From positions 1-36,483 of IMG/VR virus record IMGVR_UViG_3300020198_000938: 36,483 nt of DNA; one strand, written 5' to 3'. Positions 1-36,483 of this stretch are shown piece by piece; the stretch's first letter is position 1; every line of letters starts with the position of its first letter. Both the position numbers and the translations under genes were made by a program. The stretch is from a virus. Below the pieces are notes generated by a model, which was given only the letters and a program-made list of their open reading frames with translations, was not told where the DNA came from and did not search any database.

Positions 1-112
1 TATTGAGATAGATCACCGCAGGCATTAGCGACGATCCATAATGCCGTGAGGCCTCACGGTTTACGGCACATTCCTCATAACAACCGATAGCATCACAAGT
101 TTGCAATGTCAT
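1..112 (-). CDS. Partial small Cys-containing protein, cut by window edge
   Basis: The first 37 codons of a leftward gene are visible; the rest lies beyond the left edge. The start is the ATG read from 112 to 110, with AAGGAG nine bases upstream. The peptide begins MTLQTCDAIGCYEEC and has three cysteines in its first 15 residues. I do not recognise a family. It follows the zinc-finger gene by 14 bases, so it is probably in the same leftward operon. Its coding sequence contains a perfect 16-bp palindrome at 44-59. Confidence 0.6.
   Translation of the reverse strand, partial: MTLQTCDAIGCYEECAVNREASRHYGSSLMPAVIYLN
44..59. repeat. 16-bp perfect palindrome (CCGTGAGG/CCTCACGG)
   Basis: Seen directly: CCGTGAGG followed immediately by its exact reverse complement. 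It lies inside the edge-cut leftward gene, so it may be a coincidence of coding sequence or a binding site. No partner copy was found in the window. Confidence 0.5.
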
Positions 113-126
113 GTTCACGTTCTCCT

Positions 127-480
127 TCATGAATTGTCAGTTACCAACCGCGCTCCGCGCCAATCGCCGCCGATCTTGTAATAGTTCGGGCTTGACCAGA
201 TAGGCCGGGCTTCCATAGCTCTCTTGTGAGCTGCGTCGGCTGCGTCATTGATGAGGTGCTTGTCCCACAAATGGTTGAACGCCCTCCGCCGCTGGTTCCT
301 GCGGTACACCTTCCCGCAATGCCGGCACAGCGAATACAGCGCGTAGTTCCTCTCGGTGAACGTCGGATTCTCAAAGTAGCAGATATCGCTCTTGATCGGC
401 ACGAACCGCCCCCGCCTGCTGTCCCATGCTGCGCCTGCAAAATCTCTGCAGTACCAATTGTGAATCGCTGTAGGTCTCAT
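127..480 (-). CDS. Phage C2H2-like zinc-finger protein
   Basis: This is a 117-residue protein of unknown function. It has a CxxC-(x14)-HxxxxH arrangement around residues 52-75 (CRHCG through WDKH), which resembles a single C2H2 zinc finger with an Arg-rich loop, so nucleic-acid binding is plausible. The start at 480 is chosen because AAGGAGG lies eight bases upstream; the longer reading begins inside the palindromic operator and lacks a ribosome site. The stop overlaps the ribosome-site region of the next leftward gene. The upstream gap holds a TTGACA box and the AATGTAC-T-GTACATT palindrome, so the gene probably has its own repressible promoter. Confidence 0.75.
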   Translation of the reverse strand: MRPTAIHNWYCRDFAGAAWDSRRGRFVPIKSDICYFENPTFTERNYALYSLCRHCGKVYRRNQRRRAFNHLWDKHLINDAADAAHKRAMEARPIWSSPNYYKIGGDWRGARLVTDNS

Positions 481-511
481 GTTCGCGCCCTCCTTTATTG
501 GTTGGACCGTC

Positions 512-526
512 AATGTACTGTACATT
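512..526. promoter_or_regulatory. GTAC palindrome, candidate operator
   Basis: Seen directly: AATGTAC T GTACATT, perfect seven-base arms around one base. It lies 32 bases upstream of the zinc-finger start and at or just downstream of the presumed -10 region of that gene's promoter. It shares the GTACN period-5 core with sites at 1649, 3801, 11116 and 20722. Confidence 0.65.
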
Positions 527-551
527 ACTACAAGAGCCGGTGAGATGTCAA
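523..551 (-). promoter_or_regulatory. Candidate sigma-70-like promoter for zinc-finger gene
   Basis: On the minus strand TTGACA (551-546) is followed 17 bases later by a weak -10 (GTAATG, or TAATGT with an 18-base spacer). An A/T-rich stretch, AAAAATAATTC, precedes the -35, like an UP element. The -35 and the A/T-rich part lie in the 29-bp repeat shared with the integrase promoter. Confidence 0.45.
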
Positions 552-575
552 GAATTATTTTTACCTGCGTTTACA
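547..575. repeat. 29-bp direct repeat, copy 1
   Basis: Seen directly: identical over 29 bases to 29196-29224, with further partial identity on both sides. Read on the minus strand it encodes the last residues and stop of the sigma-factor gene (VNAGKNNS), then the first five bases of a TTGAC -35 box. In both places the next minus-strand gene begins just downstream. Confidence 0.9.
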
Positions 576-1351
576 GGGACTTGCAGCGGATATTTCCTGA
601 TCTGAAAGTTCCGGCTCGGCCCGTGGAGATAGTACGGCGTGTAGGCCTTATCCAGCGCGCGCCTGTCGTCATAGGCCTGCCGATAGCTGCTATACGGCCC
701 GGACATGAACCGGAACTCGCTACCGCGCTGCTCGTATATCGCGCATGCGACGTGTCCCTCGAATTGACTGCGATGTCCGAGCGATACCCCGGGCTGATAT
801 GCGCGCAGGTTTTTCCGGAGCGACTGCGCGGCCTTCAGCCAGAGCCTGTACACCACGCCGCGGCCGACCCGCAACTCCTCTGCGACCTGCAGGATCGTCC
901 GCTCCTCTAGCGCCAAAGCGGAAACGACACGGCGCTGTACTTCCGGCAGCGTCATCAACGCGCGCTGCACGTCGCGCCTCAGGTCAACGGTAGCAAGCTC
1001 GCGATCTTCGCGGCCGAGAACGCTTGGCTGCTCCGGCTGCGCCAGATCCGCGACATGATCGTGCTCCGCGTCGTCGGCGACGAAGATGGCATCTAACGTC
1101 GAGATCGTGCGATTCCTGGTCACGTCCCGTCGGAACAGGTCGATCGCGTTGAACCTCACGGCCGTGGTCAGCCACGTCTTGACAGTTGCCGGCCCGTCTT
1201 CGTCGAAGTCCTCGCAGTCCTGGATGCACTCCACGATCGCGCCCTGCACGGCCTCGCGCGCACGATCAACGTCACGCGTCAGGCGCAGGGCCGTGTTAAC
1301 AAGGTAATCGTAGTTCGTCTTGATATGCTGCTCGAGATTCGCCTGCCTCAT
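548..1351 (-). CDS. Phage RNA polymerase sigma factor (ECF-like sigma-70 family)
   Basis: A 267-residue protein with sigma-70 region 2 at residues 13-80 (LVNTALRLTRD, then TAVRFNAIDLFRRD) and region 4 at about 125-183 (LPEVQRRVVSALALEE, then the helix-turn-helix VAEELRVGRGVVYRLW). Regions 1 and 3 are absent, as in ECF factors. Residues 185-267 form an extra Tyr/Arg-rich tail that I do not recognise. It would direct host RNA polymerase to phage promoters; the CGWGAA-N16-CGAGTAA elements are candidate targets. The start at 1351 is preferred over the GTG at 1357 because AAGG lies about ten bases upstream. It lies downstream of a small CxxC gene in one leftward operon. Confidence 0.85.
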   Translation of the reverse strand: MRQANLEQHIKTNYDYLVNTALRLTRDVDRAREAVQGAIVECIQDCEDFDEDGPATVKTWLTTAVRFNAIDLFRRDVTRNRTISTLDAIFVADDAEHDHVADLAQPEQPSVLGREDRELATVDLRRDVQRALMTLPEVQRRVVSALALEERTILQVAEELRVGRGVVYRLWLKAAQSLRKNLRAYQPGVSLGHRSQFEGHVACAIYEQRGSEFRFMSGPYSSYRQAYDDRRALDKAYTPYYLHGPSRNFQIRKYPLQVPVNAGKNNS

Positions 1352-1365
1352 GGTCACCGGCCTTT

Positions 1366-1602
1366 CTAGCGCGCCACGCGCTCTTTGAGTTCACGCTCAT
1401 GCGCCCTCTCTTTTCTCTTCTGCTCGAAAAACTCAGCCTTCTTTTTTTCTCGCTCTTCTGCCGCCCGACCAGGCCACGTCCCGTGCCTGCGACATCCGGC
1501 GTACTCCTCTGGCGTCTCCCTTGAGATCTCCGGCACCTCCACGCCGCAGATCCTGCAGCGCACGTAGCCCCGCGGCCCGTGTCGTTGTTGTTTCTTCGCC
1601 AT
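1366..1602 (-). CDS. Small CxxC protein, basic coiled tail
   Basis: A 78-residue protein. The N-terminal half has CRICG and then CRRHG (residues 16-39), a likely zinc ribbon or zinc knuckle. The C-terminal half is almost wholly Lys, Glu and Arg and is probably a helix. The start at 1602 follows GGGAGG; the longer reading would begin inside the operator. It is the first gene leftward of the divergent control region, with a TTGACA/TACAGT promoter overlapped by a GTAC operator, so it should be among the earliest leftward genes made. Function unknown; nucleic-acid binding is a guess from the fold. Confidence 0.7.
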   Translation of the reverse strand: MAKKQQRHGPRGYVRCRICGVEVPEISRETPEEYAGCRRHGTWPGRAAEEREKKKAEFFEQKRKERAHERELKERVAR

Positions 1603-1646
1603 AGCAGCCTCCCTTCTAAAAAAGGTTAATCGCGTCGAGTTAGCGC

Positions 1647-1676
1647 ACTGTACCGTACTGTACATGCCATTGTCAA
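1647..1676 (-). promoter_or_regulatory. Sigma-70-like leftward promoter
   Basis: On the minus strand TTGACA (1676-1671), an 18-base spacer and TACAGT (1652-1647, four of six matches to TATAAT). The spacer contains most of the GTAC-triad operator, so a bound repressor would block RNA polymerase. Confidence 0.6.
1649..1664. promoter_or_regulatory. GTAC-triad operator, best copy
   Basis: Seen directly: TGTACCGTACTGTACA, three GTAC tetramers at five-base steps, with TGTAC/GTACA arms as a dyad. It overlaps the leftward promoter and lies about 145 bp upstream of the ribbon-helix-helix gene, whose product is a candidate ligand (inference). Confidence 0.7.
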
Positions 1677-1807
1677 GACAAAAATTGTGCGGCCGTGTAT
1701 CTATGTCTTTTTTGGGGGTTGCGCGGTCCGTGCTTTACAATGCCGTACGTTCCATGATAGCATACGCACTCGGCGGACAGGCTGCTCCATCGCCGGGAGG
1801 TGACACC

Positions 1808-2074
1808 ATGGTTAAGCGCAGGTACATCGGCGAACGTCGCCGCGATAATCCTGTCTCGGTGTACTTCAATCCAGACGTCATGCGAAAGCTCGTCAATTAC
1901 GTGGAGGACCACCCGCACATCGAATCCGTGAGCCGTCTCGTGGAGACGCTCACTGACATGGGCATCGATCGCCTGCGGCAGTACGCGGAAGCCGGCCGTG
2001 GGCTGCAGCGCGTGCTCGAGGCAGACCAGATTGGGCGGGATAAACAACGGGTTAGGCGCGTAAAAAGATCGTGA
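1808..2074 (+). CDS. Ribbon-helix-helix (Arc/CopG-like) DNA-binding protein
   Basis: An 88-residue basic protein. Residues 15-55 fit the ribbon-helix-helix pattern: a short strand (NPVSVYFN), a helix (VMRKLVNYVEDH), a turn and a second helix (ESVSRLVETLTDMG). This family binds short palindromic or tandem operators as dimers. The start at 1808 has GGAGGTG six bases upstream; the longer reading has no ribosome site and low-quality codons. It faces away from the leftward CxxC/sigma operon across a gap with a GTAC-triad operator, the usual position for an autoregulated phage repressor. That it binds those sites is inference. Confidence 0.75.
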   Translation: MVKRRYIGERRRDNPVSVYFNPDVMRKLVNYVEDHPHIESVSRLVETLTDMGIDRLRQYAEAGRGLQRVLEADQIGRDKQRVRRVKRS

Positions 2075-2100
2075 AAAACCAGCGCGTGGCGCGAGTAATT
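2070..2100 (+). promoter_or_regulatory. Bipartite phage promoter element, copy A
   Basis: Seen directly: CGTGAA, 16 bases, CGAGTAATT. It starts in the last codons of the ribbon-helix-helix gene and ends 20 bases before the MerR-like start, in the right orientation to transcribe it. Spacing and -35/-10-like layout fit an ECF-type promoter. Confidence 0.65.
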
Positions 2101-2120
2101 AACTGTGAGGTGCCGACTAT

Positions 2121-2456
2121 ATGCCGTCAGACGATTTTGATTCTCGCCAGCCCTTGGTTCCTCCTGGTACGCCGGTCGTCCTGAAAATTGCAGTCCTGCA
2201 GCCGTACGGCGTAGACACGAAGCTGGCCCTGCCGGTCGAGCCGCTGTATGACATCGGCGTGGTTGCCGATCTCATCCCCTGCACCGAGCCGGCCCTGCGC
2301 TCTATTCTATATCGCTGGAAAAAGCACTTCCTTCCGCGGTACCGACTCGACGGCCAGCGCCGACGACGACGGCTCCTGTCCGCCGATGAGGTTAAGTTCA
2401 TCCGACTAAAGATCCTGCGCGGACCAGGCAAAGAGCACTACACACACATCCCTTAA
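2121..2456 (+). CDS. MerR-like helix-turn-helix regulator
   Basis: A 111-residue protein. The C-terminal half (about 44-100) resembles the MerR winged-helix domain: DIGVVADLIPCTEPALRSIL (helix-turn-helix), a basic wing (DGQRRRRRLL) and SADEVKFIRL (the usual dv..l.i segment). The N-terminal 40 residues are Pro-rich and unassigned. There is no effector-binding domain, as in phage MerR-like or excisionase-like factors. GAGG precedes the ATG, and bipartite element A lies directly upstream, so it may be an early target of the phage sigma factor. It could control the late genes that follow. Confidence 0.7.
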   Translation: MPSDDFDSRQPLVPPGTPVVLKIAVLQPYGVDTKLALPVEPLYDIGVVADLIPCTEPALRSILYRWKKHFLPRYRLDGQRRRRRLLSADEVKFIRLKILRGPGKEHYTHIP

Positions 2457-2498
2457 TTCCGGCAGCGCACTCCTCGGTGAGGGGTGGATAGGCCTGGG

Positions 2499-2548
2499 TC
2501 GCTCATGGAGCCTGGCCCTGTCGCTGGCTCGCGTCCATGACACAGCGA
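2499..2548. repeat. Nested inverted repeat (long hairpin)
   Basis: Seen directly: TCGCT-CATGGA-GCC on the left pairs with GGC-tcgcg-TCCATG-acac-AGCGA on the right, leaving a 13-base loop and small bulges. No T-run follows, so it is not a simple terminator. Confidence 0.5.
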
Positions 2549-2982
2549 GCAGCCTGCAGTCTCACTGCACTGCCGTGCCGTCTAGCATTTTAGGTCGTGC
2601 GTCGATTCGCCGCGACGGTTGTGGCGACGTTGCGCGATCAATTGTGTGACGACGGCTGATCTGCCCCCGCATGGTTTCGATCATGCAGCGCCCCTCGAGG
2701 ATCTCATGTACGATGATGCGCCTCGCGATGCACGACACGGATGCGTGGGCGTGCGTCATGAAAAGTACGAAGATTTATTTTTTTATGACCCGGCTGTAGC
2801 TCGGCCCGGAAGGGTTTGTGGACGGCGTGCAATCGCGGAGCGCGAGCCCGACATGGGTGCAGGAAGGTGAGTGCGAGCGATCGTCCACGCATTGTCAACC
2901 CAACGTCCAGACAATTGTCAAAGGCTGTTGACTGCCTTCCACTCCCATGCCATGGCCCCGTTATGACATGACATGACATGTT

Positions 2983-3034
2983 AAGAGAAGAGAATGAGAA
3001 GAATAAGAGAAGAATAAGAGAAGAGAAGAGAAGA
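2983..3034 (+). repeat. Purine-rich GAAGA/AAGAG tract
   Basis: About 52 bases of almost pure A and G (three T), made of imperfect AAGAG/GAAGA units, directly after three ATGAC repeats. Such strand-asymmetric tracts can ease unwinding or form triplex structures; its role here is unknown. Confidence 0.7.
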
Positions 3035-3079
3035 CATATCGCTGGTGCAACTTGCTAGCATGTTTTATTGCGGGTTTAG

Positions 3080-3097
3080 GTCGTGAATTCACACGAC
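3080..3097. promoter_or_regulatory. Dyad before the terminase small-subunit gene
   Basis: Seen directly: GTCGTG AATTCA CACGAC, six-base perfect arms, ending 14 bases before the ATG of the next gene. Candidate operator or mRNA hairpin controlling that start. Confidence 0.4.
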
Positions 3098-3110
3098 ACC
3101 GAAAGACTGT

Positions 3111-3566
3111 ATGATTATTGAACCTACGGCCGGCCAGGTCGCGCCGTCGACCGGACGGCACGTGCCTGCACAGAAGTTAAGCCAAGAAAGGTTCCTGGGA
3201 ATTACACGAGCCGAGCTGCGCGATCGGCTGCTCAAGTCAGCGGGGATCGACGACCCGGAGCGCGTCAGGCTGCTCAGGCTGGCCATCGACAAGTACGTCG
3301 AAAAGCTCGAGGCGAAGAAGGCCGGCACGGTCGTTTACCGGGACGGCGAGCCCGAGATCGTCGAGTATGCCGACCACTTGGCCCAGCTAAGGGCTGCTGA
3401 CGCCCTGACAAACCTCGTGGATGCGCTGCCTTCCAAGGAATCTTCGTCTCAGAATTCTAAACTGATAGTGGAGATCGTGCTGCCCGATTGGGCCAAGCCG
3501 GTCGAGGTGGTGACTAATCAAGAATCAGTTATTGGCGGCGAAGTCGTTGATATTGCTGAACAATAG
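3111..3566 (+). CDS. Putative terminase small subunit
   Basis: A 151-residue protein just upstream of the large terminase, the usual place for the small subunit that recognises phage DNA for packaging. The middle (about 50-105) is predicted helical, with a short hydrophilic hairpin (RDGEPEIVEYADH) and a second helix (AQLRAADALTNLVDAL). The N-terminal ITRAELRDRLLK stretch could be part of a DNA-binding helix set. No diagnostic motif is visible, so the call rests mainly on position and helical content. The start lacks a clear Shine-Dalgarno site. Confidence 0.5.
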   Translation: MIIEPTAGQVAPSTGRHVPAQKLSQERFLGITRAELRDRLLKSAGIDDPERVRLLRLAIDKYVEKLEAKKAGTVVYRDGEPEIVEYADHLAQLRAADALTNLVDALPSKESSSQNSKLIVEIVLPDWAKPVEVVTNQESVIGGEVVDIAEQ

Positions 3567-3572
3567 ACCCAC

Positions 3573-3602
3573 CTGCTACCAGCCTGCTACCAGCCTGCTA
3601 CA
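3573..3602 (+). repeat. Three 11-bp repeats with GCTACC/GCTACA core
   Basis: Seen directly: CTGCTACCAGC units with cores at 3575, 3586 and 3597, one helical turn apart. Phasing suggests a protein bound on one DNA face. Next to the small terminase gene, terminase binding (as at cos/pac sites) is a reasonable guess. Confidence 0.6.
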
Positions 3603-3800
3603 GAGCATGGCCTCCTCTCGGCCTCCTTGGGACGAGCGTATGATCCCTCCGAAGTCGTTGTATTTATTGAAGACTTGGAAGGGGCAGACGATTATTCAGA
3701 CCCCCTTTAACCCCCCGGCACCCCATAAAAGTCAACAGCGCGCACGCCGCGTGGGAATCCATTCTGTCGGCTACCAATTTTTTGAAACTATCCCCGGTCC

Positions 3801-3816
3801 TGTACGGCACGGTACA
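3801..3816. promoter_or_regulatory. GTAC-triad operator before terL
   Basis: Seen directly: TGTACGGCACGGTACA, same arms and spacing as the site at 1649, with GCAC in place of the central GTAC. It lies 152 bp upstream of the terL start. Confidence 0.65.
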
Positions 3817-3935
3817 TCCCCAGAACAGGCCCTAGTTCGCACAGGTTTGCCATAGGACGTGCGATCGCCCACGAGCCCAGGGCGGCCAGCCACTTTCAGT
3901 GAGCGGCCCCGCTTCAACGACCATTGAAAATAGAC

Positions 3936-3966
3936 CGTGAAATCTTCCGGCCTCGTACGAGTAATT
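3936..3966 (+). promoter_or_regulatory. Bipartite phage promoter element, copy B
   Basis: Seen directly: CGTGAA, 16 bases, CGAGTAATT, ending two bases before the terL ATG. If it is a promoter, transcription would start at or near the ATG, implying a leaderless mRNA. Confidence 0.6.
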
Positions 3967-3968
3967 AC

Positions 3969-5426
3969 ATGAGCGATATCGCGATCCCCCTCCAGGTTAA
4001 GTTCCGGTATAAGCCAAGGCCTTACCAGCGCGACTTCCTGCAGGCCATGGCGCGCGGCATCAAGCGCGCGGTCCTGGTCTGGCACCGCAGAGCCGGCAAG
4101 GATCTCACCGTGCTCCAATGGCTGGTCATCGCGGCCCTGAAGCGTGTCGGCACCTACTATTACTTTTTTCCGACATTCAACCAGGGACGGAAAGTGCTGT
4201 GGGACGGCATGGACCGGGAAGGCGTGAAGTTCCTTAACTACATCCCCGCCGAGATCGTCGCCGACAAAAACGAAACCGAGATGCAGATCACGTTGAAGAA
4301 CGGATCGATCATTCAGGTCGTGGGATCCGACAAGATCGACAACATCGTCGGCACGAATCCCGTCGGCTGCGTGTTCTCTGAATTCTCCATTCAGAACCCT
4401 CGCGGCTGGAACCTGGTCTCGCCGATCCTGACCGAGAACTTGGGGTGGGCGGTGTTTGTGTTCACCCCTCGCGGCAAAAACCACGGCCATGACATTTACG
4501 AAGTGGCGCTCAAGAAGATGCGCGAGGGCGCGTCATGGTTTGCACAGCTCCTCACCGTGAGCGACACGCGGCGTGACGACGGCTCGCCGGTCGTGACGGC
4601 CTCCGACATTCAAGAGGAGGTCGATCGCGGCATGGACGAGGATCTCGTTCAGCAGGAATACTTCTGCTCCTTCTCCGGCTCACAGCAGGGCTCCTATTAC
4701 GGCCAGCAGATTGTCAAGCTAAGAAACGAGGGCCACGTCTGCAAGGTCGACTGGATTCCCGCGCTGCCCGTGTTCGTCTCCTGGGATCTCGGGTTCGGCG
4801 ATGCAAACGCGCTGTGGTTCGCACAGCTTCCCCAGCCGCAGCGTGTGAACGTCATCGATTTCTACTTAGCGAGCGGACAAGGCTTACCGCACTATGCAAA
4901 AATCTGCAAAGAGAAGCCATACGTCTACGCTCGCCACTTTCTCCCGCACGACATTCGACAGCACGAACTGTCCTCCGGCCTGACGCGCGAGGAAACCTTT
5001 CGCGATCTCGCAGTCGGCCCGTACACGGTCCTGAAGAAGGTGCCGGTCAAGGAGGGCATCGACGCGAGCCGCAAGATCCTGCCGCTGTGCTACTTCGACG
5101 ACGAGAAGTGCGATCGCAAGAAATGGACGCACGGGAAAGATCAGAGGCACTCCGGCCTCGACGCGCTGCTAGATTATCATAAGGAGTACGACGACGAGCG
5201 CTACTGTTTCAAGGACACGCCCGAGCATAACTGGTCGAGCAACCCTGCCGACTCCTTCCGGTATCTCGCCCTCGGCGTGCGACTAGACGGCGAACAATCG
5301 CGCCGGCAACTCACGGCCGAGAACGACTACGCGGTCTTCGGCAAGCGCGAGGTGCGGTTCAGTGACAACTCCGACAACCCCGACAACCCCATCGCCGAAT
5401 CCGACTACAGCATCTTCGGACGGTAA
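3969..5426 (+). CDS. terL: Terminase large subunit
   Basis: A 485-residue packaging motor and headful/terminus nuclease. The ATPase has the podovirus-type Walker A variant WHRRAGKD at 38-45, a Walker B segment GCVFSEFS at 133-140 and the TPRGKN coupling motif at 166-171. The C-terminal RNase H-like nuclease starts near residue 268 (VSWDLGFGD supplies the first Asp) and ends with an Asp in NPADSFRYLALG near 428. The ATG at 3969 gives the usual N-terminus for this family; the upstream TTG at 3924 would place element B inside the gene. There is no strong Shine-Dalgarno site. The low-complexity tail (DNSDNPDNP) overlaps the next gene. Confidence 0.92.
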   Translation: MSDIAIPLQVKFRYKPRPYQRDFLQAMARGIKRAVLVWHRRAGKDLTVLQWLVIAALKRVGTYYYFFPTFNQGRKVLWDGMDREGVKFLNYIPAEIVADKNETEMQITLKNGSIIQVVGSDKIDNIVGTNPVGCVFSEFSIQNPRGWNLVSPILTENLGWAVFVFTPRGKNHGHDIYEVALKKMREGASWFAQLLTVSDTRRDDGSPVVTASDIQEEVDRGMDEDLVQQEYFCSFSGSQQGSYYGQQIVKLRNEGHVCKVDWIPALPVFVSWDLGFGDANALWFAQLPQPQRVNVIDFYLASGQGLPHYAKICKEKPYVYARHFLPHDIRQHELSSGLTREETFRDLAVGPYTVLKKVPVKEGIDASRKILPLCYFDDEKCDRKKWTHGKDQRHSGLDALLDYHKEYDDERYCFKDTPEHNWSSNPADSFRYLALGVRLDGEQSRRQLTAENDYAVFGKREVRFSDNSDNPDNPIAESDYSIFGR

Positions 5427-5892
5427 GCCGCCCTATCACGCCGGGGTGTACGAATACGTGCCGGGCCTGCGGCTGATTGTGCATTTCGAATGCGAGCCGA
5501 CATGTAGGGGACGACCCGCGCTCGAGTATTGCCGGCGCGGCCTGCAGATGGTGTTCGACAACTACGACGTCGAGGCGGTCTATGCCGCCACGTACCTGCG
5601 CCATGCGGCCATGTTCATGGCCTGGCTCGGGTTCGAACGAGTCGCCAAGCTTCCGCGCTTCACGGTAGAGTGCGGACAGATTAGGGACGTATACATATAC
5701 CGACTCACGAGAAAAAAATGGACCCAGTCACATCGATACCCAGGCGCAGCCGTTGCAACAGCCTGCCCACGTGGAGATGCCCATGACACCAGCAGAATGG
5801 GCTTTGATAGCCAAGGTAGCCATAACAGCCGCGGCAGCAACGACGACGGCGGTACAAATACACCAGGCGGTCAATGCGGGGGACGAAGATAA
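5362..5892 (+). CDS. GNAT-like acyltransferase-fold protein
   Basis: Residues about 25-115 look like the small GNAT-like protein often found next to podovirus terminases (DUF2824-like): YEYVPGLRLIVHFE, then CRRGLQMVFDNYDVEAVYAAT, then MFMAWLGFERVAKLP, which resembles the motif with an N/A-rich helix before LGF. Its role in phages is not well established. The GTG start at 5362 has GAGGTG upstream but makes a Thr/Pro-rich N-terminus inside terL; GTG 5446 is an alternative. The last 60 residues are low-complexity and overlap the next gene by 110 bases, just after a run of seven A at 5712-5718, so the true end may be shifted. Confidence 0.6.
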   Translation: MTTPTTPTTPSPNPTTASSDGKPPYHAGVYEYVPGLRLIVHFECEPTCRGRPALEYCRRGLQMVFDNYDVEAVYAATYLRHAAMFMAWLGFERVAKLPRFTVECGQIRDVYIYRLTRKKWTQSHRYPGAAVATACPRGDAHDTSRMGFDSQGSHNSRGSNDDGGTNTPGGQCGGRR

Positions 5893-6160
5893 ACCACCCG
5901 CGCCTCCCGAGCCTGAACCGCTGCCGGACCCCAAAACTCCGGCTCAGGAAATCGTTGAAAAGGTCGCGCCAAAGACCGCCGAGTCGATAAAAGATCTGCT
6001 GCCAGATTCGATTAAGCAAGCGCGCGCTCGCGTCCTCAGGACGAGCCAGCGCGGCGTTGAAGGGCTGGCCACCACGGCCAAACCGGTACTCGGGTCACAA
6101 CCGGCACTCGGCTCGATGCCGACCCCGCTCGGCGGATTCGCATCATACTTAGGTCGCTAA
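5783..6160 (+). CDS. Small phage protein with N-terminal hydrophobic helix
   Basis: A 125-residue protein whose residues 5-25 form an Ala/Thr-rich hydrophobic helix (possible membrane or signal-like segment), followed by a Pro/Glu-rich linker (APPEPEPLPDP) and a helical region (EIVEKVAPKTAESIKDLL). The start at 5783 has GGAG seven bases upstream. Its stop overlaps the portal ATG (TAATG), so the two are probably translationally coupled. I do not recognise the family; comparable small genes sit between terminase and portal in BPP-1-like phages. Confidence 0.65.
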   Translation: MTPAEWALIAKVAITAAAATTTAVQIHQAVNAGDEDKPPAPPEPEPLPDPKTPAQEIVEKVAPKTAESIKDLLPDSIKQARARVLRTSQRGVEGLATTAKPVLGSQPALGSMPTPLGGFASYLGR

Positions 6161-7827
6161 TGCCAGCCAAATCAGATCAGATCCACAAGCGCTACAAAAC
6201 CATGCGAGAGGCTCGTCGGAACTGGGACAACCTCTGGCAGGAGCAAGCCGACTACATCATGCCGAAGCGCTCGAACATTACGGTTCGCAGGGCTGACGGC
6301 GCGAAGCAGACCGAGAAGCTGTTTGACTCTACGGCGATCAAGGCGAACCGTGATCTCTCTGCGTTCATCTCCTCCGCGATGACGTCGCCGGTCGTGCGCT
6401 GGTTCTCGCTCAAGATGGCCGATCCGTTCCTGAATGAAATTCAAGACGTGCGCGAGTGGCTCGACGGGTGCGCGAACATTCTCTACGGACTGTTCCAGGC
6501 ATCGAATTTCAACACCGAGGTGCTCGAGTTCTACCAAGACCTCGGCGCATTCGGCACCGGCAACATGCTCTTCGAGGAAGCACCGCTCAAGCGCGGATGG
6601 TTCGGCGGATTCCAGTTCCGGTCGATTCCAGTCGGCTGCTACTGTATCTCCGAGAACGCCAGCGGCCGCGTCGACGTCTGCTATACATACCTTCCCATGA
6701 CGCTGGATGCAGCGGCTCGCGAGTGGGGCCTCAAGGCCTTGTCCGAGGACTCGCAGCGCAAGCACGAGAAGAATCCCTACGAGAACATAAATATCCTCCA
6801 TGCGGTCGAACCGCGTGAGGGCGTGCCTGGATACACTTCCGGCCGCAAGCCGTTCATGTCCTGCTATGTCGAGATCATCAACGATAACCGCACAAAAAAG
6901 ATCGAGGAGGGCGGGTTTGACGAGTTCCCGTTCATGGTCACGCGCTGGTCAAAGACGTCCGGCGAACAGTACGGACGCGGACCTGGCGACATTGCCCTGC
7001 CTGACATCAAGACGCTGAATAAAGCCGATGAGTTGACGCTCAAGGCCTGGCAGAAGGCGATCGATCCTCCGATGACCGCCCTGGACGATGGCATCGTCGG
7101 CCGTATCAGTTTCGTGCCGAGCGCGATCAATATCGTGCGCGAGAAAGACGCGCTGCAGCCGATCGGGTTCGGGCATAAATTCGAGGTGAACGCCGCGCTG
7201 ACCGAGCAGCGCCGGCAGAGCATTCGATCGATCTTCTTTTCCGATCAGCTACAGCTTCCCGACAAGACCATCATCACCGCCACCGAGGTGGAGCGCCGGC
7301 TCGAGTTAATGCGAGAGGTGCTCGGGCCGGCATTCGGCAGTCTCGAGTTTGACTTCCTCGGTCCTATGGTGGACCGCGCATTCGGCATCGCCTTCCGCAA
7401 CGGCAAGCTGCCGATGCCTCCCGCGCAGGTCTACGAAGCCGGCCAGAACGGCGGTCCCGTTGATATAGACGTCGAGTATGAAGGCCCACTCGCTCGCGCA
7501 CAGCGCTCGGGCGACGTGACGGCGATCAGCAAGACGATGTCCCTGGCTGCGTCTGTGGTGGGGGTGTCGAGGGACGCCTCGGCGCTGGACGTGCTGGACA
7601 CGGATGAGATGATTCGACACGGCGCAAACATCTCGGGCTTGCCGGCTAAGATGATACGGTCGAAAGATAAAGTGCAGGAGATCCGCGATACCCGCACGCA
7701 GGCGCAGATGGAGATGGTCGAGAAAAACAAGCTCGCCCAGGCTGCACAGACCACGAAAACAATCAGCGCTGCAACGAAGGATTTTGCGGCAGCGCAAGAA
7801 ATGGCCGGAGAGCCGGCAGGAGTGTAA
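6160..7827 (+). CDS. Portal (head-tail connector) protein
   Basis: A 555-residue protein of the T7 gp8-like podovirus connector family, which forms the dodecameric ring at the packaging vertex. Recognisable features are the N-terminal RARRNWDNLWQEQADYIMPKR-type segment (here REARRNWDNLWQEQADYIMP), TEKLFDSTAIKANRDLSAFI, the GTGNML-containing stretch near 130, and KTLNKADELTLKAWQKAIDPP around 285-305. The C-terminus is a Lys/Ala/Gln-rich helix (barrel). Its position after terminase and before the scaffold and capsid genes supports the call. ATG overlaps the upstream stop. Confidence 0.92.
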   Translation: MPAKSDQIHKRYKTMREARRNWDNLWQEQADYIMPKRSNITVRRADGAKQTEKLFDSTAIKANRDLSAFISSAMTSPVVRWFSLKMADPFLNEIQDVREWLDGCANILYGLFQASNFNTEVLEFYQDLGAFGTGNMLFEEAPLKRGWFGGFQFRSIPVGCYCISENASGRVDVCYTYLPMTLDAAAREWGLKALSEDSQRKHEKNPYENINILHAVEPREGVPGYTSGRKPFMSCYVEIINDNRTKKIEEGGFDEFPFMVTRWSKTSGEQYGRGPGDIALPDIKTLNKADELTLKAWQKAIDPPMTALDDGIVGRISFVPSAINIVREKDALQPIGFGHKFEVNAALTEQRRQSIRSIFFSDQLQLPDKTIITATEVERRLELMREVLGPAFGSLEFDFLGPMVDRAFGIAFRNGKLPMPPAQVYEAGQNGGPVDIDVEYEGPLARAQRSGDVTAISKTMSLAASVVGVSRDASALDVLDTDEMIRHGANISGLPAKMIRSKDKVQEIRDTRTQAQMEMVEKNKLAQAAQTTKTISAATKDFAAAQEMAGEPAGV

Positions 7828-8090
7828 TGGACACGCGCACGCCAGGACAGATTCTGCGTGAGCGCGCGGAGTTGATGCGCGCATACAAGCAGACCCTTGG
7901 GACCACGTCGGGCAAGCGAGTGCTCGCCGATCTGATTGCACGATTCAGCGAGCGTACATCGTTCGATCCAGTCAATCCCTATGTCACCTCCGAGAAGGAG
8001 GGCGAGCGCAAAGTTGTGTTGTATATGAACAGCCAAATTCACGGAGATCCTGCCGCCCTAGAGCAGGACATTCAGGATGAGGAGAAGTGA
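7827..8090 (+). CDS. Bbp19-like small head protein
   Basis: An 87-residue protein matching the pattern of the Bbp19-like family from BPP-1-type phages: a Y/F..T..TTSGKRVLADLIARF segment, a central FDPVNPY and a basic EGERKVVLYM end. It lies between portal and scaffold, its usual place. The exact role is not known; a minor capsid or assembly function is assumed from position. AGGAG precedes the ATG, which overlaps the portal stop. Confidence 0.7.
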   Translation: MDTRTPGQILRERAELMRAYKQTLGTTSGKRVLADLIARFSERTSFDPVNPYVTSEKEGERKVVLYMNSQIHGDPAALEQDIQDEEK

Positions 8091-8917
8091 TGCCAGAGCC
8101 AGGTCAAGCGCCAGCCCCTGACAGTCAGCAGCCCAACCCCAACCCGACAGACACCCCACAGGCGGTCAATTGGCAGGATCATATTCCGGCCGACCTGAGA
8201 GGTGAAAGCTTTTTTCAGGGTTTCAAGGACAAGCCCCTCGGTGAAGTCCTGAAGTCGGCCAACGAAGCACACAAGCTCGTTGGCGCGTCGATCAGGCTCC
8301 CCGGCGAGAAAGACAAGCCGGAAGAGCGGAAAGCGAAAATGGACGGCATCTACGGCAAGCTCGGTCGTCCCGAGAAGCCGGAAGGCTACGACGCCAAGAT
8401 GCGGATGCCGGAGTACATCAAGCCGAATCTAGAGTTTGAGAAGTCGCTGCGCGATCACTCGCACAGCCTCGGGCTCTCGAAAGATCAGCACAGGGGCATA
8501 GTCGAGCACCTCTCGAAATTCATGACCGATAATGTACCCGACCCGAAGAAGGCAGCAGACGATGGCGTCCGCGCGCTGATGGATGCGTGGGGAGATGCAG
8601 CGTTCGATCGCAACTACGGCCTGGCGATGAAGACGATCGCGCACTTCGGTGGCGCGAAGCTGCAGGAGAAGATCGCAAACAGCGGCCTCGCCAACGATCC
8701 CGAAGTCATTCAACTCTTTTATAAGTTCGGCAGGGAGCTGCAGGAGTCTGGCGTCGTCAACCTTCCTCCCGATAACGCCGGCTCCAAGGAAGAGATCCTG
8801 GCGAAGATTAACGCCGTCCTCAGAGATACTAAAGATTTATACTGGTCAAACCCTGGCACGACCGGGCGCGATGAGCGCATCCGGGAAGTGCAGGCCTGGT
8901 ACCAGTTAATGAACTGA
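8090..8917 (+). CDS. Capsid assembly (scaffolding) protein
   Basis: A 275-residue acidic, helix-rich protein with a Pro/Gln/Asn-rich N-terminus. The segment NWQDHIPADLRGESFFQGFKD and the following KPLGEVLKSANEAHKLVG, then IYGKLGRPEKPEGYD, are typical of podovirus scaffold/capsid-assembly proteins. It lies directly upstream of the major capsid gene. GAGGAG lies five bases before ATG 8090; the GTG at 8087 is the only alternative. Scaffold proteins guide procapsid assembly and are usually removed on maturation. Confidence 0.82.
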   Translation: MPEPGQAPAPDSQQPNPNPTDTPQAVNWQDHIPADLRGESFFQGFKDKPLGEVLKSANEAHKLVGASIRLPGEKDKPEERKAKMDGIYGKLGRPEKPEGYDAKMRMPEYIKPNLEFEKSLRDHSHSLGLSKDQHRGIVEHLSKFMTDNVPDPKKAADDGVRALMDAWGDAAFDRNYGLAMKTIAHFGGAKLQEKIANSGLANDPEVIQLFYKFGRELQESGVVNLPPDNAGSKEEILAKINAVLRDTKDLYWSNPGTTGRDERIREVQAWYQLMN

Positions 8918-8945
8918 GCGAGACAACCGATCCGGCCTCGCTGAT

Positions 8946-9010
8946 TGCGGACAATTCCGCACGACAAGGTGCGCTCGTTAGCGTGCAAGGTCGGGTCTCG
9001 TCGGAGACAA
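8946..9010 (+). promoter_or_regulatory. Three successive hairpins upstream of capsid gene
   Basis: Seen directly: TGCGGA-CAAT-TCCGCA (8946-8961), CGCT-CGTT-AGCG (8972-8983) and GTCTC-GTCG-GAGAC (8995-9008). No T-run follows, so they are more likely RNA processing or translation-control elements than terminators. Confidence 0.45.
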
Positions 9011-9063
9011 CCCGCCGCCACAATTTTGTTGTTCCCGCCACTTTTTAGGTAGGTATAGCCACC

Positions 9064-9912
9064 ATGGCAAACTCTGTCACAACTTCATTTGTTCAGCAGT
9101 ATAAGAACAATCTTATTATGCTGTATCAACAGAAGGCTTCGAAGCTTCGCGAGACCGGCCGGATCGAAATGGTCACGGGCAAGCAGGCCTTCTTCGAGAG
9201 ACTGGCTGCTAGCGAGGCGCTGCAGAAAACGTCGCGTCACTCCGAGCAGGACATCGTCGACTCGCTCCACACTCGTCGGATGGTCACTCTGGCCGACTAC
9301 TACTGGAACGATTACATCGACAAGGAAGATCGGCTGAAGATGCTGATCGATCCGCAGAGCCCGTACGCGCAGAACGCGGCGTCGGCGCTCGGCCGGAAGC
9401 TCGACGACGTCATCTACGATGCGCTTCGCGGCAGTGCATACAGCGGCGAGACTGGAACCACGACCGTGACGCTTCCGTCCGCCCAGAAGATCGCACACGG
9501 TTCAGCCGGCATGACGCTGGCCAAGATCCTGCAGGCCCATCGAATGCTTAATGCGGCCGAGGTTCCGATGGATAATCGGTACTTCGTGATCGAGTCGAAC
9601 GGGCTCGAGGATTTGCTCGGCGTGTCTCAGTTGACCAGCGCGGACTTCAACGCGGTTCGGTTGCTGACCACGGGCGAGATCAATTCGTTCATGGGCTTCC
9701 GGTGGGTCGTCTACAACTTCGCGGCCGAATCCAACGTGTACTACGGCCTGGCGTTCCACAGGGACAGCCTGGGCGTGGCGCTGGCGCAGGACGTGCAGGT
9801 TGAGATCGATCGTCTGCCGACCAAGCACTACCTCACCCAGGTATATGCGTCGACGTCCATAGGGGCCACTCGCGTGATGGAAGAGGGTGTGGTCGAGGTT
9901 GCGTACCAATAA
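9064..9912 (+). CDS. Major capsid protein
   Basis: A 282-residue protein placed between scaffold and head-tail genes, with a strong downstream terminator, as expected for the most abundant virion protein. It resembles the capsid proteins of BPP-1-like phages (N-terminal TTSFVQQYKNNLIMLYQQKAS, then HTRRMVTLADYYWNDYIDKED, and a C-terminal YASTSIGATRVMEEGVVEV). This layout fits an HK97-type fold with an E-loop in the first third, but that is inferred from family knowledge. AGGTAGG precedes the ATG; a structured leader lies upstream. Confidence 0.87.
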   Translation: MANSVTTSFVQQYKNNLIMLYQQKASKLRETGRIEMVTGKQAFFERLAASEALQKTSRHSEQDIVDSLHTRRMVTLADYYWNDYIDKEDRLKMLIDPQSPYAQNAASALGRKLDDVIYDALRGSAYSGETGTTTVTLPSAQKIAHGSAGMTLAKILQAHRMLNAAEVPMDNRYFVIESNGLEDLLGVSQLTSADFNAVRLLTTGEINSFMGFRWVVYNFAAESNVYYGLAFHRDSLGVALAQDVQVEIDRLPTKHYLTQVYASTSIGATRVMEEGVVEVAYQ

Positions 9913-9934
9913 GGTACGCACAGTAACCTGAATT

Positions 9935-9960
9935 GCGGAGGGCTGCTCGTCCTCCGCTTT
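9935..9960 (+). terminator. Rho-independent terminator after capsid gene
   Basis: GCGGAGG, nine-base loop, CCTCCGC, then TTT. It would reduce read-through from the highly expressed capsid gene. Confidence 0.65.
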
Positions 9961-9980
9961 AACTTGGGAGAAATCATTCA

Positions 9981-10484
9981 ATGGCAGTCACAACCGAGAA
10001 ATCCACTCAGGTGACGAACCAGGACGCCACTCCTGCGGTGATGAATCCGTACTTCGAGGAGGGCGCATCCGTTCGGTATCTGTATTTCAAACACACGCAA
10101 GGCTCTTCGGCCGGAGACGATGGCAGTTCGGCCATCCTGACCCGCATCCCTGCAGGCCAGGGCCACATTCTGAAACAGCTTTCGTTCTGCCGGTTCACGG
10201 CGTTTGGCACCTCCCGAACGCTGGACATCGGGCTGGCGGCGTACACTGAGCGGGACAGCGATTCCGTGTCGGCTCAGACTGACGTCCTCGAAGACGGGCG
10301 CGACATTTCCAGTGCCAACGCGAAAGGCGTTGCGCTCGGCACGGGAACGAACGCGGCGTCGGCCTTGCTGCTCACCTACGACAGCAAAGCTCCGATCGAC
10401 GTGAAGGCAATCGTGGCCGGAGGCACCTGGCCGGCAGGGGCGGTGCTCGAGGGCTGGATCGCCTGCGTTCCGAACAAGGGCTAG
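9981..10484 (+). CDS. Putative head decoration or minor structural protein
   Basis: A 167-residue, probably beta-rich protein with no clear motif (FEEGASVRYLYF, then LTRIPAGQGHILKQL, and a C-terminal GAVLEGWIACVP). Directly after the capsid gene and flanked by terminators on both sides, it may be made at its own level, like capsid decoration proteins. No family is recognised, so the role is inferred from position only. GGGAG precedes the ATG. The gene ends with TAG. Confidence 0.6.
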   Translation: MAVTTEKSTQVTNQDATPAVMNPYFEEGASVRYLYFKHTQGSSAGDDGSSAILTRIPAGQGHILKQLSFCRFTAFGTSRTLDIGLAAYTERDSDSVSAQTDVLEDGRDISSANAKGVALGTGTNAASALLLTYDSKAPIDVKAIVAGGTWPAGAVLEGWIACVPNKG

Positions 10485-10492
10485 GGCGATAT

Positions 10493-10530
10493 ATGGGGGG
10501 CTCAGTGATCCTGGGCTCCCCATTCTCTTT
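10493..10530 (+). terminator. Rho-independent terminator
   Basis: ATGGGGGGCTCA pairs with TGGGCTCCCCAT (12-bp stem with two G-U pairs, seven-base loop), followed by TCTCTTT. Confidence 0.65.
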
Positions 10531-10541
10531 AGGGAAAGAAC

Positions 10542-11111
10542 ATGGCCACAGTCACGGAAGTTTCTATTTGCAGCAACGCCCTCGCCAAGCTCGGCGAGGA
10601 TGCGATCACCGCGCTGACCGACAATACCGTACGCGCCAGGCTGTGCAATCGGCTGTACGAACCGACCCGCGATGCCGTACTGCGCGACCACATTTGGAAT
10701 TTTGCGCTCAAGCGACAAGAGCTCGCGCAGGACTCGGATGAACCCGCCTGGGGCTACAGCTACTCGTACACGCTTCCGTCCGATTGTCTCCGCGTGATCA
10801 AAACCGATCTCGACGAAGACAAGCTCGAATGGAAGGTGGAGGGCCGTGCCATTCTCACGGACGAATCGTCCTGCTCCATTCTCTTCGTCAAGCGCGAAAC
10901 CGATCCGCAGCAGTTTGACGTGCTGTTCACCGACTGCCTGCAGGCTCGACTGGCCTTCGAACTGTGCCATGGCATCACCGGCAAGCAGAGCCTCGCCGCG
11001 GAGAAGTGGCAGGAATACAACGACAAGCTGAGGCGCGCCAAGGGCGTGGACGGACAGGAAGGCACGACGGAAATCATCGAATCCAGCGAACTGTCCGACG
11101 CGCGCACATAA
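10542..11111 (+). CDS. Tail tubular protein A-like (T7 gp11 family)
   Basis: A 189-residue protein. The N-terminal EVSICSNALAKLGEDAI and RARLCNRLYEPTRDAVLRDHIWNFA patterns and the YSYSYTLPSDCLRVIK segment are characteristic of podovirus tail tube A (adaptor/gatekeeper) proteins, which sit between portal and nozzle. It precedes the larger nozzle-like protein, as in T7. A purine-rich AGGGAAAGAA leader precedes the ATG. Confidence 0.87.
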   Translation: MATVTEVSICSNALAKLGEDAITALTDNTVRARLCNRLYEPTRDAVLRDHIWNFALKRQELAQDSDEPAWGYSYSYTLPSDCLRVIKTDLDEDKLEWKVEGRAILTDESSCSILFVKRETDPQQFDVLFTDCLQARLAFELCHGITGKQSLAAEKWQEYNDKLRRAKGVDGQEGTTEIIESSELSDART

Positions 11112-11115
11112 CGAC

Positions 11116-11131
11116 TGTACGGTACGCTACG
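11116..11131. promoter_or_regulatory. GTAC-like site abutting tail tube B start
   Basis: TGTACGGTACGCTACG: 14 of 16 positions agree with the TGTACNGYACKGTACA pattern. It ends at the base before the ATG and occupies the place where a ribosome site would be; no clear Shine-Dalgarno sequence is present. Confidence 0.5.
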
Positions 11132-13285
11132 ATGTCGACCTATCCGATCCAGAACAACTTCACGTCGGGGGAGATAAGCCCCCGCCTGTCGTCTCGCGTC
11201 GACTTCGAGAAGCGGAACCACGGGTGCGAGACGCTCGAGAACCTGCTCCCACTGCCGCACGGTGGCGTGACGCGCCGGCCAGGGCTGCGCTTTGTCGCGG
11301 CCGTCAAGGATTCGACGAAGCAGGTTCGGCTCGTCCCATTCGAGTTCAGCACCACGCAGGCCTACATCATCGAGATGGGCGATGAGTACATGCGCTTCTA
11401 CAAGGACGGCGGCATCATCACGAACACGGCCGTCAATATTTCTGGCGCAACGAAGGCCAACCCATGCGTCATCACCTCTGTCGCTCACGGCTTCAGCAAC
11501 GGCGACCGCATTGTCATCACCGGCATCGTCGGCATGACTGAGCTGAATAACCGTGAGTTCACGGTGGCCGGCACGACGACAAATACGTTTCAGTTGTCCG
11601 GCGTCGACAGCTCGGCCTACACGACCTACGTCTCTGGCGGCACGGCTGCGAAGATTGTTGAGATCAGCACGCCGTACGACGAGACGGATCTATTCGAGAT
11701 TAAATTCGCGCAGAACGCCGATACGATCTACTTTACACACCAGGATTACGCACCTCGCAAGCTCACGCGCTCGTCTCACACGTCATGGACGCTGACCCAG
11801 GTCGACTGGATCGACGGCCCATACATGGACGAGGAGACGGCGATCACGATCACGCCGAGCGCAGCAAGCGGAAGCGGCATTACACTCACTGCGTCGGCCG
11901 CGCTGTTCAACGCAAACCACGTTGGATATCTCTGGCGGCTGAAGCACGGGAGTACGTGGGGATACGCCAAGGTTACAGGCTTTACGAGCACGACCGTCGT
12001 CACCGCTGACGTTAAGTCGGCATTTGGCGGAACCACTGCGAGCGCGGTCTATCGCGAGGGGGCCTGGTCGGCGCATCGCGGCTTCCCCGCGGCCGTGACG
12101 TTCCACGAGCAGCGGCTGGTGTTGGCCGGCTCAAAGGAAGAGCCTCAAAACATATGGGGCAGCAAGTCTGCAGACTTTGAAGACATGACGCCTGGCACGG
12201 CTGATGCCGACGCCTTTACATACAAGCTCGCCTCGAACAAGGTGAACGCTATTCGCTGGCTCTCGTCCTCCACGACCTTGCTTATCGGGACCGTTGGCGG
12301 CGAGTTCTCGATGGGCGGCGGTGGCAATGACGACCCAATCACGCCGAGCAACGTGCGCGTACGTCCCGAGACGCGGTACGGATCAAACACTATCTCTCCA
12401 TTACAGATCGATACGTCGACGCTGTACGTGCAGCGAGCCGGCAGAAAGCTGCGCCATGCGAGCTTTGTGTTCGACACTAACGCGTACGAATCTCCAGACC
12501 TGTCGCTTGTCAGTGAGCACATCACCGAGGGCGGGATCAGCGATATGTCCTACCAGCAGGAGCCGGACAGCGTGATCTGGCTGGCTCGAGCGGACGGCGT
12601 GGGCCTGTCGCTGACCTACATGCCAAAGCAGGAAGTGGTCGCCTGGGCTCGCCATATCACCGACGGCAACTTCGAGTCGTTTGCATCGATTCCAGCGCCG
12701 TCCGGTGACGAGGACCAAACCTGGGCGTTGGTGAAGCGCAATATCAGCGGCAGCGACGTCCGATACGTTGAATATTTTGACACTGCGCTAGCGACGGACG
12801 CTGCGCTGACCTACAGTGGCACAGCGGCCTCGGTCGTGACCGGCGCGTATCATATCAGGTCGGAGACGGTCGACATCGTTGGAGACGGCGCGGCCTATCC
12901 CAGCGCGACCGTGACGTCTGGCGGCAACGTCACTCTCGACGGCAATTCGTCTACGTCGATCGAGATCGGCCTGCCCTATACGCCGAAGATCGTGACACTC
13001 GAGCCCGAAGTGCAGCTACAAAAAGGCACGTCTCTTGGTCGAAATAAGCGTTGGGCGCGCATTGGCGTGACGCTGGTCGAGACGCTCGGCATCACCATTA
13101 ATGGCGATCTGTACGAGTCTCGCACGTCAGACGACGAGATGGACAGTGCGCCCGAGCTTATCTCGACCCATATTAACGTCGCGAACGTCGGGTGGTCGCA
13201 GAAAAATCAGATCACAATCCAGCAGACTCAGCCATTGCCGTTTACGGTCCTGGCGATCTTTGGATTGCTGGAGGTTAGTGACTAA
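11132..13285 (+). CDS. Tail tubular protein B-like / tail nozzle protein
   Basis: A 717-residue beta-rich tail protein. The N-terminus (NNFTSGEISPRLSSRVDFEK, then NLLPLPHGGVTRRPGLRFVA) is the conserved start of podovirus nozzle/stabilisation proteins. It should form the distal tube through which DNA and ejection proteins pass. I use ATG 11132, since the longer frame runs back through the previous gene. The start has no Shine-Dalgarno site but a GTAC-type repeat directly upstream. The stop overlaps the next ATG (TAATG). Confidence 0.87.
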   Translation: MSTYPIQNNFTSGEISPRLSSRVDFEKRNHGCETLENLLPLPHGGVTRRPGLRFVAAVKDSTKQVRLVPFEFSTTQAYIIEMGDEYMRFYKDGGIITNTAVNISGATKANPCVITSVAHGFSNGDRIVITGIVGMTELNNREFTVAGTTTNTFQLSGVDSSAYTTYVSGGTAAKIVEISTPYDETDLFEIKFAQNADTIYFTHQDYAPRKLTRSSHTSWTLTQVDWIDGPYMDEETAITITPSAASGSGITLTASAALFNANHVGYLWRLKHGSTWGYAKVTGFTSTTVVTADVKSAFGGTTASAVYREGAWSAHRGFPAAVTFHEQRLVLAGSKEEPQNIWGSKSADFEDMTPGTADADAFTYKLASNKVNAIRWLSSSTTLLIGTVGGEFSMGGGGNDDPITPSNVRVRPETRYGSNTISPLQIDTSTLYVQRAGRKLRHASFVFDTNAYESPDLSLVSEHITEGGISDMSYQQEPDSVIWLARADGVGLSLTYMPKQEVVAWARHITDGNFESFASIPAPSGDEDQTWALVKRNISGSDVRYVEYFDTALATDAALTYSGTAASVVTGAYHIRSETVDIVGDGAAYPSATVTSGGNVTLDGNSSTSIEIGLPYTPKIVTLEPEVQLQKGTSLGRNKRWARIGVTLVETLGITINGDLYESRTSDDEMDSAPELISTHINVANVGWSQKNQITIQQTQPLPFTVLAIFGLLEVSD

Positions 13286-13839
13286 TGGCTGAGTCTGAAT
13301 CTTCACCAATGCAAATGGCGGCCGCTGCTCTTGCGGTTGCGTCTCTGGCCGGAACGGCGACAGCCGCAAAGGGCCAGATCGATGCCGGTAACGCACAGAG
13401 GGCTGCGGCGTACGAGAACGCCGTACTGCTTGAAGAGGATGCGAAGCAATCGAAGGTTTCCGTCGCCGATCGCATATCCGGATACGACCTGATTGCACGG
13501 CGCATGTACATGAAGCAGCGCGCGGGTGCCGCGAAATCCGGAGTCGACATGACCGGCAGTCCGCTTGACGTGATGCGCGAGTCGCTAGATCTCGCCGAGA
13601 AGGACGTCATGTCCATGTACCGTGCCGGCGAATACGAGTCGGCGCGCTACATGCGGTCAGCCGAGATTATGCGACGGACGGGCTCGACCGCGCAGGCGCA
13701 GTCTCGGTGGGCTGCGGCTGGCACGCTCATCGGCGGAATCGGCAACCTCGGGATAGCAGCGGCGTACGGGAGGTCAGGATTCGGGGTCGATCTCGGTAAC
13801 TTCTTAGGGTTGAGGAATGCCACCTCGTCAACTCCTTAG
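13285..13839 (+). CDS. Internal virion protein, gp14-like
   Basis: A 184-residue Ala-rich protein that resembles small internal core/ejection proteins of podoviruses: an N-terminal Ala-rich hydrophobic helix (residues 10-30), a coiled middle with DRISGYDLIARRMYMKQRAG, and a Gly-rich C-terminal helix (AGTLIGGIGNLGIAAAYG) that could insert in the host membrane. In T7 such proteins leave the capsid first and form part of the trans-envelope channel. Its last codons come from the first copy of a duplicated start region. Confidence 0.72.
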   Translation: MAESESSPMQMAAAALAVASLAGTATAAKGQIDAGNAQRAAAYENAVLLEEDAKQSKVSVADRISGYDLIARRMYMKQRAGAAKSGVDMTGSPLDVMRESLDLAEKDVMSMYRAGEYESARYMRSAEIMRRTGSTAQAQSRWAAAGTLIGGIGNLGIAAAYGRSGFGVDLGNFLGLRNATSSTP

Positions 13840-13850
13840 GGTTGAGGAAT
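13803..13850 (+). repeat. 16-bp direct repeat around a duplicated start region
   Basis: CTTAGGGTTGAGGAAT occurs at 13803-13818 and 13835-13850, 32 bases apart. Both are followed by a similar ATGCCAC segment; the second copy supplies the ribosome site of the next gene. Confidence 0.85.
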
Positions 13851-13851
13851 A

Positions 13852-15408
13852 ATGCCACGACTTGAACTACACAAGCGGGAAGTATTTGAGCCACCCGCAA
13901 CAGGACAGCCGCCGCAGCCGATCGACACCGGCATAGGTGCCGGCATGGTGCAGGCAGGCTTAAGTGCGAGCAACACGTTCGCGCGCGCCACACAGTTGTC
14001 CGTGCTCTTTTCCGAGCAAGAGCGCAAGCTTAAAGATTACATCGCAGGCGAAGAGTTGCAGCACGCCTTATCTCAGAATATACGCGATAAGTACAGTTCA
14101 ATGTACGACCGCATGCGGCAAGTCGGAACCGAAGGCGGGAACTGGGAAGAACAAGAAAAGGAAATAGAAAAGAATGCAGGTGAACAGCTCCGACCGTTCT
14201 TGGGTCGCCCGGCCGTCTACGCGGCAGGGCTGGCAGCAAAAAACAAGATAATTGAGGGGGAGCACCAATGGTTTAAGGAAAACCGCCGCAAGCAGTTTGT
14301 CGGCGAGAGCGCGTCTAGAATCAAGGCAATGGCCGACGAGAATAGAATTGAGGCTATCAGAATGCTGCGCGGCGGCGACCAGACCGGCTTCTACAAATAT
14401 CGAGAGCGGATCTTCGAACTATTAAATAACCAACTCGTCTTCACTCCGGATGATATTCGAAGTTTAACCCAAGAGTACGACCAGACGCTCCACCGTGGCG
14501 TAGCCGCGATGTTAGCCAACGAAGATCCAAAACGGTTTCTGAATATGCGGAATGAAGGCTTTTTCGACAGACTGCCAGGGCCGGTTGTCTCGGATTTTTC
14601 CAATATGGCAGATCTCGCCATGAGGCGCGAACGAGCGGAAAAGAAGGGAGAGGAGGAGGCCGTCTTGGCGGCGCAGGAGCGGCATCGGAGGGATGTGGCC
14701 AACGATTTTTATGTCAGGATCAGTCGTAGAGACCCAGGTCTTCGACAAGAGATCGAAGATAATTCCAAGTTGCTAGGCGACTACTACAAGCCAGTCAGGG
14801 ATTATTATGACCACATCCAGGAGCACGATGAAACCATCCGCGACAACCCGTCCGCTTTGATAGACGTGTACGATAAATGGCTTTCTGATCCGAATAGTAA
14901 AAAACTCATTCCTCTTGTTATGCGATACGCACTAGATGGCTATATCTCGACCCCTACGCTGAGGAGTTTTGTTGAGGCAATTGCTGGGCAGCAAAGGGCG
15001 GTCGAGACAAAGGCAGACCAAGATCGTCAAAATGACGTGTCAAGGGGGGCGGCACACCTGCGAGCGCTTTTCCTGCCACCGCCCGGAATAATGGGGAGAA
15101 TAACCAGCGGTACCCTCGGCCTCGCGCAGGCTGGGGCATTAAAAATGTACTACGAGCTTACCGTAAAAGACAAGAGGACCGACGTCTACAAGCTCGCCGA
15201 ACAGGCCCTTGGTGCTTTCTACGACGTGATAAAACCAGAGATCGAGGACACCTTCAGATCGGCAACACAAGCCTTCCCAATGAAAAGTATCGACGAGGCC
15301 CGGAACGCCTTCAACCGCGGAGATATCTCCCGCGATCGGTTTAATGCATTTGTCTGGCTCAAGAAACTAGAAGAGCGGCTCCACGGCCAAGGACAGGGTG
15401 GACAGTAA
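13852..15408 (+). CDS. Internal virion/ejection protein, gp15-like
   Basis: A 518-residue, mostly helical charged protein between the gp14-like and giant gp16-like proteins, the position of the T7 gp15 homologue. Long helices with frequent Glu/Arg (ERKLKDYIAGEELQHAL, ERAEKKGEEEAVLAAQERH) fit a tube-forming ejection protein. No enzymatic motif is visible. GAGGAAT before the ATG comes from the second copy of a 16-bp duplication. The gene has slightly lower GC and more AAA/ATA codons than its neighbours. Confidence 0.7.
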   Translation: MPRLELHKREVFEPPATGQPPQPIDTGIGAGMVQAGLSASNTFARATQLSVLFSEQERKLKDYIAGEELQHALSQNIRDKYSSMYDRMRQVGTEGGNWEEQEKEIEKNAGEQLRPFLGRPAVYAAGLAAKNKIIEGEHQWFKENRRKQFVGESASRIKAMADENRIEAIRMLRGGDQTGFYKYRERIFELLNNQLVFTPDDIRSLTQEYDQTLHRGVAAMLANEDPKRFLNMRNEGFFDRLPGPVVSDFSNMADLAMRRERAEKKGEEEAVLAAQERHRRDVANDFYVRISRRDPGLRQEIEDNSKLLGDYYKPVRDYYDHIQEHDETIRDNPSALIDVYDKWLSDPNSKKLIPLVMRYALDGYISTPTLRSFVEAIAGQQRAVETKADQDRQNDVSRGAAHLRALFLPPPGIMGRITSGTLGLAQAGALKMYYELTVKDKRTDVYKLAEQALGAFYDVIKPEIEDTFRSATQAFPMKSIDEARNAFNRGDISRDRFNAFVWLKKLEERLHGQGQGGQ

Positions 15409-15462
15409 GTAAGTTCCGTAACCGCAGTAGAACCGGCGGCAAGCAAAGGACTAACCCATTTC

Positions 15463-18400
15463 ATGAACGTGACCAGGAAGAGCCCGGCCGGCGAAGACAT
15501 AACTGTAGTAACTGAAATATGGATCGTTCCCAAGAAGCCCGACGACGTAGGCGTGGCCCCTCGTGAGGGCTCCAGCGAGGCCAGTGCATATCTGTCCATG
15601 CGCCGGCAGAAGATTGACGAAGAAAGCCCGGCCGGTATGGCTCGGGCCAGGAGTGAAGAGATTGAGGCTGCCGGCGGTTTTGGATTTAGAGACCCGCTTC
15701 ACCCTGAGAGAGACCCGCTTCACCCCAGCTTGACGCAACCCATGAGGGGTCGCGACGAGGGCCTGTTCGATCCCGCGAACCGCCCTCCCGGATCTGAGTT
15801 AACGGGCGAAGCATCGCAAAAACTGGTCGACATGGTTCTGGCCATGCCGGCAGATTATGTTCGTGGTGCTACCGCCGCCAAGCTCGGCGATCGCATCAAC
15901 GCTCAGGAGTGGGCTGAAGCCATCGCGGGGGGGCGAGATTCCGTCGAGAATTTCCTGGCGAACCATCCAGATATCGCACCAGCCATTATGACCGTGATCG
16001 CCACGGTCGGCGAGCTTGTGGTCGATCCATGGAACTTAGCCGGCACGGGCGTCACCAGGAAGGCTGTCAGCGGTGCGAGGGCCGCGAGGGATCGCGCTGC
16101 CGCAGCGCTGAAAAAGCGCGAGGAGTCCGCCGGGGAAGTTGCGCCACCCGTCTCGTTTAAAGATGCTAATCCCGAAGAGTTTCTGGAGGCTCGCAACAGT
16201 AGCCCACGCAAGCAGTACCTCACGACGATGCTGCCCGGAGATGTCAATAATGTTCTGTTAGAGGGCGGACACGTCAAGATGTCGCCTGACGGCAAGGCTG
16301 GCTATCTCGTTACAAAGGACGGCGACCTGCAGTCGGTCTTCAACAACAGCGACGTGAAAGGCCTAGGCGCGCTCGCGATCAAGGACGCGCTGCGGAACGG
16401 GGCGAAGAAGCTGGATGCTTTCAGCGGCTTCCTGTCCGACTACTACAAACGCTTTGGCTTCAAGACGTACGAGGTGGTGAAGTTTGACGAGAAGCTCGCG
16501 CCTCCGAACTGGAACCTAGAGCGTGACGGACGTCCCGATGTCCATTTCATGCGCCTCGAGGAGAAGGTCGGCGAGAATACGCCTGGCGCATTCAGCGCAG
16601 ACAAGAACGCCAAGGGCCACTCCTACGTGCCGGCAGAAGAAATGACCGGGCGGGATCTGGCGGATGCCATGATCTACGATCGTGCGCCAGTCCTGGATCA
16701 TAGCGCGGTGCCAAAATGGGACGCGCTTCGGGCCGAGACTGATCGGCTGTTTCCTACCGTGGCGAAGAAGTACCGGCTTGAGAAGGTCACCGGCCAGCCA
16801 TACAAGACGGCCGAGGAGATGTTCAAGGACATGGAGAACGGCGTCCTGAAAGTGACGACCGATAACTCCGATCATCCACTCTTTGGGCTCGAGGATAACT
16901 GGAAGTTCCGTGCCGTGCATGACGCGATCCACTTCGAGGTGGGCGCTGACTTCTCGCTGGCCGGCGAGCGCAAGGCGTTTGAAGCGCACGCCAAGAAGCT
17001 GAAAGTGCCGGGCGCGGTCGATGCGCTCGAGGTCGAGGTGTTCTTGCAGGCAGCCGCCGCGGTCGCGCATGGCGGGGAGTTCCAAGTACAAAAAGTGTTT
17101 GACATTGCGCTCGAGCGCGCCAAGCATGCGCCGGCCGAAGGTGCCTCGGAGCACCGGACGCTCATGGAGAGCCTGTCCGGCTTTACGTCGGCCGCGAGCG
17201 ACATCATCAGCCGAGAGGCTGTGCTCACCAATCCAGACGCTCCGCTGTCCGTCGCGCTCAGGAACAACCTGGCCGCAGTCGGTGCGGGTGTGTTCGCCGA
17301 ACATCACGGCACGACCAAGATCACGTTCCAACAGTTTCGCGAACAGCTACTCAGCCAGCTTCCGGACGGGATCGCCGATCGCATTTTGCCGAAGGACATG
17401 AAGGCCGTCTACGAGAAGGCGAAGGTGAAGTATCGGGAGATCCTTGAGAAAGCCGATAAGCACCTGCCATCGACCGACGAGTTGACGCGCCTATACCAGC
17501 GCGGAGAATTCCTCAAACACTGGTACGATGACGCGCGCAAGGAGATCGAGCGCCTGTTCGGTCCAGACGCGCCGATCTTTATGCGCTTCCTGGCGGCAAC
17601 GTCGCCACGGACTTCGGTCGCAGGGGGCAAGAACAGCAACATCGAAAGGGCGATGAACGCTTACCTGGACTGGAAGCTCGGCAACCCTTTTACTGACCAG
17701 TTTAACAAATCTAACCTTGAGCGCGCTGCGGCTGGCCTGCCGTTCGGCGATGATAGCCCGAAGGTGTCGAGCTTCTTTGCGAATCTGTGGGGCGACCTGA
17801 ACGCTGTCACAAACGACGGCTGGATGGCCAAGATCTTCGGCTTCGACCCAAATGCTGGGCTGACGCCATCGCAATACCAATATATGACGGCGGTCGTCCG
17901 TCGAGAGGCTGATAAGCTTGGTATCGCCCCGCGCGAGTACCAGGCCGCGCTGTGGGTAGGTGCCAAGCTTGAGGCTGGCCTGAGGGCTGGCGAGGCGGTC
18001 GAGACAATGGGCGCGTCGTTGAAGCGCCTGATCGAGAAATCTGAGGCGGAAGGCACGCTGGATCTCCCATTCAAGGAAGGCCTGGGCGAAGCCGGCAAGG
18101 CCAGCTATATGACGACCATGCTCGTGGCCCGTATCGTGGCCGGCGCAGTCGTGGGGCCGTTGCTTGGCGACGAAGAAGACCGCCTGCGGAATGCGTTTAT
18201 CGGTGCAGGGCTCGGCGCTGCCATGACGCCAGAGCTACTCAAGAAGGTCACCGACCTGGTCGTGGAACAGAAGTCCGCGCTGACGAAGCCGGCTCGCACG
18301 GAAGGCCAGAAGGCGGCAATCGCGGCAGCACAAGAAGCCTCGAAAGAGAGATCCTGGACGCCGTCGCAGTTCCGCGCGCTCTACAATAAAGAATTGGAAG

Positions 18401-20715
18401 ACTACCATGTGGCCGGACATCACACGCGCCATGACAACGAGGTGAAGGCGGGGGGCTATTTAATGGTCGAGTTAGGCCATATCTCGCCCGGGTCCATTCG
18501 CCGGATGATGCCTGGCACGACGATGAACGATGCCGAGATCTATGCCATGTCCCGCGTGATCGCCAAGTCTGGCGAGCGCGTGATGACGCTGGCACGGCAG
18601 ATCGATCCGAAGAATCCAGACAAGGAAGCACTCGACGAGTTCCTGAAACAGCTATACTACCACGGGCTCGAGCTCGACCCGAAGCGCCGAGCGGTTCGCT
18701 CGGAAACGGGGCGCTCGATGCGGATCTTCGACAGCGAAGATCCCGACGTGGCCGGCCTGAACAGGTTCCTCGATCAGTTCTCCGGACTGATGGGAAAGCT
18801 GAAGTTCGGTCAGTCGCCCGAGCGGATCGCGCAGTTGGCCTCCAGTCTGAAGAGCCAGGACGAGCTTGCGGTCTTCGCAAAGGGCATGGTGCAGCCAGGC
18901 CTGTGGGACATGTTCACCGAGATGTGGATCAACGGCCTGCTCTCAGGACCGAAGACGCATATCGTGAATATCGCGAGCAATCTGACCGTCATTCCTATCG
19001 GTATTGCCGAGCGTGCGCTGTCACGAGTCTTCGGGAGCAGCACTGCGCCAGGCGAAGCCGCCGCCATGGTTCGCGGCACCATCGAAGGATTTGTCGACGC
19101 CCTCGCGGCAGCGAAGAAGGCCTGGCTTGATGACGCCCCTCAGTTCGGCGCAGCGAAGATGGAGGAGCGGCGGAGGGCGATCTCGTCTGAGACGCTGAAT
19201 CTGACCGGCGTGCCTGGACGAGCAGTCGATTGGATAGGTACGGCCATCCGCGTCCCCGGTCGCGCGCTGCTGGCCTCTGATGAGTTCTTTAAGGCGATAG
19301 CCTATCGCGCCGAACTTCGCGCCCAGGCGCTGCGCGATGCCTACGAGGAAGTGAGCGTCCTTGGACTGACGGGCAAGGAGGCGGCAAGCAAGATCAATGA
19401 GATGGTCGAGCACGGCCTGGCCAATCCGAGCGAAGACATTAAGAGGGCCGCAGAGGAATACGCGACCTACGCGACCTTCACCCGAGACCTTGGAGAGACA
19501 GGCCAAAAGATCCAGGCCGTGGCTTCCACGCCACTCGGCCGGCTGGCCATGCCGTTTGTCAGGACGCCTATCAATATCTTTAAGTTTGCCGGCGAGCGCA
19601 CGCCGATGGCCCTGGTGACAAAAGGATTTTGGGAGGAGATCCAGGCTGGAGGGGCTCGCGGTGAGTTGGCGCTAGCCAAGCTGTCATTCGGCAGCATGGT
19701 CATGCTGACGGCCGGAGCCTACGCGGCCGAAGGGAAGATCACGGGCGGTGGGCCGAAAGATCCGGTCCTGCGCGAGCAGTGGCTGCTGACGCACCAGCCC
19801 TATTCGATCAAGGTCGGCGACAAGTGGTACCAGTACAATCGCCTGGAGCCGGCCGGTTCTTTGGTCGGCATGGCGGCAGACGCGGCCGACATCATCGGGC
19901 AGCATGACGATGGTGAGGGCGACGACGAGATCGCCGTGGCTCTGGCTGTGGCGGCTGCGAAGAATGCCACCAGCAAGACGTACGTCAAGGGGCTCGCTGA
20001 AATCCTGATGGCCGTATCAGATCCTGAGCGCTACGCCGAGCAGGCGATCAAGCATCAAGTGTCAACGGCGCTGCCATTCTCGAGCGCGGTCAAGGCCGTG
20101 GCGCAGTTCAGCGATCCCGTCCTGCGCGATGCGCGGACGATCGTCGACTCATTCTTGTCGAAGACGCCAGGATTCTCCGAGACGGTCAAGCCGAAATACA
20201 ACCTCTTCGGCGAGCCGATCCTGAGACCCGGTGGCGCGTCATGGGGCAGTATGAGCCCGGTCGCAACGTCGAGCGTCACGCACGATGCCGTGGCCGACGA
20301 GGTCGTGAAGAACCAGGTCGCGATCACGCCGATCAATCGCTCGCTGCACGGCGCGAAGATGACGGAAGAGCAGTACGAGTTCGTCCAGGTGCAGGCAGGC
20401 CGCGGCATTCGCATTAACGGCCGCACGCTCCATGATGGGCTCGAGCACCTCATGGCCTCTGGCATCTATCGGTCAGGCACGGAAGGTCCAGATGGACGTC
20501 GCGCGCTGCTGATTAAAGAGATGGTGGACATGTATCGTCAGCGCGCCGAGCTACTCGCGCTGAAAGAGTATCCGGATCTGAAGTATGACATCAAAGAGCT
20601 TCGGCGCTTGAAGACTCAGATGATGAAGTCGGTCCCGTTCTGGCGCAACCCAGATATGCCTGACGATCGACAGATTGATCGGGCGTCTCAGTCGGTCAAC
20701 ATCGACGTTCAGTGA
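15463..20715 (+). CDS. Giant internal virion (ejection) protein, 1750 residues
   Basis: The largest gene of the window, in the place of T7 gp16. Visible parts: a low-complexity N-terminus with a duplicated RDPLHP-type unit near 75-90; a GNAT-like stretch about 280-350 (LGALAIKDALRNGAKKLDAF, then YYKRFGFKTYEV); a His-rich segment near 480-515 (RAVHDAIHFEVGADFSLAGE) of a type found in polyvalent phage proteins; a Gly/Ala-rich hydrophobic region near 890-930 (VARIVAGAVVGPLL); and a conserved LLSGPKTHIVNIASNL motif near 1160, common in large podovirus ejection proteins. It is probably injected with the DNA. The N-terminal start has only a weak AAAGGA far upstream. Confidence 0.8.
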   Translation: MNVTRKSPAGEDITVVTEIWIVPKKPDDVGVAPREGSSEASAYLSMRRQKIDEESPAGMARARSEEIEAAGGFGFRDPLHPERDPLHPSLTQPMRGRDEGLFDPANRPPGSELTGEASQKLVDMVLAMPADYVRGATAAKLGDRINAQEWAEAIAGGRDSVENFLANHPDIAPAIMTVIATVGELVVDPWNLAGTGVTRKAVSGARAARDRAAAALKKREESAGEVAPPVSFKDANPEEFLEARNSSPRKQYLTTMLPGDVNNVLLEGGHVKMSPDGKAGYLVTKDGDLQSVFNNSDVKGLGALAIKDALRNGAKKLDAFSGFLSDYYKRFGFKTYEVVKFDEKLAPPNWNLERDGRPDVHFMRLEEKVGENTPGAFSADKNAKGHSYVPAEEMTGRDLADAMIYDRAPVLDHSAVPKWDALRAETDRLFPTVAKKYRLEKVTGQPYKTAEEMFKDMENGVLKVTTDNSDHPLFGLEDNWKFRAVHDAIHFEVGADFSLAGERKAFEAHAKKLKVPGAVDALEVEVFLQAAAAVAHGGEFQVQKVFDIALERAKHAPAEGASEHRTLMESLSGFTSAASDIISREAVLTNPDAPLSVALRNNLAAVGAGVFAEHHGTTKITFQQFREQLLSQLPDGIADRILPKDMKAVYEKAKVKYREILEKADKHLPSTDELTRLYQRGEFLKHWYDDARKEIERLFGPDAPIFMRFLAATSPRTSVAGGKNSNIERAMNAYLDWKLGNPFTDQFNKSNLERAAAGLPFGDDSPKVSSFFANLWGDLNAVTNDGWMAKIFGFDPNAGLTPSQYQYMTAVVRREADKLGIAPREYQAALWVGAKLEAGLRAGEAVETMGASLKRLIEKSEAEGTLDLPFKEGLGEAGKASYMTTMLVARIVAGAVVGPLLGDEEDRLRNAFIGAGLGAAMTPELLKKVTDLVVEQKSALTKPARTEGQKAAIAAAQEASKERSWTPSQFRALYNKELEDYHVAGHHTRHDNEVKAGGYLMVELGHISPGSIRRMMPGTTMNDAEIYAMSRVIAKSGERVMTLARQIDPKNPDKEALDEFLKQLYYHGLELDPKRRAVRSETGRSMRIFDSEDPDVAGLNRFLDQFSGLMGKLKFGQSPERIAQLASSLKSQDELAVFAKGMVQPGLWDMFTEMWINGLLSGPKTHIVNIASNLTVIPIGIAERALSRVFGSSTAPGEAAAMVRGTIEGFVDALAAAKKAWLDDAPQFGAAKMEERRRAISSETLNLTGVPGRAVDWIGTAIRVPGRALLASDEFFKAIAYRAELRAQALRDAYEEVSVLGLTGKEAASKINEMVEHGLANPSEDIKRAAEEYATYATFTRDLGETGQKIQAVASTPLGRLAMPFVRTPINIFKFAGERTPMALVTKGFWEEIQAGGARGELALAKLSFGSMVMLTAGAYAAEGKITGGGPKDPVLREQWLLTHQPYSIKVGDKWYQYNRLEPAGSLVGMAADAADIIGQHDDGEGDDEIAVALAVAAAKNATSKTYVKGLAEILMAVSDPERYAEQAIKHQVSTALPFSSAVKAVAQFSDPVLRDARTIVDSFLSKTPGFSETVKPKYNLFGEPILRPGGASWGSMSPVATSSVTHDAVADEVVKNQVAITPINRSLHGAKMTEEQYEFVQVQAGRGIRINGRTLHDGLEHLMASGIYRSGTEGPDGRRALLIKEMVDMYRQRAELLALKEYPDLKYDIKELRRLKTQMMKSVPFWRNPDMPDDRQIDRASQSVNIDVQ

Positions 20716-20721
20716 GGGCGC

Positions 20722-20737
20722 TGTACTGCACGGTACA
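20722..20737. promoter_or_regulatory. GTAC-triad operator before tail fibre gene
   Basis: Seen directly: TGTACTGCACGGTACA, full match to the pattern of sites 1649 and 3801. It starts six bases after the giant-protein stop and lies 29 bases before the tail-fibre ATG. Confidence 0.65.
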
Positions 20738-20766
20738 GCCCCTTGCTCCATGAAGGATTTCAAGGC

Positions 20767-22386
20767 ATGTCAATATCTACGACGTCAAACCGAAAGTCTT
20801 ACAACGGAAACGGCTCGACGCTGATCTTTGCGTACGACTTCCTGATCACCGACGAGACACATCTCAATGTGTACAAGGTCACGATTTCGACCGGCGCAAA
20901 GACGCTCCTGACGATCGCCACGGACTATACCGTGTCCGGCGTGGGCGATGGGTCCGGCGGAAACGTGACACTCACGGGCTCTGGATCGGGTGCTGCGCCG
21001 ACGACGCTCGAGCAATTGTTGATCGTGCGCGAGGTTCCGCTGACGCAGTTGGTCGACTATGTCGCCAACGATAAATTCCCAGCGAACACGCACGAGGGCG
21101 CGCTTGACAAGTTGACGATGGCCCTGCAGCAGCATGATGAGCTGATTGACCGATCGGTTAAGCTGCCGATCACATCAAGTCAGACCAATGTTGACTTCCC
21201 CGAAGGCACAAGCGCCAGCAATCGCTCCCAAAAGCATATTAGATGGGATTCAGCAGGTACAGCGCTCGAGCTTATCACGGTGCAGGACGTGCAGACAGCT
21301 ATCCAGACGAAGGGCGATCTCGTCCAGGGCGGAGATAGCGGTACAGCCGAGAAGCTGGCGGCTACTGCGCTCGGCGCGATACTGTACATTGCGTCAACCG
21401 TCAAGGCCGCGTGGCTTTCAGGAAACACGACTTCGACGAAGAAGTTCCTGACGCAAACAGGAGATGGTTCCGCCTCTGCCGCTCCGGCCTGGAATACGCT
21501 GGCCTCTTCAGACATTCCAGATTTAGGCGTTACAACAGCCAAGATTGATGCTTCCGCTGTTACGACAGCTAAAATCGCCGACACGAATGTTACGACAGCC
21601 AAGCTTGCCGATTCTAGCGTTACAACAGCTAAAATCGCCGATACGAATGTTACGACAGCCAAGCTTGCTGATTCTAGCGTTACGACAGCTAAAATCGCCG
21701 ATGCGAATGTTACGACTGCCAAGCTCGCTGATTCTAGCGTTACGACAGCTAAGGGTGGCACCGGCCAGAACTTATCCTCGACAGCACAAGGCAGCACACT
21801 CTACTTCTCGGGTACCGGGACGGTGGCTGCGCTCGCCCCCGGCACATCGGGGCAGTTCCTCAAGACACAGGGTGCGGGGGCTAACCCTGTGTGGGCTGAT
21901 GGTTCCGTGTCAACTGGGAGTATGATCCTGCGTACGACATCCGACGCCGAGGCCACGACCACGAGTAGCACCCAAACGACGCTCAAGACGCTTTCCAGTC
22001 TGAGCATCCCCATGACTTCCTCGGCGGTCTTGATCTTTTCCATTCGGAAAGCGGTCGGGGCGGCTGAATCCATGTCCGGGCGGCTGACCATCAATGGTTC
22101 TGTGGTTGGTACCAACCGTGGTTGGGCTGCCGGAAACAATGCCACAGGTGTCGGGCAAGTCGTCTTTATCATCGGCCCGCGAACAGCCAGCTATCTCCGC
22201 GGGCTGACGACTATCGTAGCGTCCTATGACGGGAGCAGTACTGAGTCCGTGTACTCTGCTGGTACGGATGCGGCTGATTTGCCCAATGCCACGATCACGA
22301 GCATTGGCATTCAAGCTGCCAACTCCGGCGGAACCGTGACAGTCGGCGTTGCGAACGTGAAACTATATGAGCTGCTTGGGGTTTAA
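20767..22386 (+). CDS. Tail fibre protein with decapeptide repeats
   Basis: A 539-residue host-recognition protein. The N-terminus (SYNGNGSTLIFAYDFLITDE through EQLLIVREVPLTQ) is the virion-attachment domain of T7 gp17-like fibres. Residues about 255-329 are seven and a half copies of a VTTAKIAD(S/T)N-type decapeptide, a trimeric beta-fibre shaft. A GGTGQNLSSTAQGSTLYF hinge follows, common in fibre proteins, then a beta-rich C-terminal tip ending VKLYELLGV. The ATG at 20767 is chosen because it begins the conserved domain; AAGG lies upstream. A GTAC-triad operator lies in the gap before it. Confidence 0.88.
   Translation: MSISTTSNRKSYNGNGSTLIFAYDFLITDETHLNVYKVTISTGAKTLLTIATDYTVSGVGDGSGGNVTLTGSGSGAAPTTLEQLLIVREVPLTQLVDYVANDKFPANTHEGALDKLTMALQQHDELIDRSVKLPITSSQTNVDFPEGTSASNRSQKHIRWDSAGTALELITVQDVQTAIQTKGDLVQGGDSGTAEKLAATALGAILYIASTVKAAWLSGNTTSTKKFLTQTGDGSASAAPAWNTLASSDIPDLGVTTAKIDASAVTTAKIADTNVTTAKLADSSVTTAKIADTNVTTAKLADSSVTTAKIADANVTTAKLADSSVTTAKGGTGQNLSSTAQGSTLYFSGTGTVAALAPGTSGQFLKTQGAGANPVWADGSVSTGSMILRTTSDAEATTTSSTQTTLKTLSSLSIPMTSSAVLIFSIRKAVGAAESMSGRLTINGSVVGTNRGWAAGNNATGVGQVVFIIGPRTASYLRGLTTIVASYDGSSTESVYSAGTDAADLPNATITSIGIQAANSGGTVTVGVANVKLYELLGV
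21529..21753 (+). repeat. 30-bp tandem repeats in tail fibre gene
   Basis: About seven and a half 30-bp units starting GTTACRACAGCYAA, alternating between KIADTN-type and KLADSS-type versions, giving a 60-bp higher-order period. They encode the fibre-shaft decapeptides. Confidence 0.9.
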
Positions 22387-22408
22387 TGCACGCTGGGCAG
22401 CGCGCGCA

Positions 22409-22453
22409 ATGGGGCCGATCAAACATAAACTCTACGACCTCCTGGGAGCCTAA
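22409..22453 (+). other. 14-codon mini-ORF resembling the fibre C-terminus
   Basis: ATG to TAA encodes MGPIKHKLYDLLGA, close to the last residues of the tail fibre (VKLYELLGV). It lies just after the fibre stop and ends four bases before the next gene's ATG. It looks like the tail end of a duplicated or replaced fibre gene; I doubt it is a functional peptide. Confidence 0.4.
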
Positions 22454-22456
22454 CAC

Positions 22457-22909
22457 ATGCAACGCTACGCCAAACGTCCGAGCGATGGGGCCTATTACAA
22501 CTGGCAGTATGGCTACACTCCGGCAGACCCGGCCACGGTCTCGGCTTCGACGCACCAGGCCGAGATTGCCGCAGCCTGGGGCGTGCCGCTCGAAGAGGTT
22601 GAGATCGAGGATAGAGCGGATGGGGACGCGCCGCCGACCGCCTCGATCCCTGCGCCGCCGCTGACCGGCCATCCTGACGGACCCGCCTTCATCCGCGCGG
22701 TCCAGGCCGAGGCCTTCGCCAACGACTTGGATCGGATCGACGCGGTGTGGAAGCTCTGCCCACTCTGGTGGCCAGCGGCTAAGGAGGAGAACTGGTCGAT
22801 GGTTCAGGGAGTGACGATGCGCGCCCTCTCACGCCGAGACATCACGCAAGCGGAGTACGACGCGATCAAGGCGTCGGCTTCGGCGCACCACATTCCAGTC
22901 ACGCTCTAA
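22457..22909 (+). CDS. Putative tail fibre accessory or assembly protein
   Basis: A 150-residue protein directly downstream of the tail fibre, a common place for fibre chaperones. The N-terminus (MQRYAKRPSDGAYYNWQYGYTP) is Tyr-rich; the C-terminal part is helical with Trp-rich WKLCPLWWPAAKEENWSMV. I do not recognise a family, so the role is inferred from position. GGGAG lies nine bases before the ATG. Confidence 0.6.
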   Translation: MQRYAKRPSDGAYYNWQYGYTPADPATVSASTHQAEIAAAWGVPLEEVEIEDRADGDAPPTASIPAPPLTGHPDGPAFIRAVQAEAFANDLDRIDAVWKLCPLWWPAAKEENWSMVQGVTMRALSRRDITQAEYDAIKASASAHHIPVTL

Positions 22910-22930
22910 TATAGTAAAGATGGAACTGAA

Positions 22931-23272
22931 ATGACGCTCCGCGAAGCACGCTGCCAGTTCACGGAATGCCTCGCCAAGCTCATCCTCTATGCTCGCAGTC
23001 TCGGGTATGAGGTTGCGTTTGACGAGGTGACTGAGCGCCTGACAGAGAAAGACAAGACCAGCGACCACATGCCAGGGTCGCTCCACCACCTCGGGCTCGC
23101 GGCCGATCTCCTGCTGTACCTGGCCGGCAAGTACCTGACGCAGACCATAGACTATCAGTTCCTCGGCGAGTGGTGGGAGAATCTCGGCAAGCAGCTAGGC
23201 CTGCCGCTGGCCTGGGGCGGACGGTTCAAAGACGGCAATCACTTCAGTTTGGCCTGGGAAGGGAAAAAGTAA
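22931..23272 (+). CDS. Endolysin, M15-family D,D/L,D-peptidase-like
   Basis: A 113-residue zinc peptidase that would cut peptidoglycan stem peptides to release virions. The M15 signature is clear: SLHHLGLAAD (S50, H52, G55, D59) and a C-terminal GGRFKDGNHFSL with H104 as third zinc ligand; W95 and the GG before it are usual. There is no signal peptide, so it should need the adjacent holin. It heads a lysis cassette with the holin and a small membrane protein, all closely packed. The start has only a weak ribosome site. Confidence 0.87.
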   Translation: MTLREARCQFTECLAKLILYARSLGYEVAFDEVTERLTEKDKTSDHMPGSLHHLGLAADLLLYLAGKYLTQTIDYQFLGEWWENLGKQLGLPLAWGGRFKDGNHFSLAWEGKK

Positions 23273-23644
23273 ATGTTCGGAGTTGACGCAATCTCGAAAG
23301 TCATTGAGACGGGGCTCAATAAGTTTATCCCCGACGCGAACATTGCGGCCCAGGCCGCTGCCGAGGCTGCGAAGACTGTGATTCGCGAGATCGAGCTTGA
23401 GGTCCAGGACCGCGACAGCGCACGCAAGCGCGAGATGGAGGTTAAGGACTACACGCCGTCCGTGCTCGTGTTCGTCATCACGGCGCTGCTCGCGGTCGAT
23501 TTGTGGTATTTCAATACGCATCCACCGCACGCCGACATTCAGACGCTCGTGCAGGACGTGACCACGGCGCTGCGCGACGGATGGATTATGGCGATTGCTT
23601 ACTATTTTGGCTCGAGCTACAGGCGCTCTCCGGGAGGTCGGTAA
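23273..23644 (+). CDS. Holin-like membrane protein (3TM-type)
   Basis: A 123-residue protein with an N-terminal amphipathic Ala-rich helix (residues 20-38), a charged middle (QDRDSARKREMEVKD), a strong membrane segment (SVLVFVITALLAVDLWYF, about 63-80) and a second weaker one (GWIMAIAYYFG). The RDSAR..EM..KD-TPS pattern before the membrane segment is typical of phage 3TM holins. One base separates the endolysin stop from its ATG. It should make the pore or lesion that lets the endolysin reach the cell wall. Confidence 0.78.
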   Translation: MFGVDAISKVIETGLNKFIPDANIAAQAAAEAAKTVIREIELEVQDRDSARKREMEVKDYTPSVLVFVITALLAVDLWYFNTHPPHADIQTLVQDVTTALRDGWIMAIAYYFGSSYRRSPGGR

Positions 23645-23886
23645 TGCAAGGCATGACTCAAGGCGAAGCCCAGCTCATTATATCCCAAAACGAAGAGACG
23701 CACAAGATGATCCGGTGTCTGGATGTCAAGGTCATGGAGATGAAGGAGCGCGTCGATGACCATGCGCGCTTCATCGACACCAGCCGGAAGGTGCTCAGGG
23801 CGACGGCAAAGTACGCAGTCCATGCAGCCTGGATTTCGGTCGTGGCGTTCCTCGGCTGGATCGGGATCAAGGTTAAATTGCCTTGA
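23644..23886 (+). CDS. Small C-terminally anchored membrane protein of lysis cassette
   Basis: An 80-residue protein with a coiled N-terminus (ETHKMIRCLDVKVMEMKERVDDH) and one C-terminal membrane helix (AAWISVVAFLGWIGIKV). Its ATG overlaps the holin stop (TAATG). Candidates are an antiholin, a holin partner or a spanin-like protein; the C-terminal anchor argues against a classic Rz. It is the last rightward gene before the bidirectional terminator. Confidence 0.65.
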   Translation: MQGMTQGEAQLIISQNEETHKMIRCLDVKVMEMKERVDDHARFIDTSRKVLRATAKYAVHAAWISVVAFLGWIGIKVKLP

Positions 23887-23916
23887 CGTCCTCTTTGCAC
23901 AGAACCGGCCCAATAA

Positions 23917-23960
23917 AAAGGCCCCTACCTGGAGATGTCACTCTCAGAGTAGGGGCCTTT
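23917..23960. terminator. Strong bidirectional terminator between convergent operons
   Basis: AAAGGCCCCTAC and GTAGGGGCCTTT form a perfect 12-bp stem with A-run and T-run on opposite sides, and the 20-base loop contains a smaller CTGGAGA/TCTCAG stem. It lies between the end of the rightward late genes and the end of the leftward operon. Confidence 0.88.
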
Positions 23961-23963
23961 CTC

Positions 23964-23987
23964 TTATCAGCTTATCAGCTTATCAGC
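23964..23987 (+). repeat. Three tandem TTATCAGC octamers
   Basis: Seen directly: TTATCAGC three times in a row, running into the stop codon of the leftward zinc-ribbon gene. Probably slippage-derived; no function evident. Confidence 0.8.
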
Positions 23988-24198
23988 AACAGCAATAGAC
24001 TCGCTTCTCGCCACAGATAAAACACGGCTGCATCCAGACGTTGTTCCGATCGCAGATCGGGCAGCACGATTGGAATGGGCCGCTTATGACCTCACTGCCG
24101 CAGCGGCTGCAGTGTGGCTCGACCAAAACGCTCTCCTCCTCGCTTCCAGGGGGAAGGTATTCACCGTCCCCTCCCGCTCCGGCTTCTGCTATCTGCAT
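23983..24198 (-). CDS. Small double zinc-ribbon protein
   Basis: A 71-residue protein with four cysteine pairs: CSRCG, CCPIC, CFICG and a terminal CCC, which would build two zinc ribbons. The first third is Gly/Glu-rich. The start at 24198 has GGAGG ten bases upstream; a longer frame exists but overlaps the RtcB remnant further. It is the last gene of the leftward accessory operon and ends at the bidirectional terminator. Function unknown; such ribbons often bind nucleic acid or polymerase. Confidence 0.65.
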   Translation of the reverse strand: MQIAEAGAGGDGEYLPPGSEEESVLVEPHCSRCGSEVISGPFQSCCPICDRNNVWMQPCFICGEKRVYCCC

Positions 24199-24560
24199 GT
24201 CTTCGCCGCCTCCTCGACTCGGCCCTGCCATTCGTAGACGCCACGCCAATCGAAATCACCATGCGCCGATGATATCTCGCCAATGACCTTAAGATCCTTG
24301 CGGCATTCCACGCCAGCGGTCTGTGCGGCGAGATCCTCGGCGGTGAATAGTCGCTTCGCTTCTCCGCGAGAATGTCTGCGGCCAGCACCATGAGGAGCAG
24401 AGCAGAAAGACTATGCATTCCTGAGCCAGCGCACGATGTAGCCTCGCGCGCCCATCGAGCCTGGAACGATGCCCACGTCTCCGACCCCGGCGCGACTAGC
24501 GCCCGTACGAGTGATGAATACGTTCGACCCAAAGTGATCTCCTTGCAGGTCACGCGGGTT
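24189..24560 (-). pseudogene. rtcB: RtcB RNA ligase C-terminal remnant with in-frame amber
   Basis: One minus-strand frame, too broken for an ordinary gene call, reads as RtcB: VGIVPGSMGARGYIV, then RNA-stop-SFCSAPHGAGR, SRGEAKRLFTAEDLAAQ and GVECRKD. RtcB joins 2',3'-cyclic-phosphate or 3'-phosphate RNA ends to 5'-OH ends; the HGAGR motif carries the His that becomes guanylylated in the family. Here the N-terminal roughly three quarters are missing, a TGA bounds the frame at 24563-24561, and TAG (24413-24411) interrupts the most conserved part. The frame ends with TAG overlapping the zinc-ribbon start. A decayed gene is the simplest reading; amber read-through cannot be excluded but no start codon is evident. 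Confidence 0.75.
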
Positions 24561-24969
24561 TCACGGACTGGTATAGCTTTACGATAGCACGACTGATCGC
24601 TTCGATCGCCTGCTCCTGTCCAACCCCCTCTGATGTCTCGCTCTCACGTTGGAAGGGGGTGAAATGCAAGTGTAACAACTCATGTACAATGTTAAGATCG
24701 TAGTCCCGCTCTTCCCCGAAGAGGAAGTTCATGCTAACAGTATCAGTGTCCATTGGGTGGAGGAACCGCATGATCGCATCCTTGCGGTGGACGAACGCCT
24801 CGGTCTGTGCAATGGCCTGGCGGTCACCACGCATCTCGTGTGTGCGACATAGGCGGACATCTATGTTCCAGTCCTGAAGTCGCAGGACTTCCTGCCAGTA
24901 CCTAACCCGCTCGGCAAGGGCCTGAAGGGCCTGCTCTGAAGCTGTGGTCACGACAGGGTCAGCAGACAT
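24550..24969 (-). CDS. HExxH metallopeptidase-like protein
   Basis: A 139-residue protein with a zincin motif VHELLHLHF (H96, E97, H100) and a following Glu-containing helix (GQEQAIEAISRAI) that may give the third ligand, similar in layout to SprT/ImmA-like small zincins. The N-terminal part (ALAERVRYWQEVLRLQDWNI) is a helix followed by strands. Substrate unknown. The start overlaps the MazG-like gene by 11 bases and has GGAGG upstream; downstream lies the RtcB remnant. Confidence 0.7.
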   Translation of the reverse strand: MSADPVVTTASEQALQALAERVRYWQEVLRLQDWNIDVRLCRTHEMRGDRQAIAQTEAFVHRKDAIMRFLHPMDTDTVSMNFLFGEERDYDLNIVHELLHLHFTPFQRESETSEGVGQEQAIEAISRAIVKLYQSVKPA

Positions 24970-25258
24970 TACCGCCTCCCACTGAAGCCCTCCGTTGGTC
25001 GAGCTTCGCCTTGTTCTTCTTTATAATGAATTCCAGGCTCACGCCCAGCTCGCGGCAGATCGCTACCAGGTACCACAGGACATCGCCAAGCTCGGCGTGG
25101 AGATTGTCTCGGCGCATCGGCGTCAGTTCCCCGCCATCGTCACGCAGCGCCTTCTTCACTTCGTTCGCGAATTCGCCTACCTCGCCGGACATTGCAATGG
25201 TCAGGTACTGCAGGCCCTCGAGCGGTGCCGTGCGCGGGTAGCGCGACCCCTCGCTCAC
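24959..25258 (-). CDS. MazG-like nucleotide pyrophosphohydrolase
   Basis: A protein of 99 residues from the GTG at 25258. MazG-type motifs are visible: LTIAMSGEVGEFANEVKK (ExxE helix) and ELGDVLWYLVAICRELG (ExxD helix), then a Lys-rich NKAKLDQR end. Such enzymes hydrolyse NTPs or dNTPs to monophosphates and often adjust nucleotide pools in phage infection. The frame stays open upstream with a family-like DLHAYEQYV stretch, preceded by AGGAGG and a CTG at 25285, so a non-standard CTG start is possible. It is followed closely by the metallopeptidase gene. Confidence 0.8.
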   Translation of the reverse strand: MSEGSRYPRTAPLEGLQYLTIAMSGEVGEFANEVKKALRDDGGELTPMRRDNLHAELGDVLWYLVAICRELGVSLEFIIKKNKAKLDQRRASVGGGNVC

Positions 25259-25300
25259 ATATTGCTCGTATGCGTGTAGATCCAGGAGATCCCCCCCTCC

Positions 25301-25459
25301 TCACATAAGGATGACGCCGATCGTCAAGATCGCCGCGCCAAGAAAATAAACGGCCTTCCCCGGCTGCATGGCGATACCGAAGCAGATCGCCAGCAGCGCA
25401 TACCACGTAAAATTCGCAATGAGCAGCTTCGGTGCAAGCCAGGCCATGAACGCCTGCAT
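25301..25459 (-). CDS. Small two-helix membrane protein
   Basis: A 52-residue protein with two hydrophobic segments (residues 12-30, with LLIANFTWYALLAICFG, and 37-51, VYFLGAAILTIGVIL) joined by a short QPGKA turn. The ATG shares a base with the stop of the upstream gene (TGATG). Size and topology would fit a small holin or pinholin, but the family is not recognised. It lies between the diphosphohydrolase-like and MazG-like genes, not in the main lysis cassette. Confidence 0.6.
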   Translation of the reverse strand: MQAFMAWLAPKLLIANFTWYALLAICFGIAMQPGKAVYFLGAAILTIGVILM

Positions 25460-25806
25460 CACTGATCCTTATCCTCCATCATGCGCTGCTGCACATACTC
25501 AGCACCGTTAATGTTAAAATAAATGGCCGCAGCATGATCCTCGTCGCGCTCGCCCATGAACCACTGAATGAAATGCCGCAGCGCTGACGCCCTAAAGCGC
25601 AGGTGCTCGACGGGACTGCAGGCCAGCGTCCAGTTCGCCACGCCGGGCGCAACGTCTGGATACTTGGCGGCACCCATCGTGAGATGCTCGGCCCATCTCT
25701 TAATCATTGGCCCGACGAAGATGCGCTGCCATTCGATCTTGCCGGCTTGCGTATCGCGCACCATGCCGGAAGAAAACTCCTGGCGCTGGCCGCTATCCTT
25801 GATCAT
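25459..25806 (-). CDS. dATP/dGTP diphosphohydrolase-like protein (DUF5664/MazZ N-terminal type)
   Basis: A 115-residue protein with the pattern of the phage DUF5664 family: EFSSGMVRDTQAGKI, an AEHLTMGAAKYPD segment, RFRASALRHFIQWFMGE and DEDHAAAIYFNINGAEYV. One member, MazZ of 2-aminoadenine phages, hydrolyses dATP and dGTP; most members are uncharacterised. Together with the MazG-like gene 200 bp downstream it suggests control of dNTP pools. No PurZ-like adenylosuccinate synthetase is present here, so adenine replacement is not supported. The ATG at 25806 overlaps the upstream stop (ATGA); a GTG at 25842 is less likely. Confidence 0.75.
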   Translation of the reverse strand: MIKDSGQRQEFSSGMVRDTQAGKIEWQRIFVGPMIKRWAEHLTMGAAKYPDVAPGVANWTLACSPVEHLRFRASALRHFIQWFMGERDEDHAAAIYFNINGAEYVQQRMMEDKDQ

Positions 25807-26264
25807 AAAAGCCGCAGTACCTGTAGCTGTTTTCTCCCCCACTTCCTTGCCTCCCCTGGTGTGTCGAAGTACACGTCGATGTGCTTACCCTTCACGCCGT
25901 TGCCAGTGTCGTGTGCAACGCAGTAGCCGTATCCAGGCACCAGAAACCAGGTGCCAACTGGATATACCGTCCTGTCGACGGCGCAGATCCCGACGTGCGC
26001 CTTGATCATGGTGGCCGTCAGCCCATCAACAACCCCGCGCTTCGTCACGCATGGCGGTCCAGGGCAATAGCCCGTCACGGTCACCGTCTCGATGATCTGG
26101 CGGCTCTCCTGCGATTTCGGCGCTGGCCGCTGATGCGTCAGGTCGTGGGCGACAACGCCGGCACCGAGCACGATCCCGGCCATAAGAGAGATGATAATCG
26201 CCGAGCCGTGATCACTCAGCACATCGAGAGCGTTAGCGATGGTTTCGAAAAACGCCTTCTTCAT
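25803..26264 (-). CDS. 3D-domain protein with N-terminal membrane anchor
   Basis: A 153-residue protein with one N-terminal membrane helix (about 22-40, AIIISLMAGIVLGAG) and a C-terminal 3D domain: CAVDRTVYPVGTWFLVPGYG, then AHDTGNGVKGKHIDVYF and WGRK. The three aspartates that name the fold are D97, D119 and D130. 3D domains are found in murein-active lytic enzymes of the MltA/YuiC type, so cell-wall cleavage during entry or lysis is likely. Cysteines 67, 72, 94 and 115 may form disulfides outside the membrane. The start has GGGGAGG directly upstream and overlaps the lipoprotein stop. Confidence 0.8.
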   Translation of the reverse strand: MKKAFFETIANALDVLSDHGSAIIISLMAGIVLGAGVVAHDLTHQRPAPKSQESRQIIETVTVTGYCPGPPCVTKRGVVDGLTATMIKAHVGICAVDRTVYPVGTWFLVPGYGYCVAHDTGNGVKGKHIDVYFDTPGEARKWGRKQLQVLRLL

Positions 26265-26692
26265 GCCTCCCCCCTGACGGTTGCCCTCGGCCGCGAGTCT
26301 TTCGGTTCCTCGTGCGGCACGGTGAAATCCTGGTACAGCACGATGTCGTCGCATCGGCCCTTGCCAACCGTATCGATCAGTGAGACGTCCGCATATCCAT
26401 CGTAGTTGTAGTCGATGATGTAGAACAGCGGAAACGGCGCGATCGTGTATTCATCCTGGCTGCCGTCGGCCTGCACCATCACGGACACGACTGCATAGTC
26501 GATGAGCCTGTCGCCGTTCCTGTCGTACTCCTCGAAGACCAGTCCGGCCCCGGCGTCAGATCTTATAGTCGGAGCAGGAAGGGACGCTGGCGCTGGCAGC
26601 TTGCCGCACGCCACGCCGCCCCTCCCGCCAGGCCCGGTAACGGTCACGCAGCCGGCCAAGCAGATTATTATTGCAAGCCATAATGCCCTCAC
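26261..26692 (-). CDS. Predicted lipoprotein with two DxNxDxxxD motifs
   Basis: A 143-residue protein. The N-terminus MRALWLAIIICLAGC is a lipoprotein signal with lipobox LAGC, Cys15 being the lipidated residue. The mature part has two EF-loop-like motifs, D57-R-N-G-D61-..-D65 and D94-Y-N-Y-D98-..-D102, suggesting calcium binding. The GTG start at 26692 has GAGG five bases upstream and lies eight bases after the previous stop. A surface lipoprotein made from a phage could alter the host envelope (exclusion, lysogenic conversion) or act in lysis; neither is shown. Confidence 0.7.
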   Translation of the reverse strand: MRALWLAIIICLAGCVTVTGPGGRGGVACGKLPAPASLPAPTIRSDAGAGLVFEEYDRNGDRLIDYAVVSVMVQADGSQDEYTIAPFPLFYIIDYNYDGYADVSLIDTVGKGRCDDIVLYQDFTVPHEEPKDSRPRATVRGEA

Positions 26693-26699
26693 GGGTGCC

Positions 26700-27452
26700 T
26701 CACTTGCGAAGCGGCGTGCTGTACTGTGCATCACCGTAAAAAAATACCTTCCTGCTGCCCCGCACGAGGATTGGAATCTGCTGCAAGCAGAACAGCCCAT
26801 CATCAAACACGTCGACCACGCTGAACCCTTGCTGCCAGTCTGGATCGGCGCAGTATTCGATCTTATTCACGTCGCACAGGTGGCCGTTTTCGTAGGATGC
26901 ATACGGCCCGGTGATATTCGTGTGGAAGAACGAGCCCAGGCGATGCGTGTGTCCGGTCAGCGTCGAGCAGCCGTATTTTTGGAAGTGGCCCATCGCGGTC
27001 TGCGCGCTCCACTTCCGAACGATCGATCCATGCGTTACCAGCAGCTTGCCGAGCCAGATCTTCCCGCCGCACGGCGTCCACCGAAATCCATGGTCGGCCA
27101 GCCTGAAGACCTTCTCGAATTCCGTGATGCCCGTCTCGACCAGCGCCGGGGCCGAACGCCACAGATAACGACGCATACGGTCTTCATGGTTGCCGCAGAT
27201 CCAGTGCCGGTGCTTTTTGACTGCCCTGCCGAAGCGCTTCATCAGTTGGCCAGACTGGTCGATCTCGGCCTTGAGCCCCTCCTTGGTCAGCGGATTCTTA
27301 TCGAAGTCCGAGATCATGTAGCAGTCTGTGATGTCCCCGTTCAGCACCCCGCCCTCGGGCTTCAGGTCTTCAGCGAAGCAGAGCACCATGTCGAGCGCCT
27401 GCCGATCCTGAAACGGGATCTGAACATCGTTCAAAACAATATACCTCTCCAT
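26700..27452 (-). CDS. Calcineurin-like metallophosphoesterase
   Basis: A 250-residue protein with the family's motifs in order: LNDVQ (D9; Gln where His is usual), NGDITD (D40), GNHED (N88, H89), LVTHGS and TGHTHRLG. Two metal ions would be held by these residues. Phage members include 3'-5' nucleases, 2',3'-cyclic phosphodiesterases and protein phosphatases; the substrate cannot be read from sequence. The start at 27452 has GGAGG upstream. It is the first gene of a leftward operon directly downstream of bipartite element C. Confidence 0.83.
   Translation of the reverse strand: MERYIVLNDVQIPFQDRQALDMVLCFAEDLKPEGGVLNGDITDCYMISDFDKNPLTKEGLKAEIDQSGQLMKRFGRAVKKHRHWICGNHEDRMRRYLWRSAPALVETGITEFEKVFRLADHGFRWTPCGGKIWLGKLLVTHGSIVRKWSAQTAMGHFQKYGCSTLTGHTHRLGSFFHTNITGPYASYENGHLCDVNKIEYCADPDWQQGFSVVDVFDDGLFCLQQIPILVRGSRKVFFYGDAQYSTPLRK
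26715..26730. promoter_or_regulatory. Degenerate GTAC-type site
   Basis: GTGCT-GTACT-GTGCA at five-base steps within the 3' end of the metallophosphoesterase gene, 23 bases upstream of the lipoprotein start. Weaker than the other copies; it could be coding coincidence. Confidence 0.3.
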
Positions 27453-27478
27453 CGAGCCTCCATTGATAGCCCACATTG

Positions 27479-27509
27479 AATTACTCGCACGTACCGGCCA
27501 AGGTTCACG
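27479..27509 (-). promoter_or_regulatory. Bipartite phage promoter element, copy C
   Basis: On the minus strand CGTGAA (27509-27504), 16 bases, CGAGTAATT (27487-27479). It ends 26 bases before the metallophosphoesterase ATG, leaving room for a short leader with GGAGG. Confidence 0.7.
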
Positions 27510-27520
27510 GCCTTAACGCT

Positions 27521-27772
27521 GCTACCGCGCGCTACCGGAACAGCAGAAATCTGCCGATAAAACGAAGGCCCAGGGGGACAACGATCCGGCCTGGGCCATC
27601 ACAATCTGTCTATGTATTCGCGCGGTTACATCGATGTGCCTGAAGTTTCGGCAACTACTCCGGATTAGTTCCAGGTGCGTCGGAACCGTTGATTTATTTT
27701 GGCTTTTCTGGGGCTACCGGATGATCTGCTACCGTTCTGCTACCGGCCGGCTTCATGCGCCGAACCGCTACC
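27521..27772. repeat. Six GCTACC repeats 3' of the integrase
   Basis: Copies at 27521, 27531, 27713, 27728, 27739 and 27767; the pairs are 10 or 11 bases apart. Placement around a gap beside a tyrosine recombinase gene suggests arm-type integrase sites (inference). Confidence 0.45.
27567..27597 (-). terminator. Terminator-like hairpin for leftward transcripts
   Basis: GGCCCAGG and CCTGGGCC form a perfect eight-base stem around a 15-base loop; on the minus strand it is followed by TTCGTTTTAT. It would end the integrase/CxxC transcript. It lies upstream of element C's operon only on the far side of the promoter, so it does not block it. Confidence 0.6.
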
Positions 27773-27982
27773 ACACGGATGCGGTAGAGATTCATGGAGC
27801 ACCTTGAAGTGTTGCAGGCGCGCCTTCCTCGCGCAGTCAGCGCCAAACGAAAACCATCCCTGAGAAAGACTCTCAGGCACGCCACTGTCAGTATATGTAA
27901 ACGTTTTAGTATTCAACTCAAGCCAAACCTCTCTATTCGGCTTGAGAATCTCTCTACACTTTTGGCATCTATTCATAATCAT
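27740..27982 (-). CDS. Small CxxC protein downstream of integrase
   Basis: An 80-residue protein beginning MIMNRCQKCREILKPNRE, with CxxC at residues 6-9 and a further Cys in FGADCARKA. The middle is strand-rich (EVWLELNTKTFTYT). The ATG at 27982 overlaps the integrase stop (ATGA) and GGAGGT lies upstream, so it is co-translated with the integrase. The last part is compositionally odd, and the stop falls within a GCTACC repeat. Zinc binding is likely; function unknown. Confidence 0.6.
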   Translation of the reverse strand: MIMNRCQKCREILKPNREVWLELNTKTFTYTDSGVPESLSQGWFSFGADCARKARLQHFKVLHESLPHPCGSGSAHEAGR

Positions 27983-29127
27983 CGTGCCACCTCCAGCTTG
28001 CCGGCTCCAGCGTCGAGCCTATCCACCGCCCCGTTCCCGGGCTGGGGGATCCACTTGCCGTACGTGTCGATCGTGATGTTAATAGACGAGTGTCCAAGCT
28101 GCTGCTGTACATACTGCGGCGGCACACCGTCGGTTAAGAGCAGTGTTGCGTAGGTATGGCGCAGGCAGTGCGGGGAGAAGGTGCTCGCCAGCCCTGCACG
28201 CTTGAGCACGCAACCGAATGCATGTCCTACAGTTGAAACGTGCAGGTACTTGCCTGCGTCTCCACGCGCGGTGAATACCTGCCTCGCCGGCACGCCCAGG
28301 CGCAGGGCGTCCTGCTTGACCTTCGCGAGATGCCGCCGCACCACTTCGATGCAGTGCGCGCTCAGATCCACCGTCCGGCCGGAGCCCGACTTCGGCAGAT
28401 CTTTGACGTTCGCGTAGACCGTGCCTGCCACGCGCAGCCTGCCATGCTCGAGATCAAAATCGTCTACGTGCAGGCCGATGGCCTCGCCGACCCTGCAGCC
28501 GGTCGATGCCATGACCGTGAAGAGCGGATACCAGTCAGGACGTTCATTTTTGCAGACGTTCAGAAATCGTGAACGCTCCTCCGGAGTAAACGACTTGATC
28601 TCCTCCTGCACCTGGCGCGTCGACCTGTCAAGGCGCAACTCGCGGCCGAGCGATGAGAAGGGGTTTACGGAGATGACGCCGTCCCGTACCGCGCGCGCGA
28701 ATACGAGTCGCGCGACACGGTAGTAGTAGAGCACGCTGCTGTCCTTCAGCTTGCTGCCATCCGCGCGGCGGAGCGAGCCGAGAAACGATACGGCTCGGGC
28801 CGAGGTGACGTCGCGCAGCCGGAGCCGGCCGAGCGCAGGCTTGAGGCGCTTGTTGAGCGTGTCGGTGTAGTAGTGCCGAGTTTTAGCCTTCTTAATCCAC
28901 TGCAACCAACTTCCCACGTAGTGGTCACAGTATTCGGCCACAGTGATGTTCGGATCGAGCGCACAGACCACGCGCTGCCCACCTTCTGACAGCACATGGC
29001 CTAGCTCTTTCTTGGCCTGCTCTAGCGTGTCGCGCGTGATCCAGCGACGACGTCCTGCTCCATCCCGGTAGTCGACGATCCACTTCCCCGGCCGGCCGCG
29101 CTCTTCGCCCCTTACGATCTTGGCCAT
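27979..29127 (-). CDS. int: Tyrosine recombinase / phage integrase
   Basis: A 382-residue integrase with the complete catalytic set: R212 (TGCRVGEAIGL), K246 (LPKSGSGRTVDL), H320-x-x-R323 (HCLRHTYATLL), H346 (LGHSS) and nucleophile Y356 (DTYGKW). The N-terminal 55 residues form an AP2-like or arm-binding domain (GKWIVDYRDGAGRRRW), followed by a SAM-like core-binding domain (about 62-150). It inserts and excises the phage genome at att sites. AGGAGG lies six bases before ATG 29127. Upstream are a TTGACG promoter, a TGACAGT/ACTGTCA dyad and GTAC-like repeats, so it is probably repressed. An excisionase-like gene lies just upstream. Confidence 0.93.
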   Translation of the reverse strand: MAKIVRGEERGRPGKWIVDYRDGAGRRRWITRDTLEQAKKELGHVLSEGGQRVVCALDPNITVAEYCDHYVGSWLQWIKKAKTRHYYTDTLNKRLKPALGRLRLRDVTSARAVSFLGSLRRADGSKLKDSSVLYYYRVARLVFARAVRDGVISVNPFSSLGRELRLDRSTRQVQEEIKSFTPEERSRFLNVCKNERPDWYPLFTVMASTGCRVGEAIGLHVDDFDLEHGRLRVAGTVYANVKDLPKSGSGRTVDLSAHCIEVVRRHLAKVKQDALRLGVPARQVFTARGDAGKYLHVSTVGHAFGCVLKRAGLASTFSPHCLRHTYATLLLTDGVPPQYVQQQLGHSSINITIDTYGKWIPQPGNGAVDRLDAGAGKLEVAR

Positions 29128-29144
29128 GACAGCCTCCTAGTTTT

Positions 29145-29163
29145 TGACAGTACCGCACTGTCA
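29145..29163. promoter_or_regulatory. Perfect dyad in integrase leader, candidate operator
   Basis: TGACAGT ACCGC ACTGTCA, seven-base perfect arms. It overlaps a degenerate GTAC-triad (AGTACCGCACTGTCAT) and is followed by TGTACCGTAG. It lies between the presumed transcription start and the ribosome site of the integrase. Confidence 0.6.
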
Positions 29164-29171
29164 TGTACCGT

Positions 29172-29200
29172 AGTCTACCAAAAGATAGGTGAGGCGTCAA
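29172..29200 (-). promoter_or_regulatory. Sigma-70-like integrase promoter
   Basis: Minus strand TTGACG (29200-29195), 17-base spacer, TAGACT (29177-29172; four of six). The A/T-rich 29-bp repeat forms the upstream part, like an UP element. Confidence 0.6.
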
Positions 29201-29224
29201 GAATTATTTTTACCTGCGTTTACA
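29196..29224. repeat. 29-bp direct repeat, copy 2
   Basis: Identical to 547-575. It encodes the last residues and stop of the excisionase-like gene (VNAGKNNS) and the start of the integrase promoter's -35 box. Confidence 0.9.
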
Positions 29225-29373
29225 TAGGCTTGCAGGTCTTCGGGCCGAACCCGCACGTACTTCGGCCCGACCTTCACGGACTTTATTTCTCCGCGCCTGG
29301 CCAGCTCGTACGCGTAGTTCACCGGCACGTTCAAGATCTTCGCCGTCTGCGGGATCGTCAGCAGTGTCTCCAC
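29197..29373 (-). CDS. Excisionase-like helix-turn-helix protein
   Basis: A 58-residue protein of the HTH_17/excisionase type: TIPQTAKILNVPVNYAYELARRGEIKS forms the helix-turn-helix (here split as TIPQTAKILNVP and YAYELARRGEIKS), then VKVGPKYVRVRPEDLQAYV as wing and end helix. GTG 29373 is chosen because GAGGAG lies eight bases upstream. Directly upstream of the integrase on the same strand, it is a natural candidate for the directionality factor, or a transcription regulator. Its last seven residues equal those of the sigma factor because of the 29-bp repeat. Confidence 0.78.
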   Translation of the reverse strand: METLLTIPQTAKILNVPVNYAYELARRGEIKSVKVGPKYVRVRPEDLQAYVNAGKNNS

Positions 29374-29374
29374 G

Positions 29375-29599
29375 TCAGCTCTCCTCGTACCGACGACGAT
29401 CCCGATCAGAACAGGAACATCCCCATGCCGAACACGCGTACTCGTTATCGACTTCATAGATCCTGGTCACAGGGCCGCGCAGCGCCTGGCTGATCGAATC
29501 GTCGATCTGCCGCACGCCGCGCACCATGCTCTCCACTGGGAGCCCGACCACAATCATATCGGACACGCGCCTTGCCCACTCTTGATGCGACCTGTTCAT
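29375..29599 (-). CDS. Small hypothetical protein
   Basis: A 74-residue protein starting MNRSHQEWARRVSDMIVVG, with a C-terminal CSAWGCSCSDRDRRR segment holding three cysteines. ATG overlaps the stop of the HAD gene (ATGA) and its stop lies just before the excisionase-like GTG, so it is part of the operon. Family not recognised. Confidence 0.55.
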   Translation of the reverse strand: MNRSHQEWARRVSDMIVVGLPVESMVRGVRQIDDSISQALRGPVTRIYEVDNEYACSAWGCSCSDRDRRRYEES

Positions 29600-30180
29600 G
29601 ACCTCTCAACCTCCTCGAGAAAGTCCTCCACCGTTTTCACGCGACGGACATGGCTGCTGCCAATCATCGTCGGATCGGCGTTATATGGATAGTCCCTTAG
29701 ATACGACTTGCACTTGCCATCGGTGAACCAATGCACGCACCAGGCATTCGTCGCCTTGTCATCGATACAGAAATGCGCGCCCACGGCCTTGGCCAGCTCG
29801 CCCTTGGCCTTCGTTAAAATGACAGTCGGATTGTCGATTCCGCGATCGCGCAGCCAGGCCTCGGTCTGCTCTTTCGCCCTCACGCCGTGGCGCGCGGTCA
29901 CGAAGTACGCGACGTTGCCTTCCTGCTGCTTTATGCGCTCGATCTCATTGAACACGTCCTGGCTCGTTGCTGCCGGCATCGTCCGCCAGAACTCCGCGCT
30001 GTTATTGATATGCTTCCAGACCTCGCCGTACTGCACAGGCGTCATACAGTCAAAAACGTCCCACGCCCGATGCTGATGGGAAGTGTAGATCGACGTCCCG
30101 TGCAGTGTGTGACCGAGCGTGGTGAAGCTCAGAATAAACTCTGCCAGGACGCCGTCCACGTCGAACATGATCGTCTTCAT
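29596..30180 (-). CDS. HAD-like 5'-nucleotidase
   Basis: A 194-residue HAD phosphatase of the 5'(3')-deoxyribonucleotidase type. Motif I is MFDVDGVL (D7 nucleophile, D9), motif II is FVTARHG near 100, and the C-terminal side has ILTKAKGELA with Lys and HFCIDDK with the metal-binding Asp pair. It would dephosphorylate nucleotides, matching the MazG-like and diphosphohydrolase-like genes of this phage. GGAGGAGG lies before ATG 30180. The frame stays open upstream, but nothing there resembles the family. Confidence 0.8.
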   Translation of the reverse strand: MKTIMFDVDGVLAEFILSFTTLGHTLHGTSIYTSHQHRAWDVFDCMTPVQYGEVWKHINNSAEFWRTMPAATSQDVFNEIERIKQQEGNVAYFVTARHGVRAKEQTEAWLRDRGIDNPTVILTKAKGELAKAVGAHFCIDDKATNAWCVHWFTDGKCKSYLRDYPYNADPTMIGSSHVRRVKTVEDFLEEVERS

Positions 30181-30343
30181 CGCACCTCCTCCCTCCCATA
30201 CGCCCGGCACGTCCTCGTGACAGCTATTCATGCGGCGATTAATTATCATTCGTCGCGCGGCAACCGTCGGCACTCTTGTCATTTGTCATGCCAGATGACG
30301 CCCTGTCTGAGCAATGAGGTGGCCTCGCGCACGCACTCGACTT

Positions 30344-30664
30344 TCAGCGTGCCTCGGTCGCCTTCCGAATCCAGACCCTGGCCTGGTTGCCCGTGAAGTT
30401 CGTCTCGCGCGTCTCGCCACTGTCCTCCAGGATGCCCTCCACGATCAGTTCCTTCCGCCGCGTCCGCACCGTGCTGTGCGTGACCGGCCCGTAGAGTTGC
30501 TCGTAGCGCCGGCACAGTTCCTCGTCGGTCATCCCGCCGCCTATATTAAACAGGCGCTCGACACGGTCACGGACGGTCGACCGTACCGACGCCACCCTCC
30601 TTGCCGCCCGGTGGGACGCGACTGGATCTGTCCTGCGAGCACGAGCCAAGGTCGTTCTGCCCAT
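30344..30664 (-). CDS. Winged-helix DNA-binding-like protein
   Basis: A 106-residue protein. The middle to C-terminal part (TVRDRVERLFNIGGGMTDEELCRRYEQ, in two pieces, then STVRTRRKELIVEGILED and RVWIRK) has the layout of a winged helix in which the recognition helix reads S-T-V-R-T-R-R. The N-terminal TDPVASHRAARRV is common in phage proteins of this kind. GGAGG lies eight bases before ATG 30664. It overlaps the 3' end of the upstream gene by nearly 100 bases. Confidence 0.65.
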   Translation of the reverse strand: MGRTTLARARRTDPVASHRAARRVASVRSTVRDRVERLFNIGGGMTDEELCRRYEQLYGPVTHSTVRTRRKELIVEGILEDSGETRETNFTGNQARVWIRKATEAR

Positions 30665-30863
30665 TGCCACCACCTCCATTGCCTCCTGAGATGAAGTATT
30701 CCTCAAGGCGGCGCTCGACGCCAATGTAGCTTGGAAATACGAACGCCTGTTCCCGCTGATGCTCGGGCTCATCCTCGTCGCCGAACTCGCTGGCCGTGTT
30801 CAGTCGCACGATGTAGCCGTTCTCACACTGAGTCACTGTCGCCTGCTTTTCGTGTGTCTGCAT
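30567..30863 (-). CDS. Small acidic phage protein
   Basis: A 98-residue protein. The first 58 residues look genuine (ENGYIVRLN, an acidic EFGDEDEPEHQ patch, FVFPSYIGVERRLEEYF), a pattern seen in small phage early proteins. The C-terminal Gly/Asn-rich tail overlaps the winged-helix gene in another frame and may be less conserved. GGAG lies before ATG 30863; the start overlaps the resolvase-like gene by 41 bases. Function unknown. Confidence 0.5.
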   Translation of the reverse strand: MQTHEKQATVTQCENGYIVRLNTASEFGDEDEPEHQREQAFVFPSYIGVERRLEEYFISGGNGGGGNGQNDLGSCSQDRSSRVPPGGKEGGVGTVDRP

Positions 30864-31092
30864 CGCTCGCTCCAGTTAGCTTGCACTGGCCTAAAACCAA
30901 CCACACCTCTTTTGTGCTCTTGCTGGTACGTTTACTGCCTACCAGGTCGACCTTCATGCCTTTTCCGCAGTGTTCGCACGGCCTGTCGAACGTCCCCTTG
31001 CTGCCTGCCCCGCGAATCACCGCGAATCCCGCGTTCCGCAGAGCCGTGCGGATCTCGTGTTCTAGCGCGCGACCGCGGTGATAATGAGCCAT
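30823..31092 (-). CDS. Hjc-like Holliday junction resolvase/endonuclease
   Basis: An 89-residue nuclease-fold protein. The N-terminus GRALEHEIRTALRNAGFAVIRGAGSKG matches archaeal Hjc-type resolvases (seen here as GRALEHEIRTAL and FAVIRGAGSKG, with E11/E13), followed by KVDLVGSK (D49) and LVLGQCK (Q69, K71), the PD-(D/E)XK core. A CxxC pair (CEHCG, 39-42) is inserted before the Asp and may bind zinc. It would resolve branched DNA in replication or before packaging. GGAGGAG precedes the ATG, which overlaps the upstream stop (TGATG). Confidence 0.75.
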   Translation of the reverse strand: MAHYHRGRALEHEIRTALRNAGFAVIRGAGSKGTFDRPCEHCGKGMKVDLVGSKRTSKSTKEVWLVLGQCKLTGASDADTRKAGDSDSV

Positions 31093-31361
31093 CACTCCTC
31101 CCCGCTCAGGATGCGCCTGAGTTGGTTGGTGGTGGCATCGCCCATCTTGTCGCTGTCGATCAGTTGATGGAGGCGATTCTTAATCCTCTTCAGCTCCGTG
31201 GTCGCGCACTCCGTCGCTGTATCCAAGCGCAAGATTTCGTCCCACGCCCTCGACAAATCCGCCAGCTTCTCCGCCGGCACAAGCCTGAGCAGCCTTCGCA
31301 GTTCCGTTTCTGCCGGCAGCACGTCCCGCCTGCCTTCTTTCGTCAACGCGACCACCTTCAT
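31092..31361 (-). CDS. Small helical protein overlapping primase-helicase end
   Basis: An 89-residue Leu/Arg-rich helical protein (ETELRRLLRLVPAEKLADL, then ATTELKRIKNRLHQLIDSD). GAGGAGAGG precedes the ATG. It overlaps the last 182 bases of the primase-helicase frame. Codon quality looks better here than in the overlapping frame, so I think this gene is real and the primase-helicase tail is the unusual partner. Family not recognised. Confidence 0.6.
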   Translation of the reverse strand: MKVVALTKEGRRDVLPAETELRRLLRLVPAEKLADLSRAWDEILRLDTATECATTELKRIKNRLHQLIDSDKMGDATTNQLRRILSGEE

Positions 31362-33057
31362 TCCTCTCCTCGTAGCGACCGTTAAGCCCGTTCCAGTGCA
31401 GGGTTACAACGCCGACCCGCCCAACTTCCCTGAAGCGGACCTTCTGAACGTGGATATCGCTGCCCCTTGCATCGTCTTCCAGATCCCGCCATACGCAGAT
31501 GCAGTTGTCTGCTTTGTTTCGCCAGTGCGCCGATCCGCTCACGTCGTACGGCGTCGGGACGGGATAGCTGCCGTCCAGGTTGCGACGGAGTTTCATGGGA
31601 TGCGCCACGACCCACATATGCACGCCGTACGTGCGGCCGAACTTACGGATCTTCGTCAGCGACTGGCTGATATACTCAGTCTCCGACAGCGCGGCCGGCC
31701 GCGAGTGATCGATCTCGTTCCAGGGGTCGACGACGAACCCGTTGATGCCATAGCGCACGACCATGCCGCGCGCCTTTTCGATTATCGCATCGACCGTCAG
31801 CGCCTCCTCGCCATGCACGGTCATATAGAAGTGCCGGTGTAGCCATTCGAGCGCCTGCACCACCTCCACCGACGTCAGTCGCTGCGGAGGTCCGGAACGG
31901 AACGGCTTGCCCGTGTATTTTTCAACAAGGCTCGCGATATGCCGCTCGGTAGGCATGTTTTCCGGCGAGAAGATGCCGAATCGCCAGCCGTGCTCAACCG
32001 CCAGGTTCACGATCAGCGCATCCAGCCAAGTGCTCTTGCCGTGCGCTGGCACGCCGGTCACAACCGTGATCTCTCCAGGTTTAACGGTGTAATGATGATC
32101 TATCGTTTTCCACCCAGTGGCCACACCGCCAGGCAGGCCCCTCAGGTACAGCGAGATCACGTCTTCTGCGAGATCCCCCACCTCAAAGACGCCGGCAATG
32201 GGCCACGGCGTTGCACGCTCAATCGCGTCAGCGACGGCCGATGGGCCTAGTCGCAGGAGTACGTCGTTAGCGTCCTTACATTGATCCTGCCAATTAACTC
32301 TAAGGCAGCGCTCCGGCCCCAGTCGTCTGGACAGCTCGCAAGCAAGCTTTCGGCCAGGCTCATCAGCATCAACTGCGAGCACAATTCGCCGGAAGCCATC
32401 CAGGACGCCCTTGCAATTGTCCAGAAAGTCAAACTTCGCCGCGTACTCCTTGGCGCTAGGCGACGGAGCGCCGTCAGGTACAGAGCACACGCTCGAAATA
32501 CCTGCAACCTGGACCGAAAGCGCATCGATCTCGCCCTCCACGATAACGGCCGTATCGCCCCCGAGATTATCCAGCCCATAGAGGATCTTCTCCGCTCCGG
32601 AGGCTTGCCGAAAACATTTCGATGCCAGGCCACGGTACTTGATGTTGACGACTTCTCCGCCCTTCATGAACGGAAACTGAATACACTCGATGCGATCTTC
32701 CTCTTGCGGCATGTAGGCGATGCCGAGCGAGATCTTGTTCCGCTCGACGATCTCCCGTGGAATCCCGCGCGCAGCAAACCACTCGACGAGTCGTTCGTCT
32801 GCCTTTTCTGGGACTTCATACGCAGGTCGGGTATAGATCGGCCTTTTTACCGCATCGGACTGTGTACGGATGCCCTGGAAAACACTCCCGCTCCACCCGC
32901 AATGGTGGCAATTCCATAGTCCCTTTTCGGTGTTCGCAGACAGGCACTTGACGTTTTTCTTTTTTCGGCTCGACGAGCACTCGGGACAGGTCGCCAGCAC
33001 CTCGACGCCAGATCCGCCGCGGAGATCGATCCCGAAGTCGGTGAACGTCCTGTTCAT
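31180..33057 (-). CDS. Bifunctional primase-helicase (T7 gp4/Twinkle-like)
   Basis: A 625-residue replication protein. Zinc-binding domain: CPEC (24-27) and CHHC (50-53). TOPRIM primase core: IVEGEIDAL (172-180) and AVDADEPG (228-235). RecA-like helicase: Walker A GVPAHGKST (335-343), then FSPENMP, and Walker B-like FVVDPWNEID, followed by VVAHPMK. It would unwind the phage DNA and make primers. The expected helicase end is near HWNGLNGRYEE; about 60 Gly/Arg/Ala-rich residues follow that overlap the next gene in another frame. Start 33057 is chosen at the family-typical N-terminus just before the zinc domain. Confidence 0.9.
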   Translation of the reverse strand: MNRTFTDFGIDLRGGSGVEVLATCPECSSSRKKKNVKCLSANTEKGLWNCHHCGWSGSVFQGIRTQSDAVKRPIYTRPAYEVPEKADERLVEWFAARGIPREIVERNKISLGIAYMPQEEDRIECIQFPFMKGGEVVNIKYRGLASKCFRQASGAEKILYGLDNLGGDTAVIVEGEIDALSVQVAGISSVCSVPDGAPSPSAKEYAAKFDFLDNCKGVLDGFRRIVLAVDADEPGRKLACELSRRLGPERCLRVNWQDQCKDANDVLLRLGPSAVADAIERATPWPIAGVFEVGDLAEDVISLYLRGLPGGVATGWKTIDHHYTVKPGEITVVTGVPAHGKSTWLDALIVNLAVEHGWRFGIFSPENMPTERHIASLVEKYTGKPFRSGPPQRLTSVEVVQALEWLHRHFYMTVHGEEALTVDAIIEKARGMVVRYGINGFVVDPWNEIDHSRPAALSETEYISQSLTKIRKFGRTYGVHMWVVAHPMKLRRNLDGSYPVPTPYDVSGSAHWRNKADNCICVWRDLEDDARGSDIHVQKVRFREVGRVGVVTLHWNGLNGRYEERNEGGRVDERRQAGRAAGRNGTAKAAQACAGGEAGGFVEGVGRNLALGYSDGVRDHGAEED

Positions 33058-33059
33058 TG

Positions 33060-33659
33060 CTATAGCGCGACCCTCTTGGGCGTTGGTCCCGCGTGGTGTC
33101 CATCGTCCCATCGTCGTTGGTTTAGATAGGTCGAAGCGTGCGGGATAAACTGCCCGTTGTCCCGTATCCATTGATCGCTCTTAACGCGCCGCCGCACGTC
33201 GGCCACGATCTTGGCGAACAGCGGCATGTCTGGATCGATCTGCGCCCACGCGCGCATGGCATTCTGCTTGCCATCTTTGCGCGGGTAGATCTCCCAAAAC
33301 GCCAGCCACTGCTTATCGTCGCTCCAATCCTTACTTTTTTCCTTTCGTTTGTCCGGTTCGGAGGGTACTGCGTGCTGTCCGGGCGCGCACGACTCTACGA
33401 GGCCGGCCTCGATTAGTCTAGAAATGTCCGCGCTCTCGACGCCGAGCAGGCGCTGGAGCTGCACCGGGTTATGCTCGATGCAGTTGTCGTATCGACTCGA
33501 CAACAAGAGCACGCCGATCCAGATCCACCGATCATGCACGTCCAGCGACATGACCTTCATGTCCTCGAGGAGATCGTTGTAAAGTTTGATCCAGGTCGGC
33601 CGGCGGTCACGATAGTGCTGGTAATGCTCCAGGTTCTTGACCCTGAAATGCGTCAGCAT
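33060..33659 (-). CDS. Replication initiator / helicase-loader-like protein
   Basis: A 199-residue protein upstream of the primase-helicase. The N-terminal part (RRPTWIKLYNDLLEDMKVMSL, seen in two pieces, then RWIWIGVLLLSSRYDN) resembles the winged-helix of phage replication proteins; the C-terminal part (FWEIYPRKDGKQNAMRAW, then FIPHASTYLNQRRWDD) is the signature end shared by many phage O/DnaD-like or DnaT-like proteins. It should bind an origin and recruit the helicase. The start at 33659 overlaps the preceding small zinc gene. Its ribosome site is weak, suggesting translational coupling. Confidence 0.75.
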   Translation of the reverse strand: MLTHFRVKNLEHYQHYRDRRPTWIKLYNDLLEDMKVMSLDVHDRWIWIGVLLLSSRYDNCIEHNPVQLQRLLGVESADISRLIEAGLVESCAPGQHAVPSEPDKRKEKSKDWSDDKQWLAFWEIYPRKDGKQNAMRAWAQIDPDMPLFAKIVADVRRRVKSDQWIRDNGQFIPHASTYLNQRRWDDGHHAGPTPKRVAL

Positions 33660-33811
33660 CTCGCCGCATCCTCCCGCGCGGCCCTGTCCCATGCCGCCAG
33701 CGCGCAGTCGTAGCACTGGCGCTCGCTCATAACCACGAGCGTTTCCTTGACCAGCGTCATTCGACCGCACTTCGGGCAGCACGTCTCGGGCTCTTTCTTC
33801 TTCGCCGGCAT
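33653..33811 (-). CDS. 52-residue zinc-ribbon protein
   Basis: Short gene encoding MPAKKKEPETCCPKCG at its start and CYDCALAAWDRA near its end, a CxxC/CxxC zinc ribbon. GAGGTAG lies just before the ATG at 33811; the stop overlaps the next gene's start by seven bases. Likely nucleic-acid or protein binding; family not recognised. Confidence 0.65.
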   Translation of the reverse strand: MPAKKKEPETCCPKCGRMTLVKETLVVMSERQCYDCALAAWDRAAREDAARC

Positions 33812-33813
33812 CG

Positions 33814-34782
33814 CTACCTCACCACTATCCAAACGGGCTGACCGTCCTGGATCTCCATCTGGACGTCAGGCCAGCAGCGCTGCTTGTACGCGCAGTACGC
33901 GCAATTGACCGGCAGCTTCTTGCGCCCCGTGAGCCATGCGTATCCATAGGCTTTGCCGTTGCGATCGTTGCGCCAGATCGGCTCGCCATATGCAAGGTGC
34001 TCGGCCTTCACGGTTTTGCCGCGCTGAAACTCCGTCTCCGGCACGGCCTCGAACGGCACCATTGGCAGTTCCTTGGCCTGCCGTAGCTCACGCCGGGCAT
34101 GCCAGCCATCGACCTTGGCCTGATCGTACGGAAGAATGAACTCCGCGACCGAGCCCTGCCGGCTCCCGGTCGACACGGCCACAAAGCAGGTCCGGGTCAC
34201 CGGAAAGCCAGCCTCACGCCATGCCGCGATCTCGTTCGACGCCTGAGTCTCATAACCCCACTGATCGCCAGGTCCGCCCTGCTCCTGCCAGCGGTCAAAG
34301 GTCTTTGAGTCGCACGACTTAACCTCGAGGTTCAGCGGCGACTCGTCAGGCACCATGAGCAGCCCGTCGGGGTGGACGGGAATTTTGCGGCCGTCCATGC
34401 CGGTCACACTCAGATCCACGTTATTCGCCCCGATGCTCACACCGGCTAGTTTTGCGACACCGAGCACGCACAATTCAACCAGGTCTCCGAGCAAAAACTT
34501 GAGAACGGTACGCGCCTGCAAGGGCTCGCCTTCGACGCCGTCGAATGTTAGTCTCGACTTGCGCGCGCATGGACCCGAGTACAGGCTGTTTGATTCGTAC
34601 CCCTTTCGGTCTTCTCGCTCGGCCATCAACTGCCTGATCGTGGCCCTCCGAAATGCGTTCAGCATCTCTGCAAGCACAACCTGGTTCAGATCTTTCTTCG
34701 GCCGCTCCAGGTACTCGCGAATCCGCCCGGCCACGAATCCGTCCGTCACGACGTTCATGTCGAGTCCTGGTTCGAATCGCAT
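33814..34782 (-). CDS. Cas4/RecB-like PD-(D/E)XK nuclease
   Basis: A 322-residue nuclease. The active site appears as HPDG (D139) and NLEVKS (E153, K155), the PD-(D/E)XK triad. One Cys near the N-terminus (C72, SGPCARKSRL) and three in the C-terminal CAYCAYKQRC would hold a 4Fe-4S cluster as in Cas4 and AddB/AdnA-type exonucleases. In a phage it probably processes DNA ends for recombination or replication. The ATG overlaps the previous stop (TGATG). The upstream gene may encode its DNA-binding partner. Confidence 0.8.
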   Translation of the reverse strand: MRFEPGLDMNVVTDGFVAGRIREYLERPKKDLNQVVLAEMLNAFRRATIRQLMAEREDRKGYESNSLYSGPCARKSRLTFDGVEGEPLQARTVLKFLLGDLVELCVLGVAKLAGVSIGANNVDLSVTGMDGRKIPVHPDGLLMVPDESPLNLEVKSCDSKTFDRWQEQGGPGDQWGYETQASNEIAAWREAGFPVTRTCFVAVSTGSRQGSVAEFILPYDQAKVDGWHARRELRQAKELPMVPFEAVPETEFQRGKTVKAEHLAYGEPIWRNDRNGKAYGYAWLTGRKKLPVNCAYCAYKQRCWPDVQMEIQDGQPVWIVVR

Positions 34783-35093
34783 CAGACGGCTCGCACTGCT
34801 AATCCGCCGACCCTCTTCCCGCCGAACTGCACGGTCGGATCGACGTAGACGCCAATCTGCTTGCCGACCCAGTGATCCATTTCATAACCGTACTTTTCGG
34901 CGATCGCAGTGCCGCGTGTTTTATTTAACGGCAGCTTCTCCTCGATCTCATCGAAGTGGAGTACCCACTTCTGGTCAGGCTGCTCGTCGGTGCCGACGTC
35001 TTCCTTTGCGTAACCGGCGATCGTGAGTGTCAGTTCTTCGCCGTTTTCGAACGTCTCCTTCTTGAGATAGGACGACGTGGTGAACTTGGCCAT
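34782..35093 (-). CDS. Conserved-type phage early protein (possible DNA-binding partner)
   Basis: A 103-residue, mostly beta protein: FENGEELTLTIAGYAKEDVG, KWVLHFDEIEEKLPLNKTRG (each a strand pair) and MDHWVGKQIGVYVDPTVQFG. The PLNKT...AI...YG...W.GK.I.VY pattern occurs in small phage proteins near nucleases and SSB-like genes; an OB-fold-like role is possible but not established. AGGAGGT lies nine bases before the ATG. It is the first gene of the replication operon, downstream of bipartite element D-minus. Confidence 0.7.
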   Translation of the reverse strand: MAKFTTSSYLKKETFENGEELTLTIAGYAKEDVGTDEQPDQKWVLHFDEIEEKLPLNKTRGTAIAEKYGYEMDHWVGKQIGVYVDPTVQFGGKRVGGLAVRAV

Positions 35094-35152
35094 AGAAAAG
35101 ATACCTCCTGGTTAAGTGTTACGTGTAGTGGCGCGGCCGTGACTCATTCGAT

Positions 35153-35183
35153 ATTTACTCGCCAGATCAGGACACTTTTCTCG
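35153..35183 (-). promoter_or_regulatory. Bipartite phage promoter element, copy D-minus
   Basis: Minus strand CGAGAA (35183-35178), 16 bases, CGAGTAAAT (35161-35153). It lies 60 bases upstream of the first replication gene, a normal leader distance. Confidence 0.7.
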
Positions 35184-35214
35184 CGTGAAAAAGCAAAGGC
35201 CTGCGCGAGTAAGG
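35184..35214 (+). promoter_or_regulatory. Bipartite element, copy D-plus, back to back with D-minus
   Basis: Plus strand CGTGAA, 16 bases, CGAGTAAGG, starting at the base after D-minus. No rightward gene follows; transcription would run antisense into leftward genes. It may instead be half of a palindromic operator. Confidence 0.55.
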
Positions 35215-35218
35215 GTCA

Positions 35219-35237
35219 AGTATAGTAGCGCTATACT
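35219..35237. repeat. Inverted repeat AGTATAG-TAGCG-CTATACT
   Basis: Seven-base perfect arms around five bases, covering the stop of the leftward small gene. Without a T-run it is more operator-like than terminator-like. Confidence 0.6.
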
Positions 35238-35446
35238 GGGGCGACCTTGCCCGTGAGAATGTGAGCATCGCGCTGCTCCACGAGAAGCTCCAAAAGATGA
35301 CATTCCCCGTTCTGGTCTCGCGCGTCTTGCTGCGCGGCCCTCCTGATCGCGACAGCCTTCGCACGGTTTCCGCCCAGAAGATGGTGTCGGTGCTCCCTAA
35401 GTACCTGCATCTCCTGCATGTCTAGCTTGGCTGCTGCGCTGCTCAT
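35231..35446 (-). CDS. Small helical early protein
   Basis: A 71-residue protein (MSSAAAKLDMQEMQVLREHRH at its start, then a basic AVAIRRAAQQDARDQ and an acidic HLLELLVEQ helix). AAAGGAGGT precedes ATG 35446. It lies upstream of the replication operon, separated by the element D pair. Family not recognised. Confidence 0.6.
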   Translation of the reverse strand: MSSAAAKLDMQEMQVLREHRHHLLGGNRAKAVAIRRAAQQDARDQNGECHLLELLVEQRDAHILTGKVAPV

Positions 35447-35481
35447 GTCAACCTCCTTTGTAGCCAGCTTACGTGGTTTTC

Positions 35482-35706
35482 TTAACACGCTGTCCTGTGA
35501 CCAGCCAACAGAACCGTGTACCCCTCTGCCCTCAGCCCGAGCACGATGTCGTTAATGTACCGATATTCCACCACCACGGCACCGCCGAACTCCTGGCGAT
35601 CTGCCGACAGACGATCCTCGATCCAGATCTCTGCCGCGTCCGTGCGTGGCCTCAGGAGGAAGAACGAGCCGTTGTTTTCTGCTGTGAAATCGACTGTGCT
35701 GCTCAT
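35482..35706 (-). CDS. Small hypothetical early protein
   Basis: A 74-residue, likely alpha/beta protein (NNGSFFLLRPRTDAAEIWIE, then EFGGAVVVEYRYINDIVLGL). GGAGGTAG lies before the ATG. No recognised family; position suggests an early role. Confidence 0.6.
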   Translation of the reverse strand: MSSTVDFTAENNGSFFLLRPRTDAAEIWIEDRLSADRQEFGGAVVVEYRYINDIVLGLRAEGYTVLLAGHRTAC

Positions 35707-35760
35707 GGCGCTACCTCCGTTCTGTGGTTTGAATCCACGTAACTGCCACGGTGGATCCCC

Positions 35761-36342
35761 TTAGCTTGCCAGACGTTCTGCTAACCACGCAGGCTCAATC
35801 CTGGTCACATCCGCCATATCAATCCGAACGCGATACGACGAAAGAAAAAAGCCGGCCGCATGACGCCCCGCGCAATCGAGCCACTGCGCGATCACCTTGC
35901 CGCACTCGATGCGCCCGTCCCGCAGCGTGACGTACACCATGTCTCCCGCAACGGGGAGCTTCAGCGACGTGAAGTCGCGCAGCGCGCAGCGTCCGACGAG
36001 GGGGGTCCGACGGGACCACGGCGCAAGCATCGCTTCATACATACCCGCCGTGTCGCCTCCCCAGTAGTGCATGCAGTCTGGTTTTCCCTCCTGCATCCTT
36101 GAGGCGACGAATTCCGCCGTCTCGTGATCGAACCGCTCGTGCTCGATGTACCAGTCGCAAGATGCGATGCCGCCACCCCAGTGGTCGCTCTCTCTAACCA
36201 CCGCGTCATGTTCGTACCAGTAGCGCGACCCGGAAGCGCTTTGGTAATCTGGCTCGCGCGCTGGTCGTGAGCAGCGCGTGAAGGTCGCCTTTGTCTCGTT
36301 AAAAAAATTACCGAAAGTTATTCTTCGCGCGTTCGTGTGCAT
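35761..36342 (-). CDS. Hypothetical protein, 193 residues
   Basis: A protein rich in Trp, His and Cys (HWGGGIASCDWYIEHERFDHE, in pieces; DCMHYWGGD). The C-terminal half contains a beta-type stretch, GDMVYVTLRDGRIECGKVIAQW, typical of a small SH3-like or Hfq-like barrel, though this is only a pattern impression. GAGGTAAG lies before ATG 36342, and the previous gene's stop lies just ahead. Function unknown. Confidence 0.6.
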   Translation of the reverse strand: MHTNARRITFGNFFNETKATFTRCSRPAREPDYQSASGSRYWYEHDAVVRESDHWGGGIASCDWYIEHERFDHETAEFVASRMQEGKPDCMHYWGGDTAGMYEAMLAPWSRRTPLVGRCALRDFTSLKLPVAGDMVYVTLRDGRIECGKVIAQWLDCAGRHAAGFFLSSYRVRIDMADVTRIEPAWLAERLAS

Positions 36343-36345
36343 GGC

Positions 36346-36483
36346 TTACCTCACCTCTGCCTTGGCGATGGCGTCTTGCGCGAGATTCTTTGCCTTTTGA
36401 AGGCATGCCGCGTTGCGAGCATCGTCACACGGATGCAACGGCAGCACATAAATTTCTCTCAATGCTTCGATCAGATCGGCGAT
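36346..36483 (-). CDS. Partial protein C-terminus, cut by window edge
   Basis: The last 45 residues of a leftward gene whose start lies beyond the right edge. The visible part (IEALREIYVLPLHPCDDARN, then AACLQKAKNLAQDAIAKAE) looks like the helical C-terminus of a small protein. The frame does not continue in phase from the gene cut at the left edge. Confidence 0.6.
   Translation of the reverse strand: MADLIEALREIYVLPLHPCDDARNAACLQKAKNLAQDAIAKAEVR

Follow-up and report, generated by a model that had tools for sequence, protein, structure and literature searches.

A phage gene for a predicted ECF-type sigma factor with a putative orphan C-terminal domain, ending in a duplicated promoter module

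Phage-encoded sigma factors have been surveyed by Schwartz and colleagues. In that survey, T4 gp55 and SPO1 gp28/gp34 are described as phage lytic sigma factors (PMC9429907). On the bacterial side, ECF41, ECF42, ECF238/CorE and ECF52 carry an extension directly after sigma4 that is presumably regulatory, and further SnoaL-bearing ECF groups have extensions of 120-150 aa according to a review (PMC8999054). Here we describe a phage gene for a predicted ECF-type sigma factor followed by an 84-residue tail.

The gene lies in an IMG/VR virus record of 36,483 bases, the whole of which was analysed and is called the window below. A second contig (IMGVR_UViG_3300020197_000372) carries, at 100% identity, window positions 6478-1, then 110 bases (6479-6588 of that contig), then window positions 36483-30003. 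Because the window ends are about 110 bases apart in this contig, the genome is circular or circularly permuted, about 36.6 kb long and nearly complete in the window. Among the gene families recognised are a T7-like head-tail adaptor and T7-like families for the portal, head, tail and tail fibre, together with a primase-helicase, a Cas4-type nuclease, a tyrosine-type integrase family and an excisionase-like gene. The original prediction had placed the gene in a temperate podovirus-type genome, and the adaptor, tail protein and tail-fibre families along with the integrase agree well with this. A search of the window for a T7-type RNA polymerase, in which T7 served as a working positive control, detected none, and neither tRNA genes nor Rfam matches were found.

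On the minus strand, 26700-27476 resembles a calcineurin-like phosphoesterase just below the Pfam cut-off (E 4.8e-4). A tandem 27-nt repeat (13792-13850, 89% identical) ends just 5' of the gene starting at 13852, and six copies of a repeat with a 30-nt period are found within the tail-fibre gene (21499-21752). No gene is assigned to a 650-base stretch (2457-3110) that separates the switch from the late genes; it includes a polypurine run near 2984-3033 and probably houses a late promoter or a packaging signal.

The sigma gene, recognised from its ORF and from Pfam, PHROGs and NCBIfam matches, occupies 548-1351 on the minus strand and codes for 267 aa, with an ATG at 1351 and a TGA at 548-550. 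No strand had been named before, and on the plus strand the same register is broken by stops. Region 2 (residues 10-75; 1127-1324, minus strand, or 1124-1324 in the whole-record search) passes the Pfam cut-off for Sigma70_r2 (PF04542; E 1.7e-8, 34.5 bits vs 24). The region 4 HTH (residues 126-180; 812-976, minus strand) falls just under the cut-offs of both r4_2 (PF08281; E 7.7e-5, 22.7 bits vs 25.7) and r4 (PF04545; E 1.1e-4, 22.0 bits vs 24.1), and lies within the stretch aligned to SigW. Furthermore, residues 6-182 align to positions 3-165 of the 165 positions of NCBIfam TIGR02937 (sigma70-ECF; E 4.5e-19, 68.7 bits vs a cut-off of 42.9), and residues 2-184 match PHROG 1740, 'RNA polymerase sigma factor' (E 3.6e-15). 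When the core was compared with PDB chains by phmmer, Bacillus SigW (5wuq) came top, with residues 17-183 aligned (E 0.0016). Regions 2 and 4 are the only Pfam sigma models matching, which gives two domains and a linker without regions 1.1, 1.2 and 3. Together, these matches uphold the earlier reading of the gene as an ECF-type sigma factor, the profile similarity being well beyond chance in both TIGR02937 and PHROG 1740. On the strength of its sequence, we consider the gene a genuine, intact ECF-type sigma factor that is predicted to bind core polymerase.

We found no divergent homologue of this protein. In 50,697 phage records, tblastn gave no match for the whole protein at E 0.01; at E 10, the core alone matched nine records (best E 0.9) and the tail alone two, both with E 9. 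Against plasmids, the whole protein had weak bacterial ECF matches (best listed E 2e-4), none of which went past residue 200 among the 20 listed of 59, and the tail alone had two matches (E 2 and 8). Scans of IMG/VR with the whole protein, the tail and the core returned contigs of the same phage only; since an exact 8-residue match was required, these scans could miss distant relatives. The sole apparent relative among 143 genome-contig stretches was rejected, its match sitting on an apparent ABC-transporter permease ORF of Paenibacillus. Leaving the same phage out, we fetched 81 loci with the primase or portal in common, and a whole-record search of 50 of these records, mostly the longer ones although many are fragments, showed Sigma70_r2 in none. 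A phmmer search over the ORFs of 90 loci detected the sigma factor only in the phage's own copies. We also examined the complete genomes of four named phages with the portal or terminase in common; none had sigma region 2 or a T7-type RNA polymerase, which the T7 control did show. Genomes of this type had been said to carry a sigma factor only seldom, and within our sample this holds; for comparison, 86.6% of 4,350 phage genomes, all genome sizes being taken together, are without any sigma factor according to the survey (PMC9429907). Likewise, our search of the open-licence literature found no description of a phage ECF sigma factor with such an architecture.

Within a leftward operon the sigma gene takes second place, and the operon is preceded by a sigma70-like promoter (TTGACA - 18 - TACAGT; 1647-1676, minus strand) that matches the consensus at 10 of 12 positions; two sigma70-like sites were found in 1-2200, with 1.0 expected by chance. 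The first gene of the operon (1366-1602, minus strand, likely start 1602) ends 14 nt before the sigma gene and codes for a small, charged protein with a CxxC...CxxH pattern and no Pfam or PHROG family. The gene that follows the sigma gene is listed at 127-525, with a likely start at 480. A divergent small gene (1808-2074, plus strand), preceded by a promoter-like site at 1734-1763, has a ribbon-helix-helix look by eye and is a candidate repressor; it had no significant family in the libraries searched.

A 16-bp operator-like palindrome, TGTACCGTACTGTACA (1649-1664), overlaps the promoter of the sigma operon. With up to two mismatches allowed, the pattern TGTACnGyACnGTACA has 10 matches vs 0.19 expected, corresponding to five places read on both strands (514-529, 1649-1664, 3801-3816, 11116-11131 and 20722-20737). 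Besides the site at the sigma operon promoter, one palindrome (TGTACTGTACA, 514-524) comes after the first copy of the module described below, ahead of the next gene, and three are in the late region, where the one at 20722 lies within a GGGC...GCCC hairpin between two genes. A looser GTAC-rich site is found 3' of the second module copy. The five palindromes look like candidate operators of a lysogeny repressor, that is, of a regulon that would silence the sigma gene in the lysogen.

Two copies of a 48-bp promoter module, at 539-586 and 29188-29235 (both on the minus strand), are 90% identical (blastn E about 2e-11). The first codes for residues 256-267 and the stop of the sigma factor; the second lies where the excisionase-like gene ends and precedes the integrase gene. 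The two genes that carry the copies are otherwise unrelated. For a 19-base core, GGTAAAAATAATTCTTGAC, exactly two occurrences were counted, against 0 expected. The last 12 residues encoded by the module read LQVPVNAGKNNS in the sigma factor and LQAYVNAGKNNS in the excisionase-like protein; both copies encode ...VNAGKNNS and then TTGAC(A/G), and in both genes the stop TGA lies within a -35-like hexamer, TTGACA (546-551, overlapping the sigma stop codon) or TTGACG. Similarity between the copies extends downstream through the -10 region and the GTAC-rich palindrome, but not upstream, where it stops at codon 256; a score as high as that of this downstream similarity is reached by 0.35% of 30-base stretches drawn at random. 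The excisionase-like gene is the likelier source of the module because its Pfam HTH_17 match reaches residue 81, inside the module stretch. We conclude that the sigma gene probably received a copy of a promoter-operator module at its end, which rewrote its C-terminus, with a direction of copying that we infer. Such a duplicated module would offer a simple route for regulatory DNA to edit protein C-termini.

The extension after region 4 comprises residues 184-267. It had been taken as a single unit, and this part of the original prediction is not supported, since the last 12 residues belong to the duplicated module and about 55 residues of a putative domain are left; residue 255 is the last of the predicted domain, and codon 256 is the first of the module. 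The extension had also been called rich in both Tyr and Arg. Its Tyr content is indeed high (9/84, compared with 2.9% across the phage's remaining listed ORFs, P 8e-4), whereas Arg is not enriched (8/84 vs 7.8%, P 0.34). The tail has a net charge of +5 and one of the three Cys of the protein (42, 46 and 203). The maximum 19-residue mean hydropathy (0.75) is located in the core, and the tail has no membrane-like segment. Searched alone against Pfam, NCBIfam and PHROGs, the tail matched no family at E up to 10, in keeping with the earlier view that it is of no recognised nature and not with its being a common, characterised domain. In the fetched loci, a motif scan for tail-like small proteins gave the sigma factor itself as the only real-looking match. 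Paralogy between the tail and the excisionase-like protein was considered and rejected, the match being the common promoter module only.

AlphaFold2 applied to the tail alone predicts strands at residues 201-209, 212-220 and 248-255 and a helix at 223-237. Residues 201-255 (587-751, minus strand) would thus form a putative compact beta-beta-alpha-beta domain, a model of modest confidence: pLDDT is 71-74 in the best blocks (residues 204-233) with a mean of 57, and one of the five models is clearly better, the other four scoring about 40. The full-length protein, modelled without an alignment, had a mean pLDDT of 36.5, and fold searches were run on the tail model, with the full-length model left out. 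Against viral models (BFVD), Foldseek returned 786 matches at E <= 10 and none at E <= 0.001 (best E 0.02); the top ten are mostly uncharacterised phage proteins 57-100 residues long, and several of the top matches have a probability near 1.0. No solved fold stands out in the PDB (best Foldseek E 0.9, best VIA Z 4.1). An AP2-like integrase arm domain, SPOR and other small alpha/beta domains had no support from any tool, missing matches being no disproof. One BFVD neighbour is probably AH6C_032 of pAh6-C, assigned from its 55 residues. By eye its pattern is like that of the tail, with a shuffle fraction of 0.058, which is not significant; two other candidate small proteins gave 0.51 and 0.91. 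For AH6C_032, PHROGs gave nothing below E 0.04, and tblastn found relatives in a few Aeromonas phages only. At best, the tail belongs with small phage domains that form a diffuse class without an assigned function.

Considering all the above results, the best explanation, to which we would give an even chance, is that of a lytic sigma factor under repressor control that redirects the host RNA polymerase; its tail would serve for regulation or contact, and its last 12 residues would be a passenger. The gene would be transcribed early from the host-sigma70-type promoter, which a phage repressor would probably keep closed in the lysogen. Upon induction or infection, the sigma factor would bind the host core RNA polymerase and direct it to middle or late phage promoters, thereby replacing a phage RNA polymerase. 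Redirection of the host polymerase is the simplest proposal because the gene would be silent in the lysogen and early on induction, and no phage polymerase was detected. A palindrome of the same type is also found after each module copy, in front of the gene next to the sigma gene and in front of the integrase gene, and this too argues for a lytic sigma factor. On the other hand, late transcription does not need such a factor, since neither sigma region 2 nor a T7-type polymerase is present in the four phages related by portal or terminase. Further points against this explanation are the lack of a shared promoter motif (see below), a region 4 just short of the Pfam cut-offs and a tail model with a mean pLDDT of 57. 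The tail would most likely act in cis, in the way of non-canonical ECF extensions, tuning activity through contact with the polymerase, with sigma4 or with a small phage protein. The last 12 residues would be encoded by a copied promoter-operator module, whose role would be to drive the downstream neighbour of the sigma gene.

The tail may instead be an autoinhibitory sensor that keeps the sigma factor inactive until a ligand or partner binds, as has been proposed for the extensions of ECF41 or ECF42, and this would fit whether the targets are phage or host promoters. Its domain comes directly after sigma4, and C-terminal extensions of bacterial ECFs are commonly regulatory according to section 3.5 of PMC8999054. 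Nevertheless, a tail with no Pfam family, one Cys and no membrane-like hydrophobic segment fits no named extension type, and we regard autoinhibition as rather doubtful.

As for the targets, core lytic regulators usually sit in the leftward operon near the switch. The sigma gene belongs to a leftward operon adjoining the switch, behind an operator-overlapped promoter and not among accessory genes, which makes it unlikely that the sigma factor serves host promoters, in host takeover or a stress response, with phage genes using host sigma70 throughout. Some observations do point that way: the promoter-like sites near the switch are sigma70-like, the relatives manage without a sigma factor, and upstream of 20 gene starts we found no shared bipartite promoter motif above shuffles, bar the known module. 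Moreover, Bacillus phage sigma factors acting on host programmes are known (PMC9429907). Finally, it is improbable that the whole extension is a neutral by-product of a lost stop, after which the gene ran on into the duplicated module; the last 12 residues are clearly module sequence, but the second copy shows no similarity beyond codon 256, Tyr is abundant in the remainder of the tail, and residues 201-255 are predicted to be compact and resemble small phage proteins.

The most far-reaching reading, which we put forward tentatively and consider possible more than probable, is a new ECF architecture in which a captured domain of the small-phage-protein kind after sigma4 would act as a built-in switch for a partner or as a contact for the polymerase. 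On this reading, a duplicated promoter-operator cassette at gene 3' ends would also supply the last codons, carry the stop in its own -35 and place the downstream gene under the phage repressor.

Compared with bacterial ECF sigma factors (TIGR02937; SigW, 5wuq), the phage protein is alike in having region 2, a linker and a probable region 4 and no other region. It differs in being phage-borne and distant from solved ECFs, and in having an orphan tail and no recognised anti-sigma. With ECF41, ECF42, ECF238/CorE and ECF52 it shares the position of the extension, but at 84 aa the tail is shorter than the lengths given in the review (PMC8999054). It has no match to the SnoaL domain of the ECF41 type nor to TPRs, the ECF42 type having a TPR-rich extension of about 200 residues. 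The Cys-rich domain and linker CxC of the ECF238/CorE type are likewise absent, as is the transmembrane anti-sigma-like extension of the ECF52/53 type. The tail therefore belongs to none of the described ECF extension types tested and, if the proposal is true, would add an untyped class. Like T4 gp55 and SPO1 gp28/gp34, the protein is a phage-coded subunit that would redirect the host polymerase; unlike them, it is ECF-type and comes from a 36.6-kb temperate phage with T7-like virion genes. The small BFVD phage proteins of about 55-100 residues resemble the tail in predicted arrangement (Foldseek probability up to 1.00), but they are free-standing and their sequence similarity is not significant. 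If our preferred reading is true, a small temperate phage with T7-like virion genes uses an ECF sigma factor as its lytic regulator, while its four checked structural relatives have neither polymerase nor sigma. Altogether, the sigma factor is genuine, unusual but recognisable and carries an orphan domain, and the duplicated promoter module is a side finding.
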